Of a stretch of 64,000 bases of DNA, positions 1 through 64,000 are shown one piece after another. How positions within the stretch are numbered: the first letter of the stretch is position 1; the number at the start of each line of letters is the position of its first letter. This DNA is from Thermococcus sp. 2319x1 (GTDB lineage: Archaea > Methanobacteriota_B > Thermococci > Thermococcales > Thermococcaceae). The notes beneath the pieces were generated by a model. The model ran no database searches, was not told the origin of the DNA, and saw nothing but the letters and a program-made list of their open reading frames with translations. The position numbers and the translations under genes were made by a program. The stretch is from the NCBI RefSeq assembly GCF_001484685.1, contig NZ_CP012200.1, positions 1,234,321 through 1,298,320 of the forward strand. Direction: 5' to 3'.

Positions 1-1116
1 ATTGAGGAAATCGAAAGAGAAAACAGGGAAATCAAAGAAAAAATCGACTATTATCTCTGGCGCCTTCCCAATATAACCCATGAAAGCGTCCCCATAGGGA
101 AGGACGACACGGAGAATGTTCCAATAAAATTCTGGGGCAAGGCAAGGGTATGGAAAGGTCACTTAGAGAGCTTTTTAGAGCAGAGCCAAGGAAAGATGGA
201 GTATGAAGTGATTGAATGGAAGCCGCAGCTTCATGCCGATCTTTTACCTAAACTTGGAGGGGCGGACTTTGAAAGGGCCGCAAAGGTAAGCGGTTCAAGG
301 TTCTTCTACCTCTTAAACGAAATCGTCATCCTCGACCTTGCATTGATAAGGTTTGCCCTCGACAAGCTCATTGAAAAAGGATTCATCCCTGTAATACCGC
401 CGTACATGGTCAGAAGATACGTGGAAGAAGGAGTTACCAGCTTTGATGACTTTGAGAACGTGATCTACAAAGTAGAGGGAGAAGACCTCTACCTGATACC
501 AACCTCAGAGCACCCGCTTGCAGGTCTTCACGCAAACGAGATCCTTGATGGGAACGATTTACCCCTCCTCTACGCCGGGGTAAGCCCCTGCTTTAGAAAA
601 GAAGCAGGAACTGCTGGAAAAGACACCAAGGGTATCTTTAGGGTACACCAGTTCCATAAAGTTGAGCAGTTCGTATATTCAAGACCAGAAGAAAGCTGGG
701 AATGGCACGAAAAGCTCCTCCAGAATGCGGAAGAAATCTTTCAAGCCTTGGAGATTCCCTATCGTGTAGTTAACATATGCACCGGTGATTTGGGCTACGT
801 CGCGGCTAAAAAATATGACATTGAAGCGTGGATGAGCGCACAAGGGAAGTTCAGAGAGGTTGTAAGCTGTTCGAACTGTACAGAATGGCAGGCGAGGAGA
901 TTAAACATAAGGTTCAGGGATAAGCCGAATGAAAAGCCACGTTTCGTTCACACACTCAACTCAACGGCAATAGCCACATCAAGGGCAATTGTGGCGATAA
1001 TAGAAAACTTCCAAGAGGAGGATGGGACAGTAAAGATACCAAAAGTTCTTTGGCCATACACAGGATTTAAGGAAATAGTGCCGGTGGAAAAGAAGGAAAA
1101 GTGCTGCAAAGGTTAA
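1..1116 (+). CDS. serS: Seryl-tRNA synthetase, 3' part (5' end outside window)
   Basis: Charges tRNA-Ser with serine in the cytoplasm. The frame is open from the first base of the window, so the start lies upstream and the internal ATG at 196 is not the start. The visible part holds the end of the N-terminal coiled-coil arm (residues such as IEEIERENREIKEK) and the class II catalytic core: motif 2 around FRKEAGTAGKDTKGIFRVHQ, which is the characteristic SerRS motif 2 loop, and motif 3 near the C-terminus around LNSTAIATSRAIVAIIE. The protein ends EKKEKCCKG. It is followed by 360 bp without an intact gene. Identification rests on the motif 2/3 pattern and overall fit to the family. Confidence 0.95.
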   Translation: MEEIERENREIKEKIDYYLWRLPNITHESVPIGKDDTENVPIKFWGKARVWKGHLESFLEQSQGKMEYEVIEWKPQLHADLLPKLGGADFERAAKVSGSRFFYLLNEIVILDLALIRFALDKLIEKGFIPVIPPYMVRRYVEEGVTSFDDFENVIYKVEGEDLYLIPTSEHPLAGLHANEILDGNDLPLLYAGVSPCFRKEAGTAGKDTKGIFRVHQFHKVEQFVYSRPEESWEWHEKLLQNAEEIFQALEIPYRVVNICTGDLGYVAAKKYDIEAWMSAQGKFREVVSCSNCTEWQARRLNIRFRDKPNEKPRFVHTLNSTAIATSRAIVAIIENFQEEDGTVKIPKVLWPYTGFKEIVPVEKKEKCCKG

Positions 1117-1191
1117 TCTCTGCTTTGGCTTTCCTTTAACAGGTCTTTCTTCTCTCATCACCAACAAAGCTTGACATAAAATTAACCGAGC

Positions 1192-1437
1192 TCAGGTCCC
1201 CCCACGGAGCTTGAGTACGGTGCAAAGAGCTTTCCTACCCAACCACAATATTAACAACTTTAGCGTGTCTAAAACATCCGCAACCACTACCATATATCCC
1301 TTTTTCTTGGCCCAGCTAACCAAACTATAGAACCCAAACGAAGGGAAACCTATGCTGTTGTACTCAAGGAGCACGGTCTCGCCAAACTTCGTTTTCTCCC
1401 AAATATTAACAGCAGGGTGCTGTATCTTCCATCCCCT
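1192..1437 (-). pseudogene. Decayed DUF257-family gene
   Basis: On the minus strand a start-less reading frame encodes NIWEKTKFGETVLLEYNS followed by WAKKKGYMVVVADVLDTL. This resembles the N-terminus of the Thermococcales DUF257 family, which I recall as having a conserved FGETVLVEY start and an AK.KGY.VL.DD.LDTL stretch. There is no start codon after the in-frame stop at 1438. Shortly after DVLDT, a +1 frame carries AKVVNIVVG, like the next conserved DUF257 block, so a deletion and frameshift are likely. The remnant sits between serS and rnp4. Function of the family is unknown. The call depends on remembered family similarity and should be treated as moderate. Confidence 0.5.
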
Positions 1438-1480
1438 TCATTATAATTCAGCAAGAACATTAAAAAACGTTGCGGTTGCT

Positions 1481-1843
1481 TTAAAAACCCGGCTTTTTCC
1501 TCCGTTCTCTCTTCTCTCTCAGATACGGGTACCTCATTATATGCCCACATTCCAGGCATTTTATAACAACATGAGGCATCCTCTTCTGCCTAAGCCTAAC
1601 CCGAGCATTAACGCCGGGAACAAGAAAGGAATGACACCTCTTGCAGTACCTCCTCTTCCACTTCCTCGGCATTCTAACCTTTGCCTTTTGTTGCACTGCC
1701 AAGGCTATCTCAACGTAGCGATTTGCCAGTTCTTTGTCATAGGGAAAGACTCTCTCGGCTAAGCTAAAGAGAATATCTATTCTTTCAAGGGCTATTCTTT
1801 TCTTTTCCCTCTGTTCCCTGCGCTTTACAAAATTTTTTGACAT
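1481..1843 (-). CDS. rnp4: Ribonuclease P protein component 4 (Rpp21/Rnp4)
   Basis: Protein subunit of archaeal RNase P, which trims 5' leaders of pre-tRNA together with RNase P RNA and the other protein subunits. The 120-residue product has a basic helical N-terminus (MSKNFVKRREQREKKRIALE) and a zinc ribbon with two CxxC pairs: CKRC near residue 68 and CLEC near residue 95. The C-terminus is very basic. Size and layout match the Rpp21 family. The ATG at 1843 follows a GTGAGAAG ribosome site. It lies 7 bp downstream of the OB-fold protein gene and is probably cotranscribed with it. Confidence 0.9.
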   Translation of the reverse strand: MSKNFVKRREQREKKRIALERIDILFSLAERVFPYDKELANRYVEIALAVQQKAKVRMPRKWKRRYCKRCHSFLVPGVNARVRLRQKRMPHVVIKCLECGHIMRYPYLREKRERRKKPGF

Positions 1844-1850
1844 CTTCTCA

Positions 1851-3353
1851 CTACTCCGGCTTTATCATCTTTAACCTGCCCATGAACGGCTCATAAAGGT
1901 ATCCATCTGCAATAAGGCGTTCTATAACCTCCTCCGCATAGGACGGCTTAAATCCGTACTCCACTAAGGCTTTGTAAAACTCCTCCCTGCTAACAGAACC
2001 ATCTATTGAAGTAGCCTCCAAATCCATAAAGACCCTCAAAGCCATTACCAAGCGTTTGTTTCTAAAGTCCCGCTCGATGTATTTCTCATAAATCTCCAGC
2101 ACCTTCAACATATCTCTCTCTGAGATTTCGTTCATCCACATGTCCACTATCTCCTGGTTCATATTTATAACGTCGCTTATGATTTTATTGTTTATTTCTC
2201 CCTCAAATCGCGCCATTGAGCCGAGGAGGCGGAGGCTTAACAAGTATCTTGTGTTTGTTTCGAATATCATCCCCTTAAGTCTTAAAGCGTCGAATTTTTC
2301 TCCGTATTCTCTGGCATTTCTAAAAATCCATCTTTCAAACCTTTCTCTAAACTTCTCTATCATTTTATCAGAAGGGTTAAGCGAGGGTATTTTTTCTTTT
2401 TCCAGAAATATTGTGGCCAGAAGATTGGGGATGAGCTGTTCCAGCTCCCGGTTTTTCTCCCACCCAATAGGTTCATTTACAATAAAAGGCGTTTCGGAAG
2501 CGTAAGCCAGAGGATCCTCTGGAGAAATCCGTTTGTACACTTTTGGGGTTAAAAATACTGCTTGCTTTTTCTCAAAATATCCTCTGGCCCACTCTGGAAC
2601 TGGAATTTCTTTTTTAAGGAGACTTTTGTTTGAAGGAGAATAGTACCTGCCCCCTTCAAAGAGGAATGGAAGGTCAAGATCAAGATTATCATCCACAAAG
2701 GATTTTGCTTTTCCTTTTTTCAAGATCATCTCCTCAGGGAAAAGGTCGATTAAGTATTTCGAGGCTTCCCAGAGAGATTTTACAACTTTGAGGTCATTTT
2801 TGAGGGCAGAAAACGTCACACCCTCTCCCCAGAGTTTTCTGCTACCAACTACCGAAGGGGAAGCAAAGAGAGAATAAAGAATGGCCTGCCTGAGCTCGTA
2901 ATTGGCATTGATTGTCCCCTCTATGAGACCCTCCAGCTCTTCCTTTTTAAGGGCGAGCTCCTTATACTGGAGCCAGTAATCCTCAACACTGACTTTTTCC
3001 AGAGAGGTAATATGTATAAGGCGCATGTTTCCGAAGGGATACGCATCCATAATTCCCTCAATTTTAACATACTCCCCGCTCTTCAGTTCTGCATTTACCC
3101 TGCTCTTTTCGGTTATTTTTATCGCCACGTAGGGTCTAATATCGCTCTTTGAGAGCTCACTTGGAGACAGGGGGGAGAGAAGGTAGTACACTCCATCTTT
3201 CGGCACGTTTGGAGGTGGTCTTAGGATCAAAAACCCCTCCACCTCTATAGTTTCACCATTTTTATAGGATTGAATAACCCTCTGAAAGTCTCTGGCCCTT
3301 TTTGATGGGCTTATTGTCAATCTCTCAACACTTCTAAGCAATGCGTAGATCAT
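1851..3353 (-). CDS. Uncharacterised protein with OB-fold-like N-terminus and winged-helix-like C-terminus
   Basis: I do not recognise a named family. The frame is open up to 3578, but upstream codons run through the 5S rRNA and tRNA-Asp genes, so the start was placed at the ATG at 3353. This ATG lies about 26 bp downstream of a palindromic TATA box and gives a 500-residue, essentially leaderless product. Residues about 30-115 (GETIEVEGFLILRPPP through YVKIEGIMDAYPFGNMRLIHI) alternate strands in an OB-fold-like manner. The last 60 residues (SREEFYKALVEYG and VIERLIADGYLYEP) look like a winged helix of the type found at MCM C-termini. A nucleic-acid role is an inference only. It is followed 7 bp later by rnp4. 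Confidence 0.6.
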   Translation of the reverse strand: MIYALLRSVERLTISPSKRARDFQRVIQSYKNGETIEVEGFLILRPPPNVPKDGVYYLLSPLSPSELSKSDIRPYVAIKITEKSRVNAELKSGEYVKIEGIMDAYPFGNMRLIHITSLEKVSVEDYWLQYKELALKKEELEGLIEGTINANYELRQAILYSLFASPSVVGSRKLWGEGVTFSALKNDLKVVKSLWEASKYLIDLFPEEMILKKGKAKSFVDDNLDLDLPFLFEGGRYYSPSNKSLLKKEIPVPEWARGYFEKKQAVFLTPKVYKRISPEDPLAYASETPFIVNEPIGWEKNRELEQLIPNLLATIFLEKEKIPSLNPSDKMIEKFRERFERWIFRNAREYGEKFDALRLKGMIFETNTRYLLSLRLLGSMARFEGEINNKIISDVINMNQEIVDMWMNEISERDMLKVLEIYEKYIERDFRNKRLVMALRVFMDLEATSIDGSVSREEFYKALVEYGFKPSYAEEVIERLIADGYLYEPFMGRLKMIKPE

Positions 3354-3374
3354 CAAGAAAAATAGGACCGTAAA

Positions 3375-3384
3375 CTTTATAAAG
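3375..3384. promoter_or_regulatory. Palindromic TATA box shared by 5S rRNA and the divergent OB-fold gene
   Basis: CTTTATAAAG is a perfect palindrome. Its centre is about 28 bp from the first base of the 5S rRNA on the plus strand and about 26 bp from the ATG at 3353 on the minus strand. Both distances fit the usual archaeal TATA-to-start spacing. No other TATA-like sequence is seen in the 55 bp between the two transcripts. Confidence 0.7.
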
Positions 3385-3408
3385 CCTGTGCTGAGAGTTA
3401 GTATCGGT

Positions 3409-3531
3409 ACGGCGGTCATAGCGGCGGGGTCACACCCGGACTCGTTTCGATCCCGGAAGTTAAGCCCGCCAGCGATCCCGGGTGTACTGCCCTCCGAGAG
3501 GGGGCGGGAAACCGGGGACGCCGCCGGCCAC
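3409..3531 (+). rRNA. rrf: 5S ribosomal RNA
   Basis: The sequence begins TACGGCGGTCATAGCGGCGG and ends ACGCCGCCGGCCACT; the terminal segments GGCGGC and GCCGCC pair as helix I. The conserved core CCCGGAAGTTAAGCCC is present. It stands apart from any 16S-23S operon and is followed 6 bp later by tRNA-Asp, the arrangement known in Thermococcales. The ends are placed from helix I and may be off by one or two bases. Confidence 0.95.
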
Positions 3532-3537
3532 TCAAAT

Positions 3538-3612
3538 GCCCGGGTGGTGTAGCCAGGCCCATCATGCGGGACTGTCACTCCCGCGACTCGGGTTCAAATC
3601 CCGACCCGGGCG
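3538..3612 (+). tRNA. tRNA-Asp (GTC)
   Basis: The acceptor arms GCCCGGG and CCCGGGC pair perfectly, with discriminator base G and an encoded CCA at 3613-3615. The anticodon loop CTGTCAC gives anticodon GTC. The T arm contains GGGTTCAAATCCC. No intron is seen. It follows the 5S rRNA by 6 bp and is probably transcribed from the same promoter. Confidence 0.95.
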
Positions 3613-3633
3613 CCAAAACTTCTTTTAGCGCTT

Positions 3634-4419
3634 CTACAGTTCTAAAAGTCTCTTGATCTCCTCCAAATCCACCTTTGCTGTCATGTCAATGTTTATTGGA
3701 GTTACGCTAACTTTTCTCTCAACTTTAACTGCATACATATCCGTTCCCGGTTCTAATACCTCCTTAGGGCACTGGGTTCCGACTATCCAGTAGTAGGGGC
3801 TCCCCTTTGGGTCTATGCGCTCTTCAACAGAGGGCCTATACATCCTTCTTGCCAAGCGGGTAAAAGCTATCTCTGTGTTTTCATCCGCATCATAGGGGAC
3901 GTTAACGTTCAGCATATCGACTCCTTTTGGGAGGCCTCTCTTTAAAACCGCCGTTGCGATTTTTCTTAGGAAATACTTGGCAGCTGAGAAATCTATTTCT
4001 TCACCCTCACCAAATTTGTGTTTTTCCCTGTTAACTTCCAGGCTTATGGCAATGCTCGGGATTTCTTGGGTTGCGGCCTCTATTGCAGCACTTGCAGTCC
4101 CGGAAACAGTTATCTCGGTGCTCATGTTTTCTCCCAAGTTTATACCACTTATTGCAAGGTCGAAATCTCCAAATCTGGCCATGGCAAAGATAACGCAATC
4201 AACGGGCATTCCATCTAATGCATAGGCTGCTTTTGCACCGTCCATACTTATTCTTTTAGCCCTTAGAGGTCTGTGGATGGTCATTGCCCTTCCACTTGCG
4301 CTCCTTTGAAACATTGGGGCAACTATGTAGATCTCTCCCAATCCCTGAAGTGCCTCTACAGCGGCTTTTATCCCTCGCGAGTGAATTCCATCATCATTTG
4401 TTACAAGTATCTTTGCCAT
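3634..4419 (-). CDS. surE: 5'-nucleotidase SurE
   Basis: Metal-dependent phosphatase acting on nucleoside 5'-monophosphates. The 261-residue length is normal. The N-terminus MAKILVTNDDGIHSRGI holds the metal-binding NDD signature of SurE. VAPMFQRSASGRAMT supplies the S/G-rich active-site loop, and ISGINLGEN carries the conserved metal-binding Asn. The ATG at 4419 follows GAGGGGT. It lies directly downstream of the DUF996 gene with a 2 bp gap, so the two are probably cotranscribed. It ends 22 bp from the tRNA-Asp on the opposite strand. Confidence 0.93.
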   Translation of the reverse strand: MAKILVTNDDGIHSRGIKAAVEALQGLGEIYIVAPMFQRSASGRAMTIHRPLRAKRISMDGAKAAYALDGMPVDCVIFAMARFGDFDLAISGINLGENMSTEITVSGTASAAIEAATQEIPSIAISLEVNREKHKFGEGEEIDFSAAKYFLRKIATAVLKRGLPKGVDMLNVNVPYDADENTEIAFTRLARRMYRPSVEERIDPKGSPYYWIVGTQCPKEVLEPGTDMYAVKVERKVSVTPINIDMTAKVDLEEIKRLLEL

Positions 4420-4421
4420 CT

Positions 4422-4988
4422 TTACCCCTCTCCATTTTCAACCTTTTCTGGAAGGGAAAGGTATGCAACTATTTCCAGTATCTTTCCAGCCAAGATGAGA
4501 AGCGCTCCAAGTCCAAAAACGATCATCAAGACGGTTCCCAGAAAGTACAGGGAGCCGGTTGTTTTAAATACATCAACACCAATTTCATCTGCAATCTCTT
4601 CATAGCTCTTTTTAAGGTAGTAAGAGCCGAGAAGGAAGAGGATCCATGCCAAAAATGCCCCCACCAAAAAAGTGGCAATTATATGTCTTAATGCCCAAAA
4701 ACCCTCCTCCATAGCTCTGAAGGGCATCCCCTTGAACACTACAGCCCCTATCCCAAATAAAACGGCGATTATGAGTACTAAAAATGCCCCCAAAAGGAGG
4801 ATAAGTGCCACAAGGTAGCTTCTAAAAATGTCCTCCCTTTTGAATTCGTTGGAGATTTCCCTCACCGCAAATAGCGTCATTACCATCCCCGCTATTGTAA
4901 CTAAAAGCCCTACCCTTGGTATAAGGCCCCCTAAAAGGGAAAGGACGGCTCCTATGCTTCCATAAGTCCTGGCTTCCTTCAAGCTCAT
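4422..4988 (-). CDS. DUF996 family membrane protein
   Basis: Function unknown. The protein starts MSLKEARTYGSIGAVLSLLGG and has about five hydrophobic segments: two near residues 10-45, one at about 65-90, one at about 105-130 and one at about 145-180. Glycine-rich helices predominate, which is typical of the DUF996 family. The ATG at 4988 was preferred over the GTG at 4997 because AGGTGAAGG lies just upstream of it. It is upstream of surE on the same strand. The family assignment is from memory of its layout. Confidence 0.75.
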   Translation of the reverse strand: MSLKEARTYGSIGAVLSLLGGLIPRVGLLVTIAGMVMTLFAVREISNEFKREDIFRSYLVALILLLGAFLVLIIAVLFGIGAVVFKGMPFRAMEEGFWALRHIIATFLVGAFLAWILFLLGSYYLKKSYEEIADEIGVDVFKTTGSLYFLGTVLMIVFGLGALLILAGKILEIVAYLSLPEKVENGEG

Positions 4989-5078
4989 AACCTTCACCTA
5001 CTGCCTTTTGGTTTCATCTTATGAGAATTTCCATCAAACTTAAAAAGCCCTTCTCTAAGCTTTGGTAGGTGAGAATTG

Positions 5079-6050
5079 ATGACATTTTGGACAAGCGAGG
5101 ACAACGTTGCTGGAAAAAAGGGCATCGCACTTTATGTTATCCTCCCAACTGTTGGCTGCTACCGCTATAGAATTGGGGAAGCCTGTTATATGTGCTCTTA
5201 TCCAGCGGAAGCCCCCAAAGTTCCTTGGAGCCAAGAGGGGCTTGTGGAATACTTCAAAAAAGCCCTTAAGGAAATTGAGGGTAAAAAGGGTCCAATAGCT
5301 GTTAGAATATTCACATCCGGGAGTTTCTTTGACGATGGGGAAGTTAAGAGAGAGACCAGAAGGCAAATCTTCTCTATTCTGGCGGAGATGGATAACGTTG
5401 AGGAGATAGTGGTGGAGAGCAGGTCGGAGTTAGTGAGATATGACGCGGTGAGAGAGCTTGTTGAAATTATTGAGGGAAAACACTTCGAAGTTGCCATAGG
5501 GCTGGAGACTGCAAATGACGATATTGCAGATGTGAGCATAAACAAGGGGAATACCTTTGAAGAGTTTGTGCGGGCGAGTGAGATAATTAGGGAAGCCGGA
5601 GCCAATGTTAAGACGTATCTGCTCTTTAAGCCGATATTTTTGAGCGAAAGGGATGCGATTGAAGATGTAAAGGAGAGCATAAAAAAAGCCGCCCCATACA
5701 CGGATACATTTTCTATAAACGTGACCAACATACAAAGGGGAACAACCTACGAGAGGCTGTGGGAAAAAGGGGAGTACAGAACACCCTGGCTTTGGAGCGT
5801 TGTTGAAATTTTGAAGTGGGCCAAGGGGAACTTTCCGGAGAAAAGGATACTGAGCGACCCGGTGGGAGCTGGCTCAAAAAGAGGACCTCATAACTGTGGT
5901 AAATGCGACAAAGCCGTGGCAAAGGCGATTAGAGAATTCTCAAACACTCAAAACCTAAAATTCCTTGAGAACATTGAGCATGACTGTTTGAGAGAGTGGG
6001 AATACATAGTTTCCGAGGGGTTGCTCGACTGGCAGCTCCAAATTTGGTGA
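5079..6050 (+). CDS. raSEA: Archaeosine synthase radical SAM subunit RaSEA
   Basis: Radical SAM enzyme that works with ArcS in the last step of archaeosine (G+15) formation in tRNA. The cluster motif sits near residue 27: CYRYRIGEACYMC, i.e. Cx8CxxC, a spacing unlike the standard Cx3CxxC but characteristic of this family (TIGR01210, MiaB/ELP3-like). Further family-like blocks are IFTSGSFFDDGEV, GLETANDDI and the C-terminal cysteines CGKCD. The ATG at 5079 was chosen over the TTG at 5076 because GGTGAG lies 5 bp upstream of it. It is divergent from DUF996/surE. Confidence 0.85.
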   Translation: MTFWTSEDNVAGKKGIALYVILPTVGCYRYRIGEACYMCSYPAEAPKVPWSQEGLVEYFKKALKEIEGKKGPIAVRIFTSGSFFDDGEVKRETRRQIFSILAEMDNVEEIVVESRSELVRYDAVRELVEIIEGKHFEVAIGLETANDDIADVSINKGNTFEEFVRASEIIREAGANVKTYLLFKPIFLSERDAIEDVKESIKKAAPYTDTFSINVTNIQRGTTYERLWEKGEYRTPWLWSVVEILKWAKGNFPEKRILSDPVGAGSKRGPHNCGKCDKAVAKAIREFSNTQNLKFLENIEHDCLREWEYIVSEGLLDWQLQIW

Positions 6051-6202
6051 TTAACTTTACAAATATAAAGCCGAGATCCAAAAATTCCAAGCTTGAGAGG
6101 GCTGTTTAATGACTATTATTGTACAATAAGGGCATGTTTGTTAGGCATTTGCTCAAAAAAAGCAACCTATAAGCCGAATTTATTCATAGATGAGAAACTT
6201 TT

Positions 6203-6216
6203 CGAAAACTTTAAAT
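6203..6216 (+). promoter_or_regulatory. Promoter of the kor operon
   Basis: CGAAAACTTTAAAT has a BRE-like purine-rich part followed by TATA box CTTTAAAT. The expected start near 6238 leaves a leader of about 23 bases before the korD ATG at 6261, containing GGTGATG. This is the only convincing TATA in the 200 bp between raSEA and korD and probably drives all seven kor genes. Confidence 0.55.
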
Positions 6217-6260
6217 GGTTTACATAAGTAAAAACACTTAGCAAATCGCAGGTGATGGTT

Positions 6261-6518
6261 ATGGCAAATGTCGAAGTCAAAAAGGATAATTATCTGGCTG
6301 TTGGAAAAACCGAAGCAGTCGAGATAAGCGTTGACACTTTCCTCTGCAAGGGATGCGGCATTTGTGTTGAGATGTGCCCAAGGAAGGTTTTCGAATGGAG
6401 CCAAGAGCTCAGTGAAAAAGGAGTGCACTATCCGGTTCCGGTGCATGCTGACAAGTGCGTGAAGTGCAAGCTCTGTGAGCTCCTCTGTCCGGACTTTGCA
6501 ATAGCTGTTAAGTGGTGA
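6261..6518 (+). CDS. korD: 2-oxoglutarate:ferredoxin oxidoreductase delta subunit (ferredoxin-like)
   Basis: Small 2[4Fe-4S] subunit that passes electrons from the catalytic subunits to ferredoxin. The first cluster motif is CKGCGICVEMCP and the second is CVKCKLCELLCP, both complete CxxCxxCxxxCP patterns. The 85-residue size is normal. The ATG at 6261 follows GGTGATG at 6251; the GTG at 6252 inside that site was rejected. It is the first gene of a seven-gene operon. The second oxidoreductase set downstream has no delta gene of its own. Confidence 0.9.
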   Translation: MANVEVKKDNYLAVGKTEAVEISVDTFLCKGCGICVEMCPRKVFEWSQELSEKGVHYPVPVHADKCVKCKLCELLCPDFAIAVKW

Positions 6519-6522
6519 TAAG

Positions 6523-7740
6523 ATGATAATCCGAGGAGACGAGCCCGAGCAGATAGGGCTCTTAAAAAGGCTTTACCCCAAGGGAAACTACTTCATGCAG
6601 GGCGATGAGGCTATAGCTTATGGAGCTCTTTTTGCCGGGTGCAGGTTTTACGCCGGCTATCCAATAACCCCCGCAAGTGAAATTGCCGAAACAATGGCAA
6701 GGGAGCTTCCGAAGCTTAAGGGCTACTACATCCAGATGGAGGATGAGATAGGGAGCATTGCCGCTGTAATAGGTGCTTCTTGGACGGGACTTAAGAGCAT
6801 GACCGCAACTTCCGGCCCGGGTTTTAGCTTGATGATGGAGAACCTTGGCTATGCCATAATGACAGAGACCCCCTTGGTTTTAGTTGACGTTCAAAGGAGC
6901 GGCCCTTCGACAGGTCAGGCAACAAAAGGCGCCCAGGGAGATTTCTTCCAGGCAAGGTGGGGAACTCATGGGGATCATCCAATAATAGCCATTTCTCCAA
7001 CGAGTGTGGAGGACAGCTTCTGGGAGACAATAAGGGCGTTTAACTTGAGTGAAAAATTCAGAATACCAGTGATTCTTCTTGCTGATGGGATAATAGGACA
7101 CACAAGAGAGCAGATAAGAATTCCTGATCCGGAGGAAGTTGAAATAGTCTATAGAAAGCTTCCCGCCAATGAAGAGGAAGCTAAATATCCATTTGGAGAC
7201 GTTCATGGCGACTTAATTCCTCCGATGCCCCTCTTTGGTAACGGCTACTTTACTCACGTTACGGGCTCTACGCACAAGGAAAATGGCTTGAGAGATGTCT
7301 ACACTCCAGAGGTTCACGATCGCTTGGTGAGGAGGCTTCACAAGAAGATAGAAGTTCACGAGAAGGAGATCCAAAAATGGGAAGAATACCACACCGACGA
7401 TGCAGAGATTCTGCTCGTGAGCTGGGGCGTAAGCGCGAGGCCATCGCTTGGAGCGGTAATAGAGGCAAGAAAGAAGGGGATAAAGGCTGGACTCATTGTC
7501 CCTAAGACCGTTCATCCGTTCCCCGGGAAGAGAATTAAGGAGCTCTCTAAGGAAGCTCACACGATTCTTGTGCCCGAGATGAACCTTGGGCAGATGATAC
7601 TCGAGGTGCAGCGCTTTGTAAGGGAGGAAGTTCCGGTTATTGGCGTGAACAAGATAGGTGGCGTTCCCTTAACGGTAGAGGAGATTTTAAAAGAAATAGA
7701 AAGCTCAGCCGAGCGTCCTCGTCACCGTTCGGCGGATTAG
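6523..7740 (+). CDS. korA: 2-oxoacid (probably 2-oxoglutarate):ferredoxin oxidoreductase alpha subunit
   Basis: Catalytic alpha subunit of the CoA-dependent oxidoreductase that turns 2-oxoglutarate into succinyl-CoA. QGDEAIAYGALFAGCRFYAGYPITPASEI is the typical start of the pyrimidine-binding domain (shown in part: GCRFYAGYPITPASEI), and MEDEIGSIAAVIGASW follows. The 405-residue product ends with an odd tail, SSAERPRHRSAD, that the paralogue at 9156 lacks. The DNA of this tail is antisense to a box C/D RNA gene. Two internal blocks are identical in DNA to the paralogue (see findings). The ATG at 6523 follows GGTGATAAG. Confidence 0.9.
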   Translation: MIIRGDEPEQIGLLKRLYPKGNYFMQGDEAIAYGALFAGCRFYAGYPITPASEIAETMARELPKLKGYYIQMEDEIGSIAAVIGASWTGLKSMTATSGPGFSLMMENLGYAIMTETPLVLVDVQRSGPSTGQATKGAQGDFFQARWGTHGDHPIIAISPTSVEDSFWETIRAFNLSEKFRIPVILLADGIIGHTREQIRIPDPEEVEIVYRKLPANEEEAKYPFGDVHGDLIPPMPLFGNGYFTHVTGSTHKENGLRDVYTPEVHDRLVRRLHKKIEVHEKEIQKWEEYHTDDAEILLVSWGVSARPSLGAVIEARKKGIKAGLIVPKTVHPFPGKRIKELSKEAHTILVPEMNLGQMILEVQRFVREEVPVIGVNKIGGVPLTVEEILKEIESSAERPRHRSAD

Positions 7741-7755
7741 ATATTCATCATCGCT
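7702..7755 (-). ncRNA. Box C/D guide RNA antisense to the end of korA
   Basis: Read on the minus strand: terminal stem AGC, box C GATGATGA, a guide ending TATCTAATCCG, D' box CCGA, spacer ACG, C' box GTGACGA, guide GGACGCTCGG, D box CTGA and closing GCT, which pairs with AGC. A minus-strand TATA box TTTAAATA at 7775-7782 is centred about 26 bp upstream of the stem. The D' guide is complementary over 11 bases to CGGATTAGATA, the universally conserved 16S rRNA segment around E. coli position 790. It overlaps the last codons of korA. Confidence 0.75.
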
Positions 7756-7793
7756 GAATAAAGTTGGTGTTTGGATATTTAAAGGTGATGCGC

Positions 7794-8657
7794 ATGGCAA
7801 AACAAATTTACACAAAGTATGAAATGGTCAAATATCTTAGGAAGGAAGCCCTCCCAACCGCACTTTGTCCCGGGTGTGGTGGGGGGACTGTGTTGAATGC
7901 TTTTGCAAACGCCATAGATCAGCTAAAAATCGACCCGCGTGACTTAGTTGTCGTGAGTGGGATAGGGTGCTCGGCTTGGATAGCCTCACCGTACTTTCTT
8001 GCTGACACCCTGCACACCACACATGGAAGAGCTGTAGCATTTGCAACTGGCGTTAAAGTTGGTTTGCCCGATAAGAAAGTTGTTGTCATAAGCGGTGATG
8101 GAGACCTGGCCGGAATTGGGGGAAATCATCTTATCCATGCAGCAAGGAGGAACATCGACATAACTGTAATCGTTGTGAACAACTTCATATATGGGATGAC
8201 AGGTGGGCAAGTAGCACCAACAACTCCCTTTGGGGCAATTACCACCACGACGCCTTATAGGAACATTGAGCATCCACTAAAAATAGCCGAAACCGTAGCC
8301 TCCGCTGGGGCCTCTTATGTGGCAAGGTGGACCACTTTTCACGTTTACCAGCTGATAGAGAGCATAAAGAAGGCATTGACCGTTAAGGGATTCTCCCTTG
8401 TAGAGGCAGTTTCTCAATGTCCCGTGCAGTTCGGAAGGAGAAACAGAATGAAGACCCCAGCCGAGATGCTTCGCTGGTTCTCAAAGAATTCCATCCCAAT
8501 AACCAAGGCCAAGAACATGTCTCCGGAAGAGCTTGAGGGGAAAATTGTCATTGGAGAGTTTGTAAGCAGAGAAAAGCCCGAGTTTACGGAAGAACTTAAC
8601 AAGCTTATTGATGAGGTTGCCCAATATTACCGGCTGGGTGATGAAGATGCAGATTAG
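7794..8657 (+). CDS. korB: 2-oxoacid:ferredoxin oxidoreductase beta subunit
   Basis: Thiamine diphosphate-binding subunit. LCPGCGGGT near residue 25 supplies the conserved CxxC, and GDGDLAGIGGNHLIHAARRN with the following VVNNFIYGMTGGQ is the ThDP motif of this family. The ATG at 7794 is chosen because GGTGATG lies at 7783; the earlier GTG at 7764 has no ribosome site. The spacer to korA contains the TATA box of the antisense C/D RNA. The gene overlaps the start of korC. Confidence 0.9.
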   Translation: MAKQIYTKYEMVKYLRKEALPTALCPGCGGGTVLNAFANAIDQLKIDPRDLVVVSGIGCSAWIASPYFLADTLHTTHGRAVAFATGVKVGLPDKKVVVISGDGDLAGIGGNHLIHAARRNIDITVIVVNNFIYGMTGGQVAPTTPFGAITTTTPYRNIEHPLKIAETVASAGASYVARWTTFHVYQLIESIKKALTVKGFSLVEAVSQCPVQFGRRNRMKTPAEMLRWFSKNSIPITKAKNMSPEELEGKIVIGEFVSREKPEFTEELNKLIDEVAQYYRLGDEDAD

Positions 8658-9159
8658 GTTAGCGGGTATTGGAGGACAGGGGGTTGTTCTTGCAGGCATA
8701 ATCCTGGGAGAGGCGGCCGCCATAGAGGGGCTTAACGTGATCCAAACCCAGGATTATGGTTCCCAAAGCAGAGGGGGACATTCTATAGCTGACTTAATAA
8801 TCTCAAAGGAGCCGATTTACGATTTAATGGTCACAAAAGCCGATATCCTCGTTGCACTTGCCCAGCTTGGCTATAATTCTACAAAGAACTCTCTCCGGGA
8901 GGATGGGCTTTTGATAATTGACACCGACCTTGTAAAGCCCGATAGGGAGTATATAGGCGCACCATTCACAAGACTTGCCGAGGAAAAAACGGGCTTGGCT
9001 TTAACCGTCAACATGGTTGCGCTTGGATATCTGGTTGCAAAAACAAACATTGTGAGGAAAGAGAGTGTTGAAAGGGCCATAAGGAGAAGGGTTCCCAAGG
9101 GAACAGAGGAGATAAATCTAAAGGCTTTTAGGATAGGTTACGAGGAGGGGTTGAGATGA
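8647..9159 (+). CDS. korC: 2-oxoacid:ferredoxin oxidoreductase gamma subunit
   Basis: Gamma subunit, about 170 residues, with the family start MQIRLAGIGGQGVVLAGIIL and the block QDYGSQSRGGHSIADLIIS. The ATG at 8647 follows GGGTGATG with a 5-6 base gap and overlaps the end of korB by 11 bases; an upstream ATG at 8641 is an alternative. It overlaps the next gene start (9156) by 4 bases, which marks translational coupling between the first and second oxidoreductase sets. Confidence 0.88.
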   Translation: MQIRLAGIGGQGVVLAGIILGEAAAIEGLNVIQTQDYGSQSRGGHSIADLIISKEPIYDLMVTKADILVALAQLGYNSTKNSLREDGLLIIDTDLVKPDREYIGAPFTRLAEEKTGLALTVNMVALGYLVAKTNIVRKESVERAIRRRVPKGTEEINLKAFRIGYEEGLR

Positions 9160-10313
9160 GATATCCGTTTCCCGTTGGAAGTGCTGATTTTATCCAAGGG
9201 GATGAAGCCATAGCAAGGGCTGCCATTTTAGCCGGGTGTAGGTTTTACGCCGGTTATCCAATAACTCCCGCAAGCGAAATTTTTGAGGCAATGTCCCTTT
9301 ACATGCCCCTTGTTGATGGAGTGAGCATTCAGATGGAGGATGAGATAGGGAGCATTGCCGCTGTAATAGGTGCTTCTTGGGCTGGGGCCAAGGCCATGAC
9401 CGCAACTTCCGGCCCGGGTTTTAGCTTGATGATGGAGAACCTTGGCTATGCCATAATGACAGAGACCCCCTTGGTTTTAGTTGACGTTCAAAGGAGCGGC
9501 CCTTCGACAGGTCAGCCCACTTTGGCAGCTCAAGGCGATTTAATGCAGGCTATATGGGGGACTCACGGGGATCACAGCTTGATAGTTCTAACACCGGCAA
9601 CGGTTCAAGAGGCCTTTGACATGACAATAAGAGCCTTTAATCTTGCGGAGAAATATAGAACTCCCGTTATATTGCTGACGGATGCTGAAGTTGGACACAT
9701 GAGGGAGAGAGTTTATGCTCCACATCCGGACGAACTTGAACTCATTTACAGAAAGCTTCCCGCCAATGAAGAGGAAGCTAAATATCCATTTGGAGACGTT
9801 CATGGCGACTTAGTTCCTCCAATGCCTATCTTTGGGAAAGGATATCGCACTTATGTCACCGGACTGACGCACGACGAAAGGGGAGGACCCAAAACAGTGG
9901 AGGCAGAGGTTCATGAAAAGCTCATAAAGCGCATTGTTGCCAAGATAGAGAACAACAAGAAGGACATCTTTGATTATGAAGCCTATGAACTGGACGATGC
10001 CGATATAGTGCTGGTGAGCTTTGGGATTGTCGCGAGATCGGCTATGAGAGCCGTCAAGGAACTTCGCAAAGAAGGAATAAGAGCCGGATTGCTCAAACTT
10101 AATGTAATCTGGCCTTTTGATTTCGAGCTGATAGAGAAAATAGCCGAAAAAGCGGAGAAGATGTACGTTGCGGAGATGAACCTTGGCCAGCTCTATCACC
10201 TGGTTAAGGAGGGAGCCAACGGAAAGGCCGATGTGGAGCTCATAAGCAAGATAGGTGGAGAAGTCCATACCCCCGGGGAGATAGTGGAGAGAATTAAGAA
10301 GGATTTGAGGTGA
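9156..10313 (+). CDS. 2-oxoacid:ferredoxin oxidoreductase alpha subunit, second copy
   Basis: Paralogue of korA (385 residues), with the same pyrimidine-domain start GCRFYAGYPITPASEI. Substrate is uncertain; the equivalent P. furiosus set (PF1771-1773, from memory) is an uncharacterised 2-oxoacid oxidoreductase sometimes called XOR4. Two stretches, 9395-9515 and 9750-9812, are base-for-base identical to korA while surrounding DNA has diverged, which indicates gene conversion. It lacks the arginine-rich tail of korA. The ATG overlaps korC by ATGA. Confidence 0.87.
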   Translation: MRYPFPVGSADFIQGDEAIARAAILAGCRFYAGYPITPASEIFEAMSLYMPLVDGVSIQMEDEIGSIAAVIGASWAGAKAMTATSGPGFSLMMENLGYAIMTETPLVLVDVQRSGPSTGQPTLAAQGDLMQAIWGTHGDHSLIVLTPATVQEAFDMTIRAFNLAEKYRTPVILLTDAEVGHMRERVYAPHPDELELIYRKLPANEEEAKYPFGDVHGDLVPPMPIFGKGYRTYVTGLTHDERGGPKTVEAEVHEKLIKRIVAKIENNKKDIFDYEAYELDDADIVLVSFGIVARSAMRAVKELRKEGIRAGLLKLNVIWPFDFELIEKIAEKAEKMYVAEMNLGQLYHLVKEGANGKADVELISKIGGEVHTPGEIVERIKKDLR

Positions 10314-10318
10314 GGAGG

Positions 10319-11164
10319 ATGTATCTAAAATCCAGCTATGAGATTAGGGACAAATACCTTAGAAAAGACATGCTTCCCACGATATTCTGTCCGGGATGTG
10401 GTATTGGGGCTGTTTTGCAGTATACCCTCAGGGCTATTGATGATCTCGGCCTAAACCAAGACGAAATAGTGTGGGTAAGCGGTATAGGGTGCTCTTCAAG
10501 GGTTCCGGGTTATGTGAACTTTGATGGTCTCCACACAACCCACGGAAGGGCACTGGCTTTTGCAACCGGGATTAAATTGGCAAATCCAGACCTCAAGGTA
10601 ATAGCTTTCATGGGCGATGGTGATGCTGCTGCCATAGGTGGAAATCACCTAATCCACGCCATAAGAAGAAACCTTGATGTTACGGTTATTCTCATTAACA
10701 ACTTCACGTATGGAATGACTGGTGGGCAAGTTGCACCAACAACTCCGAAAGGCCTTAGGGGAACCACCGCTCCTTATGGAAGCTTTGAAAATCCGTTTGA
10801 CATTGCCGAGCTGGCAGTTGCCGCTGGGGCAAACTACGTTGCGAGGTGGAGCGTCTTCAACTACCTTCAAGGGATAAACAGCATAAAGAAGGCTCTGCAA
10901 AAGAAGGGGTTCACCCTGGTGGAGTTCTTATCCCAGTGCCCGATAAGCTTTGGGAGGAGGAACAGGCTTAAAACGGGTCCGGAGCTTATAAAGTGGTATC
11001 AGAATATAACGGTTCCCATAAGCAAGGCCAAGAACATGTCTCCAGAGGAGCTTGAGGGCAAAATCGTCATCGGGGAGTTCGTGGACAGAGACAGACCGAG
11101 TTTAATAGAAGAATACGAGGCCTACAAGAGAAGGGCAAAGAAAATAATGGGGTGGGAAGAATGA
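10319..11164 (+). CDS. 2-oxoacid:ferredoxin oxidoreductase beta subunit, second copy
   Basis: Paralogue of korB with CPGCGIGAV near residue 22 and the ThDP motif GDGDAAAIGGNHLIHAIRRN followed by INNFTYGMTGGQ. The ATG at 10319 is preferred over the GTG at 10310 because GAGGTGAGGAGG precedes it. It begins 6 bases after the preceding alpha stop and its own stop overlaps the next ATG. Near the end it shares SKAKNMSPEELEGKIVIGEF with korB; there the DNA differs at many third positions, unlike the alpha genes. Confidence 0.87.
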   Translation: MYLKSSYEIRDKYLRKDMLPTIFCPGCGIGAVLQYTLRAIDDLGLNQDEIVWVSGIGCSSRVPGYVNFDGLHTTHGRALAFATGIKLANPDLKVIAFMGDGDAAAIGGNHLIHAIRRNLDVTVILINNFTYGMTGGQVAPTTPKGLRGTTAPYGSFENPFDIAELAVAAGANYVARWSVFNYLQGINSIKKALQKKGFTLVEFLSQCPISFGRRNRLKTGPELIKWYQNITVPISKAKNMSPEELEGKIVIGEFVDRDRPSLIEEYEAYKRRAKKIMGWEE

Positions 11165-11721
11165 GGAGGGAAGTCCTTATAGGCGGCTTTGGTGGGCAAG
11201 GGGTTATACTTGCCAGTGTCATTCTTGGAAGGGCAGCGGCAGTCTATGAGGGCCTTTACGCGGTTCAAACCCAAGCTTATGGACCGGAATCAAGAGGTGG
11301 TGCAAGCAGAGCTGAGGTTGTAATAAGTGACGAGCCCATAGACTATCCCAAAGCACTGGCCCCTGATTATGCGATTTTGCTTTCCCAGCAGGCTTATGAG
11401 AAATACCTCCCCCTTGTAAAGAAAGGAGGCATCGTGATAGTCGAGAAGGACTTGGTTCCCAATAGAAATGAAGAGCTTGAGAAGAACTTCAAGGTTTTTG
11501 CAATCCCTTTGACAGAGATAGCGGAGGAAACCACCGGACTTAGCCTGACAATGAACATTCTAACCCTCGGACTCTTAGTTAAGCTTACCGGCATTGTGAG
11601 CGAAGACTCCATAGAAAAAGCCGTTCTTGATTCAATTCCTAAGGGAACCGAAAACATAAACCTAAGGGCCCTCAAAAAGGGCTTTGAACTTGGTGAAAAA
11701 GCTCTCAAGGGGGAGATCTGA
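11161..11721 (+). CDS. 2-oxoacid:ferredoxin oxidoreductase gamma subunit, second copy
   Basis: Gamma subunit starting MRREVLIGGFGGQGVILAS with QAYGPESRGGASRAEVVIS. The ATG at 11161 overlaps the preceding stop as ATGA. It is the last gene of the operon; downstream is a poly-T-containing stretch (ATTTTTATTGCTTT) that may terminate transcription. No delta gene follows, so this set probably shares KorD. Confidence 0.88.
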   Translation: MRREVLIGGFGGQGVILASVILGRAAAVYEGLYAVQTQAYGPESRGGASRAEVVISDEPIDYPKALAPDYAILLSQQAYEKYLPLVKKGGIVIVEKDLVPNRNEELEKNFKVFAIPLTEIAEETTGLSLTMNILTLGLLVKLTGIVSEDSIEKAVLDSIPKGTENINLRALKKGFELGEKALKGEI

Positions 11722-11760
11722 CTTTATATTTTTATTGCTTTAAAAGATAAAATTAAAGGG

Positions 11761-12396
<636 letters not shown>

Positions 12397-12437
12397 AATG
12401 TACCACCTTGTACATATGTTTTGGTTTGTACACTACG

Positions 12438-12460
12438 GTTGCTAACTCTTAGTTTATAAC
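12438..12460. promoter_or_regulatory. SurR-type operator overlapping the TATA box of the nfn remnant
   Basis: GTTGCTAAC, five bases TCTTA, then GTTTATAAC: an exact match to GTTn3AACn5GTT, the known binding motif of the Thermococcales redox regulator SurR, and extended to a second n3AAC half. The minus-strand TATA box GTTATAAAC lies inside it. The start near 12428 would give a short leader with AAGGTGG before the ATG at 12396. The divergent DUF192 gene has its own TATA (TTTTTTAAA near 12465). Confidence 0.6.
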
Positions 12461-12561
12461 TATTTTTTAAACCGAAGGTTAACAACTGAAGGTATTTTCA
12501 AGTGTTGAGTATTAACAGTTGTCGCAACGCTTATTTAGAGAACAGCTTAAACTCTCTTGGC

Positions 12562-13026
12562 ATGCTGATAAACAAAACAAAGGGCAAAATCTGGAATGGA
12601 AAGGTCGAACTCGCGGATACGTTCTTTAGGAGACTTAGGGGTTTAATGCTAAAATCCAGCATAGACTACGCCCTCGTGTTTATCTTGCCAGCGGAGACAA
12701 GGATAAATGCCTCGATTCATATGTTCTTCATGCTCCAGAGTATAGACGTTATCTTCTTGAACTCTTCCCGGGAAGTTGTTGATCTAAAAAGGGCCCGCCC
12801 TTGGAGAATTTATGTGCCAAGAGAAAGCGCTAAATACATAATTGAGGCTCCTTTGGGAGTTGCTGAGTATTTAAACGCCGAAATTGGGGATGAAATTGAC
12901 TGGAAAGTTGAGGAGGAAAGAAAAGCAGTTCCCTCTCCCGTTGGAGCTTTAAACAAAATAAATATAAAGGGCTCAAACAACGCGATAAGCCTTGCAGAGC
13001 CCAAACCCAAGCTCAGAGGGGAGTGA
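12562..13026 (+). CDS. DUF192 family protein
   Basis: Function unknown. DUF192 proteins are small beta-rich proteins of about 120 residues, often with signal peptides in bacteria but cytoplasmic in Thermococcales. Seen here: [37 protein letters not shown] and the C-terminal [14 protein letters not shown], in family order. The ATG at 12562 ([19 protein letters not shown]) matches the usual start; a GTG at 12502 would add 20 residues. After the domain there is an extra tail of about 35 residues ([17 protein letters not shown] onward) that I do not recognise. Confidence 0.78.
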
Positions 13027-13082
13027 GATTGATACTCCCGTTGTATAAAGAGCAAAATCAAAGAGGGCCCTGAACTACGGTC

Positions 13083-14081
13083 CTAAAACACGGCAAAATC
13101 AATCGCGATGTTGAACTGATACGGAGCATATGGCCTTACTTTTCTTTTTTCCAGAATCTTCACGTTCTTTCCAAGTTCTTCTGCAACCAGTTTTATCTTT
13201 TCCACGTGCTCATCAAATAGATTCTCCTCATGCGAGAATCCGTAGTAGTGAACTACTCCACCTTTTTTGACGCTTATAATTGCTTCCTTCAGGAATTCGT
13301 GGGCAAACTTGGGAAGGTTCATTATCACGCGATCGGCCTTTATCCGGCCCGCTACTTTTCTCACGTCTCCGAGAATTGGAAGGACGTTTTCAACTTTGTT
13401 CAGCCTTTTGTTTTCTTCTAAGTATCTTATTGCCCAGGGGTTTATGTCACACGCAAAGACTATCTTTGCTTTCTTTGCGAGGAGGATTGAATAAGGGCCA
13501 ATTCCGGCAAACATGTCAAAAATGACCTCCCCCTCTTTGGTCTCCTTGAAAATTCTCATTCTCTCCGTTGCAAGCCTTGGGGAAAAATAAACCTTTGCAA
13601 CATCGAGCTTCAGTCTTATTCCGTTTTCTCTATGGGTTGTCTCAGTTCTCTTCTCCCCCGCAAGATGAACGAGCTCTCTCACCCTGTATTCCCCTAAAAC
13701 TTTGCTCCCTTTTGCAAAGACCGCCTTTACGTGCTTGTGTACCTTTAATATTGCTCTTCCAATGTTTTCTCCATATGGCATGAGCTCCTCTGGAAGCTCT
13801 ACTATGGCGATGTCCCCTATTATGTCGAAGGACGATGGAAGGAGGGGTTTGAGTTGGGAAGGGACATCCACGACCTCTCTGTAGCTATGAGGCCGCTTTT
13901 TGGCCCTTTCGAAAGTTTCCTCAACAATATCAAAGCCCTCTACCTTTTCTTTTATGGGGAATATCACGAATTCTCCTTCATGCTTGACCTTAAAGTTAGT
14001 ATCCAATAGGCCGAGTTCAATGAGTTTTTTTCTAACGTTCTCAGCCTCCTTCTTTGGAACCTTTATCCCCAGCATTCTCAT
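13083..14081 (-). CDS. trm5: tRNA (guanine37-N1)-methyltransferase Trm5
   Basis: Methylates G37 next to the anticodon, guarding the reading frame. The start MRMLGIKVPKKEAENVRKKL is the usual D1 region. FDMFAGIGPYSILLAKKAK is the SAM-binding motif I, ACDINPWAIRYLEEN motif II, and RVIMNLPKFAHEFL carries the NLP motif IV. At 333 residues it is a full-length Trm5 of the Trm5b kind. The ATG at 14081 was preferred over the one at 14099. The gene is 80 bp from tRNA-Glu on the other strand. Confidence 0.9.
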   Translation of the reverse strand: MRMLGIKVPKKEAENVRKKLIELGLLDTNFKVKHEGEFVIFPIKEKVEGFDIVEETFERAKKRPHSYREVVDVPSQLKPLLPSSFDIIGDIAIVELPEELMPYGENIGRAILKVHKHVKAVFAKGSKVLGEYRVRELVHLAGEKRTETTHRENGIRLKLDVAKVYFSPRLATERMRIFKETKEGEVIFDMFAGIGPYSILLAKKAKIVFACDINPWAIRYLEENKRLNKVENVLPILGDVRKVAGRIKADRVIMNLPKFAHEFLKEAIISVKKGGVVHYYGFSHEENLFDEHVEKIKLVAEELGKNVKILEKRKVRPYAPYQFNIAIDFAVF

Positions 14082-14161
14082 AGCTAAACCCCTGCACAAG
14101 TCCTTTAAAAGGGTTTTGAGCGAAAAGTTTTTAAATGCATCTCAACGTTAGGATATTGGAC

Positions 14162-14236
14162 GCCCCGGTGGTGTAGCCCGGTCAAACATGCGGGCCTTTC
14201 GAGCCCGCGCCCCGGGTTCAAATCCCGGCCGGGGCA
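14162..14236 (+). tRNA. tRNA-Glu (TTC)
   Basis: Acceptor arms GCCCCGG and CCGGGGC pair fully; the discriminator base is A and CCA is encoded at 14237-14239. The anticodon loop CTTTCGA gives TTC. The T arm is GGGTTCAAATCCC. No intron. A TATA-like TTTTTAAATGC lies about 30 bp upstream. Confidence 0.95.
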
Positions 14237-14310
14237 CCATAAGAAACTTTTCTGGAAAAATTCCATTAAAACCCGTTAAAAAGAAAAAGGAACGAAGCTC
14301 CTCTTGGATC

Positions 14311-16338
14311 TCAGCTTGTTAAAAATTCTGCAAGCAGGTTTACGTAATCTTCATTTACTCCCTCAGAATACGTCAGTACTTTCTCCCCTGTTTGATGCCT
14401 ATCTTTTCCAGCCAGCACTATTACTATCTGCCCCCTTTCCCAGACGTCTCTCTTTATGAGGATTCCCTGCTCTCCGTTGATAATTCTTTTTTGCTCGTAT
14501 TCGTCCAAAACCTGTTTCACGTATTCTCCAACTCCGTCGTAGGCTTTGGGGCCGCCGAGAATTATTATGATTTTATTCTTTTTGTAGGTTTCAAATTCTT
14601 CTGGCCTTGCCCTTGTTACAATCGCCCCCATCTTTTCGAAGTATTCTTTGAGATATTGGCCCTTTATATTCCAGTCAATGTCGTTTGATAGTATTGTTAC
14701 TTGGACAATTGGTGCAAAGGTCTTTATTGGTTCAAAGTTTGATGCCCACTCCACTATGTCCTTTAAAGCCAGCAGCTCTTCCTCTCCGCCAGCCTCTATT
14801 TCGAATGAGATGTAGGCGCTTCTTATTCCATCTCCACGATGTTTCTCGTCCCTTGTTATAACTGTGGAGAGATAGTCTTTTGAAATGGCATCTACACTCA
14901 CGATGTCTTTATTTATTGCACTCAGCAGGCGAACTCTTTCTATTATTGGCCGGCCGGGAGTTAGGATCACTGGAGTACCGCCTATTTGGATTCTCACTTC
15001 ATCATCTGTGAAGCTTAAAGTTCTCAAGGCATCAACCAACGGGAAGTCCAGTGCATATATCCCTCTGGCTGGTTTTGAATGGCCGAATATCTTCTCCTGG
15101 AGGCTAAAGAACTCTACTATCCTGTTCTGTTCCAGGCGTTTCTTTTCCCTTATCGCATCTCTGGCAAACTTCAAGCTTTCCGAGGGCAGGATATACTGCC
15201 ACCCAAATGCGGAATCTGTTTCATTGGAGAACTCAAGGGATGGGACACTTTTTATTAGCCCTATATTTTTGATAATGACCTTCTCTGAGGAGGGAACAAA
15301 TGGCAGTATAGTTGGGATTTCGAATATTGCATAGTTCCCCTTTCCGGCACTTTCTTTTTTAGCCTCCTCTACTACTGGCAAGAGCTCAAAGCCAAGCAAT
15401 GTTGCTAGGCTTTCTTTTTCATAGGCATCAAACGTTCCTATGTGGGAAATTGCTCCCATCTGGATTAGTTTCTCTCCGTCATAGACGGAGCCATCAAACA
15501 GTGTTCCGTGAGTTGCGATTATTCCCGCGTTGTTTTCCCTGAGGTATCTGATTAGGCCTTGAATGTCTGGAATCTCCCATCTTTTTAGCCATAAGTTGGA
15601 TAGGATCACCACTCTGGGCTGAACCTCTTTAAGAGCGGTTGCAAGCTCTTCCGGGGAAACTATAGCTATGTTGTAATACTGCGCGAGGTACTCCCAGTGG
15701 TGCCTTTTTAAGAATCTTGGATGATTGAGGAATGGTTTTACTTTGTTCATTTCTTCCTTGTAATCGCTTAGATCTACGGGATATACCTCTGTTGCATTGA
15801 CGAGTAGTTCTACACTCTGCGCCCCCTCCAGAAAGAGTTCTTCTCTTACAGAGGGATCCACGATGAGCACGTGCCTCCCTGAGGGATTTACGACGAAATA
15901 CTTCCCAATGATGCTTTCACTTATATGCCCCTCTTTGTCTTTTACAACTACTTTGAACTCCACTACACTACCTGCTTTTTGAGCGGGGATAGTTGCTTTC
16001 CCATAAAATGTCCTTATTATTGCTGATCTGTTGTATATTCTGCTGACTATTGAATTATACATTTCCTCGTTCTCATTTATTGTGGCGGTTTTTACCGCTC
16101 TTGTTTGCCACTCCCCATAGTTTACTCTGTAATAGAAGGTGATTTCTTCAATGTCCAGATCATCAATAACATAGAAATATGCGGTGTATTCATCTCCTTC
16201 AGGTATTGAAAAGTACCTTGGGTAGGGATTTCCGAGTATTATCAAAGACGGCTGGGGATTCTCTATTAGTATCTGCCCCGCTGCAAAGTTAGATATAGTT
16301 AAAAGCAAAAACAGGGCAAGACTTAGGGCTTTCTTCAT
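14311..16338 (-). CDS. Large secreted protein with S-layer-like C-terminal domain
   Basis: Unrecognised 675-residue exported protein. The start MKKALSLALFLLLTISNFAAG is a clear signal peptide ending at AAG|Q; the ATG at 16338 follows GGTGATCCC. Residues about 30-140 form an immunoglobulin-like block (EYTAYFYVIDDLDIEEITFYY). Around residues 230-310 a ThuA/amidotransferase-like stretch appears (VVILSNLWLKRW, AGIIATHGTLFDG). The last 130 residues contain IIIILGGPKAYDGVGEY and an ending EDYVNLLAEFL, similar to the C-terminal surface-anchoring domain of Thermococcales S-layer-type proteins. It is divergent from a FecCD-type ABC transporter. Role unknown. Confidence 0.65.
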   Translation of the reverse strand: MKKALSLALFLLLTISNFAAGQILIENPQPSLIILGNPYPRYFSIPEGDEYTAYFYVIDDLDIEEITFYYRVNYGEWQTRAVKTATINENEEMYNSIVSRIYNRSAIIRTFYGKATIPAQKAGSVVEFKVVVKDKEGHISESIIGKYFVVNPSGRHVLIVDPSVREELFLEGAQSVELLVNATEVYPVDLSDYKEEMNKVKPFLNHPRFLKRHHWEYLAQYYNIAIVSPEELATALKEVQPRVVILSNLWLKRWEIPDIQGLIRYLRENNAGIIATHGTLFDGSVYDGEKLIQMGAISHIGTFDAYEKESLATLLGFELLPVVEEAKKESAGKGNYAIFEIPTILPFVPSSEKVIIKNIGLIKSVPSLEFSNETDSAFGWQYILPSESLKFARDAIREKKRLEQNRIVEFFSLQEKIFGHSKPARGIYALDFPLVDALRTLSFTDDEVRIQIGGTPVILTPGRPIIERVRLLSAINKDIVSVDAISKDYLSTVITRDEKHRGDGIRSAYISFEIEAGGEEELLALKDIVEWASNFEPIKTFAPIVQVTILSNDIDWNIKGQYLKEYFEKMGAIVTRARPEEFETYKKNKIIIILGGPKAYDGVGEYVKQVLDEYEQKRIINGEQGILIKRDVWERGQIVIVLAGKDRHQTGEKVLTYSEGVNEDYVNLLAEFLTS

Positions 16339-16455
16339 TATGGGATCACCCGGTATCATATATAGTGCGTTCATGTATTTATACTTTCTTGACTCGTAGG
16401 CTGACCGGGGATAACTTTTTATACACCAGTTTTGGATAAATAATCCAGTGAGAAC

Positions 16456-17454
16456 ATGAAGAAAATCGCACCACTATTGGTGTCATCGGTAACCCTTGTC
16501 CTTTTAGGGATAGTCGTTGGGCCAGTAGAGATGCCTTTTCGGGATATTCTGGCAGCTTTTAGTCTTGATAATTTAAGGAGGGCGTTTTTAAACCCAAACT
16601 CGCTTAGTGGGAACAGCTACATTGTCCTCCAGATAAGATTGCCTAGAGTTCTACTGGCATATCTTGTTGGGGTAAGCTTGGCTTCAGCAGGTACCGCCTC
16701 CCAAGCTCTTTTTAAAAATCCACTTGCGGATCCGTATATAATCGGAATAAGTGGGGGAGCTGCAGTTGGGGCTTCAATAGCGGCCTTGTATTTTCCCCGG
16801 TACATGGGTGTTCTTGCATTGGTAGGCGCTTTCTTGGCGGTTGTTGTAGTGTACAGGATTGCAAGGGTTAATGGTCATATTCCGGTGGATACGTTGCTTT
16901 TAGCAGGAATTGCCCTGGGATTTTTTACGAGTGCTCTAACGTCTTATCTCCTCTACGTAGGCAGAGAGAAAATCCATAACGCAATCTTTTGGCTTATGGG
17001 AACATTTAACGGAGCCGATTGGGGGGATGTTAAGGTGGTTTTGTTTTCATCCGTAGTGGGGGTTAGTATTTTGCTTTTCAGCTGGAGGGAGCTAAATCTG
17101 CTCCTTTTGGGAGAGGAGAGCATTTCAATGGGGCTTGATATAAATCGCTACAGAAAGATAGTAATTGTTGTTATCTCTCTTTTGACCTCATTTGCCGTGG
17201 CTACGAGCGGGATAATAGGGTTTGTGGGTTTGATAAGCCCGCATGCCATGAGGATGATGTTTGGCCCAAATCATAAGAGACTTTTACCCGCATCAGCCCT
17301 TTTTGGAGGAACTTTAATGGTTTTTGCCGACATACTTGCCAGAATACTCCTAAAGCCGGCGGAAGTCCCGGTGGGGATTATTACAGCTCTCTTTGGAGCT
17401 CCGTTTTTCCTCTACCTTCTAATAAAGAAAAAGAGGGGTGAGCTGTTTGGATAA
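16456..17454 (+). CDS. FecCD-type (iron/cobalamin) ABC transporter permease
   Basis: Inner-membrane permease of a metal-chelate or cobalamin importer. The 332-residue product has about nine or ten hydrophobic helices. Family hallmarks are IRLPRVLLAYLVG, ASQALFKNPLADPYIIGIS and GFVGLISPHAMRM (the EAA-like coupling region). Promoter TATA TTTTTATAC at 16416-16424 and ATG 16456 with CAGTGAG. It overlaps the ATPase gene. No substrate-binding protein gene is adjacent, so the substrate cannot be told. Confidence 0.88.
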   Translation: MKKIAPLLVSSVTLVLLGIVVGPVEMPFRDILAAFSLDNLRRAFLNPNSLSGNSYIVLQIRLPRVLLAYLVGVSLASAGTASQALFKNPLADPYIIGISGGAAVGASIAALYFPRYMGVLALVGAFLAVVVVYRIARVNGHIPVDTLLLAGIALGFFTSALTSYLLYVGREKIHNAIFWLMGTFNGADWGDVKVVLFSSVVGVSILLFSWRELNLLLLGEESISMGLDINRYRKIVIVVISLLTSFAVATSGIIGFVGLISPHAMRMMFGPNHKRLLPASALFGGTLMVFADILARILLKPAEVPVGIITALFGAPFFLYLLIKKKRGELFG

Positions 17455-18169
17455 GCTTGAGGTCAACGTCTCATTCTCCTATGGCGAAAAGCGGATTTTG
17501 AAGGATGTGAGTTTTTCAGCCAAAAAAGGAGAGTTTTTAGCAGTCGTGGGACCCAACGGCGCTGGGAAGTCCACACTCTTAAAGTGCCTGGTTGGAATTT
17601 TAAGGCCCTCTGGATACGTTAGGCTGAACGGTTTGGATTTGTTGAGCTTAAAGCCCAAAGAACGGGCGAAGTACATTTCTTATGTTCCGCAAAGTTCGTT
17701 TCCCGAGTTCGCGTTTACGGTTGAAGAGTTTGTGGAGCTCGGCACCTATGCAACTAAAGGGGATGTTGAGGGGGCATTAAGAAAGGTGGGGATGTGGGAA
17801 AGACGAAATGAATTTGTAACAAAGCTGAGCGGGGGAGAATACCAGCTGGTGTTGATAGCGAGGGCTCTGGCTCAGGGAAGCAGTGTTATGTTGCTTGATG
17901 AGCCGACTTCTCACCTCGATATCAATCATGCCCTCCAGATAATGAACCTTTTGAAGAGCCTCAAAGACGAGAAAATCCTTGTGGCCGTTATGCACGACCT
18001 AAATTTGGCTTTGAACTATGCAGACAGGGTGATAGTTCTAAACAAAGGACAGATACAGTGGAGCGGCAAATCTTCCGCCCTAACTCCAGAGGTTCTGGAG
18101 GGGGTTTATGGTGTAAAAGCGAAGATAGTTGATGTGGAAGGACAGAGGATTGTTGTGGCTTGGGAATGA
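17447..18169 (+). CDS. ABC transporter ATPase, FecE/BtuD type
   Basis: Energises the preceding permease. Walker A GPNGAGKSTLLK, signature LSGGEYQLV, Walker B SSVMLLDEPTSHLD and the switch His in VMHDLNLAL are all intact. The likely start is the TTG at 17447, which has GGTGAG 5 bases upstream; a GTG at 17438 lies inside that site. It overlaps the permease stop by 8 bases. Size (240 residues) is normal. Confidence 0.9.
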   Translation: MDKLEVNVSFSYGEKRILKDVSFSAKKGEFLAVVGPNGAGKSTLLKCLVGILRPSGYVRLNGLDLLSLKPKERAKYISYVPQSSFPEFAFTVEEFVELGTYATKGDVEGALRKVGMWERRNEFVTKLSGGEYQLVLIARALAQGSSVMLLDEPTSHLDINHALQIMNLLKSLKDEKILVAVMHDLNLALNYADRVIVLNKGQIQWSGKSSALTPEVLEGVYGVKAKIVDVEGQRIVVAWE

Positions 18170-18175
18170 AAAAAT

Positions 18176-18688
18176 TCAAGGTTTTAGAATTGCCTTCAAG
18201 TTGTGAATGATTTCCTGTCTTATGTGTTCTCTGTTCTCTGGCGTTAAAACGTAAAGCTTTCCGTAGTTCCTGAATCGCTTTGCATAATTTCTGTGAACCG
18301 TCGCTAAAAGTGGTTTTTCGCTCTTAACAGCTTTTTCCACAGCTTCTGCAAACTCCCTGCTTTTGTATTCCATTGCGCCAATTTCGTCAATGATTATGAG
18401 GTCTGCGTCTTTGAGCGCCCTTTGTATTGCCAAGACTCCAACGCGGTTTAAGTCCTCAAGATTAACAACGTACTTCCCCACTCTTGGATGCCCTTCTCCG
18501 ATCCATGCTAAGATTCCTTCTTCTCCTGTGTCGAGGGCTTTAATTTTAAATCCGACTCTTCTGCCATTCTCCCTAACTTCCTGCGTTATAAAGCCACCAA
18601 TTTTTAAGTTGTAAGCTTTCAGCTCTTCGGCAACTCTTAATACGAGGGTTGTTTTGCCCGCTCCCGGTAAGCCGGTGATGAAGATTTT
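18176..18688 (-). CDS. Nucleoside-triphosphatase THEP1 family
   Basis: Small P-loop NTPase (170 residues) of the THEP1/Mj-NTPase family; broad NTPase activity is known for the family but its cellular role is not. MKIFITGLPGAGKTTLV is the Walker A start, DADLIIIDEIGAMEYKS the Walker B region. The ATG at 18688 follows GGTGAGCC; the longer frame to 18748 lacks a ribosome site. It is convergent with the ABC ATPase gene, 6 bp apart. Confidence 0.88.
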   Translation of the reverse strand, partial: KIFITGLPGAGKTTLVLRVAEELKAYNLKIGGFITQEVRENGRRVGFKIKALDTGEEGILAWIGEGHPRVGKYVVNLEDLNRVGVLAIQRALKDADLIIIDEIGAMEYKSREFAEAVEKAVKSEKPLLATVHRNYAKRFRNYGKLYVLTPENREHIRQEIIHNLKAILKP

Positions 18689-18723
18689 CATAAGGCTCAC
18701 CGAATTATAAAAAGAAAAGGGAT

Positions 18724-18885
18724 TTAATAATTTGGTGCCACATTCCATGGCCTTTTCACCTTCGGGACTTCTCCAACAAGCCTTTTCCTCTTCGCATTAA
18801 GCCCAATGCACCCGCACATCTCTATAACTCATACTTTTTCGCCGGCATGGTCTATCTCGTTAAACCCTATCCATTTTGTCTCGTT
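18724..18885 (-). pseudogene. Possible gene remnant, family not recognised
   Basis: The minus strand reads NETKWIGFNEIDHAGEKV, an in-frame stop, then VIEMCGCIGLNAKRKRLVGE and VPKVKRPWNVAPNY before a stop. The two halves share one frame, are compositionally protein-like and have no start codon with a ribosome site. This suggests a decayed gene or the end of one. I do not know the family. It lies in the 250 bp between THEP1 and mtnA. Confidence 0.3.
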
Positions 18886-18937
18886 GCACAAAGCAAAATT
18901 TAAATCACTTGACTGAAAGGAACTAAAGGTGATGAGC

Positions 18938-20002
18938 ATGGAGATAAAATACAAGCCCGAAGAACTTACAAAGCTCCCAAGAAGTGTGGAGTTCAGGGAG
19001 GGGAAAGTCTACATTATTGATCAGCTCCTTCTTCCAAGGGAGTTTAAGGTAGTCCCTTTGAGCACTGTTGAAGAAGTTGCCAGGGCAATAAAAATCCTCC
19101 AAGTCCGTGGGGCTCCCGCAATAGGGGCAACAGCAGCTTATGGGTTAGCTTTACTTGCAGAGAACAGCAAAGCAAAGAACAAAGAGGAGTTCTTTGATGA
19201 ATTTTATAAAGCATTTGAAATACTTAGAAACACCCGCCCGACAGCGGTAAATCTTTTCTGGGCACTCAACAGGATTAAAAATCTTGTAGAGGAGCACAGG
19301 GAAGAGAACCTTGGTGAAATAAAAAGGCTGATAGTTGAGGAGGCCCACAAAATAGCGGATGAAGATGTGGAAGCAAACCTCAGGATGGGTCACTATGCGG
19401 CTGAGATTCTTCCGGAGGGGAATATCCTAACCCATTGCAACGCTGGGAGCTTAGCCACAGTACATCTCGGTACGGTCGGAGCAGCACTTAGAGTTATGTA
19501 CAAAGAAGGCAAGCTCAAACTTTTGTGGGTTGACGAGACGAGGCCGGTTCTCCAAGGCGCAAGGCTCTCCGCTTGGGAGTACCACTACGATGGGATTCCA
19601 CTAAAGCTGATAAGCGACAACATGGCGGGCTTTGTGATGCAGCAGGGAATGGTGGATGCGGTAATAGTTGGTGCCGATAGGATAGTTGCCAACGGGGACT
19701 TTGCCAACAAAATTGGAACTTACTCTCTGGCCGTGCTTGCGAAAGAGCACAAAATACCCTTCTTCACCATAGCACCCCTCTCAACCATTGACATGAGCCT
19801 CAAGAGCGGCAAGGAGATTCCAATTGAGGAGAGGCCTAAAGAAGAAGTTTTAACCTGTGGAGGATGCAGAATAGCACCAGATGTTGACGTCTACAACCCA
19901 GCTTTTGACGTAACGCCCCACAAATATCTCACGGCAATAATCACGGACAGAGGAATTGTTTACCCACCTTTCGAAAAGAATTTGAGGAAGCTCTTTGAAT
20001 AG
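18938..20002 (+). CDS. mtnA: S-methyl-5-thioribose-1-phosphate isomerase (MtnA)
   Basis: Isomerises methylthioribose-1-phosphate to methylthioribulose-1-phosphate in 5'-methylthioadenosine recycling; the phosphorylase that makes its substrate is at 48171. ILTHCNAGSLATVHLGT holds the catalytic Cys, GADRIVANGDFANKIGTY the catalytic Asp. KILQVRGAPAIGATAAYG is the phosphate-binding region. At 354 residues it fits MtnA. The related ribose-1,5-bisphosphate isomerases share these residues and are the main alternative. The ATG at 18938 follows GGTGATG; TATA AATTTAAATC lies at 18896-18905. Confidence 0.85.
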   Translation: MEIKYKPEELTKLPRSVEFREGKVYIIDQLLLPREFKVVPLSTVEEVARAIKILQVRGAPAIGATAAYGLALLAENSKAKNKEEFFDEFYKAFEILRNTRPTAVNLFWALNRIKNLVEEHREENLGEIKRLIVEEAHKIADEDVEANLRMGHYAAEILPEGNILTHCNAGSLATVHLGTVGAALRVMYKEGKLKLLWVDETRPVLQGARLSAWEYHYDGIPLKLISDNMAGFVMQQGMVDAVIVGADRIVANGDFANKIGTYSLAVLAKEHKIPFFTIAPLSTIDMSLKSGKEIPIEERPKEEVLTCGGCRIAPDVDVYNPAFDVTPHKYLTAIITDRGIVYPPFEKNLRKLFE

Positions 20003-20061
20003 CGTTGGGGTAAATTAAACACGAATGGGCACAGGGTTTTGAAATGTGAATGCGGTTTTAA

Positions 20062-20223
20062 GGCCGATAGAGACTTATCGGCTCTTTGAATATTCGTTTG
20101 AAAGCCTTGAAGATGTGGGGAGTTTCCGTTCCCCCCGAAAGCCGGCCAATGAAGACGGGAGGCTGGAAGGTTATTCGCTACGAGTGGTGCGGGAGTTCCA
20201 CCCGTGCCAAAAGTAGCGGATAA
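20062..20223 (+). ncRNA. Candidate structured RNA, strand uncertain
   Basis: The 269 bp between mtnA and the alcohol dehydrogenase hold four strong hairpins in a GC-rich block. They are: GCCGATA/TATCGGC (20063-20082); GGGGA/TCCCC (20117-20134); CCGGCC/GGCTGG (20142-20166, one GT pair); and a two-storey stem with TTATTCGCTAC/GTAGCGGATAA outside (20171-20181, 20213-20223) and GGTGCGGG/CCCGTGCC inside (20186-20208). No protein-like frame is seen. GC-rich islands of this kind in Thermococcales are often stable RNAs (the Hgc families were found this way). No box C/D or clear ACA was found. The block ends just before the next gene's TATA. Confidence 0.4.
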
Positions 20224-20271
20224 TCAGAACGGTTTAAATATTCCCCCTCAATATTATTTTTGGTGATGAAT

Positions 20272-21414
20272 ATGAAGTTCTTCAGCTTAAAAACGAGGAT
20301 AGCAGTTGGAGAAGGAAGCCTTAAGTACGTGCAGAGTATTGCTATGAACCACGAGAGGGTCTTGATCTTATCCAGCAAGTCAATGCGCATTCATGGGTTC
20401 TTAAACGAGGTTATGGACTACGCAGAGGAAGCTGGAGCGGAAGTTGATGTTATAGAGGGCTTACCTGCAGAGCCAAGCTATGAGGACGTTGAGGAGCTGA
20501 TGCCAAGGGTTAGGGAGTTTTCTCCGGATTTGCTCATAGCCCTCGGAGGCGGAAGCGTAATAGACATTGCTAAAGCGATAAAAGTATTCTATGATGCTCC
20601 AGAGCTGAGCTTTGAGGAAATCGCATTCCTCGACAGGTTTACAAAGCCTCCCAAAGTTATTCCCAAGCTCAAGACTCCTTTGGTGGCAATACCCTCCACA
20701 AGCGGTGCTGGGAGTGAAGTTTCAGCGGCAAGTGTTCTCAAGAAAGATGGTGTAAAATACAACTTCGTCTCATTTGAAATTGCTCCAGAGTACGCTATTT
20801 TGGATCCAAGGTTGCCCAAAACGATGCCAAGGGAAGTTGCAAGGAACAGTGGCTTAGATGTTCTGGTTCATGGGGTTGAAGCTTACACAACGACTGCAGC
20901 TACTCCCTTCAGCGATGCGATGGCCATAAATGCTATAAAAACGGTCTTCAAGTGGCTTCCATTGTCCGTTAATGGCGATGAAACCGCAAGAGAGAAAATC
21001 CACTATGCGGCAACGATGGCTGGGATAGCTTTCTTGAACGCCCGTCTCGGAATATGTCACAGCTTAAGCCACAAAGCGGCCTGGATTGGTCCCCATGGGC
21101 TGCTCAATGCGATTTTCCTCCCATACGTGGTTGAGTTCAACATGAAAAGCGACTATGCAAGAAAGAAATACGCTGAGATAGCAAGGGAAATAGGATTCAA
21201 AACCGCTGAAGAGCTGGTCGAAGTTGTCAAAGAGTTTAACGAAATGCTCGGTGTGCCAAAGCTTAGTGACCTCGTTGATGAGGAGGTTTTCATGGCAAAG
21301 CTGGATGAGATGGCAGAGAAGGCCTATGCAGACCCTCTGGTCAACTTCAATCCCGTGGAACCCAGCGTTGAGGATATGAAAGAACTCTATAAAAAAGCCT
21401 ACTATGCCGAGTGA
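20272..21414 (+). CDS. Iron-containing alcohol dehydrogenase
   Basis: Group III (Fe-dependent) alcohol dehydrogenase; such enzymes in Thermococcales reduce aldehydes to alcohols with NADPH. The nucleotide-binding GGGSVIDIAKAI is at about residue 90. Metal ligands are visible in NSGLDVLVHGVEAY (Asp and nearby His) and ICHSLSHKAAWIGPHGLLNA (three His). Length 380 is normal. The ATG at 20272 follows GGTGATG; TATA GGTTTAAATA lies at 20231-20240. An earlier ATG at 20266 is possible. The alcohol substrate is not evident. Confidence 0.87.
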   Translation: MKFFSLKTRIAVGEGSLKYVQSIAMNHERVLILSSKSMRIHGFLNEVMDYAEEAGAEVDVIEGLPAEPSYEDVEELMPRVREFSPDLLIALGGGSVIDIAKAIKVFYDAPELSFEEIAFLDRFTKPPKVIPKLKTPLVAIPSTSGAGSEVSAASVLKKDGVKYNFVSFEIAPEYAILDPRLPKTMPREVARNSGLDVLVHGVEAYTTTAATPFSDAMAINAIKTVFKWLPLSVNGDETAREKIHYAATMAGIAFLNARLGICHSLSHKAAWIGPHGLLNAIFLPYVVEFNMKSDYARKKYAEIAREIGFKTAEELVEVVKEFNEMLGVPKLSDLVDEEVFMAKLDEMAEKAYADPLVNFNPVEPSVEDMKELYKKAYYAE

Positions 21415-21443
21415 TTTTTAAACCCTCTTTCGCACTTTTTATC

Positions 21444-24194
21444 ATGCATCCCCTTTTAAAAAGGGCCATAGAAGAGAAGTTCGGGAGCCTTAATGAGCTC
21501 CAGATGAGGGCTTTTGAGGAGGTTAGCTCTGGAAAAAGCGTTTTAATCGTAGCTCCCACCGGAAGCGGAAAAACCGAGGCCGCTGTACTTCCAGTTTTTA
21601 ACGCAATTTTAGAGGAAAAGCTATACCCCATCTCCGTCATCTATATAGCCCCTTTAAAGGCTCTTAACAGGGACTTGCTGGACAGATTGCTTTGGTGGGG
21701 AAAGAGACTGGGGCTTAACGTGGAGGTGAGGCATGGGGATACCTCCTCCTACAGAAAGGCACAGCAGGTGAAAAAGCCTCCCCACATGCTCATCATAACC
21801 CCCGAAACCCTTGGAGTAATCCTCACGATGAAGTCTTTTCGAAAAGTCCTCAAAAACGTTAGATTTGTGGTGGTAGATGAGATAGTGGAGCTCGTCGATA
21901 ACAAGAGGGGTGTCCAGCTTAGCTTGGCCCTTGAGAGGCTTGCTGAGCTTGCAGATTTTCAGAGGATTGGTCTTTCGGCAACCGTTGGGAACGAAGAGGA
22001 GATTAAGGCTTGGCTCAAGGCGGAGAGCATTGTCAAACCACCAATTGAAAAGGGTTACAAAATTAAAGTCCTCTTTCCGCAGCCCGATGAAAAAGACCTT
22101 GAACTTGCTAGGAACCTAAGTATTCCCCTTGATGTTGCCACAAGGTTAAGGGTTCTCTGGGAGATAATAGAAAAGCATGAAAGAGCCCTGATCTTCACAA
22201 ACACGAGACAGTTCGCTGAGATTCTCGCTCACCGATTGAAAGCATGGGGCAAGCCAGTAGAAGTCCATCACGGCAGCCTTTCACGAGAAGCGAGGATAAG
22301 TGCCGAGAGGGCTTTAAAAGAAGGCAAGATAAAAGCCCTTGTGTGCACATCTTCCATGGAGCTTGGAATTGATATCGGGGATGTGGACGTTGTAATCCAA
22401 TATATGAGCCCAAGACAGGTAAACAGGGTTATTCAGAGAATAGGCAGAGCAAAGCACAGGGCGGGGGAAGTTAGTGAAGGCTATATAATCGCCACAAACA
22501 TTGAGGATTACCTCGAAAGCCTTGTAATAGCCCAGAGGGCACTTGAAGGGAAGCTCGAGGCTGTGAAGCCATATGAAAACGCCCTTGATGTTCTCGGTCA
22601 TTTTGTTGTGGGACTCCTAATAGAGCACAGGAGACTGCCTAAGGAAACCCCTTTTGAGATCGCAAAGAAAGCTTATCCCTACAGGAATCTGAGGTGGGAA
22701 GAATACGGCGAAGTTTTAAACATGCTGAGCGAGGCACGTTTAATCGGTTATGATGAGGAAAGAAGCCTTCTCTATTTGAGGAGAGGGGCTTATCAGTATT
22801 ACTATGAGAACCTTTCCACGATTCCCGATGAAATCAGCTACAGGGTTTTTGACATAAAAAGCGGGCGGATAATTGGCCGCTTGGATGAGAGCTTCGTGAT
22901 GAATCTCGAGGAAGGGGTGGAGTTTATAATGCATGGCAGAAGCTGGATTTTGCTGGGCATTGATGGGGAGTCAAGGCTGTTGAAGGTAAGGGAGAGCGAG
23001 AGTCTGGAAAGCGCTGTGCCGAGCTGGGAGGGGGAGATGATACCTGTCCCCTTTGAAGTGGCCCAAGACGTTGGAAGGCTAAAAAGGGAGCTTCTTTTCG
23101 ATTTTAACTCCGGCAGGGCTCTTATCTCTAGGGTCGATTTCAAAGATGAGGAACTTGAACTTGCCCTTTCAATTCTAAAGAAGCAGGAACCTTTGGGCAG
23201 TGACAGAGACATTGGAATAGAATCCCTCCCTAAGGCGTTAGTTATCCACGCAGATTTTGGAAACAGAGCTAACGAAGCCATCGGAAGGTTTCTTTTAGCT
23301 TTTTTGGCGACAAAATACGGGAAGGTCTTCTCCATGAAGGCGCAGGCTCATGCAATAGTTGTTAATTCGCCCTTCCAGCTCAATCCGGATGAGGTTAAGG
23401 AGTGCCTTCTCCATGATGCGAGAGCACTTCCGTTTGTTCTTTCTAAGGCGGTGAGAGACAGCCCGGCTTACAGATGGAGAATGCTGAATGTAGCGAAAAG
23501 GATTGGAGTGTTGAGGAGAGAGGCGAGAATAAGAAAAATTGAGTTGCTCTTTGAGGGGACTGTAATTGAAAAAGAAACATTAAATGAGCTTTTCCATGAT
23601 AAGCTCGATGTGGAGAAGGCCGAAGAGATTTTAAAATCCATTAAGAATGGAAAAATCCGGATAAGGGGAATTTTAAGGAGAGAACCTTCACCCCTTGCTC
23701 TCCCCAACTTAAGCGTTGGCGGAGAGTTTTTGGTCAGTGGGGAGCTTGAGAAAGACGAGATACTGATGCTGTTTAAGGAAAGGCTTCTCAACACGGAAGT
23801 TGCGCTAATATGCACCAACTGCGGGTGGAAGAGCACCACTAAAGTTCTGCGCTTAAAGAACCGTTTGGATTATCTTCACTGCCCTAAGTGCTCCTCCAGA
23901 ATGGTTGCCGTTGCTCATCCGATAGACGCTGAACTGTTTATTTCAGCATTGAAAAAGCTTAGGAAGGGGGAGAAGCTTGAAAAAGAAGAGGAAAGCGCCT
24001 ACAGGAGATTAATAAAGGCGAGCGACCTGCTCAAGGCTTACGGTTTTGATGCCGTTTTGGCACTGGCAAGTTATGGGGTGGGACCGGATACGGCTGCAAG
24101 AATTTTAAGTCAATATAAGGGGGAAGCGCTTTTGGCTGCTCTCTTGGAAGCCGAGAGGAGGTATATAAGGACAAGAAAGTTCTGGAAAGAGTAG
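21444..24194 (+). CDS. Lhr-family superfamily 2 helicase
   Basis: Large DNA/RNA helicase of the archaeal Lhr family (916 residues), implicated in repair or strand annealing. Walker A APTGSGKTEA, motif Ia YIAPLKALNRDL, motif III LSATVG, motif V SSMELGIDIG and motif VI QRIGRAKHR are present. Motif II is DEIV rather than the usual DEIH/DEVH. Near the C-terminus CTNCGW and CPKCSS form a zinc ribbon. The ATG at 21444 starts MHPLLKRAIEEKFG with little leader. Earlier in-frame codons overlap the preceding gene and TATA-like TTTTTAAACCC. Confidence 0.88.
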   Translation: MHPLLKRAIEEKFGSLNELQMRAFEEVSSGKSVLIVAPTGSGKTEAAVLPVFNAILEEKLYPISVIYIAPLKALNRDLLDRLLWWGKRLGLNVEVRHGDTSSYRKAQQVKKPPHMLIITPETLGVILTMKSFRKVLKNVRFVVVDEIVELVDNKRGVQLSLALERLAELADFQRIGLSATVGNEEEIKAWLKAESIVKPPIEKGYKIKVLFPQPDEKDLELARNLSIPLDVATRLRVLWEIIEKHERALIFTNTRQFAEILAHRLKAWGKPVEVHHGSLSREARISAERALKEGKIKALVCTSSMELGIDIGDVDVVIQYMSPRQVNRVIQRIGRAKHRAGEVSEGYIIATNIEDYLESLVIAQRALEGKLEAVKPYENALDVLGHFVVGLLIEHRRLPKETPFEIAKKAYPYRNLRWEEYGEVLNMLSEARLIGYDEERSLLYLRRGAYQYYYENLSTIPDEISYRVFDIKSGRIIGRLDESFVMNLEEGVEFIMHGRSWILLGIDGESRLLKVRESESLESAVPSWEGEMIPVPFEVAQDVGRLKRELLFDFNSGRALISRVDFKDEELELALSILKKQEPLGSDRDIGIESLPKALVIHADFGNRANEAIGRFLLAFLATKYGKVFSMKAQAHAIVVNSPFQLNPDEVKECLLHDARALPFVLSKAVRDSPAYRWRMLNVAKRIGVLRREARIRKIELLFEGTVIEKETLNELFHDKLDVEKAEEILKSIKNGKIRIRGILRREPSPLALPNLSVGGEFLVSGELEKDEILMLFKERLLNTEVALICTNCGWKSTTKVLRLKNRLDYLHCPKCSSRMVAVAHPIDAELFISALKKLRKGEKLEKEEESAYRRLIKASDLLKAYGFDAVLALASYGVGPDTAARILSQYKGEALLAALLEAERRYIRTRKFWKE

Positions 24195-25127
24195 TCAAGT
24201 TTTCAAAAATTCCTCTAAGATGTCCAAAAACTCTTTTGGCTTTTCTTCATGTGGCAAATGCCCGCATTTCTCCATCACGACCAGCTTGGAGTTTGGGAGA
24301 ATCTGATGCAGCTTTTCTCCGCTCTTCAGTGGTACTATCGCATCTTCCCTGCCGTGGACTATTAGGGCGGGAATGCTTAGAGTGCTGAGGTCTTCGGTTA
24401 TATCCGGATAGCTGCTGTATTTGGTCACCCAGAAAAGCCCTTTGTCCCAGTCTTTAGCCTTCAGTGGCTTCTTATACCCTTCCCGGACTTCATCGGTAAG
24501 TTTGGTTTTGTTGTACCATGCATTTTCGAGTATGTTCTCAAGTCTTCCAACAGAAAGCCGAAGGACTAAAGGAAAGTACTTTTCTGTCCACGGAAGGGAA
24601 AATAAGAACTTCTGAAGGCGGCCCTGATTTCTTGCCTCCCATGCAGGAGCCACGAGGACAAGTTTTTCTACCCTTTCTGGGGCTTTTATGGCTACCAAGA
24701 GGGCTATCCCGGCACCGGCAGAATGTCCCACCAAAGTGGCTTTTTCCATTCCAAGTTTATTCATCAGCTCTAAAGTCAGCTCCGCGGCTCCCTCGGGAGA
24801 ATAGGGATTACAGGGCAATTCTTTCGGATTTTTTCTTTCCGTGAGCCCGAAACCTGGGCGATCAAATGCCACTACCCTAACTCCTAAGTCACTTTCGAGC
24901 AGGTATCTCCAAGAAAACGTACTGGCACCAAAGCCATGCAAAAGAAGCAGGTTGCTCTCACCGGGTTTCTCCACATAGTGAACCCTTAGCCCGCATACCT
25001 CAATGAATTTGCTCTCTGGAAGTGATATCTCCTCTACGTTCTGCCCGGTGCTTGGAATTGGAATTGCATAGAGAATGATCAGAAGCAAAAAGAGGGCACC
25101 AAAAAATTTGTAGAGTGTCCCTTTCAA
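24195..25127 (-). CDS. Membrane-anchored or secreted alpha/beta hydrolase
   Basis: Serine hydrolase with an N-terminal hydrophobic segment (FFGALFLLLIILYAIPI) acting as a signal anchor. The fold markers are LLLLHGFGAST (oxyanion loop), GHSAGAG (nucleophile Ser), HGREDAIVP (Asp) and CGHLPHEE (His), all in order over 310 residues. The substrate is unknown; lipase or esterase activity is typical. It starts right after the M20 peptidase gene and is probably cotranscribed with it. Confidence 0.85.
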   Translation of the reverse strand: MKGTLYKFFGALFLLLIILYAIPIPSTGQNVEEISLPESKFIEVCGLRVHYVEKPGESNLLLLHGFGASTFSWRYLLESDLGVRVVAFDRPGFGLTERKNPKELPCNPYSPEGAAELTLELMNKLGMEKATLVGHSAGAGIALLVAIKAPERVEKLVLVAPAWEARNQGRLQKFLFSLPWTEKYFPLVLRLSVGRLENILENAWYNKTKLTDEVREGYKKPLKAKDWDKGLFWVTKYSSYPDITEDLSTLSIPALIVHGREDAIVPLKSGEKLHQILPNSKLVVMEKCGHLPHEEKPKEFLDILEEFLKT

Positions 25128-25129
25128 TC

Positions 25130-26182
25130 TCAGCTCCTCCCATAGATTTCGTTGACCTTCTTTAAGAACTCACTCGCCTTGACAACATCTCTAACGTCTA
25201 TCCTTTCACCCTTTGTGTGGGAGATATCAAGGTTTCCGGGGCCGAAGACAATCGTCTTTGTCCCGTTGTACATGAAGTTAATTGCATCCGTCCAGCTTCT
25301 CATCCCCCCGAAGTCTTCCAGATCAACTTCTTCCATGGCCTTTTTGGCTAATTGAACTATCTCTTCGCTCTCGTCAAGTTCATAGCCGTCCCATATTTCT
25401 GTGTACTCATAGCGGAGTGTGTATTCATCCAAGATGGGCTCCATCAAGTCCAGAACGTCCTCAACTTCCTGATTGGGTAAGAGCCTCGCTTCAAACCTTC
25501 CCTTGCAGAGGGCTGGAATTAGGTAGTAGGGGTTCTCACATATCAGCTCCTGCAGTCCTATGTAGGCATCGAAGTACTTCCCCTTCTGCTTGAAGGGTTC
25601 GAGGGCCTTAAGCTCCTCTATCATTTTGTAAGCTTGGTCTATGGCATTTATCCCGCTTTCGGGACATGCTCCGTGAGCTTCTTTTCCGTCAACTTCGAAG
25701 TAAGCTTCTATGTTTCCCGCATGGGCTATGTGCACCTCAAGGTCGGTTGGCTCTATTACTATTGCCATCTTTGGCTTGTAGCGCTCCATAAACAGGGCAG
25801 AGCCCATTCCGCCTTTTTCTTCATCGCTCACAAACACAACTCCGACGTTAAGGTCTTGCTTTTCTCTCTTTAGGCTCTCAAGCATCAGAAGGACGCTTGC
25901 AAGTCCACCTTTGACGTCGCTTGCCCCCGTTCCATAGACTATGTTTCCCCTAACGAATGGTTCCGCCCTTACATCTATCGTATCCATGTGAACCTCAAAG
26001 AAGAGCTCAGCCTCGGGGTTTACGACGAGATCGATCACCCTTCCATCGCTCTCTATGTGGACGTCATAGTCCAATCTGTGGAGGAACTCCATTATGTGCA
26101 ATGCAAGGCGGTCTTCCTGCCCTGAGGGGGAGGGAATCTTTAAAAGCTCGACCAAAATTTCCTTTGCTCTCTCGGCTTTCAT
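25130..26182 (-). CDS. M20 family metallopeptidase/deacylase
   Basis: Zinc-dependent hydrolase related to acetylornithine deacetylase, succinyl-diaminopimelate desuccinylase and LysK. LFFEVHMDTIDV carries the first metal ligands, YGTGASDVKGGLAS the bridging Asp, VFVSDEEKGGMGS the catalytic Glu pair, and IVIEPTDLEVH a further ligand; the final His is in GNLDISHTKGE. Length 350 is somewhat above LysK of Thermococcus, so a different amide substrate is possible. The ATG at 26182 follows GGTGAG. Confidence 0.82.
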   Translation of the reverse strand: MKAERAKEILVELLKIPSPSGQEDRLALHIMEFLHRLDYDVHIESDGRVIDLVVNPEAELFFEVHMDTIDVRAEPFVRGNIVYGTGASDVKGGLASVLLMLESLKREKQDLNVGVVFVSDEEKGGMGSALFMERYKPKMAIVIEPTDLEVHIAHAGNIEAYFEVDGKEAHGACPESGINAIDQAYKMIEELKALEPFKQKGKYFDAYIGLQELICENPYYLIPALCKGRFEARLLPNQEVEDVLDLMEPILDEYTLRYEYTEIWDGYELDESEEIVQLAKKAMEEVDLEDFGGMRSWTDAINFMYNGTKTIVFGPGNLDISHTKGERIDVRDVVKASEFLKKVNEIYGRS

Positions 26183-26272
26183 TTGGCTCACCTAAATAAA
26201 ACTTAGTACTTTGACTTAATAAATACTGTGGGAAAGGAAAACTTTATTTGCTAGTCAGATTATCCACCCTCA

Positions 26273-26338
26273 GGCGATGAAGAGATTCATCCCTCCTGAC
26301 GGGAGCTTTAGGATGAAGAGGCGGTCCCCCCTCGAGCC
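26273..26338 (+). ncRNA. Box C/D guide RNA (candidate)
   Basis: Stem GGC, box C GATGA at 26276, guide ending CATCCCTC, D' box CTGA at 26296, C' box GATGA at 26312, guide ending GCGGTCCCCCC, D-like TCGA at 26332 and closing GCC. TATA ACTTTATTTG at 26241-26250 is centred 26 bp upstream of the stem, and CCTTTTT follows the RNA. The D' to C' spacer is longer than usual (12 bases) and D deviates from CTGA, so the call is less firm than for the RNAs at 7.7 and 60.6 kb. Targets not recognised. Confidence 0.55.
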
Positions 26339-26355
26339 TTTTTGAGGTGATTGCG

Positions 26356-27045
26356 GTGATTCCCATAGAAATCCCACCAAACACGGTAATGCTCAAAGGA
26401 GAAGGGTATGATTCAAACATCTATTTGTTTCGAGACCGGAGAGAGGGTTTGATAATCGACACTGGCACAGGGGTTTACTGGCACAGGTATTTTGAGGTGC
26501 TTGACAGAGAAGGCTATCTTGAGGGTTTAGAAAGGGTCACGATTCTAAATACGCATGAGCACTTCGACCACGTCGGAGGAAATGGGAAGTTTAAGGAGTT
26601 TTTGGAGGAGAGGGATATTGAAGTTTTCTTTGCTGCCCACACTCTCACAGCGGAGGCTATTGAAAAGGGAAACGACTACATTATTCTCTCATACGCCTAC
26701 GGGAGAAGATTTACACCGCATAATGTTGATATGAGACTTGATGATGGAAGCATTTTAAGAATCGGGGGCAGGGAGCTTAAAGTCATCTACACTCCCGGCC
26801 ATACTGCAGGAAGCATCTGCTTATATGAGCCGCAAGAAAAAGTTCTTTTTACAGGGGATACCGTGTTTAAGGGCACGGTTGGAAGGACAGACTTGCCCAC
26901 GGGGAGCTTTGGAGAATTAATAAGAAGCCTGAAGAAGCTGGAAGCGCTGGATGTTTACATCGCTCTACCCGGACATGGAAAGCCTATAACAAACTGGGAG
27001 GAGAATTTTAAGCTAATTAAAAAAGTTTTGGGGGCCTTTGAGTGA
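26356..27045 (+). CDS. MBL-fold metallo-hydrolase
   Basis: Metallo-beta-lactamase-fold hydrolase (230 residues), glyoxalase II-like; substrate unknown. Metal ligands are in LNTHEHFDHVGG (HxHxDH), IYTPGHTAGSICL (His), LFTGDTVFKGTVGR (Asp) and ALPGHGKP (His). Start uncertain: GTG at 26356 has GAGGTGA 6 bases upstream, GTG at 26347 lies inside that site. It follows the C/D RNA candidate and overlaps the UPF0248 gene start by 4 bases. Confidence 0.85.
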   Translation: MIPIEIPPNTVMLKGEGYDSNIYLFRDRREGLIIDTGTGVYWHRYFEVLDREGYLEGLERVTILNTHEHFDHVGGNGKFKEFLEERDIEVFFAAHTLTAEAIEKGNDYIILSYAYGRRFTPHNVDMRLDDGSILRIGGRELKVIYTPGHTAGSICLYEPQEKVLFTGDTVFKGTVGRTDLPTGSFGELIRSLKKLEALDVYIALPGHGKPITNWEENFKLIKKVLGAFE

Positions 27046-27311
27046 GAAAGGGCTTCGTTAAGGAGGTTCTGGCAAAAATTAAATACGACCCAAGGGAGAA
27101 CGAAGAGGACTATTACATAGTTATCGAGCATCGGGGAGCCTATGGAGACATCAAAAAAATTCCCGTTAAGCTGATAACACTTGGCCATGGCTACTTCTTC
27201 ATTGAGGATACCCAGATTCCCTATCACAGGATTCTGGCCGTTGTTAGGAAAGATGGAAAAGTCGTCTGGAAGAAGAGGGGCTTAGGAGATGATGTGAAAT
27301 TCCGAAGTTAG
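27042..27311 (+). CDS. UPF0248 (DUF504) family protein
   Basis: Conserved archaeal protein of unknown function, 89 residues. The stretch IEHRGAYGDIKKIPVKLI and the later IPYHRILAVVRKDGKVVWKK are the family core. It starts with GTG overlapping the preceding stop (GTGA), so it is translationally coupled to the MBL hydrolase. It overlaps the converging DUF835 gene by 30 bases. Confidence 0.82.
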   Translation: MRKGFVKEVLAKIKYDPRENEEDYYIVIEHRGAYGDIKKIPVKLITLGHGYFFIEDTQIPYHRILAVVRKDGKVVWKKRGLGDDVKFRS

Positions 27312-28211
27312 CACGCCCTTCTCACTTTCATTAAAGGCTTTTAGATCCCCGGATATGACCACATAGCTTTGGTTCACCATCGCGTAGTCTTTGAGGTAAG
27401 TCAGTACTTCAAAGAGCTTTTTAAATCCAAGCTTTGCGTTCAGATGCTCTATTCCCTCTATAGCTAAAATGGAATTTCCACGCTTTAGAAAGTCAATCAT
27501 GAATCTTTTTGCCTCATCAAACCTGTCTGGAGAGATGGAGCCGACTGTTGGGATGTTTGTTAACCAGTATACCTCAACGTTGCCCCTAAACAATTTTTTA
27601 ACCTCTTCCGGGGAGTCCCTTGTTATCACTGCCACCCTATACTTATCAGTGAAGTTCAAAAGGAAGTAGCGTGCCTTAAATTTTGTAGAGAATATGTAAC
27701 CACCCGGAGCGAGCTCCTTCAACTTGGTCTCATCTTCGGAAAGTGCCAGCAAAAGCTCATAAAGCTCTCTCAGCCTGTTATAGTGCTCCCCTTCAATGTG
27801 AGAGAGTGCAGAGAGGGTTGATTTCATGCTGTCATCTTTTATTATCTTTGACAGGATTTCGTATGTCTCTTCCATGCATGTTCTTAAAACTCTGAGATGC
27901 TCCCGGAGGGTTTTGAACGATTTTGGAACTTTTCTGTGTTGAAAAAGCGACAGCTTAGTGGGTTTTGGTTCCTCCCCCGGATACAGCAGTTGGAATTTTT
28001 CATAAAGCTCGTTTTTCTTTTTGAGGTTTTCCTCTGAGAATGAAGAGAATAGGGTCTTAACGCTCTCCAAGCTGCAGCCTTCAGCAAGTTCCCGATAAAA
28101 TTTGGCTTCATATTCCTTGTTAGAAATCAGGAAGCTCAGAATTTCCTTAGGGGGTTTTTCCCGGAGGTATCTAATAACTTGATCCTCTTGGACGATTTCT
28201 TCCCACTCCAT
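27282..28211 (-). CDS. DUF835 protein with helical ferritin/rubrerythrin-like N-terminus
   Basis: Residues 1-160 are almost entirely helical, with EYEAKFYRELAEGCSLE and LSHIEGEHYNRLRELYELL arranged like a rubrerythrin-like four-helix bundle. Residues about 165-305 form a DUF835 domain, a RecA/KaiC-related fold lacking Walker motifs (GGYIFSTKFKARYFLLNF, GNSILAIEGIEHLNAKLGF). Function unknown. The ATG at 28211 follows GGAGGTGA. A second DUF835 protein, membrane-bound, is at 39180. Confidence 0.75.
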   Translation of the reverse strand: MEWEEIVQEDQVIRYLREKPPKEILSFLISNKEYEAKFYRELAEGCSLESVKTLFSSFSEENLKKKNELYEKFQLLYPGEEPKPTKLSLFQHRKVPKSFKTLREHLRVLRTCMEETYEILSKIIKDDSMKSTLSALSHIEGEHYNRLRELYELLLALSEDETKLKELAPGGYIFSTKFKARYFLLNFTDKYRVAVITRDSPEEVKKLFRGNVEVYWLTNIPTVGSISPDRFDEAKRFMIDFLKRGNSILAIEGIEHLNAKLGFKKLFEVLTYLKDYAMVNQSYVVISGDLKAFNESEKGVLTSEFHIIS

Positions 28212-28287
28212 TTCACCTCCCATAATCTTTGAGGGATTGAATAGAAAAACTTTTCTATCCTCTGCTTTATGATGGGAGGGGGTTCAG

Positions 28288-29049
28288 GTGATAGATGCTC
28301 ATGCTCATGTGGAGATGTTTAAAAAGGAAATCCCTGCTATCGTTGAAGAGAGCCAAAAACACCTCGATGCCATAGTGGATTCCATAACCGAATACCGGAA
28401 ATTCCACGTATGGAAAAGCTGGGAGCTTCTAAGGCCATATTTTGGCTTTATATTCCCAACCTTAGGATTTGCTCCAAACGAGGCAAGAAGGGGCAACTGG
28501 GAGAAAGCGAAGAAAGTGGAGGGATTTATACTTAAGCAGAAGGATGAAATCGTCGCCGTTGGCGAGATTGGGCTTGATTATTACTATGCCGAAACGGAAG
28601 AAGAGCGAAAGAACCAGCGTGAGATATTCATCCATTTCCTTGAGCTCGCTGCCGAGCTGGGCAAGCCCGTTGTTCTTCACGCGAGGGATGCTGAAGGGGA
28701 AGTTTATGAGGCGGTTCAGAAAAAAGGCCTCCATGGCTATTTCCACTCCTACACCGGAGACGTTGAAACGGCAAAAGAAATTGCCGAAAACGACCACTTT
28801 ATAGGTATAAGCACGGGAGTGGCTTTCATCCCCGAAGTGAGGAAAGTTGTGGAGGCTTTGGACGTTGAGAACATTCTCGTTGAGACCGATGCTCCATATA
28901 TGAGTCCTTTCAAGGGCGAGAAGAATAGGCCTTATTATGTGAAGTTCGCCATTGAGGAAATAGCTAAAATAAAGGACATGCCTGTTGAGGAGGTAGAGAG
29001 AATAACCCACGAAAACGCTGTTAGGTTCTTTAAGCTGGATCTGAGGTGA
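28288..29049 (+). CDS. TatD-family metal-dependent hydrolase
   Basis: Amidohydrolase-fold nuclease or deaminase-like enzyme. MIDAHAHVEMF gives the HxH metal site, VAVGEIGLDYYY the conserved Glu, VLHARDAEG and YFHSYTGDVE the two His, and ILVETDAPYMSP the Asp. Length 253 is normal for the archaeal subgroup. The likely start is the GTG at 28288 after GGGAGGGGGT. It overlaps the next small gene region and is divergent from the DUF835 gene. Confidence 0.87.
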   Translation: MIDAHAHVEMFKKEIPAIVEESQKHLDAIVDSITEYRKFHVWKSWELLRPYFGFIFPTLGFAPNEARRGNWEKAKKVEGFILKQKDEIVAVGEIGLDYYYAETEEERKNQREIFIHFLELAAELGKPVVLHARDAEGEVYEAVQKKGLHGYFHSYTGDVETAKEIAENDHFIGISTGVAFIPEVRKVVEALDVENILVETDAPYMSPFKGEKNRPYYVKFAIEEIAKIKDMPVEEVERITHENAVRFFKLDLR

Positions 29050-29054
29050 TTCCC

Positions 29055-29342
29055 GTGGAGGAAGTTGAGAAGGTTAAGGCATTGTGTAAGGAGCTCAATG
29101 AAGGACATCTCCTTAAGGCTATTGATTCCTTCGTATCCCTTCAGAAGGAGCTCTCGAGCAAAAAAGGGGAGGATTTCATAAACGTTTCCATACTGGGCTT
29201 TATCGAGGGGATTCTGGTAAGTCTTTCAAGAAAGCATAAAAACGAGAAAATAGGCGAGCTTTTGGAGGAAGTTAGGACAAAAAGAGCAGAGCTGGAAGAG
29301 AAATTCAAGAAGCCGAGAGTTCTGCTCTTTGAAAATCTCTGA
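29055..29342 (+). CDS. Small helical protein, unknown function
   Basis: A 95-residue acidic/basic helical protein (MEEVEKVKALCKELNEGHLL, then KIGELLEEVRTKRAELEEKF), possibly coiled coil. No family recognised. GTG 29055 follows GAGGTGAT, which overlaps the TatD stop; a GTG at 29046 is the alternative. It is coupled to the TatD gene. Confidence 0.65.
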   Translation: MEEVEKVKALCKELNEGHLLKAIDSFVSLQKELSSKKGEDFINVSILGFIEGILVSLSRKHKNEKIGELLEEVRTKRAELEEKFKKPRVLLFENL

Positions 29343-29396
29343 TCAGCCCTGGCTGTACTCCTCATTGCCATAGGGCTCGGGATAGGCTTTCATCAC
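29343..29396 (-). ncRNA. Weak box C/D RNA candidate
   Basis: Minus strand: box C GTGATGA (29390-29396), D' CCGA (29377-29380), a C'-like ATGAGGA, and D CTGA (29343-29346). A TATA-like GTATTAAAACC at 29421-29430 is centred about 29 bp upstream. Unlike the better candidates there is no terminal stem next to C and D, and the D'-C' spacer is long. A 16-codon frame with GGGGGTG in front (MKAYPEPYGNEEYSQG) is an alternative reading of the same stretch. Confidence 0.3.
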
Positions 29397-29436
29397 CCCC
29401 GTTATGGGTTGGCATTTTTGGTTTTAATACTTTTCC

Positions 29437-30951
29437 TCAGTAGAAGTCCTTGAAGAGTTCGTCCTCCTGCAGATAACTTCTCCTTAGTTTGAGGGCAGTT
29501 TTTGCCTTTTCAAGCTCTCTTCCGAGATAAAAAGCGTGTCTGGGCGAAATTTCAAAGTGCTCCAAGATTGTGTCAATTATTGCGTTTGGTTCTTCCCCAA
29601 CCACTGTCAGAAGCTGTTTGGTGCCTTTATGTGCTATCACCCATATCTTCTCATCCCTAAGGAAGATTCTGAAGTAGATATCCTCAAGCTTTACGCCTTT
29701 TTCCTTGGCATTCACAATGGGGGATTTTACTTCATAGGCAACACTTTCGCTTTTCTTTTCTTTTAAGAGAAGTAGATCAAAGCCAAGATCCTTGGGAATC
29801 TCAAAGAACATCATGTCCAAAGCCCTTCTTAGCTCCTTGACGCTCCCTCTGCACTTAGGACTCACCTCCGTGGTGAGGAGAAGTGAGATGTTCAGTTCCT
29901 TCGCAACTCCCGCCAATAGGGCGTTAATTCCTACGCTGTCCGCGTCTATCATCTCAACAACATTTCCAACTCCGGCTAAGAGAACATCCTCCCCATGCTT
30001 TTCTCTGTAGAGCTGGAAGGCCGAGATGGAACGGGCTAAATTGGGCACATGCTCAAGGATCAAGTCTGCGATGACCCTTTTATATCCAAGGGAGAGTGCT
30101 TTCTCCTTAAGCTTCTCCAAGAATTCAACCCTCTCTTTGGGATTGACGGGGAAATAGCCTTTTTCTTGGTTAGTTGGAATCAAAACGACGGGTTTTTCGG
30201 TTATCATATCCTCAAGGTTGCTCTCATCAACGCTTAAAAACAGATCCGCAAAGTCGAGGGCTCTTTCAAGTTCTCTTGGGTTTAGGGAATCGAAGCTTAT
30301 CGGAACCTCATAGCCGGAGCTTTTTAGGACTTCCCTGAGTTCTGGAATTATCTCAGCGAATTCAGGGCTCTCTTCCCCACTCACCATCCCCAGATCAATT
30401 ATATCCGCTCCACTTTTGAGGTAATGGAGGGCTTTATTAAAAAGCTCCTCGAAGCCGAGCTTTGGGGCATCTACGATTTCGGCTATTATTCTCTGCGGAA
30501 AGTCAAGTCCGACGGGCAGATTTCCTATAAGGAAGTTATAGGGCTTCTTGAGGGCTTTTTCAATGTATCTCTTGTTTTTTGTCCGGTTTTTGATGTCTTC
30601 GACTTTCTTGAGGGCATCTACTTCAAAAAGATCATCGGCGGGGATTTCTCTGCTCAGCTTGAACCCTTTTTTAACTGCCTCTATCACTTGAGGAATGTCG
30701 TAAGCGTTTCTCGGGCCTTTGAACGTAGGAATTCCAATGGCATCTTCTATCTCCTGGGCTGAGCCCCTCACGAGTCCGGGGATTAGTATAAGGTCATAAT
30801 CCCTTATACGGGCTTTTTTTAAACAGTTTGCAATCATTCTTGGAGTGAGAAAAGCTGCCACACTAACGGGACATACAAAGACATCGCATCCTTTCCCGTA
30901 CTTCCTAACCAGAGGCTCCGCAAGGATTCCCGTGACGAGCAGGATTTTCAT
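29437..30951 (-). CDS. Dihydropteroate synthase-like protein, archaeal type
   Basis: Member of the archaeal DHPS-like family (TIGR00284), 504 residues. The middle third is a TIM-barrel pterin-binding-like domain (SGADIIDLGMVSGEESPEF, ISFDSLNPRELERALDF, ADLILEHVPNLARSISAF). The N-terminal 150 residues and the C-terminal 100 residues are family-specific. It is thought to take part in pterin cofactor synthesis, but the reaction is not settled. The ATG at 30951 starts MKILLVTGILAEPLVRKYG. Confidence 0.8.
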   Translation of the reverse strand: MKILLVTGILAEPLVRKYGKGCDVFVCPVSVAAFLTPRMIANCLKKARIRDYDLILIPGLVRGSAQEIEDAIGIPTFKGPRNAYDIPQVIEAVKKGFKLSREIPADDLFEVDALKKVEDIKNRTKNKRYIEKALKKPYNFLIGNLPVGLDFPQRIIAEIVDAPKLGFEELFNKALHYLKSGADIIDLGMVSGEESPEFAEIIPELREVLKSSGYEVPISFDSLNPRELERALDFADLFLSVDESNLEDMITEKPVVLIPTNQEKGYFPVNPKERVEFLEKLKEKALSLGYKRVIADLILEHVPNLARSISAFQLYREKHGEDVLLAGVGNVVEMIDADSVGINALLAGVAKELNISLLLTTEVSPKCRGSVKELRRALDMMFFEIPKDLGFDLLLLKEKKSESVAYEVKSPIVNAKEKGVKLEDIYFRIFLRDEKIWVIAHKGTKQLLTVVGEEPNAIIDTILEHFEISPRHAFYLGRELEKAKTALKLRRSYLQEDELFKDFY

Positions 30952-31035
30952 GTTATCATTTTTGCATTTCATGGTTATAAATCTCTCTCAAAAGGTTTAT
31001 TAGAGCATTGGTTTTCAATTAATCGAGGCAAGCTT

Positions 31036-31797
31036 ATGATCGTGGTGGAAAATCTCACCAAGAGGTTTGGCGAGAAAACAGTGCTCAGGGGGATAAGCTT
31101 TAGGGTTAATGATGGCGAAATTTATGGGCTTTTAGGCCCCAACGGAAGCGGGAAATCGACCACAATGAAGATTCTGGTTGGTATACTCAAACCTACTTCT
31201 GGAAGTGTAACTATAGAGGGCATTGACCCTTTAAAAGATCCGATAAGGGTGAAAGAGGTCGTGGGATTTGTGCCCGAAACCCCTGTTCTGTATGAAAGCT
31301 TAACGCCAGAAGAGTTCTTTAATTTCGTTGGAAGCGTTAGGAGAATTGCTAAAGAAAAGCTGGAGGAGAGGGTTAACTATCTTGTCAAAGCCTTTGGGAT
31401 TGAGGAGTACCTCGATCAGTTTATTGGAACGCTGAGCTTTGGCACACAGCAGAAAATTTCTCTCATCTCTGCCCTGCTTCACGACCCACAGGTTCTTGTT
31501 CTTGATGAAGCTATGAACGGCCTTGATCCTAAAAGTGCCAGGATATTAAGGGAGCTTTTGCTCGAATTCAAGGAAGAGGGGAAGAGCATAGTGTTTTCCA
31601 CTCATGTGTTGCCCTTGGCAGAGATGATATGCGACAGAATTGGACTTATCTACAGGGGAGAACTTATTGTGGAAGGAACAATGGAGGAGTTAAAAGAGAA
31701 AGTTCATGAAGAAAACTTGGAAGATATTTTTCTCAAGCTGACAGAGAGCAAAGAAGAAGTGGAAAATATTTTGCAGGCTCTTAAAGAGGCTTTATAG
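31036..31797 (+). CDS. ABC-2 type exporter ATPase
   Basis: ATPase of a two-gene ABC-2 transporter. Walker A GPNGSGKSTTMK, a Q-loop-like position replaced by VPETPVLYE, signature LSFGTQQKISL, Walker B QVLVLDEAMNGLDP and switch His in FSTHVL. The signature LSFGTQ departs from LSGGQ, as in other members of this subgroup. It precedes the permease by 8 bases; substrate unknown. Confidence 0.88.
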   Translation: MIVVENLTKRFGEKTVLRGISFRVNDGEIYGLLGPNGSGKSTTMKILVGILKPTSGSVTIEGIDPLKDPIRVKEVVGFVPETPVLYESLTPEEFFNFVGSVRRIAKEKLEERVNYLVKAFGIEEYLDQFIGTLSFGTQQKISLISALLHDPQVLVLDEAMNGLDPKSARILRELLLEFKEEGKSIVFSTHVLPLAEMICDRIGLIYRGELIVEGTMEELKEKVHEENLEDIFLKLTESKEEVENILQALKEAL

Positions 31798-31805
31798 GTG
31801 GTTTT

Positions 31806-33284
31806 ATGCTGGAAATCCTTTATCGCGAGCTTCATTACCAGATAGCAAAGAGAAACCCTCTGGTAGCAAACGATGAGAAACAGTTCCAAAAGGCAATTAA
31901 AAATGCGATGAACATTAAAAGGAGCATTGGAGTTCAGGTACTTGGTTTCCTTCCATTTGGCTTGTTGATGGCGTCTACCTTTGCTTTTACCAATGAGAAG
32001 CTGGTTCTTTCTTCTCTAATGGTATCCCTCGCGTTGATACCGTTTGTCTTCGCGATGTATGTTACCGCGGTGCAGACCTCTTACATCCTTTCGGTGGGGT
32101 TGTTTGAACCTTTAAAGCTTCTCCCGCTAAAAATGGGCTCCAGATATCTCAGCGGTCTTTTGCTTCTTGAAATCTCCCCCTCCCTCGCTGCAGTTCTCCC
32201 AAGTGCACTCTTCCTTATGGTGAAATATCCTTTATCGGGGCTTTTTGCAGTCCTCTGGTTGCTGCTGGGGTTATTTTTAGGACACACACTTGGATTGCTC
32301 TTGGTTAACTTTTTTTCTCTCAGGATACATCAAAGGGCAGGAAAGGGGCATTCTTTGAAGAGCTTTGCCAGGGTTGTGATGTTTCTGCTTTTCATAGGCA
32401 TGTTCATGATGATGAACTACCTTCAGTACTACATAAGGAAGCACTCTGAACAGGTTGCTGGAATAGTGGAAAAGTACTTTATTGCGTATCCTTTTGTCGT
32501 CTCCTCTATCTTTGACCCTCTGCGAAGTATGGCACTTTTTCTTGCTTATTTGAGTATCTTTGGACTCGTGTATCATTTAACCCTCAAAGGAGTATGGAAA
32601 AAGATTCTCGAACCTCCTGTGGTTTCGGAAAGGAGGGGCGTTTCAAAGTTTAAAGCATCACCGAAGGGCAAAGTCCTAGCTCTGGTTTTAAAAGATTTCA
32701 AGATATTCGTTAGAAAACCGGCGATGCTTGTAGCTTTTCTTTTCCCCATCTACGTAATTTCCCCAACGCTTGTATCTGCACTTCAGAGGGGGAATTTGGG
32801 ATTAGAAGATCTCTTGCCTGTGCTTTTTATGATTGGGCTCTTTTCCGTTCCGGGCGCTGATGCAGTTCTCAAAGTTGAGGGAAAGAATCTGGACTTTCTC
32901 AAGACACTCCCCGTAAAAAAGAGAGACTTTGTCATTGCAAAAGTTATGTCGATGGCCCTTATCCCGACTTTCTTGGGGCTTTCCTTAGTAACTCTCGGCG
33001 TTTTTTATGACTCAGGGGCTTTTGTTTTATTGCCCTATGCTCTTTTCCTTCCGTTTATAGCCTCCTCCATAACGATGCTTTATTTTTTCAGGTATAAGGG
33101 AGAAGAGATTGGTATTCCCGAGCTTAGATGGCCGCAGATAATCCTCATGTTCATAATCGTTGGTATGGTTTTCGGCATCATCATCCTTCCGATTTTTGTA
33201 AGCTTTAATGTAATTGGGAGTGAGGTGATAGCCCTTGTGACGTCTTTAACTCTGGCATTCCTCCTTGGAAGGCTCAGCAGGTGA
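31806..33284 (+). CDS. ABC-2 type exporter permease
   Basis: A 492-residue protein with about ten to twelve hydrophobic helices in two bundles separated by a hydrophilic middle (residues about 270-300, VSERRGVSKFKASPKGK). The N-terminus (MLEILYRELHYQIAKRNPLV) is cytoplasmic. It follows its ATPase with GGTGG before the ATG. It overlaps the converging Mth938-like gene by 11 bases. The transported substance cannot be inferred. Confidence 0.82.
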   Translation: MLEILYRELHYQIAKRNPLVANDEKQFQKAIKNAMNIKRSIGVQVLGFLPFGLLMASTFAFTNEKLVLSSLMVSLALIPFVFAMYVTAVQTSYILSVGLFEPLKLLPLKMGSRYLSGLLLLEISPSLAAVLPSALFLMVKYPLSGLFAVLWLLLGLFLGHTLGLLLVNFFSLRIHQRAGKGHSLKSFARVVMFLLFIGMFMMMNYLQYYIRKHSEQVAGIVEKYFIAYPFVVSSIFDPLRSMALFLAYLSIFGLVYHLTLKGVWKKILEPPVVSERRGVSKFKASPKGKVLALVLKDFKIFVRKPAMLVAFLFPIYVISPTLVSALQRGNLGLEDLLPVLFMIGLFSVPGADAVLKVEGKNLDFLKTLPVKKRDFVIAKVMSMALIPTFLGLSLVTLGVFYDSGAFVLLPYALFLPFIASSITMLYFFRYKGEEIGIPELRWPQIILMFIIVGMVFGIIILPIFVSFNVIGSEVIALVTSLTLAFLLGRLSR

Positions 33285-33627
33285 TGTGGAATATCCCCAG
33301 TGTTTTTCTCTTCTTCCTGAGCTCGTTGAAGACCTTTACCGCCTCAGGAGTGGGCTTTTCGATTACTTCTTTTCCCTCTATTAGCTTCTTGCTTTCTGGA
33401 AGGAGTGAAAGCATTCCATAGATGCCCGTTCCGACAATGAGAACTTCGAAGTCTTCTTTTAAGTACTCCTTCAGCTCCTCCGGGTCGAGCTTGTGGCTTG
33501 TTCCGTGTTTTTCTTTTGAAATCCACTTTTTACGCTTCTCGATTTTTCCTGAGGGGTAGATAACGATGTCGTGAGAGTATTCCTTTCCATTCGCGCTTAT
33601 TCTCCCAAATTCGACTTTTTCTATCAT
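33274..33627 (-). CDS. Mth938/DUF498 domain protein
   Basis: A 117-residue single-domain protein of the Mth938/NDUFAF3-like family (MIEKVEFGRISANGKEYSHD, FEVLIVGTGIYGMLSLLPES, NELRKKRKTLGIFHITC). Function in archaea unknown. The ATG at 33627 follows GGTGATT. It lies immediately downstream of the Nudix gene, which it overlaps only with its leader. Confidence 0.8.
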   Translation of the reverse strand: MIEKVEFGRISANGKEYSHDIVIYPSGKIEKRKKWISKEKHGTSHKLDPEELKEYLKEDFEVLIVGTGIYGMLSLLPESKKLIEGKEVIEKPTPEAVKVFNELRKKRKTLGIFHITC

Positions 33628-33632
33628 TCCAA

Positions 33633-34145
33633 TCACCTAAAAACACGGAATGCATCTTCTATAATCCTCTCGTGGTCAAAGGCAAGCTTTAGTCTCAATA
33701 CCTCATCAAGGGCGAAGGCTCTCGCTTCACTCGCATCGTCTCCCCCTTTCAGCTTTCCCTTTCCTTTGGCTAAGAACGCTATTGTAACCGTATGTCCCCT
33801 TGGGTCTCTCTTTGGATCGCTGTAGACACCTATAAGCTCTAAAAGCTCAACATCCAGCCCGGTTTCCTCCTTTGCCTCCCTTATGGCAGCATCCTCTACT
33901 CTCTCCCCATACTCCACAAATCCTCCCGGCAGGGCCCAGTAGCCCTTATACGGCTCATTGCGCCTCTTTATGAGCACTATTCCGTCTTTGTGCAGTATTA
34001 CGAGGTCTACGGTTAAGCCTATGCACCTATGAATCTCCGCTTTAACCTCGGGATATTCCCTTTGTATGAGCTTTTCTATCTCTTCCTTGATTGGGGTTAT
34101 GTTGTATCCCTTAGGGGCTTTTAGGAGGAGGACGTATCGCTCCAT
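33633..34145 (-). CDS. Nudix hydrolase (ADP-ribose pyrophosphatase-like)
   Basis: Hydrolyses nucleoside diphosphate derivatives. The Nudix box is complete: [20 protein letters not shown] followed by ETGL. The N-terminal 45 residues ([20 protein letters not shown]) are an extension seen in Thermococcales members. The gene start and its ribosome site lie just downstream of, and next to, the box C/D RNA at 34151-34208. Confidence 0.85.
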
Positions 34146-34150
34146 ACAAT

Positions 34151-34208
34151 CACCTCGGCCAAGTCCCTTCTCATCATCCCTCAGCGTGCTGACGTTTCCT
34201 CATCGGTG
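34151..34208 (-). ncRNA. Box C/D guide RNA overlapping the end of the PfkB gene
   Basis: Minus strand, in order: stem CACC, box C GATGA, guide ending GTCAGCACG, D' CTGA, spacer GG, C' GATGATGA, guide GAAGGGACTTGG, D CCGA, closing GGTG, which pairs with CACC. All four boxes and the four-base terminal stem are present. The RNA covers the last eight codons of the kinase gene (TDEETSAR) and the ribosome site of the Nudix gene on the same strand. It may therefore be processed from the kinase mRNA; no strong TATA is seen at the right distance. Targets not recognised. Confidence 0.6.
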
Positions 34209-35035
34209 TTTAATTTTTCTACCTTTACGAATTTAGCCTTTTCCATGGCTTCAGCAATGGGGAAGTCAATTGTTCGTCTCTCTAAAAATGTTGCCGTAAA
34301 GGCATTCGCCCTCTTTAGGGCTTGAATGAAGGGGCACTTTACGTAGAAGTAGGCAAAGCTTGCCAAAAGAACGTCTCCGGCTCCGGTGGGGTCTTTTTCA
34401 TCTATTTTGAGGGGGTAATAGATGTATCTCTCCCCCCTATGGTGGGCAAATCCACTTTCGGAACCGTTCGAGACTAAAAGAACATCAAGAGCATTGGGGT
34501 TCAGGTTTTTCACGTGTTGGAACTCATTGACGTCTGCATGAACAACATGTGCATTTTTTAAAAACTCCTCGTTTGTCTCTTTTAATCCAACCCTGCCGTT
34601 TTTAAAATCTCTGATAAACCCTTGAATATCCACGGCAACTTCCTTGGCTTTTACAAGCTTCAGGGCATTTGGAGGAATCTCATTTGCAACTGGGTTCAGC
34701 AAGATGATGTCAAACTTTTCTTGGGGGATTTCATCAAGGGCGAAGGGGTCAGCCTTGGAGAGGAGCTTGAGCTGTCTGTTCTCTTCTTCCCGATAGAGGA
34801 GTTCGTAAGTTGTGCTTTTTTCAGAGGGAATTATTATCGTTGATATTCCGTAAGATTCGAGCTCTTCGAGCCATTCAAAAGGGAAGTCCTTTCCGATTTT
34901 AGTCAAAACAACAACTTCGCAGAACTTTGAGAGTGCAATGGACGAATAATATGCTCCGCCGCCAATTCTCTCGGTTTTTCTTCCATTTTTTACTATGATG
35001 TCGTGGGTTAAATGTCCAATCACTAAACATCTCAT
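34181..35035 (-). CDS. PfkB-family sugar kinase, possibly myo-inositol kinase
   Basis: Ribokinase-fold kinase (284 residues). The N-terminal [14 protein letters not shown] is the substrate-binding glycine motif and [16 protein letters not shown] the catalytic motif with the base Asp. The overall pattern ([29 protein letters not shown]) recalls the Thermococcus myo-inositol kinase TK2285, from memory; that would place it in di-myo-inositol phosphate-related metabolism. Other sugars remain possible. The last codons are shared with a box C/D RNA. Confidence 0.8.
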
Positions 35036-35081
35036 TCATCTCACCGTAAGGTTTAATTAGGTAAAGTTCCTTTTTAAATCG

Positions 35082-35963
35082 ATGCCCATGTTTGAAGGAG
35101 TTTTTGTTCCCCATATAACCCCGTTTGATGATGAAGAAGAAATAAATGAAGAAATGCTGCGCGATCTCGTCCACTACTTTGCAGACGCTGGTTTAAACGG
35201 CTTAGTAACTTTGGGGAGCAATGGAGAGTTCCCTTATTTGAGCTTTGAGGAGAAACTTAGGGTTCTTAAGATTGTGCGGGATGAGTCTCCAGTTCCGGTT
35301 ATAGCTGGTGTTGCGGAGAACTCTACCAAGGAAACGATAAGGCTTGCGAAAGAAGCCTGGGATATAGGGGTGGATGCTCTCTTAATAGCCCCTCCGTACT
35401 ACTTCAAGCCTGACAAGAGGGAGCTTTTCGCTCATTATTCCAGAATTGCCTACGAGGTGGAGGCTCCAATTTTGCTCTACAACGTTCCAAAGTTTACCAC
35501 AATCAACATAGATCTGGATGTAGTTGAGAAGCTTATGGAGGAGCACTCCAACATCGTTGGTATAAAGGATTCAAGCGGGTCAATGGGAAGAATAGCGGAG
35601 CTTGTAAGGAGGGTGGGAGATAAGGTGAGCATCTTAGCGGGAACCGCGGATGTTATGTATCCTTCGTGGATTTTGGGAGCACATGGGGCTGTTGTGGCGG
35701 TTGCAAACGTCGCTCCGAGGCTTTGTGTCGAACTTTACAACGCATTTCTTGAGAAGAAGTATGAGAAGGCAAGAAAGCTCCAGCTCATGATAAACCACCT
35801 CAATGAAGTTCTCGTCAAGAAATACAACCAGATAAGCGCGATAAAAGAGGCCATGAGAATGCTCGGCTTTGAAGTAGGTTACCCAAGGATGCCTGCTTTG
35901 CCCCTTGATGAAAAAGCCCTTGAAGACATAGAAAGGGCTTTGATTGAGGTAGGCCTTTTGTGA
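35082..35963 (+). CDS. DapA/N-acetylneuraminate lyase family aldolase
   Basis: Class I aldolase of the dihydrodipicolinate synthase superfamily (293 residues). Seen: GSNGEFPYLSFEEK, LLYNVPKFTTINID with the conserved Tyr, and GIKDSSGSMGRIAEL with the Schiff-base Lys. Thermococcales generally lack the diaminopimelate route, so a sugar-acid or hydroxyproline-type aldolase role is more likely than DapA; the substrate is not known. The start at 35082 is essentially leaderless (TATA GGTTTAATTAGG near 35050); ATG 35088 is an alternative. Confidence 0.8.
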   Translation: MPMFEGVFVPHITPFDDEEEINEEMLRDLVHYFADAGLNGLVTLGSNGEFPYLSFEEKLRVLKIVRDESPVPVIAGVAENSTKETIRLAKEAWDIGVDALLIAPPYYFKPDKRELFAHYSRIAYEVEAPILLYNVPKFTTINIDLDVVEKLMEEHSNIVGIKDSSGSMGRIAELVRRVGDKVSILAGTADVMYPSWILGAHGAVVAVANVAPRLCVELYNAFLEKKYEKARKLQLMINHLNEVLVKKYNQISAIKEAMRMLGFEVGYPRMPALPLDEKALEDIERALIEVGLL

Positions 35964-36040
35964 TACACAACTTTGTGAACAACCTATGGTTTAAAAAAGA
36001 ATTAAAAACTCCCTTCTGTAGTTTTGATTAGGTGAGGAAA

Positions 36041-36265
36041 ATGTGTTTAGCAATGCCCGCTAAGGTAGTTGAAATTAAGGATAACGTTGCGATAGTCGAT
36101 TTTGGCGGAGTTAGGAGAGAAGCGCGCATAGACTTTGTGAAGGACGTTAAAGTTGGCGATTACGTTATAGTTCACACGGGATTTGCCATTGAAAAATTGG
36201 ATGAAAAGGCCGCCCTTGAGAGTTTGAAAGCTTGGGAAGAGGTCATGAAGCTCGTGGAGGAGTAA
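36041..36265 (+). CDS. hypC: Hydrogenase maturation protein HypC
   Basis: Small chaperone that, with HypD, assembles the Fe(CN)2CO unit of [NiFe] hydrogenases. MCLAMPAKVVEIKD is the HypC start, with the essential Cys2 after Met removal. The ATG at 36041 follows GGTGAGG; the codons before it are rejected because Cys2 must be next to the start. It is followed by hypD with a 2-base gap. Confidence 0.93.
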   Translation: MCLAMPAKVVEIKDNVAIVDFGGVRREARIDFVKDVKVGDYVIVHTGFAIEKLDEKAALESLKAWEEVMKLVEE

Positions 36266-36267
36266 AT

Positions 36268-37377
36268 ATGGAACTCTCGATCTTTCAAGATAGAGAGTTA
36301 GCTCAGAGAATCCTCCAAGGGATAAGACGGGAGGCGGAGAGAATAGGCAGGGAAGTAAAGCTGATGCACGTTTGCGGTACTCATGAGGACACTGTGACGA
36401 GAAGTGGAATAAGGTCTCTCCTTCCTGAAAACGTTAAAGTTATGAGCGGTCCCGGCTGTCCGGTTTGTATAACTCCCGCCGAGGACATTGCGGCAATGAT
36501 GGAGATAATGCGCAAAGCGAAAGAAGAGGGAGAGGAGGTCATTCTTACCACCTTTGGAGACATGTATAAAATCCCCACAGCAGTGGGGAGCTTTGCCGAC
36601 TTGAAGAGCGAGGGATTTGATGTTAGAGTTGTTTATTCGATTTACGATTCCTATAAGATAGCACTCAAAGAGAAGGACAAGTTAGTGGTTCACTTTTCTC
36701 CGGGGTTTGAAACCACAACTGCTCCCGCTGCGGGCATACTAAAGGAGGTCATAGAGAAGGGAGTAGAGAACTTCAAAATATATTCAGTTCACCGCTTAAC
36801 TCCTCCAGCGGTTGAGGCGTTGATTAGACAAGGGACGGTTTTTGATGGGCTTATAGACCCCGGACACGTTTCTACAATAATCGGCGTGAAAGGATGGGAG
36901 TACATAACAAAAGAATACGGAATTCCCCAGGTGGTTGCGGGATTTGAGCCGGTTGATTTTCTCATGGGAATATTCATGCTCTTGAGAATGATAAGAAAGG
37001 GAGAGGCAAAAATAGAAAACCAGTATACAAGGGTTGTAAAATATGAGGGCAACGTTGAAGCTCAGAGAACGATAGAGGCTCTCTTCGATGTCGTTGACGC
37101 AAAGTGGAGAGCTCTGGGTGTAATACCAAAAAGCGGGTTGGAGCTCAAGAGCGAATACAAAGACTATGAGATAAGAACCTTTTACAAGGTCAAGCCTCCG
37201 GAGCTGCCCGATCTGGAGAAGGGATGCATATGTGGGGCTGTGCTTAGGGGACTGGCGTTGCCGACACAGTGCCCCCTCTTTGGAAAGAAGTGTACTCCAA
37301 GAAAACCGGTTGGGCCGTGCATGGTTTCCTATGAGGGAACGTGCCAGATATTCTACAAGTATGGAGCACTCTTTTGA
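36268..37377 (+). CDS. hypD: Hydrogenase maturation protein HypD
   Basis: Iron-sulfur scaffold for the Fe(CN)2CO cofactor. Conserved HMHVCGTHE-like segment (LMHVCGTHEDTVTRSGIRSL), GPGCPVCITPAED, and FSPGFETTTAPAA, the hallmark motifs of HypD, plus C-terminal cysteines for the [4Fe-4S] cluster (GCICGAVLRG, CPLFGKKC). ATG 36268 follows GGAGGAG. Length 369 is normal. Only hypC and hypD are here; the other hyp genes must be elsewhere. Confidence 0.94.
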   Translation: MELSIFQDRELAQRILQGIRREAERIGREVKLMHVCGTHEDTVTRSGIRSLLPENVKVMSGPGCPVCITPAEDIAAMMEIMRKAKEEGEEVILTTFGDMYKIPTAVGSFADLKSEGFDVRVVYSIYDSYKIALKEKDKLVVHFSPGFETTTAPAAGILKEVIEKGVENFKIYSVHRLTPPAVEALIRQGTVFDGLIDPGHVSTIIGVKGWEYITKEYGIPQVVAGFEPVDFLMGIFMLLRMIRKGEAKIENQYTRVVKYEGNVEAQRTIEALFDVVDAKWRALGVIPKSGLELKSEYKDYEIRTFYKVKPPELPDLEKGCICGAVLRGLALPTQCPLFGKKCTPRKPVGPCMVSYEGTCQIFYKYGALF

Positions 37378-37420
37378 TTTTTGCAATTTTTATTTTCGAT
37401 ATTGCTCGGGGTTAGAGAGG

Positions 37421-37476
37421 GGCTCGGAGGGTGTTCACGTCATCATTTCTCAGCATGCTTGCTAATCGTCATCGCC
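37421..37476 (-). ncRNA. Box C/D guide RNA
   Basis: Minus strand: stem GGC, box C GATGA (within GCGATGA, 37469-37475), guide ending TTAGCAAGCATG, D' CTGA (37450-37453), spacer GAA, C' ATGATGA (37440-37446), guide ending GTGAACACCCT, D CCGA (37424-37427), closing GCC. A minus-strand TATA box TTTAAAA at 37499-37505 is centred 26 bp upstream. It lies in the 215 bp between hypD and the aminotransferase gene. Targets not recognised. Confidence 0.7.
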
Positions 37477-37592
37477 TGAAGTAGCTACGCTTTCTCTCTT
37501 TTAAAGCTATCTCCAAAACGTGAAACCTTATGCTAGGAAAAATTTTTATGCTTGTAAAACAACCTTTCTCTGATTCATACGGAGGTGTTGTT

Positions 37593-38786
37593 ATGATTAA
37601 AGCGTCAAAAAGAGCTATGAGTATTGAGTACGCTATAAGGGATGTTGTTCTGCCGGCAAGGGAGCTCGAAAAGCAGGGAATAAAAATCATCAAGCTCAAC
37701 ATCGGCGATCCCGTGAAGTTCGACTTTCAACCTCCAGAACACATGAAAAAAGCTTATTGCGAAGCAATAATGGAGGGTCACAACTATTACGGAGACAGCG
37801 AGGGAGATAGAGAGCTTAGAGAGGCTATTGTGGAGAGAGAAAAGAAGAAAAACGGGGTGGATATTACCCCGGAGGATGTTCAAGTTACAGCTGCCGTTAC
37901 CGAGGCATTGCAGTTCATCTTCGGCGCGCTCATCGATGGAGGCGAAGAGATACTAATCCCCGGGCCGAGCTATCCGCCATATGTTGGACTTGTGAAGTTC
38001 TACGGCGGTGTTCCCAAGGCTTATAGAACAATTGAAGAAGAGGGCTGGCAGCCTGATGTAGATGACATGAGGAAAAAGATAACCGAAAAAACGAAAGCAA
38101 TAGCCGTTATAAATCCAAACAACCCCACTGGAGCCCTATACGAAAAGAAGACCCTTCAGGAAATAATTGACCTCGCTGGAGAGTACGATCTGCCAATAAT
38201 AAGCGATGAGATTTATGACCTCATGACATATGAAGGAAAGCACGTTTCCCCGGGTTCATTAACTAAGGACGTGCCCGTAATAGTCATGAACGGTCTCTCA
38301 AAGGTTTACTTCGCAACGGGGTGGAGACTGGGCTATATGTACTTTGTAGACCCAGAGAACAAGCTTGCGGAGGTTAGAGAAGCAATAGGGAAGCTCGCAA
38401 GGATAAGGCTCTGTCCGAATACGCCAGCTCAAAAAGCGGCAATCGCTGGCCTTAGGGGCCCAATGGACTACCTTGAGGAATACATGGCAAGGCTTAAGGA
38501 GAGAAGGGACTACATCTACAAGAGGCTTAATGAGATGCCCGGAATAAGCACCCAGAAGCCTCAGGGAGCGTTCTACATCTTCCCCAAGATTGAAGAGGGA
38601 CCATGGAAGAGCGACAAGGAGTTCGTTCTTGATGTCCTCCACAATGCCCATGTGCTCTTTGTCCACGGCTCTGGATTTGGCGAAGGTGGCGAAATGCACT
38701 TCCGTTCAATATTCTTAGCTCCGGTTCCAGTGTTGGAGGAGGCCATGGACAACCTGGAGAAGTTCATGAAAGAAAGGCTTGGGTGA
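37593..38786 (+). CDS. Alanine aminotransferase
   Basis: PLP-dependent class I aminotransferase. In Thermococcales this enzyme makes alanine from pyruvate and glutamate as an electron and nitrogen sink. NPNNPTGALYEKKTL and ISDEIYDLMTYEG surround the PLP site, and NGLSKVYFATGWRLGY carries the Schiff-base Lys. The start MIKASKRAMSIEYAIRD closely matches the P. furiosus AlaAT as I recall it. The ATG at 37593 follows GGAGGTG; longer starts have no ribosome site. Confidence 0.9.
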   Translation: MIKASKRAMSIEYAIRDVVLPARELEKQGIKIIKLNIGDPVKFDFQPPEHMKKAYCEAIMEGHNYYGDSEGDRELREAIVEREKKKNGVDITPEDVQVTAAVTEALQFIFGALIDGGEEILIPGPSYPPYVGLVKFYGGVPKAYRTIEEEGWQPDVDDMRKKITEKTKAIAVINPNNPTGALYEKKTLQEIIDLAGEYDLPIISDEIYDLMTYEGKHVSPGSLTKDVPVIVMNGLSKVYFATGWRLGYMYFVDPENKLAEVREAIGKLARIRLCPNTPAQKAAIAGLRGPMDYLEEYMARLKERRDYIYKRLNEMPGISTQKPQGAFYIFPKIEEGPWKSDKEFVLDVLHNAHVLFVHGSGFGEGGEMHFRSIFLAPVPVLEEAMDNLEKFMKERLG

Positions 38787-38799
38787 TCTTTCTTCTTTT

Positions 38800-39003
38800 T
38801 TATCCTCCAGATACTACTGGAATTACTTCGACGTAGTCGTTGTCTTTAACGGGATCATCTTCTAAAGCAACTTTTCCGTTCACCTTCGCTATTGCACTTT
38901 CCGTGTTGAATCCAACAGCCCTAAGGATGTCTTTGACTTTCATTCCCTTCTGATACTCCAGCTCTCTCTCGATTTTTCTTCCGATTACCCTCACTTTTAT
39001 CAT
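38800..39003 (-). CDS. MoaD/ThiS-like small archaeal modifier protein
   Basis: Ubiquitin-fold protein of 67 residues starting MIKVRVIGRKIERELEY and ending VVSGG. The terminal diglycine is the site activated by E1-like enzymes for sulfur transfer or protein conjugation (MoaD, ThiS, SAMP). Which of these roles applies cannot be told. The ATG at 39003 follows GGTGATG; the longer frame to 39108 is rejected. It converges with the aminotransferase gene, 13 bp apart. Confidence 0.82.
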   Translation of the reverse strand: MIKVRVIGRKIERELEYQKGMKVKDILRAVGFNTESAIAKVNGKVALEDDPVKDNDYVEVIPVVSGG

Positions 39004-39179
39004 GAGCATCACCGGAGAAAAATCCCTGTGTGGGTTTTTAACTTTGTCGAAAAACTCTTTAAGTTTCTGAAGGATATACAAACGTCGATGATGGTCGAGG
39101 CCCGGCACTGAAAGGTGATCCAGGATAAAGGAGAAACTTTATAACTCCCGAACTCTATTCGAGGTTTGGGGGAGACTTC

Positions 39180-40217
39180 ATGATACTTCCACTTGAGGTG
39201 AATACTATCGGAATGCTTACGCCGAGAGTAGGAGCTGTTCTGCTGTTTTTGTATGCATACTCAAAAAGTAAGCGAAAATCTGCTCTTTTCTTTGCGCTTT
39301 CGTGGCTTTTCGCAATTCCAACAGCAACGTTTGGGCTTGTTAGCATAAAAATCGAAAACGCTTTCATCTCTTTGGCTTTTGCTCTGTTTAACCTTGCTCT
39401 CTTTTCTATGCTTAAAGAGGAAGCCAATGTTCCAATCCCTCGGATTGGATTCATAGTTCAACCCCTTGTTATAGCCCTTTTTGGCATAGCAGAGAGCATT
39501 ATTGAGAGAAAACCAGAGGATGGCTACATCTTTGGAGGACTTTTGACGGTGATAATCGGTGCCGTAACAATAGAGGCCCTCTCCCCTTATTATGGTAGGG
39601 ATGGAAAATTATTGGGAATTACGCTAATGGTTTCGGGTGTTGCCTCTGCAGTGTATCCAAGAGTTGTTTTATCTCCTCAATTGTTGACCGTAGGTCAGAT
39701 AGCTGCTTTGGCGGTTGGTGCGAGTTTGTTCTACTTTTACTACAAAATAGTTTTCAGCCCGCGTTTTATCAAAAGGTATGGGGCAGAGAGTATTGAACCC
39801 CTCGAACTTGGGGGAGTCCGCATCCTTTCACCAGAAGAGTTTAAACAAATTAAAACACAGTTGGAAGACTATCCAGTTCTTGCTTTTCTTCGGAACTTAA
39901 AGCCATCTGAAAAGTGGAATTCCTTCAGCTTCACTACCATGGAAACGCCAAATAGGATCCACCCAACTGACCTGTACAAGATAACCGACATGGTCAATAG
40001 GTACATCTTCGAGACGAAAAAGAGCAATCTTAGGGGGATTGTGTTGATAGAAGGCCTGGAATTTTTGAGGTTGTACAATGAATTCCCTTCAATAGCAAAG
40101 ATGCTGAGCGCAGTTAGAGACCACGTGATTTCCAACAATGGAGCTCTTGTAGTTGTTGCGGATAAAAGTGCCTGGGACGAAATAGAATGGAACACATTGC
40201 GGAGGATTTTAGAATAG
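39180..40217 (+). CDS. Membrane protein with cytoplasmic DUF835 domain
   Basis: Residues 1-195 contain about six or seven hydrophobic helices (VGAVLLFLYAY, LGITLMVSGVASAVYP, AALAVGASLFYFYY). Residues about 220-345 are a DUF835 domain (ESIEPLELGGVRIL, RGIVLIEGLEFLRLYNEF, GALVVVADKSAWDEIEW) with an acidic strand end like Walker B but no P-loop. Function unknown; sensor-like roles have been guessed for such layouts. TATA ACTTTATAAC at 39136-39145 and GGGGGAG before ATG. Confidence 0.75.
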   Translation: MILPLEVNTIGMLTPRVGAVLLFLYAYSKSKRKSALFFALSWLFAIPTATFGLVSIKIENAFISLAFALFNLALFSMLKEEANVPIPRIGFIVQPLVIALFGIAESIIERKPEDGYIFGGLLTVIIGAVTIEALSPYYGRDGKLLGITLMVSGVASAVYPRVVLSPQLLTVGQIAALAVGASLFYFYYKIVFSPRFIKRYGAESIEPLELGGVRILSPEEFKQIKTQLEDYPVLAFLRNLKPSEKWNSFSFTTMETPNRIHPTDLYKITDMVNRYIFETKKSNLRGIVLIEGLEFLRLYNEFPSIAKMLSAVRDHVISNNGALVVVADKSAWDEIEWNTLRRILE

Positions 40218-40230
40218 AGCAGACCTATGG

Positions 40231-40305
40231 CGGACCGGCGGGGATTCGAACCCCGGACCCTCGGCTTAGGAGGCCGATGCCCTATCCTGGCTAGGCTACC
40301 GGTCC
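40231..40305 (-). tRNA. tRNA-Arg (CCT)
   Basis: Minus strand acceptor arms GGACCGG and CCGGTCC pair, the discriminator is G and CCA is encoded at 40228-40230. The anticodon loop CTCCTAA gives CCT. T arm GGGGTTCGAATCCCC. A minus-strand TATA box ATTTATAAG lies at about 40335-40343. No intron. Confidence 0.95.
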
Positions 40306-40343
40306 ACTCCCGTTTCCTATCCTCTCTCACTGGCTTATAAATC

Positions 40344-40371
40344 TTTTGTTAAATAAAATTGTTTAACAAAA
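40344..40371. promoter_or_regulatory. Inverted repeat upstream of the Lrp-family gene
   Basis: TTTTGTTAAA, an 8-base spacer, then TTTAACAAAA: a perfect 10 bp inverted repeat. It lies about 10 bp upstream of the Lrp gene's TATA (TATTTAAAC near 40381-40389) and next to the TATA of the divergent tRNA-Arg. Position and symmetry suit an autoregulatory Lrp operator; this is inference. Confidence 0.45.
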
Positions 40372-40419
40372 ATCAAAGGGTATTTAAACTTCCCTTCAAA
40401 ACTTTCTCCGGTGTGGCTG

Positions 40420-40863
40420 ATGGTGGATGAGCTGGACAGAAAAATAATCTCTATTCTTCAGGAGGATGCTCGGCTCTCTTATAGGGAGATAGCAAAAAAA
40501 GTGGGAGTTGCCGTGGGGACGGTGTACAACAGAATAAAAAGACTTGAAGAAGAAGGTATCATTAGGGGATTCGCTCCAAAGCTGGATTACGCCAAACTTG
40601 GCTATGACCTTACGACGATAATCGGGGTCAAGGCTCAGGGGAAGAGGATAATTGAGATCGAGAGGGAGATAGCAAAAGACCCCCATGTTGCCTGTGTCTA
40701 CGATGTCACTGGAGAATACGACATAATAGTAATCGCAAAGTTCAGGGGAAGGGAAGACATGAACAGGTTTGTCAAGAAGCTTTTGAGGATAGAGGGTGTG
40801 GAAAAGACTTACACCCATGTTGCAATGGACATAGTGAAGGAGGATTTAACGCTAGAGGTTTAG
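40420..40863 (+). CDS. Lrp/AsnC family transcriptional regulator
   Basis: Residues 1-60 form a winged-helix DNA-binding domain (MVDELDRKIISILQEDARLS, VGTVYNRIKRLEEEGII) and residues 65-145 the RAM effector domain (HVACVYDVTGEYDIIVIAKF). Length 147 is standard. The ATG at 40420 was chosen; the GTG at 40411 is at the likely transcription start. An inverted repeat upstream suggests autoregulation. The regulated pathway and effector amino acid are unknown. Confidence 0.87.
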   Translation: MVDELDRKIISILQEDARLSYREIAKKVGVAVGTVYNRIKRLEEEGIIRGFAPKLDYAKLGYDLTTIIGVKAQGKRIIEIEREIAKDPHVACVYDVTGEYDIIVIAKFRGREDMNRFVKKLLRIEGVEKTYTHVAMDIVKEDLTLEV

Positions 40864-41196
40864 GAAGTTCCTCACAAATCTCTTCGCCAAATTTTGCAAA
40901 GTCTCAGCGGGTAACTTTACTTTTTCCCCGTTTTCCGTGCCTTCAAATATTAGTGGAATTGGGCTCAGGGTTTCTATAACCTGGAATTCCTCGTTTTCGT
41001 TTAGCGTTGCCTTTAGAACTTTTCGGTATTCTTGAGGGGTTACAACCTTTATAACGCCGTGGAGCACCAATCTCTCCCCACACTCCTCTTCACTGCATAC
41101 AAAATCGAACTCCTCCCCCAGCTTTGCCTCCACCATTATGCTCTTCCCGGCTACATTGTATATCATAAACATGTCTTCGTTCTCGAAATTTTCCAT
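40852..41196 (-). CDS. Uncharacterised 114-residue protein
   Basis: No family recognised. Acidic, probably beta-rich in the first two thirds (MIYNVAGKSIMVEAKLGEEF, ERLVLHGVIKVVTPQEYRKV), with one CSEEEC pair near residue 34 and a C-terminal helix (LPAETLQNLAKRFVRNFL). The ATG follows GGAGG with a good gap. It overlaps the converging Lrp gene by 12 bases. Confidence 0.6.
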   Translation of the reverse strand: MENFENEDMFMIYNVAGKSIMVEAKLGEEFDFVCSEEECGERLVLHGVIKVVTPQEYRKVLKATLNENEEFQVIETLSPIPLIFEGTENGEKVKLPAETLQNLAKRFVRNFLNL

Positions 41197-41224
41197 ATTA
41201 AGTCCTCCAGATAAACAATAAAGG

Positions 41225-41938
41225 TTAAAGCCTTACCATAACGTCCACGGGGATGTTGTATTCCTCTTTTATCCTGTTTATTGCATTGCCTGCACTTATA
41301 AGGAAGAACATTCCTGCCGGTGTTGCACTTGCCTGCCTGCACATCTCTATAAGGGCCCTCTGGGTTTCTCCGCTCCTCACAACGTCATCAACTATTAGTA
41401 TCTTCTCTCCCTTTTTAATTGCCCAATATGGCAAATAAAGTGTCATAACGCTTCCTGAAGAGCTTGAGACATAGTTTACCTCGTAAAACTTTTCCACTCC
41501 AACTTCCTTTTTCTTCTTTGCGTAGACGACATCCACCCCAAGCTCGTTTCCAATATGAACTGCCAGGGGAATGCCGTCCGTAGCTGCCGTTAGTATCTTA
41601 TCTATCTCCATCTCCATGTACTTTGAGGCAACGCTCTCAGCAATAAGGCTCATCAAATCTGTATCGCTGAGAATCTTCAGGTTATCAAACAATCCATGTT
41701 TATCAAAAACTATTCTCTTCTTAACTTCCTCTTCAAGGTTTACGTAGGGGGAGAGAACCGCTATTAGTTCCCTGGCACGCTGCGTGCTTGGAAGGACTTT
41801 TCCCCTCACGTATCTGTTGAGCACCGTTATTGGAAGTCCGGTGATTCTTGAGAGTTCCTCATATGTGTAGCTCTTTTTTAAAAGCCTTAAAATCCTGATG
41901 ACACGGAGTTTCTCTTTAACTGCCTCTATCTGACTCAA
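41225..41938 (-). CDS. HTH-phosphoribosyltransferase regulator (PyrE-like/GfcR type)
   Basis: N-terminal helix-turn-helix (KSYTYEELSRITGLPITVLN, RYVRGKVLPS) fused to an orotate phosphoribosyltransferase-like domain whose PRPP loop is ILIVDDVVRSGETQRALIEM. This layout is known from archaeal regulators such as haloarchaeal GfcR; the domain probably senses a phosphorylated metabolite. The start is the TTG at 41938 behind GGAGGTGGGAG; codons upstream are leader. TATA TTTATACA lies near 41980 with a purine-rich BRE. Confidence 0.8.
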   Translation of the reverse strand: MSQIEAVKEKLRVIRILRLLKKSYTYEELSRITGLPITVLNRYVRGKVLPSTQRARELIAVLSPYVNLEEEVKKRIVFDKHGLFDNLKILSDTDLMSLIAESVASKYMEMEIDKILTAATDGIPLAVHIGNELGVDVVYAKKKKEVGVEKFYEVNYVSSSSGSVMTLYLPYWAIKKGEKILIVDDVVRSGETQRALIEMCRQASATPAGMFFLISAGNAINRIKEEYNIPVDVMVRL

Positions 41939-42003
41939 GCTCCCACCTCCTGCTGGTGGAATAATATTGACAAGAAAATGTATAAATAGGTTTCGGTTTA
42001 TGG

Positions 42004-42525
42004 TCAAATTATAAGATCTGCCGGTTTATTTTGATGATTGGAGATTCCCATTTTCTGCCGGTATTCGGATATTACCTCGCCAAAATATCTCATTGCAAAA
42101 TCCAAATCTATAGGGTCTCCCTCTGGATGGTTGACCCCTTTACAAAATGAATCTTCCTTTACGTACACGTCTATAAGGGAGCCATGCTTGACCAGGATAA
42201 AGGGATACAGCTTACACGCCAATGGTCTTTTGGAGTAAATCTTGCACTTTCCATCTTCTCCAAGGAAGACACAGCCATCGTCAAACGGTCTCTTCCTAAG
42301 TCCGTATCCCAGAAACTTGTCCCCTCTATAGAACATCTTCTCATAATCCACAAACTCCCACGCGTTAAATCCCAAGTCCTCTATTCTTGCTATATCCTCG
42401 TCTCTGAGGGGTATCTCAAGGTTTATGCAGCAGTTGGCACACTGAAGGCATTTAAATTTAAAAGAAGGGTCGCTTTTAATTTGCAGGGTTTCTAAATTTA
42501 TTGTCGCTATCCACCTCTTCTCCAC
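42004..42525 (-). CDS. YkgJ family cysteine-cluster protein
   Basis: A 173-residue protein with CLQCANCC near residue 26, GCVFLGEDGKCKIYSKRPLA (two Cys), CKLYPF and a late FCKGV, the pattern of the CxxCxxCC zinc- or iron-binding family (UPF0153). Function unknown. The start is GTG at 42525 with GAGGTGAT 8 bases upstream. It ends before the promoter of the PRTase regulator. Confidence 0.8.
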   Translation of the reverse strand: MEKRWIATINLETLQIKSDPSFKFKCLQCANCCINLEIPLRDEDIARIEDLGFNAWEFVDYEKMFYRGDKFLGYGLRKRPFDDGCVFLGEDGKCKIYSKRPLACKLYPFILVKHGSLIDVYVKEDSFCKGVNHPEGDPIDLDFAMRYFGEVISEYRQKMGISNHQNKPADLII

Positions 42526-42537
42526 CTTTTTATCACC

Positions 42538-42777
42538 TCAGCTCCCGTAAGAGCTTGCTATTAGTGTTTCGGTCATCTCTATTTCTCTTATTTTCCTTAA
42601 AATCTCGTCATGGAAGCTGTCTAATTCTTTAATGTTCTCAATTTCAACCCGTATAATTATGTCGTATTCTCCATAGACTTTGTATATCTCCTTCACTTGG
42701 GGGATGTCCTTCAGCTTTTCATATACCAGGTCTTCATTTCCGGGCTTTACAATAATTAAAACAAATGCCTCCATCAT
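42538..42777 (-). CDS. Stand-alone RAM (AsnC effector) domain protein
   Basis: A 79-residue protein made only of the Lrp/AsnC ligand-binding domain ([40 protein letters not shown]); there is no DNA-binding part. Such proteins can form oligomers with full Lrp proteins or bind amino acids alone. The ATG overlaps the SRP54 stop (ATGA), so translation is coupled to SRP54. The ATG at 42774 is a possible alternative start. Confidence 0.82.
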
Positions 42778-44120
42778 ATGCCCAACCCCCCAAAGTTAAA
42801 CCTCTTGGCCATCTTGGCCAATTTCCTTTTATCCATACCCTTAAAGAATTTTTTCATCTGCTTGTATTGGTTGAGCAGTTCCTTTACATCTTTTGTGCTA
42901 GTGCCAGAGCCCCTTGCTATTCTCTTGATCCTTGAGTAGTTTATTATCTCGGGGTTTTCGAGCTCTTCTTCAGTCATGGAATCCATGATTACCTTGAATT
43001 TTTTCAGTCTCTCTTCACTCACCTTAATTACTTCATCCGGGATAGAATAACCCATTCCCGGGATCATTTTCAGTATCTGCTGGAGTGGCCCCATCTTCCT
43101 CATAGCCTCTAACTGGGCGTACATGTCTTTGAGGTTAAACTTCCCCCTCAAGAACTTTTCAATGTCTTCTTCTCTGAATTCAGTCTCCTTGCTAAGTTCC
43201 TCGAACTTCTCCAGCAACCCTTGAATGTCCCCCAATCCTAAGAGCCTTGAAACAAAGCGCTTCGGATCAAAAGGTTCTAAGTCATCTATCTTCTCTCCAA
43301 CACCGATGAACTTTATTGGGGCTCCCGTTGCTACAACAGCGGAAAGAGCCCCTCCACCTTTTGCCGAGCCGTCCAGCTTGGTTACAATTATCGACCCTAT
43401 GGGAGTTGCCTCCTTAAAAGCCAGTGCCTGGTTGTACGCTTGCTGTCCAATTGTTCCGTCGATTACGAGGATGACCTCATGGGGGCTTATAGCATTGCTT
43501 ATTTGCTTCATCTCTTCTATGAGTCCTTTCTCTTCCTTGTGCCTTCCTGCCGAGTCCACTATTATCACATCTACACTCTTCTTTTTGAAGTACTCCACTC
43601 CCTCTTTAGCAAGCTTTACTGCGTCTTTTTCTTCGGGGTCTCCAAAAACCTCAATTCCATACGGCTCTACGAGCTGTTTTAGCTGGAAATAAGCACCCGG
43701 ACGCCAGGTGTCGGCACAAACCAAGCCTACTTTATATCCATGTTTCTGGAAGTATCTCGCAAGCTTTGCCACGCTTGTGGTTTTTCCCGATCCTTGGATG
43801 CCAACCGTTAAGAGAATAGTTGGCTTTTCCCTTATCTCTATGGGCTTTGCCTCCTTTCCCAAAAAATTTGTCAGCTCTTCGTAGACTATCTTGATTACGT
43901 GTTCCTTTTTGGAAACTCCGGCAGGTGGCTTTTCTTCTAAAGCTCTTTTCTCAATTTTCTTGGTGAGATCAAGGACGAGACGAACGTTAACATCACTTGT
44001 AAGCAGAGCCCTCTGAATGTCCCTAACCACCTCTCTCACAAGAGCTTCATCAACGGTACTTGCACGCGCAAGTTTTCTTAGGGCGTTGTTGAGTGACTGG
44101 CCGAGCTTGTCTAATACCAT
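42774..44120 (-). CDS. srp54: Signal recognition particle 54 kDa protein
   Basis: GTPase that binds signal sequences and the SRP RNA to target ribosomes to the membrane. N domain residues 1-85, G domain with [15 protein letters not shown] (G1), [15 protein letters not shown] (G3), [10 protein letters not shown] (G4), and a C-terminal M domain ([28 protein letters not shown]). Length 448 is normal. The ATG follows GGTGGAG; minus-strand TATA ATTATAAA at 44153-44160 implies a leader of about 10 bases. Confidence 0.95.
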
Positions 44121-44396
44121 TTTTCTCCACCATATGTAAAGCCCTCTGGAAGTTTATAATCCTTAGCTCCTTGATCTCTGTACTGATGCGTTCATTTAAG
44201 AAAAGAAACCCTTGGAAAGTTGCTTTGATTGCTCTTATATGTACATTAAACTTTGAACACCGTCATTCGACCATTTTTCTGAGAGTTTTGTATTTTTTTG
44301 CTCATCTATAGCTAAAAAAGGGCTGAAAATGTTTTTAAAGGAAATTAATTTATTTATATTCGAGAGAAAGCTCAAAAAAGAAAGGAGGTGAGAGAA

Positions 44397-44504
44397 ATGG
44401 AGATGATATTAAGACTTTATGATTACCTTTACATGAGGGAGTTCGAAAAGAGAAAAAGAAAGCCCGTAGTTGAGGAGCTTGCACTCCTTGAACATCTATA
44501 CTAA
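44397..44504 (+). CDS. 35-residue small protein gene
   Basis: Encodes MEMILRLYDYLYMREFEKRK then RKPVVEELALLEHLY. The ATG sits 7 bases after AAAGGAGGTGAGAG, the strongest ribosome site in the window. TATA TTTATATT at 44353-44360 predicts a start near 44382 and a 15-base leader. The product is helical, with a tyrosine/leucine-rich N-terminus, a basic middle (FEKRKRK) and an acidic end. No family recognised. The last 9 bases overlap the end of the MFS gene on the other strand. The preceding 270 bp hold only the SRP54 and this promoter. Confidence 0.65.
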   Translation: MEMILRLYDYLYMREFEKRKRKPVVEELALLEHLY

Positions 44505-45779
44505 TTCCCTTCCTTTAGTTTCTTTTCCGAGAACAAGAATGTCTAAGGCTCCTATAATTGAGATCACAGCAATTACAAGCACAGCCACCCCAACTGTTGA
44601 AGTTTCCATAATTCTTCCCGCCAGTATTGGCGCCAATCCTCCTCCAATTCTTGCCATTGCCCCGGCCCATCCTGTCCCGGTTCCCCTAACTTCCGTTGGA
44701 TAAAGCTCTGGGGTGTAGGCATATATAGCTCCCCATGCTCCGAGATTGAAAAAGCTGAAGAGGATCGCGCTTGTGAGTATCATGTAAACGTCTCCTGAAC
44801 TTGCATAGTGGTAAAACATGACCCCAGCCAGGCCGGAGAGCAGCAGATAGGTGGAGAGGGTTTTCTTCCTTCCTACCCTCTCGAGAAGATAAGCGGCGCT
44901 CCAGTAGCCCGGAAGCTGGGCTACGGCAGTTATTATAAAGTATTGAAAGCTCTTGAAGACTGTTATCTTCAGGGTTGCCGCTAAAAACCTTGGAAGCCAT
45001 ATGAAGAATCCATAATAAGCAAAGGCTATGCTGAACCATGCAATTGAAAGCATTAGCGTTATTCTGCCGTACTTTTTCCAGAGCTCCACTATCGTTATCT
45101 TTGCTTGTTTGCCCTCTTGCACCTTGATCTCTGCTTTTTTCCCAAGTATTCTTTCTATAACCCTTTCAGCCTCTTTTGTTTTTCCTTTAAGGGCTAAAAA
45201 CCTTGGAGACTCTGGAAGCCAGAGTATTATTGGGAGCAACAGCAATACGCTTCCTCCAAACAGGAGAATGCTTCTCCAGCTGGCTTTTAGTAGGAGTGCA
45301 ACTATTCCAATTATTATAGTACCAATGGCCCAGAAGCTTTCTAAGATAGATATCATAGCCCCCCTAATTTTTGCGGGCATGAACTCGGCAAAATAAGAGC
45401 TTGCAACCGGCAGAGATCCTCCTAAACCAAGCCCAACTATAAACCTAAGTGCTATAAGCTGATTCAAACTGTTGGCAAAGCTACTCGCAATGCTTCCCAA
45501 TCCAAAAAGCGAAACTGTCAAGGTTAAGGCATTTTTCCGCCCTATGTAGTCGGCAACCGCTCCGAAAAACCACGCACCGAAGAGCATCCCCCACAGTGCT
45601 GCAGAGCCCATTGCCCCAAGTTTGCTCAAACTTCCCTGAAACGCCGGTTCTTTGCTTAGTAAAGGAATCACAAAGCTCACAGAGAGGGTGTTTATTGCTA
45701 TGAATGCCCATACCGTTCCGAGGATTGCCAGAAGGGTGTAATGAAACCTTCCGAATTTTGCCTTATCTATTACCTCCAT
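44496..45779 (-). CDS. MFS transporter (sugar-porter-like)
   Basis: Twelve-helix major facilitator (427 residues). Marker motifs are GAVADYIGRKNALT (loop 2-3), WLPESPRFLALKGK after helix 6 and PTEVRGTGTGWAGAMARIGG in helices 10-11. Similar proteins carry sugars, organic acids or aromatic acids; the substrate is not clear. The ATG at 45779 follows GGTGAGG. A perfect inverted repeat overlaps the predicted transcription start, so expression is probably repressed by a specific regulator. Confidence 0.85.
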   Translation of the reverse strand: MEVIDKAKFGRFHYTLLAILGTVWAFIAINTLSVSFVIPLLSKEPAFQGSLSKLGAMGSAALWGMLFGAWFFGAVADYIGRKNALTLTVSLFGLGSIASSFANSLNQLIALRFIVGLGLGGSLPVASSYFAEFMPAKIRGAMISILESFWAIGTIIIGIVALLLKASWRSILLFGGSVLLLLPIILWLPESPRFLALKGKTKEAERVIERILGKKAEIKVQEGKQAKITIVELWKKYGRITLMLSIAWFSIAFAYYGFFIWLPRFLAATLKITVFKSFQYFIITAVAQLPGYWSAAYLLERVGRKKTLSTYLLLSGLAGVMFYHYASSGDVYMILTSAILFSFFNLGAWGAIYAYTPELYPTEVRGTGTGWAGAMARIGGGLAPILAGRIMETSTVGVAVLVIAVISIIGALDILVLGKETKGRELV

Positions 45780-45786
45780 TGTCCTC

Positions 45787-45804
45787 ACCGAACAAATGTT
45801 CGGT
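45787..45804. promoter_or_regulatory. Operator-like inverted repeat in the MFS/DUF89 divergent promoter
   Basis: ACCGAAC AAAT GTTCGGT is a perfect 7 bp inverted repeat with a 4-base spacer. It covers the predicted start and ribosome site of the MFS gene. The palindromic TTTAAA at 45813-45818 is placed to serve both genes: 26 bp from the DUF89 ATG (45842) and about 27 bp from the MFS start. The binding protein is unknown. Confidence 0.5.
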
Positions 45805-45841
45805 TAATGCTTTTTAAACCTATTGCAGACCTTAATGAGGT

Positions 45842-46687
45842 ATGAAGATCCACTATGAGTGTTTCACGTGCATCGCGAATCAGTGCCAGAGGATAATTGA
45901 AATGAGCACAGAAGACTTAGCAAAAAGAAAGAAAGCGGCTGTTTTCTGTGCAAAGCTCATGGGAAAGCTTGAAGAAGAGTCTATACCTGCGATAGTAGCT
46001 AGCAAGATATTTTTTGATCTCTACGAATTCCTTGGAGTTCGTGATCCGTTTAAAGCCTACAAAGAATCTTCCAATAGGCTGGCGGAGAGAGTCTTGAATG
46101 AGATTGAAGCCATTATGGAAGTTGACCTTAAAACGGCGTTAAAGCTTGCAATAGTGGGTAACGTGATTGATTTTGCCGTTGGATACTCCCCGGAAAAGAT
46201 TGAAGAAGACATAATGAGGCTCATTAAAGAAGACCTTTACATAGACCGCTCTGAAGAGCTCTTCAAAAAGCTTGAAAATGCCAGAGTCTTGTTGTACCTC
46301 ACAGATAACTGCGGTGAGATATACTTTGATAAGCTCTTCTTGAAAAAGATTCAAGAGAATTTTCCTCACTTGGATATCTACATTGCTGGAAAAGAAGCCC
46401 CGATAATAAACGATGCCACCGTGGAGGATTTAAAAGCGGCTAAATTTGATGAGGTTGGGACAATAATTTCAACGGGTTCTGGAATTGTGGGCATCCCCTT
46501 TGGAGAAGTTTCGGAGGAATTCATGGAGATTTTTAGAAGAGCGGATGTCATCATAGCAAAAGGCCAGGGGAACTTTGAAACTCTCAGCGAGATTGGGGAT
46601 AGGCGTGTTTTCTATCTTCTAAAGGCTAAATGCCGCCCGGTAGCGAGGGAGTTAGGGGTGCCCCGGGGAAGCATGCTGTGTATATAG
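45842..46687 (+). CDS. DUF89 family protein (metal-dependent phosphatase fold)
   Basis: A 281-residue protein of the DUF89/ARMT1-like family, members of which are metal-dependent phosphatases acting on sugar phosphates or damaged metabolites. The N-terminal MKIHYECFTCIANQCQR has the paired cysteines typical of the archaeal subgroup (CxxC). The active-site block is LLYLTDNCGEIYFDKLFL, with the Asp-Asn pair, and later AKGQGNFETLSE. It appears leaderless. It is divergent from the MFS transporter, which may import its substrate (inference). Confidence 0.83.
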   Translation: MKIHYECFTCIANQCQRIIEMSTEDLAKRKKAAVFCAKLMGKLEEESIPAIVASKIFFDLYEFLGVRDPFKAYKESSNRLAERVLNEIEAIMEVDLKTALKLAIVGNVIDFAVGYSPEKIEEDIMRLIKEDLYIDRSEELFKKLENARVLLYLTDNCGEIYFDKLFLKKIQENFPHLDIYIAGKEAPIINDATVEDLKAAKFDEVGTIISTGSGIVGIPFGEVSEEFMEIFRRADVIIAKGQGNFETLSEIGDRRVFYLLKAKCRPVARELGVPRGSMLCI

Positions 46688-46769
46688 GCATTTGACGATA
46701 TTATCTTTGACAAGCATCGATTAGAAAGGCTTTTATACTTTAAAGTTGTATAATACGGTGGTGATACCT

Positions 46770-46979
46770 ATGCCGACGATGATTAAAAAAGATTTGAAGA
46801 AGTTTATGAAGGAACTAAAACTCCATTACGACGATGTCTGGCATGTTCCCTCAAGTGAATATCTTAAGAAGCCCGATTTTATTGTAGTGGACCCCAAAAC
46901 TGGCAAAAAGATAAAAGTAAGCTTTGTCTCATTGGACGATGGTGAGGTTGTCAGTGTAGTTTATGATGAACTCAGCTGA
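46770..46979 (+). CDS. Uncharacterised 69-residue protein
   Basis: Starts MPTMIKKDLKKFMKELKLHY and continues with WHVPSSEYLKKPDFIVVDP and KTGKKIKVSFVSLDDGEVVS, a helix followed by a beta-hairpin-rich part. No family recognised. The ATG at 46770 follows GGTGGTGAT. TATA CTTTTATACTTT near 46731-46742 places the start about 12 bases before the ribosome site. It is monocistronic, followed by a hairpin with a T-run near 46980. Confidence 0.65.
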   Translation: MPTMIKKDLKKFMKELKLHYDDVWHVPSSEYLKKPDFIVVDPKTGKKIKVSFVSLDDGEVVSVVYDELS

Positions 46980-47085
46980 TTCGTTTTTTGACGAACTCCT
47001 TTCCGACTTTTGTTTTATGAGTATAAAATAAAATTGTCAAAATGGTTAAATATTCCTTATGTCCAATTTTTTGTGATGATGAAAG

Positions 47086-48132
47086 ATGAAGGAGAGCACA
47101 ATTAGTGATATTTTCGATCTCGTCGGTATAATAGCAGACCCGAAAATTAGGGCACTAACCTATGCCAATATTGGAGTTGAGCTTTTCCGCATGGGCAACG
47201 AAAAGTACAAGGATGCCTTTAGAAAAGCATTAGAGACCGCAGAGGAAATTGAAGATGTAGCTGAGCTCGCTTTTTTGCTTATTCAACTTGCCACTTATCT
47301 TGGAGAGACAAACAAAGCCACCGCTGCGAGGGTTTTTAATAGAGTTCTTGAACTTGTTGAACGCATGCCTTCTAAAGTCCGGAACAGAGCTCTGGAAAAG
47401 ATGATAGAGGCAGCATTAAAACTCAAGCTCTATGATTTGGCCGTTTCCTATGCAATGAAAATCAAAGACGGCAGAGTGAGAAACAGCATGCTCATTCCAA
47501 TTATTAGAGGTTATCTTTCTGAGGGCCAGCTTGCTAAGGCAATCAAAGTTTCAAAAGAACTGCTTGAAGAGCCCTGGAGCTCTATGGCAAAATCGGAGAT
47601 AATAAAGTACTACATTAAGGGCGGAGAAGTCATGAATGCTCTGGATATCTTTAACACCGTTGAGGGGAACAGGGAGAGGTTCATCAACGAGATCATAGAA
47701 GAGCTTATTGATTTCCAAGAACACGTTTCAAAGTTCTTTGAACTTTTAAAAGAGGAAGAGCGGGTAAGTGCTGCAAAGAAATTGCTCGACATTCTAATAA
47801 AGTCCCCGAGGAGGGGGTACATAGAGCTGGTGGAGAGAATTGCAGAAAAAGTGCCTGATGAAAGCGTGCAGGTAAAGGTGGTTTCATTTTTAACGAGGGC
47901 TGGTGAAAAAGAGAAAGCGTTAAAATACGCAAACAAAATACAGGATAGCTACCTGCGCTCCTTGGCATTTGGAGAGATTGCCTTGGGTTACCTAAAGGAA
48001 GATGATTTAGATAAAGCCATAGAGACCGTAAAAAACGTCAGAGACCTGAAATGGAATTCAAGGCTTTTGGCGGAGATATTGATTAAGGTGCTAAGGCTTG
48101 CCGCCAAAGAGGAATCTGAAGGAGGACATTAA
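47086..48132 (+). CDS. Helical-repeat (TPR-like) protein
   Basis: A 348-residue protein of repeated helix pairs about 35 residues apart (for example ALTYANIGVELFRMGNEKYK, RNSMLIPIIRGYLSEGQLAK, RSLAFGEIALGYLKEDDLDK), i.e. TPR/Sel1-like scaffold. No catalytic domain. Binding partners are not known. A TATA (GGTTAAATATTCC) and GATGATGAAAG precede the ATG at 47086. Genes of this kind are common in Thermococcales and usually unannotated. Confidence 0.72.
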   Translation: MKESTISDIFDLVGIIADPKIRALTYANIGVELFRMGNEKYKDAFRKALETAEEIEDVAELAFLLIQLATYLGETNKATAARVFNRVLELVERMPSKVRNRALEKMIEAALKLKLYDLAVSYAMKIKDGRVRNSMLIPIIRGYLSEGQLAKAIKVSKELLEEPWSSMAKSEIIKYYIKGGEVMNALDIFNTVEGNRERFINEIIEELIDFQEHVSKFFELLKEEERVSAAKKLLDILIKSPRRGYIELVERIAEKVPDESVQVKVVSFLTRAGEKEKALKYANKIQDSYLRSLAFGEIALGYLKEDDLDKAIETVKNVRDLKWNSRLLAEILIKVLRLAAKEESEGGH

Positions 48133-48170
48133 CTTTAAATTCTTTCTTCCAACTTTTTCTGGTGATGCTT

Positions 48171-48971
48171 GTGGTGAGGATAGCGATAGTAGGTGGATCC
48201 GGAGTTTACGATCCAAAGCTTCTGGAAAACGTCAGGGAGGAGAGGGTTGAGACTCCTTATGGGGGCATTAGGGTAAAAATTGGGACGTACAAGGGCGAAG
48301 AGATTGCGTTTTTAGCAAGGCATGGAGAGAAGCACAGCGTTCCGCCACATAAGATAAACTACCGTGCCAACATATGGGGTTTGTATAAGTTGGGTGTTGA
48401 GAGAATACTCGCAACCTCGGCGGTAGGCTCTCTAAACGAGACTATGAAGCCGGGAGATTTTGTTATACTTGATCAGCTAATTGATTTTACAAAAAACAGA
48501 ACTTATACCTTCTACGATGGAGAGGATTCGCCCCATGAAAGGAAGTTCGTTGCCCATATTGATTTTACTGACCCTTACTGCCCAGAGCTTAGAGAGGCTT
48601 TAATAAGGGCTGCTAGGGAGCTAGGTTTTAGCTATCACCCAAGGGGAACTTATGCTGCCATGGAGGGGCCAAGATTTGAAACAAGAGCGGAGATTAGAGC
48701 GTTGAAAATCCTTGGTGCTGATGTTGTTGGGATGACCCAATCTCCTGAGGCGATTTTGGCTAGAGAACTTGAGATGTGCTATGCGAGTGTTGCCATTGTT
48801 ACCAACTATGCCGCTGGCATAAGTAAGACCAAGCTCACCCATTCGGAGGTTGTGGAGCTTATGGAGAAGAAGAGTGAGGAGATCAAGCTCCTTTTGATGA
48901 AAGCTGTAGAGTACATTCCAAAGGTCAGGAGGTGTGCATGTAAGGATGCTTTGAAAGGTGCTACCGGTTAA
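48171..48971 (+). CDS. mtnP: S-methyl-5'-thioadenosine phosphorylase
   Basis: Cleaves methylthioadenosine to adenine and methylthioribose-1-phosphate, the substrate of MtnA (18938). Start MVRIAIVGGSGVYDPKLLEN, phosphate site FLARHGEKHSVPPHKINYRA, and the substrate signature AAMEGPRFETRAEI. The C-terminal CACKDAL has the CxC redox pair known to stabilise the hyperthermophilic enzyme. Several start codons are possible (48162, 48165, 48171, 48174); GTG 48171 has GGTGATG well placed and matches the usual N-terminus. Confidence 0.9.
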   Translation: MVRIAIVGGSGVYDPKLLENVREERVETPYGGIRVKIGTYKGEEIAFLARHGEKHSVPPHKINYRANIWGLYKLGVERILATSAVGSLNETMKPGDFVILDQLIDFTKNRTYTFYDGEDSPHERKFVAHIDFTDPYCPELREALIRAARELGFSYHPRGTYAAMEGPRFETRAEIRALKILGADVVGMTQSPEAILARELEMCYASVAIVTNYAAGISKTKLTHSEVVELMEKKSEEIKLLLMKAVEYIPKVRRCACKDALKGATG

Positions 48972-48994
48972 TTTTTATTTTTGGAGTTAGAGTG

Positions 48995-49311
48995 ATGAGA
49001 TTGATCCCAAAACTTAGCTTGAAGATAAAACAGGGTCTCCACTTGAGGTAGCAAGGGTTAACGATTATGTAATCAGGACGGCCTTCTTTGAAGGCGAATA
49101 CCACCGGCATAAGCACGGCAACGAGGATGGTTTTTCTATGTTTACAAGGGGAGGATGGGTATTCAGCTAAAGGGTTTTCCGGAGATAGTTTTGTATATAG
49201 TTTTGTATGAGGGGACATTGCAGTTTGAACCCGCGAGGTTTAATAGTAGAGGAGATTGAGCTAATGGAACTCGGCTCGACAAGAAACGAAGAAGTGCGGA
49301 AGTTTTGGAAG
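48995..49311 (+). pseudogene. Frameshifted cupin-domain gene remnant
   Basis: The reading order changes frame twice. MRLIPKLS is followed in another frame by LEDKTGSPLEVARVNDYVIR and TAFFEGEYHRHKHGNEDG, then in a third frame by FYVYKGRMGIQLKGFPEIVL. GEYHRHKHGNEDG is the metal-binding motif of small cupins (EYHxHxH) and the later pieces are the following beta strands. A 12-base tandem repeat, ATAGTTTTGTAT at 49185-49196 and 49197-49208, adds four residues (IVLY). A final fragment, VEEIELMELGST, may be the C-terminus. The 350 bp between mtnP and tRNA-Gly hold only this. Confidence 0.6.
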
Positions 49312-49328
49312 AATCGAATAGAATTTGG

Positions 49329-49403
49329 TGCGGTGGCCGGGATTTGAACCCGGGCCCGCGGCGTGGCAGGCCGCTGTCCTGGACCAGGCTAGACTACCAC
49401 CGC
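49329..49403 (-). tRNA. tRNA-Gly (GCC)
   Basis: Minus strand acceptor arms GCGGTGG and CCACCGC pair; discriminator A, CCA encoded at 49326-49328. The anticodon loop CTGCCAC gives GCC. T arm GGGTTCAAATCCC. No intron. It lies between the cupin remnant and the nucleotidyltransferase gene. Confidence 0.95.
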
Positions 49404-49460
49404 ACAAGCCCGGTAGATAATCAATTGCAGACGCTTTATAAATTTTTCGCCAAGGTATTT

Positions 49461-50168
49461 TTAAATTCCACCGCTTTCTCTGACCCTTTTCCTAACGTTC
49501 GGATCTCTATCCGCTATCCTTTTCAATGCTTCCTCAAAGCTCATCCACTCGGGAACCTCTTCATTGAGATAGATTCCGGTTCTCCCAATTGAATCCCTTC
49601 TGGTTAGAACCTTCACCCTCTCCCACACTATTTCCATGCCCACTCCAAGAATTTTTGCAACCTCGCTCTCTCTCCCAATGACTTCCCTCTCTATGTGTCC
49701 TTTTTCTGTTGGAACTATTAGTATTAGCTTTTTGTTAACTCCCGGCACCCGGAGGTTTGTTTTGAGCCCCCAGAGATCAACCATGCCTCCCCATTTATAA
49801 AATTCGATCTCTCTATCCTTGGGCTCAATAAGGGGAAACGTTATCGTAGTTTCTTCGTCGATTTCAATATGGCCTTTTATTAGGTGCCAGGGAGTGGCCA
49901 TAACTATTCTCCGCTTTTCAAATGGAATCCCCTCCAAGCTCAGCTCGATTAAAAAGCTGGGAACTTTATATGGAATAACGATGTCAATGTCGCTATCTTT
50001 CCTGACGTCTCCCCTTGCCACGCTTCCGTAAACATGGGGCTCAAACTGAGCCAGTCTCTCCATTATCTTTAGGGCTTTTTCACGTTTTTCTTTTAAGATT
50101 CTCCATCGCTTGGGTGAGTACACAACTTCCCTCTCGTCCCACACTCTGACGACCTTTTCTCTTGGCAT
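49461..50168 (-). CDS. Nucleotidyltransferase-domain protein
   Basis: A 235-residue archaeal protein of the pol-beta nucleotidyltransferase superfamily. HVYGSVARGDVRKDSDIDIV carries the GSxxRG and DxD motifs. The rest (MVDLWGLKTNLRVPGVNKKL, GRTGIYLNEEVPEWMSFEEA) is family-specific. Substrate unknown; this is not a MNT-type minimal transferase because of its size and no HEPN partner is adjacent. ATG at 50168. Confidence 0.78.
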   Translation of the reverse strand: MPREKVVRVWDEREVVYSPKRWRILKEKREKALKIMERLAQFEPHVYGSVARGDVRKDSDIDIVIPYKVPSFLIELSLEGIPFEKRRIVMATPWHLIKGHIEIDEETTITFPLIEPKDREIEFYKWGGMVDLWGLKTNLRVPGVNKKLILIVPTEKGHIEREVIGRESEVAKILGVGMEIVWERVKVLTRRDSIGRTGIYLNEEVPEWMSFEEALKRIADRDPNVRKRVRESGGI

Positions 50169-50253
50169 GATATCCTTTTTGTCATTGTTCTTTTTAAATT
50201 CGATCGGTAATCTTTAATAGGGCAATGTTTACTCTTTAGGAGGAGGTGGAAAA

Positions 50254-50673
50254 ATGCCCGTTGTAGGTGTTAACATAACGAAAATTGAAGTTGAAAAGCA
50301 TGGGGGGATAATTGACAAGATTGAGGTGAATCTCTCTCCAAAGATTGAGGAGGTTAGATTGGGAGAAGTAAAAACCCCTTCTGGGAAAGTAAATGGCATT
50401 GAGGTGTTCTTCACTTATCAGATCGGATACAACCCTGAGATTGCGAGGGCGCTAATAAAGGGAGCGGTATTTTATCTGCCCCCCAAGAAAGAGCAGATAG
50501 ATGAAATTCTTGATGGTTGGGAAGAAGAAAAGAAAATCCCTCCAGAAATGTTTGCGGAGATAGTGAACTTTGTAACTAATGAAATAACCCCCCTGATAAT
50601 GGTAATCTCCAAAGAAATGAGGATTCCTTATCCGATTCCTCTTCCGAGAGTAGCCATAAGGCAGCAGACGTGA
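50254..50673 (+). CDS. Conserved archaeal protein, SecB-like in outline
   Basis: A 139-residue protein. Early beta strands (GVNITKIEVEKHGGIIDKIE, VNGIEVFFTYQIGYNPEIAR) are followed by ALIKGAVFYLPPKKEQ, a helix and a C-terminal KEMRIPYPIPLPRV. This order of beta sheet, helix and proline-rich end recalls SecB-type chaperones, of which an archaeal example (MJ0357) is known. The resemblance is structural guesswork. GGAGGAGGTGG precedes the ATG. Monocistronic. Confidence 0.55.
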   Translation: MPVVGVNITKIEVEKHGGIIDKIEVNLSPKIEEVRLGEVKTPSGKVNGIEVFFTYQIGYNPEIARALIKGAVFYLPPKKEQIDEILDGWEEEKKIPPEMFAEIVNFVTNEITPLIMVISKEMRIPYPIPLPRVAIRQQT

Positions 50674-50753
50674 GATTGCCTCTATCAAAACTCTTATAAA
50701 CTCTCTTTTCCCTCCTTTTTTGGTGATTGTGATGAGAGGGGATTTACTTTGCT

Positions 50754-50957
50754 TTGCCAAAATCAGCGCTTCAGGTATTTAACGCTTTAGAGGACAAACC
50801 AATATCCTCTAAGGAGCTTGCAAGAAAAACAAACCTCTCTGAAAGGACTGTTCGCTATGCCCTGAAGATTCTTAAGGAGAAAGAGCTTGTTGAAGAGATA
50901 TTTTTCTTAAGGGACGCAAGGAGGAGGGGCTATAGAAGAAAAGCTATTCTGGGCTGA
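50754..50957 (+). CDS. Small winged-helix DNA-binding protein
   Basis: A 67-residue helix-turn-helix protein (SALQVFNALEDKPISSKELA, KTNLSERTVRYALKILKEKE, then a basic tail DARRRGYRRKAILG). The assigned start is TTG 50754, with GAGGGGAT about 12 bases upstream. A better placed ATG at 50731 with GGTGATT is in another frame and runs only 16 codons (MRGDLLCFAKISASGI). So either the true start is unusual or there is a small frameshift. It overlaps the end of the TPR gene. Confidence 0.6.
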   Translation: MPKSALQVFNALEDKPISSKELARKTNLSERTVRYALKILKEKELVEEIFFLRDARRRGYRRKAILG

Positions 50958-52128
50958 AGCCTTCTGCTTTCTGTAGTCCTTTTTTAATTTCTGGATATTT
51001 CGTCTCGAAGATGAGCTCTGCCAGTTCTATTGCCTGTGCATAAGCTTCTCTCTTTGCATAGAAGTCCATATGCTCAACAAGTTCTAGGTAGTTTCTGCTT
51101 CTTTCCTTAGCGGCCAGATAAAGAAGAAGGGCTTTTCTTATTCTGTATCTATGTTCTAGCGTTGTTTCCACTTCCAGGAGAAGGTCTTTGTAAGCTTTTA
51201 AGCCTTCCAGAATCTTATCAAGAGCGAAGAAGGATTGAGCAAGCATTAGTAGGGTATCTCCAAGTTCCCCCATGAAACCCTTTTTTCTGTATTCTCCCGC
51301 GAGCTGATAGAGCATTTTTGTGGTGTTCAGACCTATCAGCTTTGTTCTTTGAGAGTTCCCTGCCAATAAATATGAATACTCAGCGTTAAGAAAAGATTTT
51401 GAAGTATGGTAGAGATTTCCATTGGCGTACCATTCCCTTCCTGCTCTCTCGTAGTTTCTTCCTGCGTTCTCCATAAGTTCCATGAAGTGTTCATCATAAC
51501 CAAAAACGTCCTTGACGATAAAGGCGAGCTTGAAAAATGTATCTCCCGCTTTTTGATATTCTTTCTTGGCCACAAATACTTCTACCCCTTTTCCATAGAG
51601 GTCAAGCAAAATACTTGCCATGTCCTCAATACCAGCTGAGTCGTTAATTATCCTGTAATATCTGTATGCTGCTTCATAAGACTCAATTGCCTTTTGACTT
51701 TTTTTCTCTTTTATGTAAGTGTCGCCCATGGATTTGTACATTACGGCAAATTCCTTTGCATATTTTTCAAATTTGTCTTTCTCACCGAGAATTTCAAATA
51801 TCCTAAGGATGTTTGAACAGAATTCGTTAAGAAGTTCTAAATTGGGGTCCTCAGCTTCGACCTCTCTTTCCAGAATATCCAAATAATGATACGCACTCTT
51901 AAGGAGAAAAGGTCTGGCATCTTTCAAAGCCTGTGGATTGGCACTAAGAATGAGGTCTCCAATGTACCTGTAAATCCGTGCAGCATCTAAAATTCTTTTT
52001 TGTTTTTCATACTCTCTCGCGGACTTTATAAGAAGTTTTATACCGGTTTTCAGCTCTCCCTTAGTCACCAAGCTTTTCCCAGATAGTTCAAGCTCGTCCG
52101 GGCTGGACCTTATTATACCGGTTATCAA
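50944..52128 (-). CDS. TPR repeat protein
   Basis: A helical-repeat protein of about 394 residues with TPR-type units such as AIESYEAAYRYYRIINDSAG, FMELMENAGRNYERAGREWY and GLKAYKDLLLEVETTLEHRY. No other domain. Probable scaffold; partners unknown. The TTG at 52128 is preferred because GAGGTGA lies 5 bases upstream; a GTG at 52137 lies inside that site. It ends within the small winged-helix gene on the other strand. Confidence 0.7.
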   Translation of the reverse strand: MITGIIRSSPDELELSGKSLVTKGELKTGIKLLIKSAREYEKQKRILDAARIYRYIGDLILSANPQALKDARPFLLKSAYHYLDILEREVEAEDPNLELLNEFCSNILRIFEILGEKDKFEKYAKEFAVMYKSMGDTYIKEKKSQKAIESYEAAYRYYRIINDSAGIEDMASILLDLYGKGVEVFVAKKEYQKAGDTFFKLAFIVKDVFGYDEHFMELMENAGRNYERAGREWYANGNLYHTSKSFLNAEYSYLLAGNSQRTKLIGLNTTKMLYQLAGEYRKKGFMGELGDTLLMLAQSFFALDKILEGLKAYKDLLLEVETTLEHRYRIRKALLLYLAAKERSRNYLELVEHMDFYAKREAYAQAIELAELIFETKYPEIKKGLQKAEGFSPE

Positions 52129-52237
52129 AAGGGTCACCTCATCTGGTTTTTAGCAATCACCTATTCCACTCTAGTGTATTTAACTCTTTCTCCGATGAAC
52201 AATAGACTACATTAAAACTCGAAAAATTTTCGAAAAA

Positions 52238-53263
52238 TTAAACCCGTATCACTCTATATCCAGCCGCTTTCTTGAGTCTATTCATCACAGCAAGCCCCAA
52301 CCCTCTCTCTTCAATCCCTTCAGCCAATATTATATCCACTCCAGACTTGTCGAGTTCTCTGAGGGCTTTAAATAAATTCCTTGCTATCTCTTCCTCGCTT
52401 TCCCCTATGTTGAAATATGCGTCTGCCTCATAGAAATCCCCTGTGGCCATTACACCAACCTTCATACCCTGAGCTTTGTACTCTTTGACAAGCTCCTTGA
52501 TCTTCTCTTTAACCTTTTTACGCTCTCCTTCGATGACTATAACCTGGGCCTCTGGGGCGTAGTGTTTGTACTTCATTCCGGGAGCTTTTGCCAGCTTTAC
52601 CGGTTTCCCTTTTACGGCTGGATGAATCTTTATTTTTCCGATTACCCTTTCTATTTCCTCAAGAGGCAAACCGCCGGGTCTTAGAAGCATCGGGGGCTCT
52701 GTGGTTAGATCTATTACCGTTGACTCCACCCCTATCTTTGTCTCGCCCCCATCTATTATGCACTCTATCCTTCCATAAAAGTCATCGGCAACGTGTTCCG
52801 CTAGAGTTGGACTTGGCCTTCCGCTTATATTGGCTGAAGGAGCAGCAACCGGTCTTTCGCTTGCCTTTATCAACGCAAGGGCAATCTCATGAGCGGGCAT
52901 TCTTATCGCTACAGTTTCCAATCCACCTGTGGTTGCATAGGGGACTTTATCCCCTTTGGGGAGCACTATTGTCAACGGCCCCGGCCAGAACTTCTCTGCG
53001 AGCATTTTAGCTTTCTCAGGGACTTCTTTTGCAAGGTCATGAACCTGATCGAATTCAGCTATATGGATTATTAAAGGATTATCGGGGGGCCTCCCTTTTG
53101 CCTCGAATATCCTTTTGACGGCGTTTTCATTTAGAGCGTCTGCACCCAGTCCATAAACCGTCTCTGTAGGAAACGCAACAAGCTTCCCCTCTCTAATAAA
53201 CCTGGCAGCTATCTTGATTTTTCCCCGGTCAACGCCTTCCCGCATGTTTATCACTATCGTCAT
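52238..53263 (-). CDS. sua5: Threonylcarbamoyl-AMP synthase (Sua5)
   Basis: Makes threonylcarbamoyl-AMP for t6A37 in ANN-decoding tRNAs. The YrdC domain spans residues 1-200 (FPTETVYGLGADALN, KGRPPDNPLIIHI, PVAAPSANISGRPSPT) and the C-terminal Sua5 domain follows (PGMKYKHYAPEAQVIVIEGE). Length 341 shows the full Sua5 type rather than YrdC alone. The ATG at 53263 follows GGTGAGGG and overlaps the end of the glycosyltransferase gene by 35 bases. A palindrome TCGAAAAATTTTCGA lies just past the stop. Confidence 0.9.
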   Translation of the reverse strand: MTIVINMREGVDRGKIKIAARFIREGKLVAFPTETVYGLGADALNENAVKRIFEAKGRPPDNPLIIHIAEFDQVHDLAKEVPEKAKMLAEKFWPGPLTIVLPKGDKVPYATTGGLETVAIRMPAHEIALALIKASERPVAAPSANISGRPSPTLAEHVADDFYGRIECIIDGGETKIGVESTVIDLTTEPPMLLRPGGLPLEEIERVIGKIKIHPAVKGKPVKLAKAPGMKYKHYAPEAQVIVIEGERKKVKEKIKELVKEYKAQGMKVGVMATGDFYEADAYFNIGESEEEIARNLFKALRELDKSGVDIILAEGIEERGLGLAVMNRLKKAAGYRVIRV

Positions 53264-54296
53264 GTCCCTCACCCAAAACTTCCGTGTAAACCTCTTCAAT
53301 TCTCTCAGCGACTTTTTCCCACGTGTACCTTTCACCGATTCTTCTTCCGATTCTGCCCATTTTTAAAGCTTTTTTGTTGTCGAGCAAAAGCTCCACCCTT
53401 TCAACAAGCTCGTCAAAGTCTTTAAAGAGATACCCATTTTTTCCATCCCTTATGAGCTCCTTTATCCCCCCAACGGCCCTTCCAACCACAGGCACGCCAA
53501 GGGAATTCGCCTCAACTATCACAAGTCCAAAGCCCTCTCTCAAGGAGGGAACTACCAACATTTTGCTCTCCGCCAATATGTTTTCAACATCCCCTCTGTA
53601 TCCCAAAAACTCAACATTTGAGGGCGCCCTGCTTTTCAGTTCATCCATCAGCGGACCCTCTCCAACTACAAGGAATTTCTCAGTAGGGAAATGCTCCGCA
53701 AGGCGTATAAAAGTTTCTGGATCTTTGTAAGGGGCTAAGGCTCCGATGAACGTGATGTATTTTCTTGCTGCTTTCTTTGAGTTCAATTTTCTTATGCCGT
53801 TTGGGATAACCTTTACCCTTTTTGCTCCGAGGGAGAGGGCTTTTCCCTTCAGGTAGTGGCTTACGGCTATTATTGCGTTGCTTTTTGATATGCTCTCTCT
53901 AACGAAATACCTGCCCAGCGGAAGGTTTGACATGAAGTCAAGGTCACTTCCATGGGCCGTTATGATTAAGGGGATTTTTAGCTTCCTCTTTGCGAGAACT
54001 CCTGCATAGCTGGTTGTTCCGAGGTAATGAGCGTGGATGAGTTCAAAATTCAGCTTTTTGTGGAGCTTGATTATCTTTAGAAAAGCCAAAAGGGCAAACA
54101 AAATCCCCCTCAAACCAAAGATTGGGGGCACTTTAACCTGATAAACGGCGTCTCTTTCGAAGTCTCGCGGGATTATCGGGCCGTAAGTTAAAACATAAAC
54201 TTCATGCCGCTTTCTAAGCTCCCTAACTAGGCTATCGGTGTGATTTGCGACCCCTCCCTTATGGGGAGGGTAATGCCCTACCATCAAGATTCTCAT
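53229..54296 (-). CDS. GT4-family glycosyltransferase
   Basis: GT-B fold glycosyltransferase (355 residues) transferring a sugar from a nucleotide donor. HYPPHKGGVANHT is the acceptor-domain glycine loop; the donor-domain signature is VPSLREGFGLVIVEANSLG with the E-x7-E pair. Donor and acceptor are unknown; surface polysaccharide or glycoprotein synthesis is plausible given the neighbouring exported protein. It ends inside the Sua5 gene. Confidence 0.85.
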   Translation of the reverse strand: MRILMVGHYPPHKGGVANHTDSLVRELRKRHEVYVLTYGPIIPRDFERDAVYQVKVPPIFGLRGILFALLAFLKIIKLHKKLNFELIHAHYLGTTSYAGVLAKRKLKIPLIITAHGSDLDFMSNLPLGRYFVRESISKSNAIIAVSHYLKGKALSLGAKRVKVIPNGIRKLNSKKAARKYITFIGALAPYKDPETFIRLAEHFPTEKFLVVGEGPLMDELKSRAPSNVEFLGYRGDVENILAESKMLVVPSLREGFGLVIVEANSLGVPVVGRAVGGIKELIRDGKNGYLFKDFDELVERVELLLDNKKALKMGRIGRRIGERYTWEKVAERIEEVYTEVLGEGHDDSDKHAGRR

Positions 54297-54331
54297 GGAT
54301 AAAAAATGTAGAAGAGAGGTAAAAAGCCTTT

Positions 54332-55504
54332 CTATGGTCTGCCCCTACCTTTTCCACTCGGTGGATTTACTGGGAGGTTCTCCTTTATTTTGCCTTTTCC
54401 TTGCATAAAGGCTTCCCTTAACATGTTTTTGGCATCTTCGATGAGCTCCCTAGCGGTGTCGTAATCTCCAGCCTGTATTGCGACTTTTGCTGCATCTATC
54501 TTCTTTTTTATTTGAGTTACGTCAATTCCAGCCTTTTCGAGAACTTTTATTTTAACTTCGAGTCTGTATACTTCCTTTTCGAGCTGGATGTCAACCCTCG
54601 CATGAATGACCTTCTGCCACTCCTTGCTGGCCAGCTTAATCACGGCCTCTGCGTGAGCCTTTGCAGCTATTGCCTGTCCGTAAGCTTTTCCGTAGTTTCC
54701 TTCATTGTAGCTCTCGTTTGCGATTTGTATTTTCTTTTCGGCAATTTCAATTAGTCTTTTAGCGGCCGGAACTGGAAGATTATCGAGCATTTCTTTTGCC
54801 GTTTCAGTTCTGTTGATAGCTAATTGGATTGCTTCCCATGCCATCTCGGCTGTCACAGTTACGTTCTCTTCGGTTATGTTTCCATCTCTAACCCTCTCTC
54901 TAATGCGCTCTCTTATTTGTTCAGCCGTTCTGTTATTCATTAGTTGGCTTTTGAGTATTATCACGTTTCTAGTTGTGAGCAGGACGCCAATTACTTCAGT
55001 TGTGTTTGTTAGATTGTCATCCACGTATAGGATAAACTTCTTCCCTTCTATGCCTTTAGCTTGTTTTATTGCCCCCAGGTCTCTCCCGTGGGCGATGACA
55101 ATCTTAACGTTTTCAAAAAGTCCTGGATATTCTTGGATGGCCTTTTTGAGTACTTCTAAATTGGTTTCGTACCTGTTTTCACCATACCACCTAACACATG
55201 AAACTCCTAGCTCGTCTAGGTCCGTTTCGTAGTCTTTTGGCACGGCATCGGGCCCGCCTATTATTATAACTTTGTCTGGGGCATTCTCCATAATCTCTGC
55301 CGTGATATTGGGATCATACACTCCCCAAGTCGTTACCACCACGCTTGCATTTAGCATTTTGGCAAGCTCCTCTGCAAGCGTTGAATCCGCCTCGTTGTCA
55401 CTTACAAGGATTACTATTGAAAGGCTCTGTGCCTGTGATAGTGGCATCATGCTCGCTAAAAGCAAGGCACCAAACAACAATGCAAACACTTTTTTCACCA
55501 TCAT
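54332..55504 (-). CDS. Secreted protein with cell-wall-binding-type repeat and helical C-terminus
   Basis: MMVKKVFALLFGALLLASMM and PLSQAQS form a signal peptide. Residues 30-200 resemble the CW_binding_2 fold seen in S-layer-associated proteins (KVIIIGGPDAVPKDYETDLD, VRWYGENRYETNLEVLKKAI). Residues 220-375 are helical repeats (AAKRLIEIAEKKIQIANESY, AKVAIQAGDYDTARELIEDA), and the end is Gly/Pro/Lys-rich. A surface role is likely. The ATG follows GGTGATAAGCC; a 5 bp hairpin (TCACT/AGTGA) lies in the leader. Confidence 0.72.
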   Translation of the reverse strand: MMVKKVFALLFGALLLASMMPLSQAQSLSIVILVSDNEADSTLAEELAKMLNASVVVTTWGVYDPNITAEIMENAPDKVIIIGGPDAVPKDYETDLDELGVSCVRWYGENRYETNLEVLKKAIQEYPGLFENVKIVIAHGRDLGAIKQAKGIEGKKFILYVDDNLTNTTEVIGVLLTTRNVIILKSQLMNNRTAEQIRERIRERVRDGNITEENVTVTAEMAWEAIQLAINRTETAKEMLDNLPVPAAKRLIEIAEKKIQIANESYNEGNYGKAYGQAIAAKAHAEAVIKLASKEWQKVIHARVDIQLEKEVYRLEVKIKVLEKAGIDVTQIKKKIDAAKVAIQAGDYDTARELIEDAKNMLREAFMQGKGKIKENLPVNPPSGKGRGRP

Positions 55505-55648
55505 GGCTTATCACCTCACTTTATTATAGTGAAAAACCTCTATTTAAGCTTTTTTCATGAAATCGTTTTGTTTTGTCTCTGTTTGTTTATTCAAATGCCA
55601 TGAAAACCCTTTTTGACTTTGTGAGGGTTAAAAAAAGTTTAAAACCGT

Positions 55649-57091
55649 TTATGTATGTTCAAAAACCTCATAGAAGACTTTTTCAGCAAATTGAGTTAAT
55701 GTCATTCCTTCTTTCTTTGCTATTCTTTCGAGAATCTTTTGTGCATTGCTTCCGTATTGGCAGGCTTTCTTTTCTCTGTATGCGACGTCTCTGGGTAGGC
55801 CTACTTCAAGGGCCACTTCCCTCAGGATAGCCTTTCTTACCCCATTTTGGATTTTGTACTCTAAAGGTGTTCTCAGTCCCCCTTTAACAACGTTGAGATC
55901 CAAGAACGGAAACCTTCCTTCAACACCGTTCAGCATGGCAATTTTGTCGTCTCTGGCAAGGTTCCTTTCCCCCATCTCCAAAATATCTTTCTCCATTAGC
56001 GAAGGATCCCTAAGGTATTTTGCGTACCCTCCAAAAAGCTCATCGGCTCCCTGACCGGTTAAAAGAACTTTGGTGTTGTCCTCTCTGGCCAGCCTTGTTG
56101 CGAAGTAGATCGGAATTCCTATCGCAAGGTTCATGGGGTTGGGCTCTTCTATGGCGAACATAACTTTTTCAAGAGAGTTTTTTACGTCATCCATGCTAAA
56201 CACGTACTCCCTAAGCTTTAAGCCGAGTTTTTCACTAACTTTTCTTGCCCATTCCAGGTCTTGACTCCCCTCTGCTCCCGCCGTGTAAAGGATAACATCT
56301 GAGTATTTTGAGGCAAGAAGGGCTATTAAAGAACTATCCAGCCCTCCTGAGAACAACACCCCTACCTTTTTTGCGCTCCTGATTCTTACTGCATATTCCA
56401 GGCTTTTCCTTATGCTTAGCTTTGCCCTCTCGTAGGAAAAAGGTGCCCCTTTTAGCTCTGAGAGTGTAAAGAGCTGAACTCGTTCAATGCCCTTCCTTGA
56501 TATTTTAACGAGCTCTCCTGGATTTACGGGGATTGCTCTTTCTCCTATGCTCCAGAGGACTTTCTTTTCTGAGGCAAAGAAGCCGTTCTGAGAATAATAG
56601 AGAGGCCTAATCCCAATTGGGTCTCTAAAAAGGTAAATGTTCTCTTTATCGGAAAATGCTATTGCATAATCTCCGTTTAAGACTCTCATTAAGCGTTTCA
56701 CGCTCTCAGCTATGGAACTGCCCTTTTCAATTTGAAACTCCAAGAAGCGCAGAATCACTTCCGTATCGACATCACTCTCGAATTCAACCCCTCTTCTCTC
56801 TAAAAACTCCCTTATTTGCCGGTGATTGTATATCTCTCCGTTATGAGCTAGGACAAAGTTGTTAAAAAACGGCTGGGTAAAGCTCTTTGAACCTGTCATG
56901 GCTAGACGGCACTGGAGGAGTCCTATACTGCCGTCTGGAATTTCACCAATTTTAGAAAAATCTTCGCTCTTCAAAACCCCTTCATTGGTCCACACACCAA
57001 AAGAATCTCCCCCCCTATGTTTTCCAGAGCGCATCATTGTTATGAGCTTGGGTTTTAGATGCCTCCCTATCCCTCCCGCGATGAGGCACAC
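55649..57091 (-). CDS. asnB: Asparagine synthase (glutamine-hydrolysing) family protein
   Basis: Class II amidotransferase plus asparagine synthetase domains (480 residues). The GTG at 57091 is chosen because the next codon is the nucleophile Cys (CLIAGGIGRH) and GGTGAGAG precedes it; the longer frame is rejected. Glutaminase residues: KHRGGDSFGVW, LAHNGEIYNH. Synthetase domain: GVLFSGGLDSSLIALLAS (PP-loop) and TGQGADELFGGYAKY. It probably makes asparagine, though archaeal paralogues acting on other acids exist. Confidence 0.85.
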   Translation of the reverse strand: MCLIAGGIGRHLKPKLITMMRSGKHRGGDSFGVWTNEGVLKSEDFSKIGEIPDGSIGLLQCRLAMTGSKSFTQPFFNNFVLAHNGEIYNHRQIREFLERRGVEFESDVDTEVILRFLEFQIEKGSSIAESVKRLMRVLNGDYAIAFSDKENIYLFRDPIGIRPLYYSQNGFFASEKKVLWSIGERAIPVNPGELVKISRKGIERVQLFTLSELKGAPFSYERAKLSIRKSLEYAVRIRSAKKVGVLFSGGLDSSLIALLASKYSDVILYTAGAEGSQDLEWARKVSEKLGLKLREYVFSMDDVKNSLEKVMFAIEEPNPMNLAIGIPIYFATRLAREDNTKVLLTGQGADELFGGYAKYLRDPSLMEKDILEMGERNLARDDKIAMLNGVEGRFPFLDLNVVKGGLRTPLEYKIQNGVRKAILREVALEVGLPRDVAYREKKACQYGSNAQKILERIAKKEGMTLTQFAEKVFYEVFEHT

Positions 57092-57214
57092 TACTCTCAC
57101 CAGAACCTCTTGTTTACCCGTCAATAAAAACCTTCCCGGTTTCTTCCTAAAGAAGGATTCATTTTAGGAAAAATTTCTTGAATGAAAGTTCTGTTCTCAG
57201 TTTTTCCACTGAAC

Positions 57215-57967
57215 TTATGTTAGATCCCCACAGGTGCAGTAGTGTTCATAGGCTAACGTTTCAAGTTCATCAAATCCACTTCTCGTTTTTGCGGATAGAT
57301 AGAGCACCCTAACTGGCGGCGAAACTTCGGGCAGAAATTTACATAGCCTGTACGCCAAAAGCCCCTGCGTTGAACTGTCAAGCTTTAAACGAGCTGAGAG
57401 ATATTCAACATTCTCCAGGTACCTTTTTGTCTTCCCCAAATCTCTGATAAGGTCTATTTTATTCAGAGCAGGCACAGTTGTTGCACCAAGCCGAAGGTCT
57501 ATCAAAAGGGCAAAAAACTTAACAAAGCAGTAATCGTGGAGGTTTCTTAGTATCGTGGGGTCAAATAAGTATACAACAAGCGGACTTGGGAGATTTTCCA
57601 TTAGCTTAACCCCAAACTCATGGAAGAGAAACGTTTCCATCTGGCCCGGGGTGTCGATAAGGACGTAATCGTTCTCTTTTTCCAGCCTTAGTATTTTTTC
57701 AACGTATTCGTTGAGGTAGTCCATCAAAAAGTCATAACTTTCCACAATAGCCCCATTGGGTCCGTAACCCTTTTTCATAAGCTCTTCTACTGTTACATGC
57801 TCTCTAACGTCTACCGCCGGGATATAGGGGAGGTTCTTAACCCCTGTATCCAGATTTACATACGCCACTTTCTTCTCGTTCTCTTCCAAAAACCTCCCAA
57901 ATTCTCCTGTTAGAGTTGTTTTTCCGCTTCCAGCGGTCCCAACGAATACCACTATCACTCCAGTCAC
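57215..57967 (-). CDS. GPN-loop GTPase (PAB0955 family)
   Basis: Dimeric GTPase with FVGTAGSGKTTLTGEFG (G1), the diagnostic GPN motif in GYGPNGAIVESYD, DTPGQMETF (G3) and PALNKIDLI (G4). Its structure is known from P. abyssi PAB0955; eukaryotic relatives help assemble RNA polymerase II. The start is GTG at 57967 overlapping the MinD stop (GTGA), so the two are translationally coupled. Confidence 0.88.
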   Translation of the reverse strand: MTGVIVVFVGTAGSGKTTLTGEFGRFLEENEKKVAYVNLDTGVKNLPYIPAVDVREHVTVEELMKKGYGPNGAIVESYDFLMDYLNEYVEKILRLEKENDYVLIDTPGQMETFLFHEFGVKLMENLPSPLVVYLFDPTILRNLHDYCFVKFFALLIDLRLGATTVPALNKIDLIRDLGKTKRYLENVEYLSARLKLDSSTQGLLAYRLCKFLPEVSPPVRVLYLSAKTRSGFDELETLAYEHYCTCGDLT

Positions 57968-58689
57968 CGCTGGTCTCTTTCCATCCCTATAAGCCTCTCC
58001 GCAAGCTCGAAAAATGCTTTTGTGGCTTTTGAATTCGGATCATACACCACCACGGGCATTCCTTCCAGCGTCGCTTCCCTAACTTTTGGGTCTTCCGGGA
58101 TAACTGCCAAGAGCGGAAACTCCATAACTTCTTCAGCAGCTTCCGGGGGTATGTCGTTTTTATGTCCACCGTACCTGTTGAGTATAAACCCCAAAACCTC
58201 TCGTCCAGCCTTCTTCAAGACTATCCCCACTTTCATTGTGTCGCTGAGGCTTGCTATTTCTGGGTTGGTCACCAGAATAATCTCCTCCCCGCTCAGCATG
58301 GCACTCATGGCATCTATTTGCAATCCAGCCGGACAGTCTATAAGGATGTAATCAAAGTCCTCCTTTAGCTTGGGGATCACCTTTGGTAGATTTCTGGGGT
58401 CTGCTTTAGCAACGTGCTCCCAATCTACTGCAGCCGGAACCACGTACACGAGCTCATACCGGGTGGTATGGACAGCTTTTCTTATGTCCTCCTCTTCAAT
58501 TAAAACATCGTGGATAGTTCTTCCAGCATCGTCCAGTCCAAAATGCAGGCTTAGGTTTGCCATAGTCAAGTCCGCATCAACTGCACACACTTTTCTCCCC
58601 AACTTTCCCAGAGCAATTGCGAGATTTGCTGTAACAGTAGTTTTTCCGGTACCACCTTTTCCGGAGGCTATTGAGATTATTCTCCCCAT
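57964..58689 (-). CDS. minD: MinD-like ParA-family ATPase
   Basis: Deviant Walker A ATPase: IASGKGGTGKTTVTANLA has the signature Lys, CAVDADLTMANLSLHFGL the second motif, DYILIDCPAGLQIDAMSAML switch II. Archaeal MinD-like proteins act as spatial regulators of various membrane structures; MinE is absent in archaea. Length 242. The C-terminus ELAERLIGMERDQR may form a membrane-targeting helix. The ATG at 58689 follows GGGGAATGA. Operon with the GPN GTPase. Confidence 0.87.
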   Translation of the reverse strand: MGRIISIASGKGGTGKTTVTANLAIALGKLGRKVCAVDADLTMANLSLHFGLDDAGRTIHDVLIEEEDIRKAVHTTRYELVYVVPAAVDWEHVAKADPRNLPKVIPKLKEDFDYILIDCPAGLQIDAMSAMLSGEEIILVTNPEIASLSDTMKVGIVLKKAGREVLGFILNRYGGHKNDIPPEAAEEVMEFPLLAVIPEDPKVREATLEGMPVVVYDPNSKATKAFFELAERLIGMERDQR

Positions 58690-58779
58690 GGTCATTCCCC
58701 ACTATAATTCTCCTAAACCTTTATGAACTTTTACCAAAAGGTTATAAGTGGAGAGACCAGCAATGGGAAGGTGAGAAAA

Positions 58780-60588
58780 ATGAAGGTGTTTGTTGCGGAT
58801 ACGAGCGTTATAGTTGATGGGAGGCTCACTCAGTACCTCAACAGGATTGACGAAAAGGTTAAGGTGATTATTCCCGAAGCGGTTGTTGCTGAGATTGAGC
58901 ATCAGGCGAATGAGGGCAAGGCTATAGGGCACACTGGGTTGGAGGAGTTAAAAAAACTTAGAAAACTTGCCGATGAAGATAAGATCCTTTTAGAATTCTA
59001 CGGTGAAAGGCCAGATCTATGGCAAATTAGAAGGGCAAAAGCTGGGGAAATTGACCACATGATAAGGGAAGTTGCCAGAGAGCTTAACGCAATCCTTATA
59101 ACCGGTGATCAGGTGCAGAGGGACATCGCCATAGCCAAAGGCATCGAGGTAATCTATCTCGAAAGCAGAAAAGAGGTTAAGCACAGACTTGAGGACTTTT
59201 TTGATGAGCATACAATGAGCGTTCACCTTAAAGCCGGCGTAAAGCCACTGGCAAAGAAAGGAAAACCCGGTCAATGGAGGCTTGTTCCCATAAGGGATGA
59301 GGAGCTTACGGATGAGGAGCTTGAGGAGATAGCGGATGACATAGTCGAGAGGGCTAAGAGAGATCCGGAGTCGTTTATAGAGCTTGATGAACCCGGGGCC
59401 ACTGTTGTTCAGCTGAGGAACTATCGTATAGTCATAGCAAAGCCCCCGTTTGCCGATAGAATAGAGATTACCGCTGTAAGACCGATAACCAAATTGAGCA
59501 TAGAGGACTACAACCTCCCGGAAAAACTCTTAGAGCGTTTAACCGACAAAGCCGAGGGAATACTTATAGCCGGTGCGCCCGGAGAAGGGAAGACAACTTT
59601 TGCACAGGCTTTAGCTGAGTACTATGCCTCCATGGGTAAGATAGTTAAGACAATGGAAAAACCCAGAGACCTTCAGGTTAGTGAAGAGATAACCCAGTAT
59701 ACGGCACTTGGGGGAAGAATGGAAAAAACCGGGGATGTGCTCTTACTGGTCAGGCCGGACTACACCATATTCGACGAGATGAGGAAGACGAGTGACTTCA
59801 AGATCTATGCTGATTTAAGGCTCGCTGGAGTTGGCATGATAGGCGTTGTCCACGCTACAAAGCCCATAGACGCTATCCAGAGATTTATTGGAAGGGTGGA
59901 GCTCGGAATGATTCCGCAAATAGTTGATACAGTGATATTCATAAAAGCTGGGAATGTTGATAAAGTGCTGACTCTGGAGTATAAGGTTAAGGTGCCGAGT
60001 GGAATGACAGAGGAGGATTTAGCGAGACCTGTTATAGAGGTCAGGGACTTCATGACGGATGAACTTGAATACGAGATTTATACCTATGGAGAGGAGATAA
60101 GCGTTGTTCCAGTAAAGAAAAAAGAGAAGCCACCGGCAATGAAACTCGCGGAGAAAAAGCTCAAACAGGAGATCAAGAAGTTCCTCCCCGACGTTTACAC
60201 CGAAGTTGAGCTTGCAAGTCCGCACAAGGCTATAATATACGCGGATGAATTTGATATCCCGACAATAATAGGGAAGAAGGGCAAGAGAATAAGCGAAATA
60301 GAGAAAAAGCTTGGCATAAGTATAGATGTGAGGAGCTTTGATGAAAAACTTGCAGAAATGCCCAAGGAAAAGATACCCGTTGAGGCAGAAGAAAAGAAAA
60401 AGCAAATAATCCTTAAAGTTTCACCCGATTTTGCTAAGAAACCCCTTAAGTTCTTTGCAGGCGAGCAGTACATATTCACCGCAACGCCTTCAAGAAAGGG
60501 GCTTGTTAAGGTTAACAAAAACACCCCGATAGGTAAGGAGCTCACGAGGGTGCTGGATGCAGGAATTGAGCTCTGGGCTTCTCTTTAA
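58780..60588 (+). CDS. PINc-PilT-like ATPase-KH protein
   Basis: Three-part protein of 602 residues. PIN nuclease domain at residues 1-145 (FVADTSVIVDGRLTQYL, AILITGDQVQRDIA with acidic metal residues). PilT/VirB11-like ATPase at about 240-440 (LIAGAPGEGKTTFAQALAEY; VRPDYTIFDEMRKTSD as the Walker B/Asp box; GMIGVVHATKPIDAI as the His box). KH-type RNA-binding domain at about 470-530 (IPTIIGKKGKRISEIEKKLG). The layout is known as the archaeal PINA family, an ATPase acting on nucleic acids including Holliday junctions. The ATG at 58780 follows GGTGAG. Confidence 0.88.
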   Translation: MKVFVADTSVIVDGRLTQYLNRIDEKVKVIIPEAVVAEIEHQANEGKAIGHTGLEELKKLRKLADEDKILLEFYGERPDLWQIRRAKAGEIDHMIREVARELNAILITGDQVQRDIAIAKGIEVIYLESRKEVKHRLEDFFDEHTMSVHLKAGVKPLAKKGKPGQWRLVPIRDEELTDEELEEIADDIVERAKRDPESFIELDEPGATVVQLRNYRIVIAKPPFADRIEITAVRPITKLSIEDYNLPEKLLERLTDKAEGILIAGAPGEGKTTFAQALAEYYASMGKIVKTMEKPRDLQVSEEITQYTALGGRMEKTGDVLLLVRPDYTIFDEMRKTSDFKIYADLRLAGVGMIGVVHATKPIDAIQRFIGRVELGMIPQIVDTVIFIKAGNVDKVLTLEYKVKVPSGMTEEDLARPVIEVRDFMTDELEYEIYTYGEEISVVPVKKKEKPPAMKLAEKKLKQEIKKFLPDVYTEVELASPHKAIIYADEFDIPTIIGKKGKRISEIEKKLGISIDVRSFDEKLAEMPKEKIPVEAEEKKKQIILKVSPDFAKKPLKFFAGEQYIFTATPSRKGLVKVNKNTPIGKELTRVLDAGIELWASL

Positions 60589-60597
60589 TCTCTTTTT

Positions 60598-60653
60598 GGC
60601 TCAGTTGCGAGGGTACTCATCATTACTCAGCTAGCGAAATTGTCCTCATCGCC
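60598..60653 (-). ncRNA. Box C/D guide RNA targeting conserved 23S rRNA
   Basis: Minus strand: stem GGC, box C GATGA (in GCGATGA, 60646-60652), guide ending ATTTCGCTAG, D' CTGA (60627-60630), spacer GTA, C' ATGATGA (60617-60623), guide GTACCCTCGCAA, D CTGA (60601-60604), closing GCC. The D' guide is complementary over 10 bases to TAGCGAAATT, part of the universally conserved 23S segment GGTAGCGAAATTCCTTG. A minus-strand TATA-like CTTAAAG at about 60675-60682 is centred 26 bp upstream. It fills the spacer between the PINc-ATPase and Maf genes. Confidence 0.8.
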
Positions 60654-60690
60654 CGAAATTTTTATATTTTCATCCTTTAAGTGCCTTTTG

Positions 60691-61251
60691 ATGAGGCTGA
60701 TCTTAGCGTCCCAAAGTCCAAGGAGAAGGGAGATACTTGCAAAGTTCTTTGATACTTTTGATATCATCCCGAGCAACGTCAGTGAGGAATCCAAAGCTTT
60801 AGATCCAGCGGAGCATGCTGTAGAGGTGGCAAAGAAAAAAGCCCGTGATGTTTATTCCCTCTACGGAGGAACCGTAGTTGGGGCAGATACCATAGTCTTC
60901 TTGGACGGCAAAATCCTTGGCAAGCCAAAAAATAAGGAAGAAGCAAGGGAAATGCTTAGGGCCTTAAGCGGAAGAATACACAAGGTCATAACTGGTTACT
61001 GCATTATCCATGAAGGGAGGGAGATTACAGGTTACGTGGTCACGGAGGTTAAGTTTAGGGAACTCAGCGAAGAGGAGATAGAATGGTACGTTTCCACGGG
61101 TGAGCCTCTGGACAAGGCTGGCGCTTATGGAATCCAAGGGAAGGGAGGAGTTCTGGTGGAATGGATAAAAGGGGATTACTACAACGTTGTCGGCTTCCCG
61201 ATGAAAATAATCCTTGAGCTTAAAGACCTGGGGTTTAAGCTCTCAACATAA
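60691..61251 (+). CDS. Maf-like nucleotide pyrophosphatase
   Basis: House-cleaning hydrolase of non-canonical nucleoside triphosphates. MRLILASQSPRRREILAKFF is the Maf signature start, VVGADTIVFLDGKILGKP and DKAGAYGIQGKGGVLVEWI are the catalytic blocks. Length 186 is standard. The gene looks leaderless: TATA TTTTTATATTT at 60658-60668 lies about 27 bp before the ATG at 60691. The longer frame would run through the C/D RNA gene and is rejected. Confidence 0.9.
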   Translation: MRLILASQSPRRREILAKFFDTFDIIPSNVSEESKALDPAEHAVEVAKKKARDVYSLYGGTVVGADTIVFLDGKILGKPKNKEEAREMLRALSGRIHKVITGYCIIHEGREITGYVVTEVKFRELSEEEIEWYVSTGEPLDKAGAYGIQGKGGVLVEWIKGDYYNVVGFPMKIILELKDLGFKLST

Positions 61252-61271
61252 AACAAAAATAAAGCTGGAGG

Positions 61272-63056
61272 TTAATTAGCGATTTGTAGTACCATGATTA
61301 TTCTTGGGATTTCAAATGTATCTCCGCTAGAGTCACGAATAACTAGTTTATTGTTTTCATCGAGATCTAAAACAAGATAAAACTTGTCACATAGCTTAAT
61401 AACATCCTTCCACTCATCCTCAAGGAATGCTGGAATTGGCCAATAATTTTCCAAAAGGATTTCTGCTATTTTTGGATGATAATACAATCCTAGATATTCG
61501 CTATACCACCATAACGTCCATCCTTTTGTAAATCCATAGGGTAAGGGGGTATTTGAACTCTGATTAGTTGCTTTTATGGCCATTAGATCTTTTTCAGCAA
61601 GTTTCTTCAATCTGTCGTCTTCCGCGTATCTTGGATACATTTCCAAAAATTTTTGTTTTACAATTTCAGTGATTATTTCGATGTCTTTTTTGCTCATATG
61701 GTATGTTTTCTCTTTTATTTGATTCCCCGTCCATGTCCAGTTTGAGTAGATTATTGGTTCTCCATTTTTATTAAGCCTAATTGCGTAAAAGGTTATGTTT
61801 GAAATCTCCATATCATCATCTACCCATTTCCAATAGTAACTCCCTATATGAATTGGAGGAATTTGCTGGTCTATAACGAAGTATTCGCTACCAATCTTTA
61901 CAGCTACTGCCGCATGACCCGGTTTCTTATCTTTAAAGGTAATGTCAAGCATATAGATAGGAGTTATATTTGACTCCAGGAGTAAGCTCGCCGTAAGGAT
62001 TGCATAGTCACCGCAAATTCCGCTTTGGTAGTATATAGTATCATTAGCTGCTTGTAATTTTGTCAGGTTGGCATAAAGTTCTCGTTGGTAATCTGATAAA
62101 GTGCTCCAATTGATCACCAACACATCGACATAGTTGGCCTTTGTATAGTTGTATTGTACGGTGTTGTCAATCCATTCAAGAATCGCCCAAACTTTTTCTA
62201 GTGTGCTGTTGTATTCCGTGAATTGTTCTGAAAGGGAGCTTATCTTGCTTCTAAGGAGTTTACTCAGCCCTGCTTTGAATGCTTCTGAGTCATAGTAAGT
62301 TCTCCAATCATAAGTGGGATCAGTTCCGATTTCTATTTCATATCCATCCGGTAAATAATCTTTGTCTGTATCTTTCTCTAAGGGGTTCGTGAGAAAATCT
62401 ATCACTTCTTCTCCGTCTAATAGTCCATCATTATCAGAATCGGAATTTAAGGGATCTGTGAAATACTTTATGAGCTCTTCTCCATCCCAAAGTCTGTCCC
62501 TGTCAGTGTCTTCATTAATCGGATTAGTTCCTAATTGTAGTTCTTCTCCATCATAAAGGCCATCGTTATCAGTATCTTTTCTTGTGGGGTTTGTGTTGTA
62601 GGTTAATAACTCCTCAAAGTCTGTGAGGTTGTCTTTGTCTGTGTCTTTTGATAGCGGGTTTGTCTTGTAAAGGTTGGCTTCCTCCCCGTCAATTATACCA
62701 TCCTTGTCGGTATCGGGTTCCAGAGGATTTGTGTTATAACTAAAAAATTCTTCCCAATCTGATAGTCCATCCCCATCTGAATCGAATTTGAGAGGATTTG
62801 TTTTATATTTATTGACCTCCTCTCCATCGCTTATTCCGTCCCCATCTGTGTCTGGATTAAAGGGGTCTGTCCCATATTTTTGTTCCTCTTCAAAGGTTAA
62901 CCCATCATTGTCTTCTGGTTGGGTGGAAGTAGACTCAATTAATGGAGAGTGGGAGGTTATAGTCTGTTGAGTGGTTGCTTGTTCGGTGCTTTGAATACAG
63001 GCAGAACTGAGACTTATTACAATTATGAGTACTATAAGAAGAGACCTAACTTTCAT
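61272..63056 (-). CDS. Lipoprotein with calcium-binding repeats and a transglutaminase-like domain
   Basis: Exported lipoprotein (594 residues): MKVRSLLIVLIIVISLSSAC ends in a lipobox with Cys20. Residues 25-48 are a Ser/Thr-rich linker. Residues about 50-245 hold eight thrombospondin type 3-like repeats of about 23 residues with DxDxDG-type loops (DTDGDGISDGEE, DSDGDGLSDWEE, DTDKDGIIDGEE and so on). Residues about 280-420 are a transglutaminase/protease-like core: QSGICGDYAILTASLLLES (Cys), KKPGHAAVAVKIG (His), EYFVIDQQIPP (Asp). The gene is AT-richer than its neighbours. Surface protein modification or proteolysis is inferred. Confidence 0.78.
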   Translation of the reverse strand: MKVRSLLIVLIIVISLSSACIQSTEQATTQQTITSHSPLIESTSTQPEDNDGLTFEEEQKYGTDPFNPDTDGDGISDGEEVNKYKTNPLKFDSDGDGLSDWEEFFSYNTNPLEPDTDKDGIIDGEEANLYKTNPLSKDTDKDNLTDFEELLTYNTNPTRKDTDNDGLYDGEELQLGTNPINEDTDRDRLWDGEELIKYFTDPLNSDSDNDGLLDGEEVIDFLTNPLEKDTDKDYLPDGYEIEIGTDPTYDWRTYYDSEAFKAGLSKLLRSKISSLSEQFTEYNSTLEKVWAILEWIDNTVQYNYTKANYVDVLVINWSTLSDYQRELYANLTKLQAANDTIYYQSGICGDYAILTASLLLESNITPIYMLDITFKDKKPGHAAVAVKIGSEYFVIDQQIPPIHIGSYYWKWVDDDMEISNITFYAIRLNKNGEPIIYSNWTWTGNQIKEKTYHMSKKDIEIITEIVKQKFLEMYPRYAEDDRLKKLAEKDLMAIKATNQSSNTPLPYGFTKGWTLWWYSEYLGLYYHPKIAEILLENYWPIPAFLEDEWKDVIKLCDKFYLVLDLDENNKLVIRDSSGDTFEIPRIIMVLQIAN

Positions 63057-63221
63057 GTTTCCTGCACCGTATAGATACTATTGCGGAGGGAAAAATATTT
63101 AAGGTTTACTCTAGTTCCCATCGGGTCGTTAGGATTACTTAACTTTTTTGATTGGTGGCTGTTATGGACTTCCGGCAGGGAATTCTGCTCATAAAATTTA
63201 CCCCGTAATCAGAACCAAAAA

Positions 63222-63350
63222 AACACTCTTTCTGAGGCCGGGGGGAGTGTCAGTTTGAAAGGCTTGGCCCTCAGGTTTTAGGGCGATTCCGGCCGTGAAT
63301 CTGGGGAATCACTTCACATGTGGTGGGAACTGGGGCAAGGTTTCCGTGAC
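63222..63350 (+). ncRNA. Candidate structured RNA with pseudoknot
   Basis: The 306 bp between the lipoprotein and PHP genes hold a GC-rich block. ACACTC (63223-63228) can pair with GAGTGT (63245-63250). GGCCGG (63236-63241), inside that loop, can pair with CCGGCC (63289-63294), giving an H-type pseudoknot. GCCCT (63267-63271) pairs with AGGGC (63280-63284) inside the second stem. A TATA-like ATAAAATTTA near 63191-63200 lies about 26 bp upstream on the plus strand. No protein frame or box motifs were found. Strand and ends are uncertain. Confidence 0.35.
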
Positions 63351-63362
63351 GAGCATAACTAA

Positions 63363-64000
63363 TCACAAGAGCTCTGAAAATAGTAAATCCTCTTTTTTGC
63401 CTCCGGCTTTTTTGAATGCCTTTAAGCTCCAGCTTATGTTACCTACATCTCCCGGCCGGTGGGCATCGCTTGCAAAGGCTAGTTTTACTCCCTTCTGGAT
63501 GCACAGCTTTATGAAGTCTAACTCCGGCACCCTGTATCGGGAGCTTATCTCAAAAGCCTTCCCATACTCCTCCGCCAGCTCGACTATCTCCTTATATTCT
63601 TCAATCGAAGGATAGCCCACATATGGGAAAACGTTTCCGAAGTGTCCTATTATGTCGATGTTCTCATCTTGAAGGGCCAGCTTTATGAGTTCGAGATATT
63701 CATCGTACCTCCCCGGGTCGAAGTAGAGGTGAACGGAGGCTATTACGTAGTCGAGCTTTTTTCTAAAGTCGCTGTTTATATCAACGCCTTCCGGAAGAAT
63801 ATTGGCCTCTATTCCAGCCATAACGGTTATCTCACTTTCTTTTTTGGTTTGGTCCATAAGGGCAAGGTATGAGTTGAGCAGGTGGGGAGTGAAGAAATGC
63901 GCGTGATCGCTGATTCCAACAATCTTTAGTCCCTTTCTCTCAGCCTCGGCAATATTGTCCCTGATGTTTCCAATTCCATCAGAAAACCTTGTGTGGGTGT
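63363..64000 (-). CDS. PHP-family metal-dependent phosphoesterase (5' end outside window)
   Basis: The frame is open to the right edge of the window, so the start is missing and the ATG at 63857 is internal. The first visible residues are THTRFSDGIGNIRDNIAEAE, the HxH motif of the PHP domain, followed by GISDHAHFFTPH. Later metal ligands are GIEANILPEG, ASVHLY, IIGHFG and FASDAHRPGDV. PHP enzymes hydrolyse phosphoesters such as histidinol phosphate or nucleotides; the exact substrate is not evident. Confidence 0.87.
   Translation of the reverse strand, partial: THTRFSDGIGNIRDNIAEAERKGLKIVGISDHAHFFTPHLLNSYLALMDQTKKESEITVMAGIEANILPEGVDINSDFRKKLDYVIASVHLYFDPGRYDEYLELIKLALQDENIDIIGHFGNVFPYVGYPSIEEYKEIVELAEEYGKAFEISSRYRVPELDFIKLCIQKGVKLAFASDAHRPGDVGNISWSLKAFKKAGGKKEDLLFSELL

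What the first reader, a model, noticed from the sequence alone, without database searches (positions are those of the whole stretch)
7702..7755. Box C/D RNA gene hidden antisense at the end of korA, with a 16S rRNA guide
All boxes, a closing AGC/GCT stem and an antisense TATA box at the right distance are present. The D' guide is complementary over 11 bases to CGGATTAGATA, the invariant 790-region of 16S rRNA. The overlapped end of KorA is an odd arginine-rich tail missing in the paralogue, so the RNA gene has apparently written a protein C-terminus. The TATA box sits in the korA-korB spacer, placing opposite transcription inside a highly expressed operon.
Basis: partly seen in the sequence, partly recalled or inferred. 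Interest (0 to 1): 0.75.

Follow-up and report, generated by a model that had tools for sequence, protein, structure and literature searches.

The report
Conserved C/D guide RNA antisense to korA
A 54-base guide RNA gene, of a common archaeal kind that tells the cell where to methylate its ribosomal RNA, lies backwards over the end of a metabolic gene and has been kept almost letter for letter for so long that it now dictates the last twelve amino acids of that protein.

Summary
At 7755-7702 (minus strand) lies a complete archaeal C/D box sRNA: C ATGATGA, 12-nt guide, D' CCGA, 3-nt spacer, C' GTGACGA, 10-nt guide, D CTGA, AGC/GCT stem. Many Rfam C/D models align to exactly these ends, below their gathering scores. 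The generic model snoPyro_CD finds it genome-wide at E 6.7e-4.

It is present in all 14 relatives (two genera) whose assemblies hold this korA end. It is absent from four other genera, where korA ends in ...REIRGVA and abuts korB.

In the overlapped korA codons, 1.5% of amino-acid-identical codons differ, against 53% just upstream, so selection acts on the RNA. The closing stem covaries.

The D' guide pairs 11/11 with 16S rRNA. The guide rule predicts 2'-O-methylation of U788 (E. coli numbering). The D guide has no convincing target.

Antisense C/D RNAs over 3' gene ends are documented in Thermococcus kodakarensis (16 of 17 antisense snoRNAs there), so the arrangement is known. This is a new, clade-restricted family of a known kind, inserted between korA and korB, and it wrote KorA's tail. 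Expression and methylation were not testable here.

The parts
7702..7755 (-). C/D box sRNA gene (54 nt)
   Evidence: Rfam sub-threshold C/D hits with the same ends; genome-wide snoPyro_CD E 6.7e-4; conserved in 14 of 14 relatives with this korA end
7753..7755 (-). 5' arm of closing stem (AGC)
   Evidence: pairs with 7702-7704; A-U changes to G-C in L014, C-G to U-G in L006, and a fourth G-C pair appears in L013 and L014
7745..7751 (-). box C, ATGATGA
   Evidence: sequence; TGATGA invariant in 14 genomes although outside the korA reading frame
7733..7744 (-). D' guide, ATATCTAATCCG; its last 11 bases pair with 16S rRNA CGGATTAGATA (E. coli 784-794)
   Evidence: the fifth base upstream of D' pairs with U788
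7729..7732 (-). box D', CCGA
   Evidence: sequence; CCGA and CTGA alternate at D' in another C/D family of relatives (L205 and L207)
7719..7725 (-). box C', GTGACGA
   Evidence: sequence; TGACGA invariant, first base G or A
7709..7718 (-). D guide, GGACGCTCGG (10 nt), no convincing target
   Evidence: best matches 7-9 bp; this genome alone has G where all other carriers have A
7705..7708 (-). box D, CTGA
   Evidence: sequence; invariant
7702..7704 (-). 3' arm of closing stem (GCT)
7776..7783 (-). TATA box TTTAAATA, candidate promoter of the sRNA
   Evidence: 20-22 nt upstream of the RNA in 13 of 14 genomes, degenerate in L014
6523..7740 (+). korA, 2-oxoacid:ferredoxin oxidoreductase alpha subunit; last 12 codons and stop TAG (7738-7740) lie within the sRNA complement
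   Evidence: NCBIfam NF006412 591.9 bits; tail only in sRNA-bearing genomes
7794..8657 (+). korB, beta subunit; most likely start ATG 7794
   Evidence: NCBIfam PRK09628 and PorB_KorB matches, below their curated cut-offs; N-terminus matches relatives

Best explanation
It is a genuine archaeal C/D box methylation-guide RNA transcribed antisense to the 3' end of korA, probably from its own TATA box in the korA-korB spacer. Assembled with L7Ae, Nop5 and fibrillarin, its D' guide pairs with 16S rRNA CGGATTAGATA (E. coli 784-794, the 790 loop of helix 24), and the N+5 rule places the 2'-O-methyl on U788. The D guide is probably orphan. The gene was inserted between korA and korB in an ancestor of the lineages that carry it. 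Its complement supplied a new KorA C-terminus (SSAERSRHRSAD plus the stop codon) that has since been held fixed by selection on the RNA. Shown: boxes, conservation, RNA-level constraint, complementarity, tail replacement. Inferred: transcription, RNP assembly, methylation, mode of insertion.
For: Box architecture and spacing. Rfam C/D families align end to end; the generic family finds it genome-wide at E 6.7e-4. 14 of 14 relatives with this korA end keep it, about 98% mean column identity, while the adjacent spacer is 33-62% identical, compared without gaps. The two non-carriers of these genera lack this korA 3' end in their assemblies. Amino-acid-identical codons that differ: 1.5% in the tail versus 53% upstream against L013, 1.7% versus 61% against L014. 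Box C lies outside the reading frame and is conserved. Closing stem changes keep pairing, though with few distinct rows. 11-bp perfect rRNA duplex, above most duplexes of the other C/D RNA candidates of this genome taken. The target is unchanged in the five relatives' 16S rRNA inspected. TATA kept in 13 of 14. Outgroups have KorA ...REIRGVA* directly abutting korB, with about 55 nt less between korA stop and korB.
Against: No expression data. Below the gathering score of every Rfam family. The D' box departs from consensus (CCGA). The D guide is 10 nt and lacks a target. The TATA box is degenerate in L014. The covariation control is weak (68 of 500 shuffles as high). The KorA tree does not group the carriers as one clade, though it does not exclude it.
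Confidence: 0.87

Rival explanations
1. The conserved stretch is a protein-level feature: KorA's arginine-rich tail has a function and the boxes are a by-product of conserved codons.
For: The reading frame and stop are kept in all 14 carriers, and only a few residues differ (P/S in this genome; R/S in L014).
Against: Synonymous changes are almost absent in the tail (1.5%) and normal upstream (53%). The conservation continues 15 nt beyond the stop codon into box C and the stem arm. The tail is absent from the paralogue and from four related genera.
Confidence: 0.03
2. A true C/D RNA, but its main role is as antisense regulator of korAB mRNA (blocking or methylating the mRNA at its stop codon) rather than guiding rRNA methylation.
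For: It is perfectly complementary to korA mRNA by construction; both guides find a perfect target there; the D guide has no other convincing target.
Against: The D' guide is an 11-bp perfect match to 16S rRNA, about 1 in 300 by shuffling. C/D RNAs lie antisense over the 3' ends of 16 genes in T. kodakarensis (PMC4247193), suggesting position is incidental. In the outgroups korA and korB lack the RNA altogether.
Confidence: 0.05
3. A decayed or silent C/D RNA gene that is conserved only because it is embedded in korA.
For: Non-consensus D' and an orphan D guide; no expression evidence.
Against: All boxes, the D' guide and the stem are conserved between two genera with synonymous sites frozen. 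Decay would free synonymous sites and box C.
Confidence: 0.03
4. A chance resemblance of korA antisense sequence to a C/D RNA.
For: Only the scarcity of any single decisive score: every Rfam family is below gathering.
Against: together.
Confidence: 0.01

Closest known systems
Pyrococcus/Thermococcus C/D box sRNAs (Rfam snoPyro_CD RF00095, sR1 RF01152, sR9, sR14, sR39)
   Same: Length, box order, spacing, closing stem; best model matches.
   Different: Both guides differ; below gathering scores (29.3 against 45 for sR1; 28.1 against 45 for snoPyro_CD). No homologue with this guide found in four other genera of the family.
Antisense snoRNAs at 3' gene ends in Thermococcus kodakarensis (PMC4247193)
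   Same: Guide RNA transcribed antisense over the 3' end of a coding gene; 16 of 17 antisense snoRNAs there are so placed.
   Different: Different gene and guide; here comparison with outgroups also shows that the RNA complement rewrote the protein's end.
C/D sRNA genes overlapping 3' ends of ORFs in six archaea (Tripp et al. 2017, as reviewed in PMC7994747)
   Same: The stop codon of the overlapped gene lies inside the sRNA; about 20% have a TATA-like motif upstream.
   Different: The review describes overlap with the upstream gene's 3' end, with the stop often in box C, as I read it in sense; here the overlap is antisense and the stop comes from the complement of the D' guide.

Membership tests
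Archaeal C/D box sRNA | Box C (RUGAUGA) and box D (CUGA) near the ends | tested here: met
   ATGATGA and CTGA, invariant cores
Archaeal C/D box sRNA | Internal D' and C' boxes with short spacer | tested here: met
   CCGA-ACG-GTGACGA; variant D' also seen in other C/D RNAs of the family Thermococcaceae
Archaeal C/D box sRNA | Short closing stem next to C and D | tested here: met
   AGC/GCT, with A-U to G-C change in L014 and extra pairs in L013 and L014; control weak with 7 distinct rows
Archaeal C/D box sRNA | Guide complementary to rRNA or tRNA next to D or D' | tested here: met
   D' guide 11/11 with 16S; D guide not
Archaeal C/D box sRNA | Expressed small RNA bound by L7Ae, Nop5, fibrillarin | not testable with these tools
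   no RNA-seq or binding data available
Archaeal C/D box sRNA | 2'-O-methyl on the predicted target nucleotide | not testable with these tools
   would need RiboMeth-seq or mass spectrometry
Rfam snoPyro_CD (RF00095) | Score at or above gathering (45 bits) | tested here: not met
   28.1 bits
Rfam sR1 (RF01152) | Score at or above gathering (45 bits) | tested here: not met
   29.3 bits; guides differ

The most novel reading that the evidence does not exclude
The same RNP acts twice: on 16S rRNA U788 and on korA mRNA, whose stop region is by construction an exact copy of the 16S target. It could place a 2'-O-methyl on the U just before the korA stop codon, or be sponged by korAB mRNA, coupling 2-oxoacid oxidation to ribosome modification.
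Probability: 0.05. Interest if true: 0.7.

Novelty: new member of a known kind. Interest (0 to 1): 0.36.

Why it matters
It adds a clade-specific methylation guide for the 790 loop, a region that general knowledge places at the ribosomal P site and subunit interface, and makes a simple prediction: U788 is 2'-O-methylated in carriers and not in Pyrococcus or Thermococcus proper (unless another guide does it there). It is also a clean case of an RNA gene insertion creating a protein C-terminus, with the synonymous sites frozen by the RNA.

Tried and rejected
1) D guide targets: 16S, 23S, 5S and all 46 tRNA candidates of this genome searched. Best 7-9 bp; the 9-bp 23S match (with one G-U pair) exists only for this genome's G variant. 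A 7-bp 16S match (CCGAGCG) is expected by chance about 0.3 times by a simple count. Judged orphan.

2) A homologue elsewhere in other genera: a pattern search for the guide between boxes and covariance model R1 found only other C/D RNAs sharing the boxes but not the guides; one pattern hit in G072 lacks C' and D boxes (L116).

3) Whether the insertion happened once: KorA protein trees are unresolved at the relevant forks; two changes on the best tree, one not excluded. Shared position, frame and sequence favour one insertion.

5) A first alignment of loci in mixed orientation was misleading and was redone.

Full report
Observation. The minus strand at 7755-7702 reads AGC G ATGATGA ATATCTAATCCG CCGA ACG GTGACGA GGACGCTCGG CTGA GCT: closing stem, C, guide, D', spacer, C', guide, D, closing stem. 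It covers the last 12 codons and the stop of korA and 15 nt beyond. A C/D descriptor with two box pairs matches only this place in the 64-kb window and none in 60 dinucleotide shuffles; because I wrote it knowing this candidate, and it misses the window's sR34 and sR39, it is only supporting evidence. Rfam models were made independently: at least ten Pyrococcus C/D families align end to end with the same borders (sR1 29.3 bits, E 6e-6 for 251 bases), all below their gathering scores. The generic family snoPyro_CD scores it 28.1 bits, E 6.7e-4 for the whole genome, in the middle of a list of about 28 clear C/D RNAs and well apart from the noise.

Conservation. A DNA search of 94 genomes of the family finds the region in 12 of 13 genomes of the window's genus and 2 of 3 of a second genus. 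All 14 keep the RNA (model R1 81.8-91 bits; this model was built from these sequences). The two exceptions are not shown to be losses: in G080 this korA copy breaks off at residue 86, and in G003 (78% complete) this korA copy was not found. Four MAG contigs with the same locus are titled Thermococcus, Thermococci or Thermococcales (L031, L032, L033, L051).

RNA constraint, not protein constraint. Among codons coding the same amino acid, 2 of 131 differ in the tail against 231 of 433 in the 50 codons upstream (first genus against L013); 2 of 119 against 236 of 385 for L014. The 15 nt between the korA stop and the RNA's 5' end, outside the frame, are 93% identical (73% in L014), while the next 20 nt of spacer are 37% and 33%, compared without gaps. 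The stem's second pair changes from A-U to G-C in L014, a C-G becomes U-G in L006, and L013 and L014 gain a fourth G-C pair; with only seven distinct rows this alone would be weak.

Target. The 11 bases next to D' pair perfectly with CGGATTAGATA at bases 734-744 of this genome's 16S rRNA, which is E. coli 784-794 by the well-known 787-806 primer site ATTAGATACCC (from my own knowledge). The rule that the base paired to the fifth guide position upstream of the box is methylated gives U788. One of 300 shuffles of this guide reached the same score. Parsed the same way, other C/D RNA candidates of the same genome mostly give 8-12 bp. The target sequence is the same in all five relatives' 16S rRNA that I inspected, including non-carriers, so presence of the guide, not of the target, separates the lineages. 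In the P. abyssi 30S structure, ribose methylations are reported at Am373, Cm1376 and one ac4Cm250, none in this loop (PMC7005279), which agrees with the absence of the guide from Pyrococcus, although that list was not a dedicated survey. The D guide has no match beyond 7-9 bp in rRNA or tRNA; it is 10 nt long where most in this genome are 12. Orphan guides are common (28% in Pyrobaculum) and have been attributed in part to overlap with genes (PMC7994747).

How it came to be there. In the other four genera of the family KorA ends ...EEILREIRGVA (or ..RGV) and korB starts at the stop codon or within a few bases; the distance from korA stop to the CPGC motif of korB is 58-73 nt. In carriers KorA ends ...EEILKEIESSAERSRHRSAD and the distance is 125-127 nt. 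So the RNA and its spacer lie between the old end of korA and korB; the old last residues were replaced by the complement of the RNA, which also supplies the new stop TAG, inside the complement of the D' guide. The second alpha-subunit gene of the same cluster (9156-10313) has no such tail. KorA trees do not resolve whether the two carrier genera are sisters. The identical position and frame argue for one insertion, but loss from other lineages or transfer cannot be excluded.

Promoter. TTTAAATA lies 20-22 nt upstream of the RNA in 13 of 14 genomes although the sequence between diverges; it is degenerate in L014. It is next to the korB ribosome-binding site, so part of its conservation could be due to that. 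In the six archaea reviewed in PMC7994747 only about 20% of C/D genes have a TATA-like motif, so transcription from elsewhere is an alternative.

What is known. In T. kodakarensis 17 verified snoRNAs are antisense transcripts and 16 of these cover the 3' end of the sense gene (PMC4247193). The window itself holds a sense example: sR34 (34207-34153, minus) overlaps the last codons of a sugar-kinase-like gene. What is new is this family, its restriction to two genera in the genomes searched, its predicted U788 target, and the clear reconstruction of a protein end written by an RNA gene.

Verdict. The RNA gene is real with high confidence; its rRNA target is likely; its expression and the methylation are unproven. 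A new member of a known kind, of modest interest.

Noticed in passing
window 34153-34207 (-): Rfam sR34 C/D RNA (47.9 bits) overlaps in sense the 3' end of a PfkB-like sugar kinase ORF (35035-34181, minus; named by eye): the kinase's last codons are the RNA's 5' part.
   Followed up: partly
window 60599-60653 (-): Rfam sR39 C/D RNA (76.5 bits) lies antisense, just downstream of an ATPase-like ORF ending at 60588, with an AT-rich stretch (AAAATATAAAAATTT) just upstream of it.
   Followed up: no
window 7717: This genome alone among 14 carriers has G instead of A in the D guide (KorA Pro instead of Ser); it would create a 9-bp 23S match at 1315-1323 that the other carriers' guide lacks.
   Followed up: partly
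G000 contig 1, 68846-68901 (-) and 68936-68991 (+): Two C/D RNAs lie back to back, divergently, 34 nt apart, in the window's own genome, outside the window.
   Followed up: no
L269 and L274 (G002): This second-genus carrier genome has two 16S rRNA gene copies far apart on opposite strands; the other genomes searched here had one or, in G001, none found.
   Followed up: no
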